A stretch of 14,293 nucleotides of DNA, taken from the NCBI GenBank assembly GCA_946406585.1, contig CAMJLI010000033.1, forward strand, positions 1 through 14,293, in the 5' to 3' direction. The notes beneath the pieces were generated by a model. The model was not told the origin of the DNA, did not search any database, and saw only the letters and a program-made list of their open reading frames with translations. The translations under genes and the position numbers were made by a program. This document shows positions 1 to 14,293 of this stretch, in pieces (the first letter of the stretch is position 1; every line of letters begins with the position of its first letter). This DNA comes from an uncultured Prevotellaceae bacterium. Its GTDB lineage: Bacteria; Bacteroidota; Bacteroidia; Bacteroidales; Bacteroidaceae.

Positions 1-1869
1 GGGAAAGCCGGCAAGCTCGACTCCCTTGCCAATGAGGGGAGATTCATGATGGCTGTCATGTCAGCCACCGCATTGAACGACGCAGGGGTGACATTGATGA
101 TACTGATTCCCAACCCGCTCTCCAAGACTGAAAAGGCAGAGCAAGCCTGCCTGAAAGAGATTCAGCAAGTGATAAACGGCAACTTCAGCGACAAGATGTT
201 TCAAGCAATAAAGCAAGAAAACCAAAGAGAGGCCATCCTGGAATTGGAGGAATTGGACAGCCGTTTCCAAAAAATGGTCATGACAATGAGCAGCGGACAT
301 GACTGGAAGGACTATGTGGACAAGGTGAATGCCATAGACAACGTGACAAGAGACGACGTGATAGCTGCAGCAAAACGGTATTACGACGCTCCCTTCATAC
401 GTTTCAAGAAGAAATATGGCAGTGTGGAGAAAGACAAGATGTCACAGCCGGGCTACATCCCTGTGGTGCCGAAGAACAGAGCAGCAGAGTCGGAATATGC
501 CAAGCGACTGACATCCATGCCAGTAAAGGCCATCGCCCCTCGCCTCCTGGACTTGGATAATGATGCCACCACCACCTCGCTTGGCGGTCAGGCAATGCTC
601 TACACGACAAAGAACCCCGTGAACGACCTCTTCAAACTGACCATCAACTACAACCGTGGCACGAAGGCGGACAACCGCCTGGAGATTGCTTCCGGGTTCA
701 TGTCGGAGATAGGCACCGACTCCCTCACCCATCAGGAGTTTGCATCTGCCCTCCAACTTTTAGGTGCTGACTTGGACTTCTCCTGCACGAATAGCACGAC
801 ATCAATCGAAGTGACTGGCGTGGACAAGAATTTCGACGCCACCATGCAATTGGTGAACCATCTCCTGCTCCATCCCAAGAGCAACGACAAGATACTCAAG
901 ACTATAAAAGACGCTTTGAAGTCGTCTGAGAAATCCCTCACCGAGGAGAACACCGACGTGTTGAAGTCGATGCTGAAAAAGGTCACATTGGGTGACCAAT
1001 CGTCCGACCTGAACCGCTTGACCTACAAGGAGGCAAAGAAAATGACCGGCGAGGAACTCATCAGCATCTTCAACCAAGTATATGGCTACGCCTGTGACAT
1101 CATCTATAGCGGCACCCTCGACAGCCGCGAAGTGGAGGCTGTGGTGCGCAAGACATTACCCGTGGAGCGCAGCAAGGCTGCATACGTGGACTATTCCAGC
1201 GAATTCATGGGATACGACAGGCCGACAGTATATGTCTATGACATGCCCAAGTCGCGCCAGACTCTCTTCTTCGCCTACGACAGGCTGAAGGCGATGCCCT
1301 CAAAGGAAGCGCGCGTGCCAGCATATCTCTTCGAAGAATATTTCGGTGGAGGAATGTCGTCGGTGCTGTTCCAGGAAGTGAGGGAATTCAGGTCGATGGC
1401 ATATACCACCGCCAGCAATCTGTATAACCTATCATTGAAAACGAAGCCCAATTCCCCGCTCGGCATCATCAGTTATGTAGGCACACAAGGCGACAAGACA
1501 ATGAGCGCCATCAAGCTGGTGGACTCACTGCTGCACGAAATGCCATTGATAGAGAAGAACTTCAAGATTTCAAGACAGAATCTCATCAACAACATCAACA
1601 ACGAATATCCATCGTTCCGCGAGATTGGTGAAAAGATAGCAGCACACCGCAGAAAAGGTTATACGGAAGACAAGGACACTGGCATGGCCGAGCTCTACAA
1701 TGCCGCCACCATGGAGGATGTCAAGAAATTCTTTGAGAACAACATCAAGAATGATGCCGGCCACCGCGTATGGGGCATCGTCGGCAACAAGAAGAAACTC
1801 AACCTCAAGGAATTAGAAAAATACGGACAGGTGGTGTTCCTCAAGGAGAAGGATTTGTTCAGGAAGTAG
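1..1869 (+). CDS. M16 family (insulinase-like) zinc metallopeptidase, 3' part only
   Basis: The reading frame is open to base 1, so the gene is cut at its 5' end; the ATG at 46 is internal. The visible 622 residues cover the end of the first M16 unit and the whole second unit. The second unit has the M16 fold signature of an arginine and AY pair (VREFRSMAY, bases about 1375-1404), used in this family for substrate binding, and a GGGMSS turn before it. Where HxxEH would lie in this second unit (about bases 685-715) the residues are SGFMSEIG, so this half is non-catalytic, as is usual for two-unit M16 enzymes. The zinc site must be in the missing N-terminal part. Family members cleave peptides; in Bacteroidetes they are usually periplasmic, but the signal peptide cannot be seen here. 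The gene converges on the TonB receptor gene and seems unrelated to the minus-strand operon. Family assignment is confident; substrate unknown. Confidence 0.88.
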   Translation, partial: GKAGKLDSLANEGRFMMAVMSATALNDAGVTLMILIPNPLSKTEKAEQACLKEIQQVINGNFSDKMFQAIKQENQREAILELEELDSRFQKMVMTMSSGHDWKDYVDKVNAIDNVTRDDVIAAAKRYYDAPFIRFKKKYGSVEKDKMSQPGYIPVVPKNRAAESEYAKRLTSMPVKAIAPRLLDLDNDATTTSLGGQAMLYTTKNPVNDLFKLTINYNRGTKADNRLEIASGFMSEIGTDSLTHQEFASALQLLGADLDFSCTNSTTSIEVTGVDKNFDATMQLVNHLLLHPKSNDKILKTIKDALKSSEKSLTEENTDVLKSMLKKVTLGDQSSDLNRLTYKEAKKMTGEELISIFNQVYGYACDIIYSGTLDSREVEAVVRKTLPVERSKAAYVDYSSEFMGYDRPTVYVYDMPKSRQTLFFAYDRLKAMPSKEARVPAYLFEEYFGGGMSSVLFQEVREFRSMAYTTASNLYNLSLKTKPNSPLGIISYVGTQGDKTMSAIKLVDSLLHEMPLIEKNFKISRQNLINNINNEYPSFREIGEKIAAHRRKGYTEDKDTGMAELYNAATMEDVKKFFENNIKNDAGHRVWGIVGNKKKLNLKELEKYGQVVFLKEKDLFRK

Positions 1870-1901
1870 GGGGCAGGCATTAGCCTGCACACCCACTTCC
1901 T
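1861..1901. terminator. Hairpin shared by two convergent gene ends, probable bidirectional terminator
   Basis: An interrupted inverted repeat. The inner stem is GCAGGC/GCCTGC (1873-1878 with 1883-1888) around an ATTA loop. The stem continues after small bulges with GGG/CCC (1869-1871 with 1892-1894) and AGGAAGT/ACTTCCT (1861-1867 with 1895-1901). About 16 base pairs in total. The stem takes in the last codons and stop of the peptidase gene and reaches the first base of the receptor's stop on the other strand. There is no clear T-run on either side, so it is not a textbook intrinsic terminator; the role is inferred from its place between convergent genes. Confidence 0.5.
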
Positions 1902-4342
1902 CAGAATTGACAGGAAAATGATGCCATCAACGACCGTCCCCGCTGGAAATGCGGGGCATGCTGGTAATTGGGTCCGCAGATGTAATGGTCTGTATTGAAG
2001 ATGTTTTCGCAGTCCAAGGATATTTGGAAATTATGTTTGTAACCATACTTGACACCAAGGTCGAATAGCATCTTCGGATCCACGAAGAAGTCTTCTTCTT
2101 CAACATCATTATAATTCAGTTTCCTTCCGATATATGAAGTGTGGCCATACACCTTGAGCTCGTGGGTCTTTCCCTGAAGCAATTTCCATGCACCATGGAG
2201 ATTGAGTGTGAAATGAGGCACGCCAGCGACCATTTCCTTGGATTGGTTATAATAATAATGCTCAGAACTGATGTCGCGGCAATAATAGAGTGAGAGGATG
2301 GCATTAAAGCGGTTGTATGCATAGCCAACATTGCCCTCCATGCCGATATTGATGAGCTTTCCCGTGTTTTTATAGGAATATCCTTCTCTTTCCTGCCAGC
2401 ATAGCAGATTGGAATATCTGTTGTAAAAGAGGTTGACCTCATAATTCAAGTGCTGCGGCGCGACCTTTCCCATGGCTGTTAGCTGAATGGCAGACAAATG
2501 TTGTGGCTTCAAGGTCTCATAGCCTGTCTTTGTTATGAAGCGATAGTAAAAGGACAAGTCTGCATACGCCTCAGAATAAGACAGTTTGAGACTGAAGCGC
2601 TCACTTGGCACATACATCAATGCCAATCGTGGAGAGAAAGACTTCACAGCATCTTCTCCTTGCCGATATTTAAAGTCATATCGGCCACCTACATTCATGA
2701 TGAGTTGTGGAAGGAAATAGTGCTTTTCCTGTACATAGAATGAGAGGATTCTTTCCTGGCCGGTGTCGGTAAATTCATCTTCCTCTATAAAACCAGACCC
2801 GATTTCATGAAAACCAGACCCCCAATAAACAACGCTTGGCTTAAGCGAAAACTTCTCATATTGCCAGCCTGCCAAAATATTTCCTTTAGAATTGCCTATC
2901 TGGTAGTCGGCAGCCGCCCTGGCATACCCACCCATCGTGTGCTCTTTACGATGCGAGACACTAAACATTCCTTTCTGGATTTTCTCCTCATACCTGAGGT
3001 TGCCTTCTTCGTCCAACAAATATTCGTCAAATCTTTCATTCAGAAGTGGACTCACATTAATTACAGAATCATAATCCACAACATAGTTGGTCAATTTGTA
3101 CCAGTCGCTGTAGAATGAGGCTTCAAGGTGTATTTTTTTAAACTGACGTGTATAGGCTATTTCAGCATGAGTGGATTCATTCCCATTTCCTGGCTTGACA
3201 TCACTAATGGGACCATATCTATCGTAATCATAACCACCATAGAGTCTGGTATGCTTTAATACCTTCTTGACATTCTTTTTGCTGAACATCAGGTCAAACC
3301 CCTTGAGCCGAAAAGTAAAGCCAACATCATACGCCGGCATATCCTTGTAGGCATCAACATATATTTTGTCGGGATTGAAAAAATACCATTTATTGGCACC
3401 ATCTTCTTCAATATATGACCTACTATCCTTAAGATACCCTTTACCATCACCAAAATGACGTATTTGCCCATCAGATTTGTAGATGGAAGCCCATACGAAA
3501 ATATCTGCATCCATGAACTGCGTGCCCATCGTGAAGTCAGCCTTGTGGGTGTTGTAAGTGCCATATCCGTATTTCACCTTCACTCCATCAACATCCCTGC
3601 CGCTTTTGGTGATTATATTGACCACCGCCGACAATGCCACATTGCCATACAAGGAGGAAGCAGGGCCACGAAGCACTTCTATGTGGTCGATTTTCTCCGT
3701 ACTGACAGAATAGCTTGTAGGGCCTGTGTTGTCAAAACGGGTGTTCAGACGATGACCGTCCTCCATGATCAAGATGAGTTCCTGCGACTGGGAGTATGCG
3801 CCATGCATCGACATGTTCAATTGTTCATCAATGGCGGTGACCTCTGCCATGCCCGGAACGTAGGCAGCGAGTATCTGCCCCAAGTTCTTGTTGTAGCCCA
3901 GTTCTTCAATCATCTCTGCCGTGATGATGGTGATGGGAACAGGAGCCTCGTTCAAGGTTTCACTTTGGCTGGATGCCGTGGTGATGGTGGCGACCATGCC
4001 CTCCTTGAGTCTGTTGACGATGTCCATAAAACGGGCGGGGTCTTCCGTGGAGTTGTAGTAGTTGTTGAGTTTCACCAACTGCTCCGCATAATATTGCGCC
4101 TCCTCATCCTTGTCTTCACCAAGGTAGCATAGAGCCAATAGGCGGTATGCGCTCTGCTTCAGACTACCCTCAAAGTTGTCTATGTTTTCCTTCAACAGTT
4201 GGATGGCTTGTTCAAAATGGCCTATTCCATATTCACTCTCGGCCTCATTGTATATTTGCCGGGAGGCACTCTCCTGTGCATTGACGCTAAGAGACAGCAA
4301 GCAGAGCACTATCAACAAGAACAGGTGCAACTTCTTTTTCAT
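1901..4342 (-). CDS. TonB-dependent outer-membrane receptor with N-terminal TPR-like extension
   Basis: 813 residues. Residues 1-22 are a signal peptide (KKK, a leucine-rich core, then SVNA before Q23). Residues about 24-112 are helical and TPR-like (regular A/Y/L spacing, e.g. AYRLLALCYLGEDKDEEA). The plug runs from about 127 to 248 with typical motifs: APVPITIITAEMI, a QELILIMEDGHRLN stretch, and IEVLRGPASSLYGN followed by AVVNIITKSG. The rest is a beta-barrel rich in aromatic residues, ending in phenylalanine as outer-membrane barrels do. Length and form fit a siderophore/cobalamin/colicin-I-type receptor rather than SusC (about 1000 residues, paired with SusD); no SusD is nearby. It is the last gene of the operon and its ATG overlaps the kinase stop by 4 bases, so it is expressed with the signalling genes and may be their sensor, target or both. 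Ligand unknown. The barrel part is AT-rich compared with the plug part. Confidence 0.93.
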   Translation of the reverse strand: MKKKLHLFLLIVLCLLSLSVNAQESASRQIYNEAESEYGIGHFEQAIQLLKENIDNFEGSLKQSAYRLLALCYLGEDKDEEAQYYAEQLVKLNNYYNSTEDPARFMDIVNRLKEGMVATITTASSQSETLNEAPVPITIITAEMIEELGYNKNLGQILAAYVPGMAEVTAIDEQLNMSMHGAYSQSQELILIMEDGHRLNTRFDNTGPTSYSVSTEKIDHIEVLRGPASSLYGNVALSAVVNIITKSGRDVDGVKVKYGYGTYNTHKADFTMGTQFMDADIFVWASIYKSDGQIRHFGDGKGYLKDSRSYIEEDGANKWYFFNPDKIYVDAYKDMPAYDVGFTFRLKGFDLMFSKKNVKKVLKHTRLYGGYDYDRYGPISDVKPGNGNESTHAEIAYTRQFKKIHLEASFYSDWYKLTNYVVDYDSVINVSPLLNERFDEYLLDEEGNLRYEEKIQKGMFSVSHRKEHTMGGYARAAADYQIGNSKGNILAGWQYEKFSLKPSVVYWGSGFHEIGSGFIEEDEFTDTGQERILSFYVQEKHYFLPQLIMNVGGRYDFKYRQGEDAVKSFSPRLALMYVPSERFSLKLSYSEAYADLSFYYRFITKTGYETLKPQHLSAIQLTAMGKVAPQHLNYEVNLFYNRYSNLLCWQEREGYSYKNTGKLINIGMEGNVGYAYNRFNAILSLYYCRDISSEHYYYNQSKEMVAGVPHFTLNLHGAWKLLQGKTHELKVYGHTSYIGRKLNYNDVEEEDFFVDPKMLFDLGVKYGYKHNFQISLDCENIFNTDHYICGPNYQHAPHFQRGRSLMASFSCQF

Positions 4343-5157
4343 TTCCTGATGGGTATGGTGAATGTAAAGGCAGAACCTTCGCCCTCGGTGGAGTCAAAGG
4401 ATATTGTCCCCCCATGCTTGTTTTCTATAATGTCGCGAGTGATGCCTAAGCCGAGACCTGTTCCCTGCCCTATTGGCTTGGTGGTGAAGAAGTTCTCGAA
4501 GAGCCTCCGACGCACTTCCTCGTTCATCCCTTCACCATTGTCGGCTATGCTGATGATGAGGTTGGAGCCCTCCTTCCTCACATCGACAGACACCTCGGGA
4601 TGATAGTCTTCCCCTGCTGTCTGTTTCTTTTTCCAAACGGTATAAAAGGCATTGTTCATGACATTGAGCACGGCGCGGCTAAGGTCCTGTGGAATGACCA
4701 TGATCATGGGCAGTGCCTCTTCATATTTCTCGTGGATGCTGACATTGAAGTCCTTGCAGTTGGCACGCATGGCATGATACGAGAGCCACACATACTCCTT
4801 TACAATCTTGCACACATCGGTAGGCAGGAAGTCGCCATCCTTTCCCCTCGACGCCCTGAGGATGTTTTGTATGATGCTGATGGCACGCTCTCCATGCTCC
4901 ACTATCTTTGCCATGTTCTCCTTCAAGTCGGCTATGATGTCGGCTGCATCCTCACGGTCTTCCTCTGGTAAGTTGTCCTCATTGTCCTCAACGATTTCGG
5001 CAAGGTCCTTCAAGAGTTTGTCAGACAACTTGCTGAAGTTGATGACGAAGTTCAGCGGATTTTGTATCTCGTGGGCTATGCCGGCACTCAGCGAACCTAA
5101 AGATGCCAATTTCTCCTGTTGCTGGAGCTGTTGTTTTAGCTGGTCAATATTTTCCAT
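4339..5157 (-). CDS. Soluble sensor-less histidine kinase (HisKA/HATPase core)
   Basis: 272 residues, essentially only a kinase core. Residues 1-18 are a short glutamine-rich coiled coil. The H-box is SAGIAHEIQNPLNF with the phospho-accepting H29. The DHp continues with an acidic linker (about 56-72) and a KIVEHGERA helix, a form common in Bacteroidetes kinases. The ATPase domain has the N-box (VMNNAFYTV, N169), the G1 box DNGEG (206-210), an F-box-like NFFTTKP and the G2 box GTGLGLG (232-238). All catalytic motifs look intact. There is no transmembrane segment or sensor domain, so it should be cytoplasmic and depend on a partner for input. An in-frame TAA upstream supports this start. The preceding gene ends 32 bases upstream and encodes a related core lacking the histidine, its likely partner. 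The likely phosphate acceptor is the response regulator-phosphatase starting at 10830; that link is inferred. Confidence 0.93.
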   Translation of the reverse strand: MENIDQLKQQLQQQEKLASLGSLSAGIAHEIQNPLNFVINFSKLSDKLLKDLAEIVEDNEDNLPEEDREDAADIIADLKENMAKIVEHGERAISIIQNILRASRGKDGDFLPTDVCKIVKEYVWLSYHAMRANCKDFNVSIHEKYEEALPMIMVIPQDLSRAVLNVMNNAFYTVWKKKQTAGEDYHPEVSVDVRKEGSNLIISIADNGEGMNEEVRRRLFENFFTTKPIGQGTGLGLGITRDIIENKHGGTISFDSTEGEGSAFTFTIPIRK

Positions 5158-5189
5158 AGTGCTAAATACTATCGTTTAATTTTGAACAC

Positions 5190-8021
5190 CTATTTATTTT
5201 TCTTGACAGGTAAAGTGATGACAAACTCACTGTATTCGTCTTTTACCGAATCCACAAGTATGTCGCCACCATGATTTTGCACAATCTCACGGCTGAGGTA
5301 AAGGCCTACCCCTGACGCCTCACTTGTGGTCTTGGTGGTGAAGAACGGATCGAAAATCTTGTCGATGATTGTCTTCTCGATGCCTATGCCATTGTCGCGA
5401 ATGCTTATATTGACAGTGTTGTCCTTTCGGGTTACATTCATGTCTATCTCCGGGGAATACGCCTGGCCTACATTCTGCAGCTTTTGCGCTTTCCTCACCA
5501 CGGCATGGATGGAATTGCCCAAAAGGCTCATGATGGTCTTGCTCAGTTGGTCGGCATTGCCATTGATGGTCAATGTGTCTTGAGTGTCATTGAAGATGAC
5601 CTTTATGCCATACTGCCCTATCTCCTGCTTGTAGAACTCGTGGAGCATGCTCCAGTCCTGGCGTATCACCGCCATGAGATCCATCGGCACTATGCCGCCC
5701 GACCTGTCTTTCAGCATCTCCTCCATCGCCTTCAGCGTCCGGGTGGTGTTCTGTCCGTGCTCGCCCACTTTCTGCAAGTTCGTCGTCAGCATTTCGAGCA
5801 CTTCCATCGTGTCTTCGTAGTTGTCTTCATCGATGTTTTCCTTTTCATCCTCCACATTCGCCTTGACATCCCTCACAAGCCCTTCGGAGAGCTTGGCGAA
5901 GTTGTTGATATAGTTCAGGGGGTTGAGAATGCGGTCGATAAGTCCCTGGGTAAGTTTGCCCGCAGTAGCCATCTTCTCCAGCCTTACCACCTCCGCAGAG
6001 CGTTCCTTAACAAGTGTCTCCAGTCTGAACTTCTCCTTCTTCAGCCTGCGCAGACGCATCTGGAAGAGCCACAACACCAAGAGTATCAGCAGCAGTACAT
6101 AGAGCAGGTTCATGTACCACCTGTAGTAGAACGGCGGTTTGATGCGGAATTTGATGCTCGTCACATCAGTGATGCGGTTTTGGGAATCGATGGCCTGGAC
6201 GGAAAAGGTGTAGTAACCAAAGTTGAGATTCACAAAACTCGCTGAAGTGTTTCTGTTCCAACTGCTCCAGTTGCCATTGTTCAGACGGTAGCGATACTGT
6301 GTCTCGCCCGTGATAGATGGATAGTCGAGCGAGAAGGTGAAGTGCAGGTCGTTCTCGTTGTGTCGAAGTTCCGGCAACACCTCCGGCATGTCTCCGAAAC
6401 CACCCCAAAGGATGCTGTCGCTGCCCAGCTTGACAGACCGGATATATAGTTTTGGATACAATTTGAGGGAGGGGTCTTGCGCTTGCGTGTTGATGGCTGC
6501 CAGTCCCTTGTCGTTTCCCAGCCATATTTCATTCTCTCTTGAGTAGATGGCGCTGACAGGCATCTCCTTGATGGGAAAGAGGAACCTGCCCATGTCGTCA
6601 AGTCTCTTGCCGTCTTTCCATCTGTAGAGCTTTTTCCCCTCGATGTCCGTCAACCAGGTGACACCTTTGTAATCGACATACGACACGAGTGGATATGGGA
6701 AGGGCGTGGTGTTCTCGGCACTGACTACGGTTGCCTGTCCGTCGGTCAGCACCACCGTTTGCATGTTCTCCTCATTATCCTTTCCCTTGTAGATTTGGAA
6801 TGTGCTGTCATCTGCCTTCTTGAACCGAACCGTTCCATACAGGCTCTGCGCCCAGATGGTGCCTTCCTTGTCTTTCACTATTTTCTTGACATTGTCCAGG
6901 CTGCACAGTTTCCTGCGATTCTGCCCATCGGCTTGAATCAGAAAGACACCCTGGGTTTCACCACAGTAGATTTGGTTGCCCTCGTCGAGCACTGTCATGG
7001 TGTTGGCATTTGTGAGATGTCGCACTCTCCCGTCGGGTAACACCCTGAACAAGCCGTCGGCTGTTGCCGCCAGCAGTCCGTTGCCACTTTTTTTCAATTC
7101 CCAACAAGCATGTTTCACCTCAGGCACGCTCACGAAGCGATACCCCTCCTTGCGGAAAAGGCCGTCATCGGTGCCGGCATAGATTGTGCCATTGGCGGAC
7201 TCGATGGAGAGCAACGACCCTTGAAGTCCTTCACGAGAAGTAAAGCGAGAGAAGACTGACGGGACGTGAACCACAAAGATGCCCTTGCTTGTTGCACCCC
7301 ATAGATATCCACGCTCATCGTAGGTGGCGTAAGAGACATCATTGGAACAAAGACCGTTGGCTTCGGTGATGGAGTATGACGTGTGGTTCTTCTCATCATT
7401 GATTATGACACCTGCATTTTTCATCACAATGGCCTTCATGCCATCACCCAGTGACAAAACCAGAACCGTGTCGCTCTTGACCACTTCCTTTTCACCCCGC
7501 TCCAGAGCATCCACGTCAACCACGTCGAGCATTCCTATTTTGAGCGACTCCTTGTCCACCTCCTTTACTTTTGTCACCTTGTCATCCTTCACTTGATAGA
7601 TGGCGGCATTGCCGGCGACAAAATGGAGAATGCCATCCTTTTCATAGATTTCATCTACCTCACCACGGAAGAGGTCGGAACTCCCTATTCTCTTGAGCGT
7701 GACCTCACCATTTGCCTTTCTCACCACCTTGCCAAAAAAGTTGTAGCCACCCACCCAGATGTTGTTGTCTGTTGCCCTGTAGACAACGGTGGCACGCGTG
7801 ATGTCCGGCATGTGCACCATGCGCCATTCGGCATAGTCATAGTATAGCAATCCCTCGAAATTGGCAACAAACACATTGCCATACTCGTCGGTCTCGATGT
7901 CGTAGTTGGTATTGTTGGCGTGGTAGTCCTCCACTGTGTAATTGCGGAAGAAGGGAATGCCTTGCCCATGGGCCACGGTCACAAGCAGCAGAGTCGCCAT
8001 CATCATAGCAAGTCTTTTCAT
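5190..8021 (-). CDS. Periplasmic propeller/Y_Y_Y sensor with histidine-kinase-like core lacking the phospho-acceptor histidine
   Basis: 943 residues. Signal peptide 1-20 (ends AHGQ). Residues about 25-510 hold repeated propeller blades of the two-component-regulator type (for example NNIWVGGYN, GYLWGATSKGIFV, GTIYAGTDDGLFR, NEIWLGNDKGLAAI). Residues about 555-628 are a Y_Y_Y domain (YRYRLNNGNWSSW, then GYYTFSVQA). One membrane helix lies at about 636-654, followed by a coiled-coil linker and a kinase core. At the H-box the sequence is GLIDRILNPLNY, so D696 (codon GAC, 5934-5936) replaces the catalytic histidine. N-box N836, G1 box DNGIG (876-880) and a G2-like SGVGLYL (903-909) remain, so ATP binding is plausible. 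The protein ends at the ATPase domain; no receiver or AraC output as in hybrid systems. Its ATG overlaps the upstream stop by 4 bases. Domain calls are firm; the pseudokinase role is inferred. Confidence 0.93.
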   Translation of the reverse strand: MKRLAMMMATLLLVTVAHGQGIPFFRNYTVEDYHANNTNYDIETDEYGNVFVANFEGLLYYDYAEWRMVHMPDITRATVVYRATDNNIWVGGYNFFGKVVRKANGEVTLKRIGSSDLFRGEVDEIYEKDGILHFVAGNAAIYQVKDDKVTKVKEVDKESLKIGMLDVVDVDALERGEKEVVKSDTVLVLSLGDGMKAIVMKNAGVIINDEKNHTSYSITEANGLCSNDVSYATYDERGYLWGATSKGIFVVHVPSVFSRFTSREGLQGSLLSIESANGTIYAGTDDGLFRKEGYRFVSVPEVKHACWELKKSGNGLLAATADGLFRVLPDGRVRHLTNANTMTVLDEGNQIYCGETQGVFLIQADGQNRRKLCSLDNVKKIVKDKEGTIWAQSLYGTVRFKKADDSTFQIYKGKDNEENMQTVVLTDGQATVVSAENTTPFPYPLVSYVDYKGVTWLTDIEGKKLYRWKDGKRLDDMGRFLFPIKEMPVSAIYSRENEIWLGNDKGLAAINTQAQDPSLKLYPKLYIRSVKLGSDSILWGGFGDMPEVLPELRHNENDLHFTFSLDYPSITGETQYRYRLNNGNWSSWNRNTSASFVNLNFGYYTFSVQAIDSQNRITDVTSIKFRIKPPFYYRWYMNLLYVLLLILLVLWLFQMRLRRLKKEKFRLETLVKERSAEVVRLEKMATAGKLTQGLIDRILNPLNYINNFAKLSEGLVRDVKANVEDEKENIDEDNYEDTMEVLEMLTTNLQKVGEHGQNTTRTLKAMEEMLKDRSGGIVPMDLMAVIRQDWSMLHEFYKQEIGQYGIKVIFNDTQDTLTINGNADQLSKTIMSLLGNSIHAVVRKAQKLQNVGQAYSPEIDMNVTRKDNTVNISIRDNGIGIEKTIIDKIFDPFFTTKTTSEASGVGLYLSREIVQNHGGDILVDSVKDEYSEFVITLPVKKNK

Positions 8022-9652
8022 TGGCCATTCTCCTTTCCTTGTATGTCCAAGAACGACTCATAAGGCACGTCCTTTCCTATATAGTAGTTCCACTCATCCC
8101 TGGTAAGGTCGCGTTTCAACTTTTTCCTTATGGTATCCACCATGATGGGAATGGAGATGTTGAAGGCTATCAGGTTGCCCTGGGCATCACCCATCCAGAA
8201 GGTGTTCTTTGCTGAGTCGTAGCAGAAGTGCATGATCCATTTGTTGATTTCCACCAACGGCATTGGCTCCACCTTGTCATTGTCCACCAACCACAGGTTC
8301 ACGGTGCCATCATAACTGGCTGAGAAGAGCCGCCTGCCATTCAACTTCATTTTCGAAACACGCGAGCGATGACCTATGAGATTTTTCTTCATCCCTTTCT
8401 TGTCGATCACCCAGATGTTGCCATCGCTCATGCCATAAGCCTCTATGCCTGCATTTTTCGATTCACAATAGGCAGTCACCTTTCCTTCCACAGGCACTTT
8501 CTTGGTGTCGTAACTGTCAAGACCTTTCACCAAGTGCATAATGCCCTTGTCGTCGAAGAGCAGAGGCAGGCCACTTTTTCGCGAACTCATCAAGACTCGG
8601 AAAGGGAGTTGCTTTTTGCCGCTCACTGTCTTGTGCTTCAAGTCTATAAGCGCAAGTGCCTTTTCTCCAATGACCAACAAGTTCTTGTCGCCGATTTCAT
8701 GCACCCGCATGGGGTGTGTCACATTGTCAACGTCTATGATGCTGGTTGTCTTGAGGTCATTGCCTATTATCACCAAGTGTCCTGTTCTGCTTATGGCATA
8801 AAAATCTCCCGTATTTTTGTCTACCAACACATCGCGGAAGTCATACTTGTGGTTGGAGAAGAGGACGGTTGACTGCAGCAGGTTGCCCTGCCGCTCGCTC
8901 AGTATTATCTCGCCATAGTTGCTTACGGAGACAAGAGAGTTTTCCCGTTGTGGCACACATTCCACATTCATCACCGCCCCAATGTGCTCCGACCATGAAA
9001 GCTTGCTCTGGCTCAACTGCATGAGTGCCTGGAAGACAGCAGGAATGTAGATGTCGCCATTGTATCGTGTAGTATATACATAAGAAGCATACCCCAGCAG
9101 GTTGGCTATGTCCATGTTGCCTCCTTGTGCCTGGATGGTGGCGATGGAGCCCAAGGAACGCCCAAGAGCCACATAGCTCAGGGTGTCGGCCTTGCGCTTG
9201 GAAAATTCAGCTTGAATGCGCTGATGCTCAGCCTGCACACGCTGATTGTCAGCCACTTGCTGCTGTTCTTCTGCCAGTTTCCGCTGACTTTCAGCCACCT
9301 CCGAGGCTTCCAAAGCCTTCTTCTCCGAGGCAAGGGCATTGCGCTCCGCCTCAATGGCATTGAGGCGTTCTTTCTCCGAGCGCAGACGCATCTCATTAGC
9401 CACCCTCGTCTGCCGGAGGGCTTCCTCGCGCTTCTCGTCAGAGATTTCCCTCTGCTCGTTGGCGATGTCCTCCATCTGGGCGCTGACGCTTCTGTCCACC
9501 GCCGAGCGCATCTCCTGCTTCTTCAACCTGTCTATCTGCGACTGAAGAACGTCCACCTTGTTGCGCTCCGACAGCCAGCAGGAGAAGCCCACGGCAGCGA
9601 GTCCCGCCAGCAGGACAACTGCACACGCCGTTATTATTTGCTTCTTATCCAC
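8018..9652 (-). CDS. Membrane-anchored coiled-coil/WD40-like propeller protein
   Basis: 544 residues. DKK is followed by one hydrophobic segment (about 6-27), a charged coiled coil rich in E, R, Q and A (about 30-157), a helical linker (about 158-213, with LGRSLGSIATIQA and ANLLGYASYVY) and a beta-propeller region. The clearest WD40-like blade is at about 427-456 (GHRSRVSK to SASYDGTVNLW). The end, LTRDEWNYYIGKDVPY (516-531), resembles the LT-EEW-Y---PY tail of WD40 proteins in the STAND family, and the linker also recalls theirs, but there is no NTPase. The start is GTG at 9652; it is the first start codon after an in-frame stop, and the next ATG (residue 48) would lose the anchor. By the positive-inside rule the propeller should be periplasmic, alongside that of the next gene. 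No lipobox is visible. Function unknown; a sensory or scaffold role is inferred. Confidence 0.82.
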   Translation of the reverse strand: MDKKQIITACAVVLLAGLAAVGFSCWLSERNKVDVLQSQIDRLKKQEMRSAVDRSVSAQMEDIANEQREISDEKREEALRQTRVANEMRLRSEKERLNAIEAERNALASEKKALEASEVAESQRKLAEEQQQVADNQRVQAEHQRIQAEFSKRKADTLSYVALGRSLGSIATIQAQGGNMDIANLLGYASYVYTTRYNGDIYIPAVFQALMQLSQSKLSWSEHIGAVMNVECVPQRENSLVSVSNYGEIILSERQGNLLQSTVLFSNHKYDFRDVLVDKNTGDFYAISRTGHLVIIGNDLKTTSIIDVDNVTHPMRVHEIGDKNLLVIGEKALALIDLKHKTVSGKKQLPFRVLMSSRKSGLPLLFDDKGIMHLVKGLDSYDTKKVPVEGKVTAYCESKNAGIEAYGMSDGNIWVIDKKGMKKNLIGHRSRVSKMKLNGRRLFSASYDGTVNLWLVDNDKVEPMPLVEINKWIMHFCYDSAKNTFWMGDAQGNLIAFNISIPIMVDTIRKKLKRDLTRDEWNYYIGKDVPYESFLDIQGKENGQ

Positions 9653-9666
9653 GCCGCATGCTGTGG

Positions 9667-10830
9667 TTATGGTCGTTTGATGGCGAGCAACGTGATGTCG
9701 TCACTCTGTTCTTCTTCTCCTGCAAAAGCTTTCACGTCGGCTTTCACAGCATCTATCATCTCCTGGCAGCCAGACTGGGCATGACGGGCCAAGACAGCCT
9801 TCAACCTTTCTGAACCATACTCCTCGCATTTGGAATTGATAGCCTCCGTCACGCCATCGGTATAGAGCAGCAATGTGTCTCCGTGCTCCAGATGTATGGT
9901 GTCTTCTGTGTACTTGTAGTCTTCGACAAAACCCACCAATACATTCTTGGTGACGGGCAATCTGTGGATGCTGCCGTCGGCTTTCACCACATAGGGCGGG
10001 TTGTGACCGGCATTGGTATAGGTCACCTCGCCTGTGCGGAGGTTGTATATGCCGTAGAAGACGGTGACGAACATGCAGTTGACCGACTCCTCCACCAAGA
10101 GGCTATTGCAGTAGGTGATACATTCCGAGGGGGACACACCCCTGATGCCGGTGGCGCGGATGAGCGTGCGGCTGACAGCCATGAAAATGGCGGCCGGAAC
10201 ACCCTTTCCGCTGACATCAGCGATGACAAAGCTGATATGGTCGTCGTCGATGCGGAAAAAGTCGTAGAAGTCACCTCCCACATCCTTTGCAGCATTCATC
10301 GACGCTGCAATGTCTATCTGTTGCGCATTTTCAGGGAAAGGAGGGAAGATGCGAGGCAAGATGGCCTGCTGTATCTCACTTGCCACGGCAAGGTCGCTCT
10401 TGATGGACTCCAACTGCATGTGCTCCTGCTGCATCGCCTTGATGAAGTTGATCTGCTCGATGGCTTTCTCGATGGTCACGCTCAAGTCATCGAGGTCGAT
10501 GGGCTTTGTCGCAAAGTCGAAAGCACCATTGTTCATCGCCTGACGGATATTGCCCATGTCGCCATAGGCGGAAACCATGATGCATTTCATCGAAGGTCTC
10601 TGCATCTCGTTGATTTTCGTCAACAGCGACAGTCCGTCCATCTCGGGCATGTTGATGTCGCTCAAGATGATGTCGAAGTCCTTTTCCTTTAGAAGCATCG
10701 TGAGAGCTTCCAAGCCATTGTGGGCAAAATGGAATTCGTATTCCCCTTTTCTAATTTTCCTTCTGAAGTATTGTGTCAACAACAGTTCGAGGTCAAGTTC
10801 GTCGTCAACACTTAGTATCTTTACAGCCAT
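9667..10830 (-). CDS. Response regulator fused to SpoIIE/PP2C serine phosphatase (RsbU-like output)
   Basis: 387 residues. The receiver domain (about 1-125) has the acidic pair D9/D10, phospho-acceptor D58 in LSDINMPEMDG, S87 in MVSAYGD and K109 in TKP. A helical linker (about 126-155) leads into the PP2C-type phosphatase domain, with AKDVGGDFYDFF (D187), ADVSGKGVPAA (D205), TNAGHNPP (272-279), LYTDGVTEA (D325) and a final SDDIT (D377/D378); these aspartates bind the metals in the family. Proteins of this design remove phosphate from STAS-domain antagonists or similar partners when the receiver is phosphorylated, acting in the cytoplasm. No such partner lies in the window. It is the first gene of the operon and ends 14 bases before the WD40 gene. 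It is the only receiver here, so the likely target of the kinase at 4339-5157 (inference). Fold and motifs are clear. Confidence 0.94.
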   Translation of the reverse strand: MAVKILSVDDELDLELLLTQYFRRKIRKGEYEFHFAHNGLEALTMLLKEKDFDIILSDINMPEMDGLSLLTKINEMQRPSMKCIMVSAYGDMGNIRQAMNNGAFDFATKPIDLDDLSVTIEKAIEQINFIKAMQQEHMQLESIKSDLAVASEIQQAILPRIFPPFPENAQQIDIAASMNAAKDVGGDFYDFFRIDDDHISFVIADVSGKGVPAAIFMAVSRTLIRATGIRGVSPSECITYCNSLLVEESVNCMFVTVFYGIYNLRTGEVTYTNAGHNPPYVVKADGSIHRLPVTKNVLVGFVEDYKYTEDTIHLEHGDTLLLYTDGVTEAINSKCEEYGSERLKAVLARHAQSGCQEMIDAVKADVKAFAGEEEQSDDITLLAIKRP

Positions 10831-10858
10831 TTCTCTTGATTATGTTCTATTTAGTTTG

Positions 10859-10893
10859 CGAAAATAAGGAAAAAAAACAAGATTATCAACAAA
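10859..10893 (-). promoter_or_regulatory. Weak candidate promoter for the signalling operon
   Basis: Read on the minus strand, TATTTTCG (10866-10859) differs by one base from the Bacteroidetes -7 consensus TAnnTTTG, and a TTTG (10893-10890) lies 23 bases upstream; the usual spacing is about 19-21. The whole 10831-10910 stretch is very AT-rich and sits between the stem-loop terminator and the ATG at 10830, so a promoter for the operon must lie here or further upstream. Another near match, TAATCTTG (about 10886-10879), is possible. The exact site is uncertain. Confidence 0.25.
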
Positions 10894-10910
10894 AAATGAC
10901 AAAATAAAAC

Positions 10911-10956
10911 AAAAATGCCGTTTTTGCATCCCACTAAATACAAAAACAGCATTTTC
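10911..10956 (-). terminator. Intrinsic-type terminator of the GH89/acetyltransferase transcript
   Basis: A 15-base-pair inverted repeat (10912-10926 with 10941-10955) with a 14-base loop. On the minus-strand RNA the single mismatch becomes a G-U pair, so the stem is complete. It is followed on that strand by a T-rich run (about 10916-10901). It lies downstream of the 9-base repeat array, so the array should be inside the 3' untranslated part of the transcript ending here. The stem is AT-rich apart from its GC centre. The mismatch pairing as wobble only on the minus strand supports this orientation. Confidence 0.6.
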
Positions 10957-10980
10957 CTGACAATATTATTGGCCAGAATC

Positions 10981-11151
10981 AGAGTAATCAGAGTAATCAG
11001 AGTAATCAGAGTAATCAGAGTAATCGGAGTAATCAGAATAATCAGAATTTTCAGAGTACTCAGAATTTTCAGAGTACTCAGAGTATTCAGAGTACTCAGA
11101 GTATTCCGAGTACTCCGAGTATTCCGAGCTCTCCGAGTATTCCGAGCTCCC
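10981..11151. repeat. 19-unit tandem array of 9-base repeats
   Basis: Nineteen consecutive 9-base units with no spacers. Units 1-5 are identical (AGAGTAATC), units 6-8 are variants, units 9-14 mostly alternate AGAGTACTC with AGAATTTTC or AGAGTATTC, and units 15-19 begin with C (CGAGTACTC, CGAGTATTC, CGAGCTCTC, CGAGCTCCC). The array thus grades from AT-rich and uniform at the left to GC-richer and diverged at the right, with an 18-base higher-order period in the middle. Several units contain palindromes (GAGTACTC in units 9, 11, 13 and 15; GAGCTC in units 17 and 19). It begins 8 bases after the acetyltransferase stop and ends about 150 bases before the operon start codon. Because 9 is a multiple of 3, it gives a false open frame of repeated I/R/V/F/L residues. 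Confidence 0.95.
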
Positions 11152-11159
11152 CCCTTAGC

Positions 11160-12233
11160 CTATAACTTGATGTATATCTTGCGCTTGTAGAGTATATACC
11201 CCAGCAAGAAGTTGAGAAGCACAAAATAGATGGCATAGGAGAGTGATGCCCACTGCGGATGGCTGATGACACCATGTATGCCGTTGAACACCCATTCGCT
11301 CACGCCAAAATGCCCGAGCACGATGGCAAGCACCTCGCTGGAGACATACAAGAACAAGGGATTGACGCCAAAGACATGGAAAATGCCACACCACCACTTC
11401 TTGCCACGAATGTCGATGACATACATCAACACCCCTTGCAGCAGGGATGCCAACCCACAAGTCATGAGCACATAACTGGGACTCCATATACGCTTGTTGA
11501 GAGGCAGCAGATAAGAGAGCAGATAACCTGCTATCACCAGGACAGCACCCAGGAGCAGTCCGTTCATCACCTTGGCATCCACCGTCTTGGCCTTCTTCAG
11601 CAACATGCCGAGATAGAATCCCAACATGGTATGCGCAACCGACGGGATGGTGCCCAACAACCCCTCAGGGTCTACTGGGCTCTTGTGATAGAGATGCTCT
11701 GCCCCGAAAAGCCATGTGTCCACCCTTGCCAAGACATTGGAAGGGTCTTGGGCATAGCCATTGCCCAACCACAGTATGATGGCATACGCCACAAGCAATG
11801 CTGCCGACAAATGCAACACATATCGGTGGTTGATGACAAGGGCAAACAACGATACGATGCCATAACACAAGGCAATGCGCTGAAGGACAGCCCACAACCG
11901 CAGGTGCCCAAAGCAGTTGACATCCCCTCCTATCGCCAAGTCGAGCCAGTTGATGAAGAGCCCGATGAGAAACAGCAACAGGGTGCGCCTGACAATCTTC
12001 CGAAACACCACCCCCGTCATGCGGAACTGGTATTTGGAAAGTGACAGATAGGTGGACACCCCCATGATGAAAAGGAAGAAAGGAAAAACAAGGTCGCATG
12101 GGGTCATGCCATTCCATTTGGAATGTTGAAGCGGCATGAACGATTCCCCATAGCCGTTGTTTACAAGAATCATGCCTGCCACGGTGAGTCCTCGAAGTAT
12201 GTCGAGCGACAACAGTCTTTTTGATTTGCCCAT
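11160..12233 (-). CDS. HGSNAT/NagX-like transmembrane N-acetyltransferase (DUF5009 type)
   Basis: 357 residues, polytopic, with about ten hydrophobic segments. The start LLSLDILRGLTVAGMILVNN and the following HSKWNGMTPCDLVFPFFLF match the family of human heparan-alpha-glucosaminide N-acetyltransferase and bacterial NagX; H37 in HSKWNG corresponds to the catalytic histidine of the human enzyme. Other family landmarks are GLLGTIPSVAHTMLGFYLG, KRIWSPSYVLMTCG and NPLFLYV. Enzymes of this type take acetyl from cytoplasmic acetyl-CoA and put it on an amino sugar on the other side of the membrane; here that would be a periplasmic glucosamine-ended glycan (inference). The gene begins 2 bases after the GH89 stop, so the two are translationally linked. 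Length is slightly short but complete for bacterial members. Some NagX proteins may act in GlcNAc transport instead, which remains possible. Confidence 0.88.
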   Translation of the reverse strand: MGKSKRLLSLDILRGLTVAGMILVNNGYGESFMPLQHSKWNGMTPCDLVFPFFLFIMGVSTYLSLSKYQFRMTGVVFRKIVRRTLLLFLIGLFINWLDLAIGGDVNCFGHLRLWAVLQRIALCYGIVSLFALVINHRYVLHLSAALLVAYAIILWLGNGYAQDPSNVLARVDTWLFGAEHLYHKSPVDPEGLLGTIPSVAHTMLGFYLGMLLKKAKTVDAKVMNGLLLGAVLVIAGYLLSYLLPLNKRIWSPSYVLMTCGLASLLQGVLMYVIDIRGKKWWCGIFHVFGVNPLFLYVSSEVLAIVLGHFGVSEWVFNGIHGVISHPQWASLSYAIYFVLLNFLLGYILYKRKIYIKL

Positions 12234-12235
12234 TG

Positions 12236-14293
12236 TTATTCAGTCAATAAGGTTATTGCTTGTCTTGCCATATCCACAGGCTGCCCTGCGGCGATACTGG
12301 AATAGGTGCGCGGAGTGGTGTTGAGCACCCACTGCTCTTCAGTGGGGTAATAGTCGAGCACCACATCCTGCGGCAGAGCCATTTGGAACAGTTCGTCGGA
12401 TGTCTTGTTGCTGTTTGCGCCACCTCCCAACATGTCGGGCTTGGGAGAACCCATCGTCTGCAAGTCTTTGCGGAGATGGTCGAAAAACATGTTCCATCGA
12501 GGCGCATAGAAGTCGGCAAGCAACCCTTGCCATTCCTTGTGTGCATAGTCGCGAAGTCCGCCGGTGTCTGCGCAGTAGCGGTTGCCCCATGTGGTGATCT
12601 GCACGCGGGCATTCCATTCATAGAGTCTCTTTTCCTCTTCGGTGTCGCCACAGGCACGAGCCATCTCCAGCCACCGTCCCAAACGGAACTCAGGACGAGT
12701 GCCCAGAAGCCGGTCTTGCATCTCCAGAAGTTGGAGGAACCTCTTGGATGCCTTGTCGAAGTCGGATGGTGATGCCGCCTTGTAGGCAGCCACCACCATT
12801 TGGTATTGCTTGCGTGCCTGGTCGGCCACGGCCTGGCGAGTGATGTCCACCAAGTCGTATTCGAAATTGTTGTTGCCACGATACTTTTCCGCCACTTCAT
12901 TAATGAGTCTCGCAGCCTCCAACGTGCTGTTGGGGTCGTAGTAGTTGCGCATCTTCGACCAACTGGAAGCCTGGAAGTTGTTGAGCGTGGGACGGCCACA
13001 GAAGATGCTCTCGTGAGGACCTTGCTGGTTGTTCCCCAAGGGACAGTTGTATATCCCTTCTACCAATATCTGCCATGCCTTCAACAGTTTGGGGTCATCG
13101 CTGCCATAACGGGCCTTGACATACGTTCTTATCCACTCCTCCTTGGTGAAGGACTCCGGCCGCCAAGGCAATTCGCTCATCAGTTCGAACATCACGGGGT
13201 TGTTCTCCGACCCTTCCATAGTGAAGCCTATTCCACACATCTTGCTTGCCAGGGGGTGTGTCTTGGTGAGTTGGAAGTTATGAAGCAGCTGGTCCATGCG
13301 GCCATGCAAGCCCACGTTGGCGCCGAAGTTCTCCAACAGGCAGAACAGCCATCGGTGCTCGCCATACCCCTGAGGCCGCTTCCACACGGAGGGAGCGCCC
13401 CACATGGGGCGGCACTCGCTGAAGAGGTCGAGTATCAGCAAGTCCTCGGGATTGAGCACGTCGAGCATCTGCTGCCGTGGGTTTTCCGTCCATCCCTGCA
13501 CCACCCATACAGCTTTGGGGTTGGCGCCCTTCATGGCCTTCAGCAGTGCTACGGCTGCGGCGCCATAGTCTATCCTGCTGTCGTCGTTGGATTCATGGAA
13601 GGGGTCTATGGAGTAATAGTCGGCCTTGCCGAACAAGCGTGTCAGTTCCTTGTAATACAAGTCGGCTATCTCCCCAAAGCGGCTGTCGGTGGGCAGGAGG
13701 TTGGCTGGTCTCTGAAAGCCATTCCACAAGCCTGCATCAGCCACATCGAGTCCCAGACGCGCCTTGGCATCGTGGGGCACCATGCCGGCATACCCCGGCA
13801 AGACAGGATGCATGCCGTATTCCTTCATCCGCTGGAGGATTTGCTTCTGCAACCGCTCCTGACGCTGATACCAAGAGAGGGGCAAGGGGCCGCCCCACCC
13901 TTCCAGATTGTTCATCTCCCACCACGCCAAGAAGGCTGGACCGGCGATGAACTTGCCTATCTCCTCCTCGGAATAGCCCAACTTGAGCAACATGTTGCGC
14001 CACACACATTCCTCGCCCACAATGGCCAGAGGCATGTTCACCCCGTGCAGTGCCATCCAGTCGATTTCCTGCTGCCACCGCTCCCAGTCCCAGAATGCCA
14101 TGCTGTAGGAAAAAGTGCAGTAATTGAAATCATAACGCAGCGACAATGCTGTCTCATGACGTTCACGTTGGATGACAGGCGGCAGTGGCGAGGGCAATTT
14201 TGCTTTCATGTTGTTCCACGTGAGATGCACGCCGGCATGGTATTTCAGATACCAGTTGATGCCGGAAGCGATGTTCACCCACGTGTTGCCCCT
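12236..14293 (-). CDS. GH89 alpha-N-acetylglucosaminidase (NAGLU-like), 5' end missing
   Basis: The frame is open to the right edge; the GTG at 14278 is internal because homology to NAGLU (GNTWVNIASGINWYLKY) already runs across it. About 685 residues are visible. Landmarks shared with human NAGLU and bacterial GH89 enzymes are FWDWERWQQEIDWMALHGVN, GPAFLAWWEMNNLEGW, GPLPLSWYQRQ and MHPVLPGYAGMVP. The two catalytic glutamates should be the E in DPFHESND (about visible residue 234) and the E in GFTMEGSENN (about 360). The enzyme removes terminal alpha-linked GlcNAc from glycans such as heparan sulfate ends or gastric-type mucin. The signal peptide and any extra N-terminal domain are outside the window; a periplasmic or surface location is expected. 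Two bases downstream lies the acetyltransferase gene, which could supply its N-acetylated substrate. Family certain, natural substrate not. Confidence 0.94.
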   Translation of the reverse strand, partial: RGNTWVNIASGINWYLKYHAGVHLTWNNMKAKLPSPLPPVIQRERHETALSLRYDFNYCTFSYSMAFWDWERWQQEIDWMALHGVNMPLAIVGEECVWRNMLLKLGYSEEEIGKFIAGPAFLAWWEMNNLEGWGGPLPLSWYQRQERLQKQILQRMKEYGMHPVLPGYAGMVPHDAKARLGLDVADAGLWNGFQRPANLLPTDSRFGEIADLYYKELTRLFGKADYYSIDPFHESNDDSRIDYGAAAVALLKAMKGANPKAVWVVQGWTENPRQQMLDVLNPEDLLILDLFSECRPMWGAPSVWKRPQGYGEHRWLFCLLENFGANVGLHGRMDQLLHNFQLTKTHPLASKMCGIGFTMEGSENNPVMFELMSELPWRPESFTKEEWIRTYVKARYGSDDPKLLKAWQILVEGIYNCPLGNNQQGPHESIFCGRPTLNNFQASSWSKMRNYYDPNSTLEAARLINEVAEKYRGNNNFEYDLVDITRQAVADQARKQYQMVVAAYKAASPSDFDKASKRFLQLLEMQDRLLGTRPEFRLGRWLEMARACGDTEEEKRLYEWNARVQITTWGNRYCADTGGLRDYAHKEWQGLLADFYAPRWNMFFDHLRKDLQTMGSPKPDMLGGGANSNKTSDELFQMALPQDVVLDYYPTEEQWVLNTTPRTYSSIAAGQPVDMARQAITLLTE

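Follow-up and report, generated by a model that had tools for sequence, protein, structure and literature searches.

Organization of the gene cluster

The window, i.e. the whole analysed stretch of 14,293 nucleotides (contig CAMJLI010000033.1 of GenBank assembly GCA_946406585.1, an uncultured Prevotellaceae bacterium), harbours five consecutive genes on the minus strand. They code for RRP (10830-9667), a cytoplasmic protein combining a receiver domain with a SpoIIE/PP2C-type phosphatase; a WD40 protein (9652-8018, GTG start) composed of an N-terminal anchor, a long coiled coil and a WD40 propeller; pHK (8021-5190), in which a Reg_prop/Y_Y_Y propeller is followed by one membrane helix and a cytoplasmic kinase part carrying Asp in place of His; the soluble histidine kinase sHK (5157-4339) with an intact H-box; and the receptor TPR-TBDT (4342-1901) with a signal-peptide-like start, a TPR-like domain, a linker, a plug and a TonB-dependent barrel. 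Positions and strand of the five ORFs as well as the recomputed junctions (gaps of 14 and 32 bases, two overlaps of 4 bases each) agree with a preliminary description of this DNA.

A terminator-like hairpin (10956-10911) was detected by consensus scan just upstream of RRP, such matches being commonplace in the window (20 found versus 11.8 expected). Behind it, the minus-strand segment 10831..10956 likely represents the operon promoter region and contains what we take, judging by eye, to be a Bacteroidetes-type promoter match. Since the hairpin lies upstream of RRP and the next gene downstream of TPR-TBDT is convergent, a single transcription unit appears plausible. The flanking NAGLU, acyltransferase and M16 genes were considered as further members and rejected, as among the compared loci they were matched only in L002. 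No matches were obtained in an Rfam scan of the window.

Phosphatase and kinases

Pfam assigned Response_reg (2.5e-23) and SpoIIE (3.9e-55) to RRP; matches to the families NF045505 and NF038263 fell far short of the cut-off. In the alignment, receiver residue Asp58 is kept in 72 of 72 rows and the Asp residues of the PP2C motif in 70-72 of 72. The sHK protein (HisKA and HATPase_c) carries the H-box His29 in 66 of 69 rows, the three remaining rows being pHK sequences mispicked from the truncated loci L012, L026 and L041. A His-bearing kinase is thus encoded together with an Asp-bearing receiver. In locus L104, RRP and sHK adjoin each other and are separated from pHK, WD40 and TBDT; this adjacency suggests that the two form a cognate pair, between which phosphotransfer is predicted.

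The architecture of pHK comprises Reg_prop, Y_Y_Y and HATPase_c, without HisKA. Its N-terminus, judged by eye, looks like a signal peptide ahead of the propeller, which is assigned to the periplasm, a single membrane helix (639-657) separates propeller and kinase part, and the solved hybrid sensor 3v9f matches residues 550-632. The previous designation of this protein as a pseudokinase agrees with the alignment: at the H-box position (GL[IV]DRILNP[LM]NY), Asp replaces the phospho-accepting His in all 70 rows, which correspond to 65 clusters at 95% identity. Residues N836 (70/70) and D876 (69/70) are likewise kept.

WD40 protein

The 544-aa WD40 protein matched propeller models only, all below the Pfam cut-offs. 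Its AlphaFold model (mean pLDDT 76.5) displays a first helix (residues 3-49), a long second one (74-153) and strands between 218 and 498, and Foldseek searches with this model retrieved WD40 propellers. A membrane helix was located at 6-24. Among 31 WD40 rows with a detectable membrane helix, the N side is the more positive in 29, the C side in 1, and 1 is even (counted from 34 rows of two alignments, 3 rows being present twice). Based on this charge bias, coiled coil and propeller should face the periplasm, which is their most likely location. A lipoprotein was also considered and rejected: the window protein has a Cys near a lipobox-like stretch, where 19 other aligned rows have Gly; a Cys at this stretch is shared by the distant relative L087.

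TPR-TBDT receptor

Plug and barrel of the receptor were recognized by Pfam, and neither a TPR model nor an STN family matched it at E 0.01; the N-terminal domain was modelled as all-helical and TPR-like, with five TPR-like helices in residues 26-113 (AlphaFold). Best Foldseek matches were FhuA, BtuB, Fiu, an enantiopyochelin receptor and FpvA, with FhuA, BtuB and Fiu nearest; in a sequence search of the PDB, the colicin I receptor was the sole match, through its plug. No FecR-like anti-sigma or ECF sigma factor was detected when the 8 main proteins of the window were scanned.

Across TBDT relatives (genes retrieved a second time in overlapping stretches were entered once in the comparison table), TPR domain and plug are more conserved than the barrel, and the barrels are very divergent. 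Loci L021 and L033 share pHK proteins that are 83% identical, and the single TBDT of L033 is 34% identical to the first TBDT of L021 and 84% to its second. Judging from this resemblance to the second TBDT only, in cassettes sharing pHK, the receptor is exchangeable between cassettes.

Conservation of the gene neighbourhood

The five genes had been proposed to belong together, and they do travel together. Across 75 related loci, which include near-copies (e.g., L046/L047) and one genome represented twice (L055 and L056), the order RRP-WD40-pHK-sHK is almost invariant, its successive junctions being present in 70 of 73, 66 of 67 and 65 of 66 loci with sufficient room. Scripted gene calls followed a greedy longest-ORF rule, such that overlaps hide some genes (e.g., sHK in several loci, STAS in L098 and the second of the two STAS genes in L161), a fault from which tblastn counts are free. 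In a search of 301 genomes of the same family, RRP (E 1e-100) was found in 19, precisely these also yielded the TPR domain (E 1e-6), and the 282 others had neither; the WD40 gene is found in 20, namely these 19 and G236, in which the contig with the cassette measures 3.5 kb (Fisher 3.5e-29 for co-occurrence of the cassette genes). The arrangement, found again in dozens of genomes, is therefore far beyond chance.

On the scale of the order, 295 Bacteroidales genomes were searched. After removal of 12 rows that were second fragments of an ORF already counted, the 62 rows gave 50 WD40 places in 49 genomes. Each of the 50 is followed within 5 kb on the same strand by a TPR domain, detected with a profile built from loci already found beside WD40 genes. 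In 45 of the 50, the WD40 sequence lies in an ORF of the size of an nSTAND1-WD40 protein, and a scan of three long relatives revealed nSTAND1 in each. The window protein is related to the C-terminal half of these proteins, and no nSTAND1 NTPase domain was found in its 544 aa by Pfam. The constant core across the order is narrower than the set of five, consisting of the WD40 protein and the TPR outer-membrane protein.

nSTAND proteins are thought to be part of conflict systems, and TBDTs are entry points for phages and bacteriocins. The cassette might accordingly be a danger-sensing, immunity-like system reporting attack at the receptor. Such a function would suit the nSTAND1 domains of the long relatives, the strong divergence of the receptor barrels and a weak TIR_2 match, below cut-off, in a neighbour at one second-lineage locus. 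We nevertheless regard it as very improbable: none of the five window proteins matched a PADLOC family at E 0.001, one nSTAND1 relative yielded marginal PADLOC matches only (18 bits), the window version is devoid of the NTPase, and the genes seen linked to the cassette code for non-ribosomal peptide synthetases (NRPS) and, in two instances, for isoamylase/epimerase. An anti-phage system as the main reading was rejected on the basis of the PADLOC scan of the window proteins.

Genes linked to the cassette

An NRPS or NRPS-like gene is part of the run in 20 of the 75 loci. In 7 of these 20 runs, TBDT is followed by a fusion of MATE with HATPase_c_2 (MATE-RsbW-like), which the other 13 lack within the stretches read. 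The association extends to whole genomes of the same family, a Condensation domain being encoded in 15 of 20 genomes with the WD40 gene as compared to 46 of 281 others (Fisher 5.9e-8). No Condensation match was obtained for the remaining 5 of the 20, nor for 14 of 50 cassette genomes. Among the 14 closest TBDT kin of the window none has an NRPS next door, the contigs of L004 and L036 ending less than 0.7 kb from TBDT, and in the nearest genome Condensation domains are located only on other contigs (C37 and C127) than the cassette (C71). Locus L006 was not accepted as NRPS-linked, its candidate being a lone 539-aa ORF upstream of the cassette that matches an NRPS adenylation query. That relatives of the cassette often reside beside a peptide-making gene suggests that the bacterium senses a small molecule of this peptide type.

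The same linkage bears on an alternative explanation, namely that of an uptake locus for a metallophore or cofactor with its own regulator, where TBDT would serve import only, the kinases would sense the imported substrate in the periplasm via the pHK propeller, and the receptor would not signal to WD40. The barrel is nearest to siderophore and cobalamin importers in Foldseek, NRPS and MATE exporter genes would fit a siderophore-like cycle, and HTCS-type propeller kinases bind periplasmic ligands. However, a recurrent gene for a binding protein or an inner-membrane importer was not seen in the runs, in which a minority of the unlabelled neighbours was covered by Pfam. Moreover, the TPR domain adjoins WD40 across the order even in ORFs of ~340-390 aa, which are too short for a TonB transporter; the one scanned (L164) represents an OMP_b-brl_2 barrel. 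The constant part is therefore the TPR/WD40 pair rather than import, and an uptake locus appears unlikely.

Candidate downstream partners of the phosphatase are rarely adjacent. According to tblastn, a STAS gene is present in the same-strand run of 4 of the 75 loci and lacking from 71: in L089 and L161, RsbW is located between STAS and WD40; in L098 and L101, STAS directly follows TBDT, with an RsbW-like match ~2 kb further in L101. Loci of the nSTAND1 type can likewise have STAS and RsbW as neighbours, as seen in L162 and L182. In the window, Pfam revealed neither of them adjacent to the cassette. Both domain types are encoded in 50 of 50 cassette genomes, yet also in most control genomes.

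The runs of L089 and L161 additionally contain an isoamylase/GlcNAc-epimerase block with two STAS and RsbW, which in L182 lies beside the nSTAND1 type; in L146, another cassette genome, isoamylase adjoins RsbW. This would agree with a switch governing glycogen or storage metabolism according to nutrient status, in which RRP acts on the STAS of this block. Isoamylase, however, was detected in 2 of 75 loci versus 20 of 75 for NRPS and is absent from the window, rendering such a specialized role quite improbable.

Proposed signalling route

We read the cassette, with slightly more confidence than doubt, as a trans-envelope signalling operon that would connect an outer-membrane receptor to a cytoplasmic phosphatase switch in rumen Prevotella. 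What was computed are the genes and domains, the His loss of pHK, co-occurrence and order, the pairing of WD40 and TPR, the NRPS linkage and the few runs with STAS/RsbW. A small extracellular ligand, probably metallophore-like or peptide-like and in many relatives presumably the product of the neighbouring NRPS, would bind to TPR-TBDT, whose periplasmic TPR domain could hand its state to the inner-membrane-anchored coiled-coil/WD40 protein. The latter would set the activity of the pHK propeller kinase. Because pHK cannot self-phosphorylate on the usual His, it most likely pairs with sHK and drives (or restrains) it, and sHK in turn would phosphorylate the RRP receiver. The SpoIIE/PP2C domain of RRP, equipped with the motif Asp residues expected for PP2C/STAS/RsbW switching, might then dephosphorylate a STAS-domain antagonist, its likely substrate, which would capture an RsbW-like kinase and thereby free the target of that kinase.

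The contacts, signal direction, ligand and final output of this route are what we infer. As to the passage from outer membrane to cytoplasm claimed in the preliminary description, the topology fits, considering the charge bias of WD40 and the membrane helix of pHK, whereas the two propellers acting in series are inferred.

A wider generalization leans towards doubt: the TPR outer-membrane protein and WD40 could constitute an order-wide Bacteroidales envelope signalling principle, with WD40 itself as a plug-in module that bears an nSTAND1 NTPase on its cytoplasmic side in most lineages and is rewired in Prevotella to pseudokinase/kinase and PP2C for sensing NRPS metabolites made by the cell itself or its neighbours; versions without NRPS, as in the window, might then be listeners. 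If the proposed route is true, Bacteroidota would possess an envelope-spanning route without STN/anti-sigma or SusCD logic, and the NRPS clusters seen with 20 cassettes in rumen Prevotella would gain a candidate receptor and regulator, some also an exporter. It would also become testable how an outer-membrane receptor signals inward without FecR-like proteins, and which role a strictly conserved kinase plays without its His.

Comparison with known systems

Among the literature matches listed, neither the TPR-TBDT/WD40 pair nor the five-gene cassette was described, which is weak evidence of absence, and the same matches contained no account of the nSTAND1-coil-WD40/TPR outer-membrane pair in Bacteroidales. 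In FecA/FecR/FecI and FpvA/FpvR, a siderophore-type TBDT carries an additional N-terminal domain in the periplasm and reports ligand binding to an inner-membrane partner, and pyoverdine, the ligand of FpvA, is NRPS-made by the same cell. The cassette receptor likewise is a siderophore-type TBDT with an extra N-terminal domain and a presumed inner-membrane partner. In contrast to FecA/FpvA, this domain is TPR-like instead of STN, the partner would be a WD40 propeller instead of an anti-sigma factor, and the output would run through a two-component pair together with a PP2C phosphatase. With the hybrid two-component/SusCD loci of Bacteroides, the cassette shares the Reg_prop/Y_Y_Y propeller sensor; it differs in that the kinase is split over two proteins with the propeller protein lacking His, and in that the best folds for the receptor are siderophore and cobalamin receptors. 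Neither a SusD-like lipoprotein nor an HTH/DNA-binding output domain was found among the ORFs and Pfam matches of the window.

Partner switching of the RsbU/RsbP type and RR-PP2C regulators (Pseudomonas RssB-type, SiaA) represent a known PP2C class, and as in these the SpoIIE/PP2C domain of the cassette is expected to act on an RsbW-held STAS. Unlike them, it would be coupled to an outer-membrane receptor, probably via two propeller proteins, and unlike in the RsbU/RsbP type, STAS and RsbW are mostly encoded away from the cassette. Signalling from the outer membrane into the cytoplasm, as proposed here, has been described in Bacteroidota for Dma, a single protein targeting a sigma factor (PMC13088901); the cassette differs in involving five or more proteins, among them a phosphatase. 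With the nSTAND1-coil-WD40 and TPR outer-membrane pairs found here in Bacteroidales, the window version shares homologous forms of the WD40 half, the coil and the TPR partner in the same order; it differs from them by lacking the NTPase and possessing two kinases.

Gene order and co-occurrence

The five minus-strand genes (together termed the cassette) had been put forward in the preliminary description as one envelope-spanning signalling operon, and neighbourhood analysis of 75 loci bore out that they travel together. With the WD40 protein as bait, 55 contig loci were retrieved, every one titled Prevotella or Prevotellaceae; a further 19 come from additional same-family genomes and one (L161) from a different family within the order, which completes the set, near-copies included. 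The order of the genes for receiver-phosphatase (RRP), WD40 protein, propeller pseudokinase (pHK) and soluble histidine kinase (sHK) is near-constant: among loci with room on the contig, RRP shares the strand of WD40 and lies no more than 300 bases upstream in 70/73, pHK is next after WD40 in 66/67 and sHK next after pHK in 65/66. RRP is placed otherwise in L042 (gap 536), L089 (5.9 kb off, direction unchanged) and the rearranged L104 (RRP and sHK divergent from the remaining genes), the latter also being the sole exception for pHK and sHK. In 47 of the 60 loci with room, and additionally in L161, the gene for the TPR-bearing TonB-dependent receptor (TBDT) stands immediately behind sHK; NRPS takes this position in 10 of the 12 others (L028-L031, L040, L042, L044, L045, L050, L087), the remaining two being L094 (TPR domain on another contig) and L104.

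Within one set of 301 same-family genomes, WD40 was detected in 20 (E 0.001), RRP in 19 (E 1e-100) and the receptor TPR domain in 19 (E 1e-6). RRP and the TPR domain thus mark the same 19 genomes, namely all those with WD40 except G236, the cassette contig of which is 3.5 kb long (Fisher p 3.5e-29 each for RRP and TPR versus WD40). That the five genes act in one process is, in our own estimate, very probable.

Gene arrangement in the window

The five ORFs (RRP, 10830-9667; WD40, 9652-8018; pHK, 8021-5190; sHK, 5157-4339; TBDT, 4342-1901), both overlaps and both gaps agree with the preliminary description. Pfam models assign receiver and SpoIIE domains to RRP, Reg_prop, Y_Y_Y and HATPase_c without HisKA to pHK, HisKA and HATPase_c to sHK, and plug and barrel to TBDT; WD40-type propeller models match the WD40 protein, all below cut-off. 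A terminator-like hairpin lies upstream of RRP, and a convergent M16 peptidase gene downstream of the five genes. The window comes from a Prevotella-like genome, and the nearest genome compared is G001 (30% of sampled 31-letter words in common). A contig of uncultured Prevotellaceae bacterium RUG112 (L002) carries a near copy of the cassette (identity: RRP 96%, WD40 90%, pHK 93%, sHK 97%, TBDT 97%); among the loci compared, L002 alone also has the NAGLU, acyltransferase and M16 genes found on either side of the window cassette.

At 11160-14293, a NAGLU-type alpha-N-acetylglucosaminidase gene adjoins an acyltransferase-like gene (DUF5009, below cut-off), a pair which we take to resemble heparan-degrading NAGLU/HGSNAT enzymes. 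Between the acyltransferase gene and RRP (10970-11150), short imperfect repeats of the CTCTGAGTA/CTCTGATTA type, recognized by eye, precede the long terminator-like hairpin.

Topology and catalytic residues

Hydropathy indicated one membrane helix each in the WD40 protein (6-24) and pHK (639-657), a hydrophobic start of TBDT and no membrane helix in RRP and sHK. Among 31 WD40 rows with detectable helix (34 rows given, 3 of them present twice), the N side is more positive in 29 and the C side in 1, for which reason coil and propeller should be periplasmic. In pHK, the H-box reads GL[IV]DRILNP[LM]NY, with Asp for His, in 70/70 rows, while the N-box Asn (70/70) and G1 Asp (69/70) are retained; the protein should thus bind ATP, as predicted from these residues, and be unable to accept phosphate in the usual way, a putative state that is maintained across genera. 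The sHK His is retained in 66/69 rows, the other three being pHK taken from truncated loci. RRP retains Asp58 in 72/72 rows and the Asp residues of the PP2C motif in 70 to 72 of 72.

Receptor

The AlphaFold model of TBDT (mean pLDDT 81.4) comprises five helices (26-113) that a low-confidence linker connects to the plug and barrel. Best Foldseek matches were FhuA, BtuB, Fiu, an enantiopyochelin receptor and FpvA, while Bacteroides XusA ranked lower; the predicted fold relatives are metallophore and cobalamin receptors. Such relatives bear on the rival explanation of import plus an ordinary propeller sensor. Among 67 relatives compared, those with barrels 24-31% identical to that of the window share 30-62% in TPR and 48-65% in plug, as expected if the ligand is more variable than the inner partner. 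Two tandem TPR-TBDTs occur in L021, L022 and L025; L033 has its cassette in common with L021 (pHK 83%), with its TBDT 34% identical to the first and 84% to the second receptor of L021. Judged from such cases, receptors are gained and lost.

Association with NRPS genes

NRPS or NRPS-like genes occur in the run of at least 20/75 loci, located either downstream of TBDT or in the interval from sHK to TBDT, the count being a lower bound because of contig ends. Pfam domains are A-T-C-A-T in L119 and C-A-T in L037. The Condensation domain (E 0.001) was found in 15/20 WD40-positive genomes vs 46/281 others (Fisher 5.9e-8), and in 36/50 cassette genomes searched (50 of 54); in the nearest genome it matches only on contigs other than the cassette contig. 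In a quick-method TBDT tree (68 rows, 22 labelled NRPS, contig-end rows scored as without), the window clade (15 rows, 0 NRPS) is sister to a clade of 13 rows, 12 with NRPS (support 87 for this sister), and the label needs 6 changes vs 18.9 in shuffles. The window may therefore represent a listener descended from producers.

In 7/20 NRPS loci (L028, L030, L031, L040, L042, L044, L050), the TBDT is followed by a gene of 585-592 aa matching a MATE-HATPase_c_2 fusion, as is that of L119, a contig without visible cassette; both such genes scanned (2/2) contain MatE and HATPase_c_2. The fusion is absent from the other 13/20 within the further-downstream stretches read. L118:4699-6465 and L119:8091-9845 encode a MATE exporter joined to an RsbW-like HATPase_c_2 domain, a fusion of which we know no description.

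Separate NRPS clusters of cassette genomes (L108, L114, L115, L124; NRPS ~2100-2440 aa) also contain a SpoIIE-type protein and STAS. In the scanned part of L124, SpoIIE is fused to HATPase_c_2 and accompanied by STAS and MATE genes; L108 and L114 resemble it (BLAST), MATE included, and L115 has SpoIIE and STAS without MATE (BLAST). L106 encodes an NRPS resembling these, with a reductase-type (NAD_binding_4) domain at its end.

Partner-switch genes

STAS proteins are the expected substrates of SpoIIE/PP2C-type phosphatases, and STAS genes share the same-strand run in 4/75 cassettes. The order in L161 (BLAST) is GlcNAc-epimerase-like, STAS, isoamylase, STAS, RsbW, DJ-1, RRP, WD40, pHK, sHK, TBDT; that in L089 is RRP, epimerase-like, STAS, isoamylase, STAS, RsbW, DJ-1, WD40, pHK, sHK, TBDT, NRPS. 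In L098 and L101, STAS directly follows TBDT, with an RsbW-like match ~2 kb beyond in L101; in L009, a STAS/RsbW match lies 6 kb off on the opposite strand. HATPase_c_2 and STAS domains occur in all 50 cassette genomes searched, but also in 12/14 and 10/14 control genomes.

In L089, L146, L161 and L182, isoamylase is adjoined by STAS and/or RsbW genes, and three of these four also contain GlcNAc-2-epimerase-like and DJ-1 genes. Such neighbours suggest a partner-switch control of glycogen-type metabolism; control of storage metabolism is accordingly named as a second rival explanation for the cassette.

Related gene pairs within the order

A WD40 profile matched 49/295 genomes of the order (E 1e-20); 45/50 WD40 places lie within ORFs of 1,005-1,137 aa, and 3/3 long ORFs scanned combine nSTAND1 with WD40. 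A same-strand TPR match lies ≤5 kb downstream at 50/50 places, half in TBDT-size and half in shorter ORFs. Among the shorter ones, an ORF of 564 aa is possibly a truncated TBDT, and the only one scanned (L164) is an OMP_b-brl_2 barrel. Genome-wide search with the TPR profile, built from ten WD40-adjacent loci and hence biased to that type, yielded 13 further genomes without WD40 match. SpoIIE, STAS or RsbW-like genes lie ≤7 ORFs upstream, on either strand, at 11 of 20 hand-picked places read with flanks (BLAST). In L166, RRP-like and sHK-like genes diverge from an nSTAND1-type gene. The pairing of a WD40 protein with a TPR outer-membrane protein, which frequently has a phosphatase or partner-switch companion, thus extends beyond the Prevotella cassette; loss of the NTPase and gain of pHK/sHK look like the derived state.

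A second lineage (L164, L170, L175, L176, L177, L184; BLAST to L164) encodes, in one direction, a HAMP-SpoIIE protein, a protein resembling the weakly TIR-like one found in L164, an nSTAND1-WD40 protein and, at the outer membrane, a small TPR protein. Danger sensing is the third rival explanation.

Proposed signal route and comparison with known systems

A ligand would be perceived by the TPR-TBDT and the signal passed via WD40 and pHK/sHK to RRP and on to STAS/RsbW; we hold this whole route, with moderate confidence, to be the best reading. A description of the cassette was not found among the literature matches listed. For rumen Bacteroidaceae, the portion of PMC8241843 consulted reports 934 NRPS clusters, with Prevotella clusters including NRPS differentially expressed, and names no receptor or regulator for them. 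The cassette has HTCS-like sensor parts, yet is no HTCS. It would work similarly to siderophore cell-surface signalling, but lacks the defining STN and FecR features. The order-wide WD40/TPR pair could be more than a variant of known signalling.
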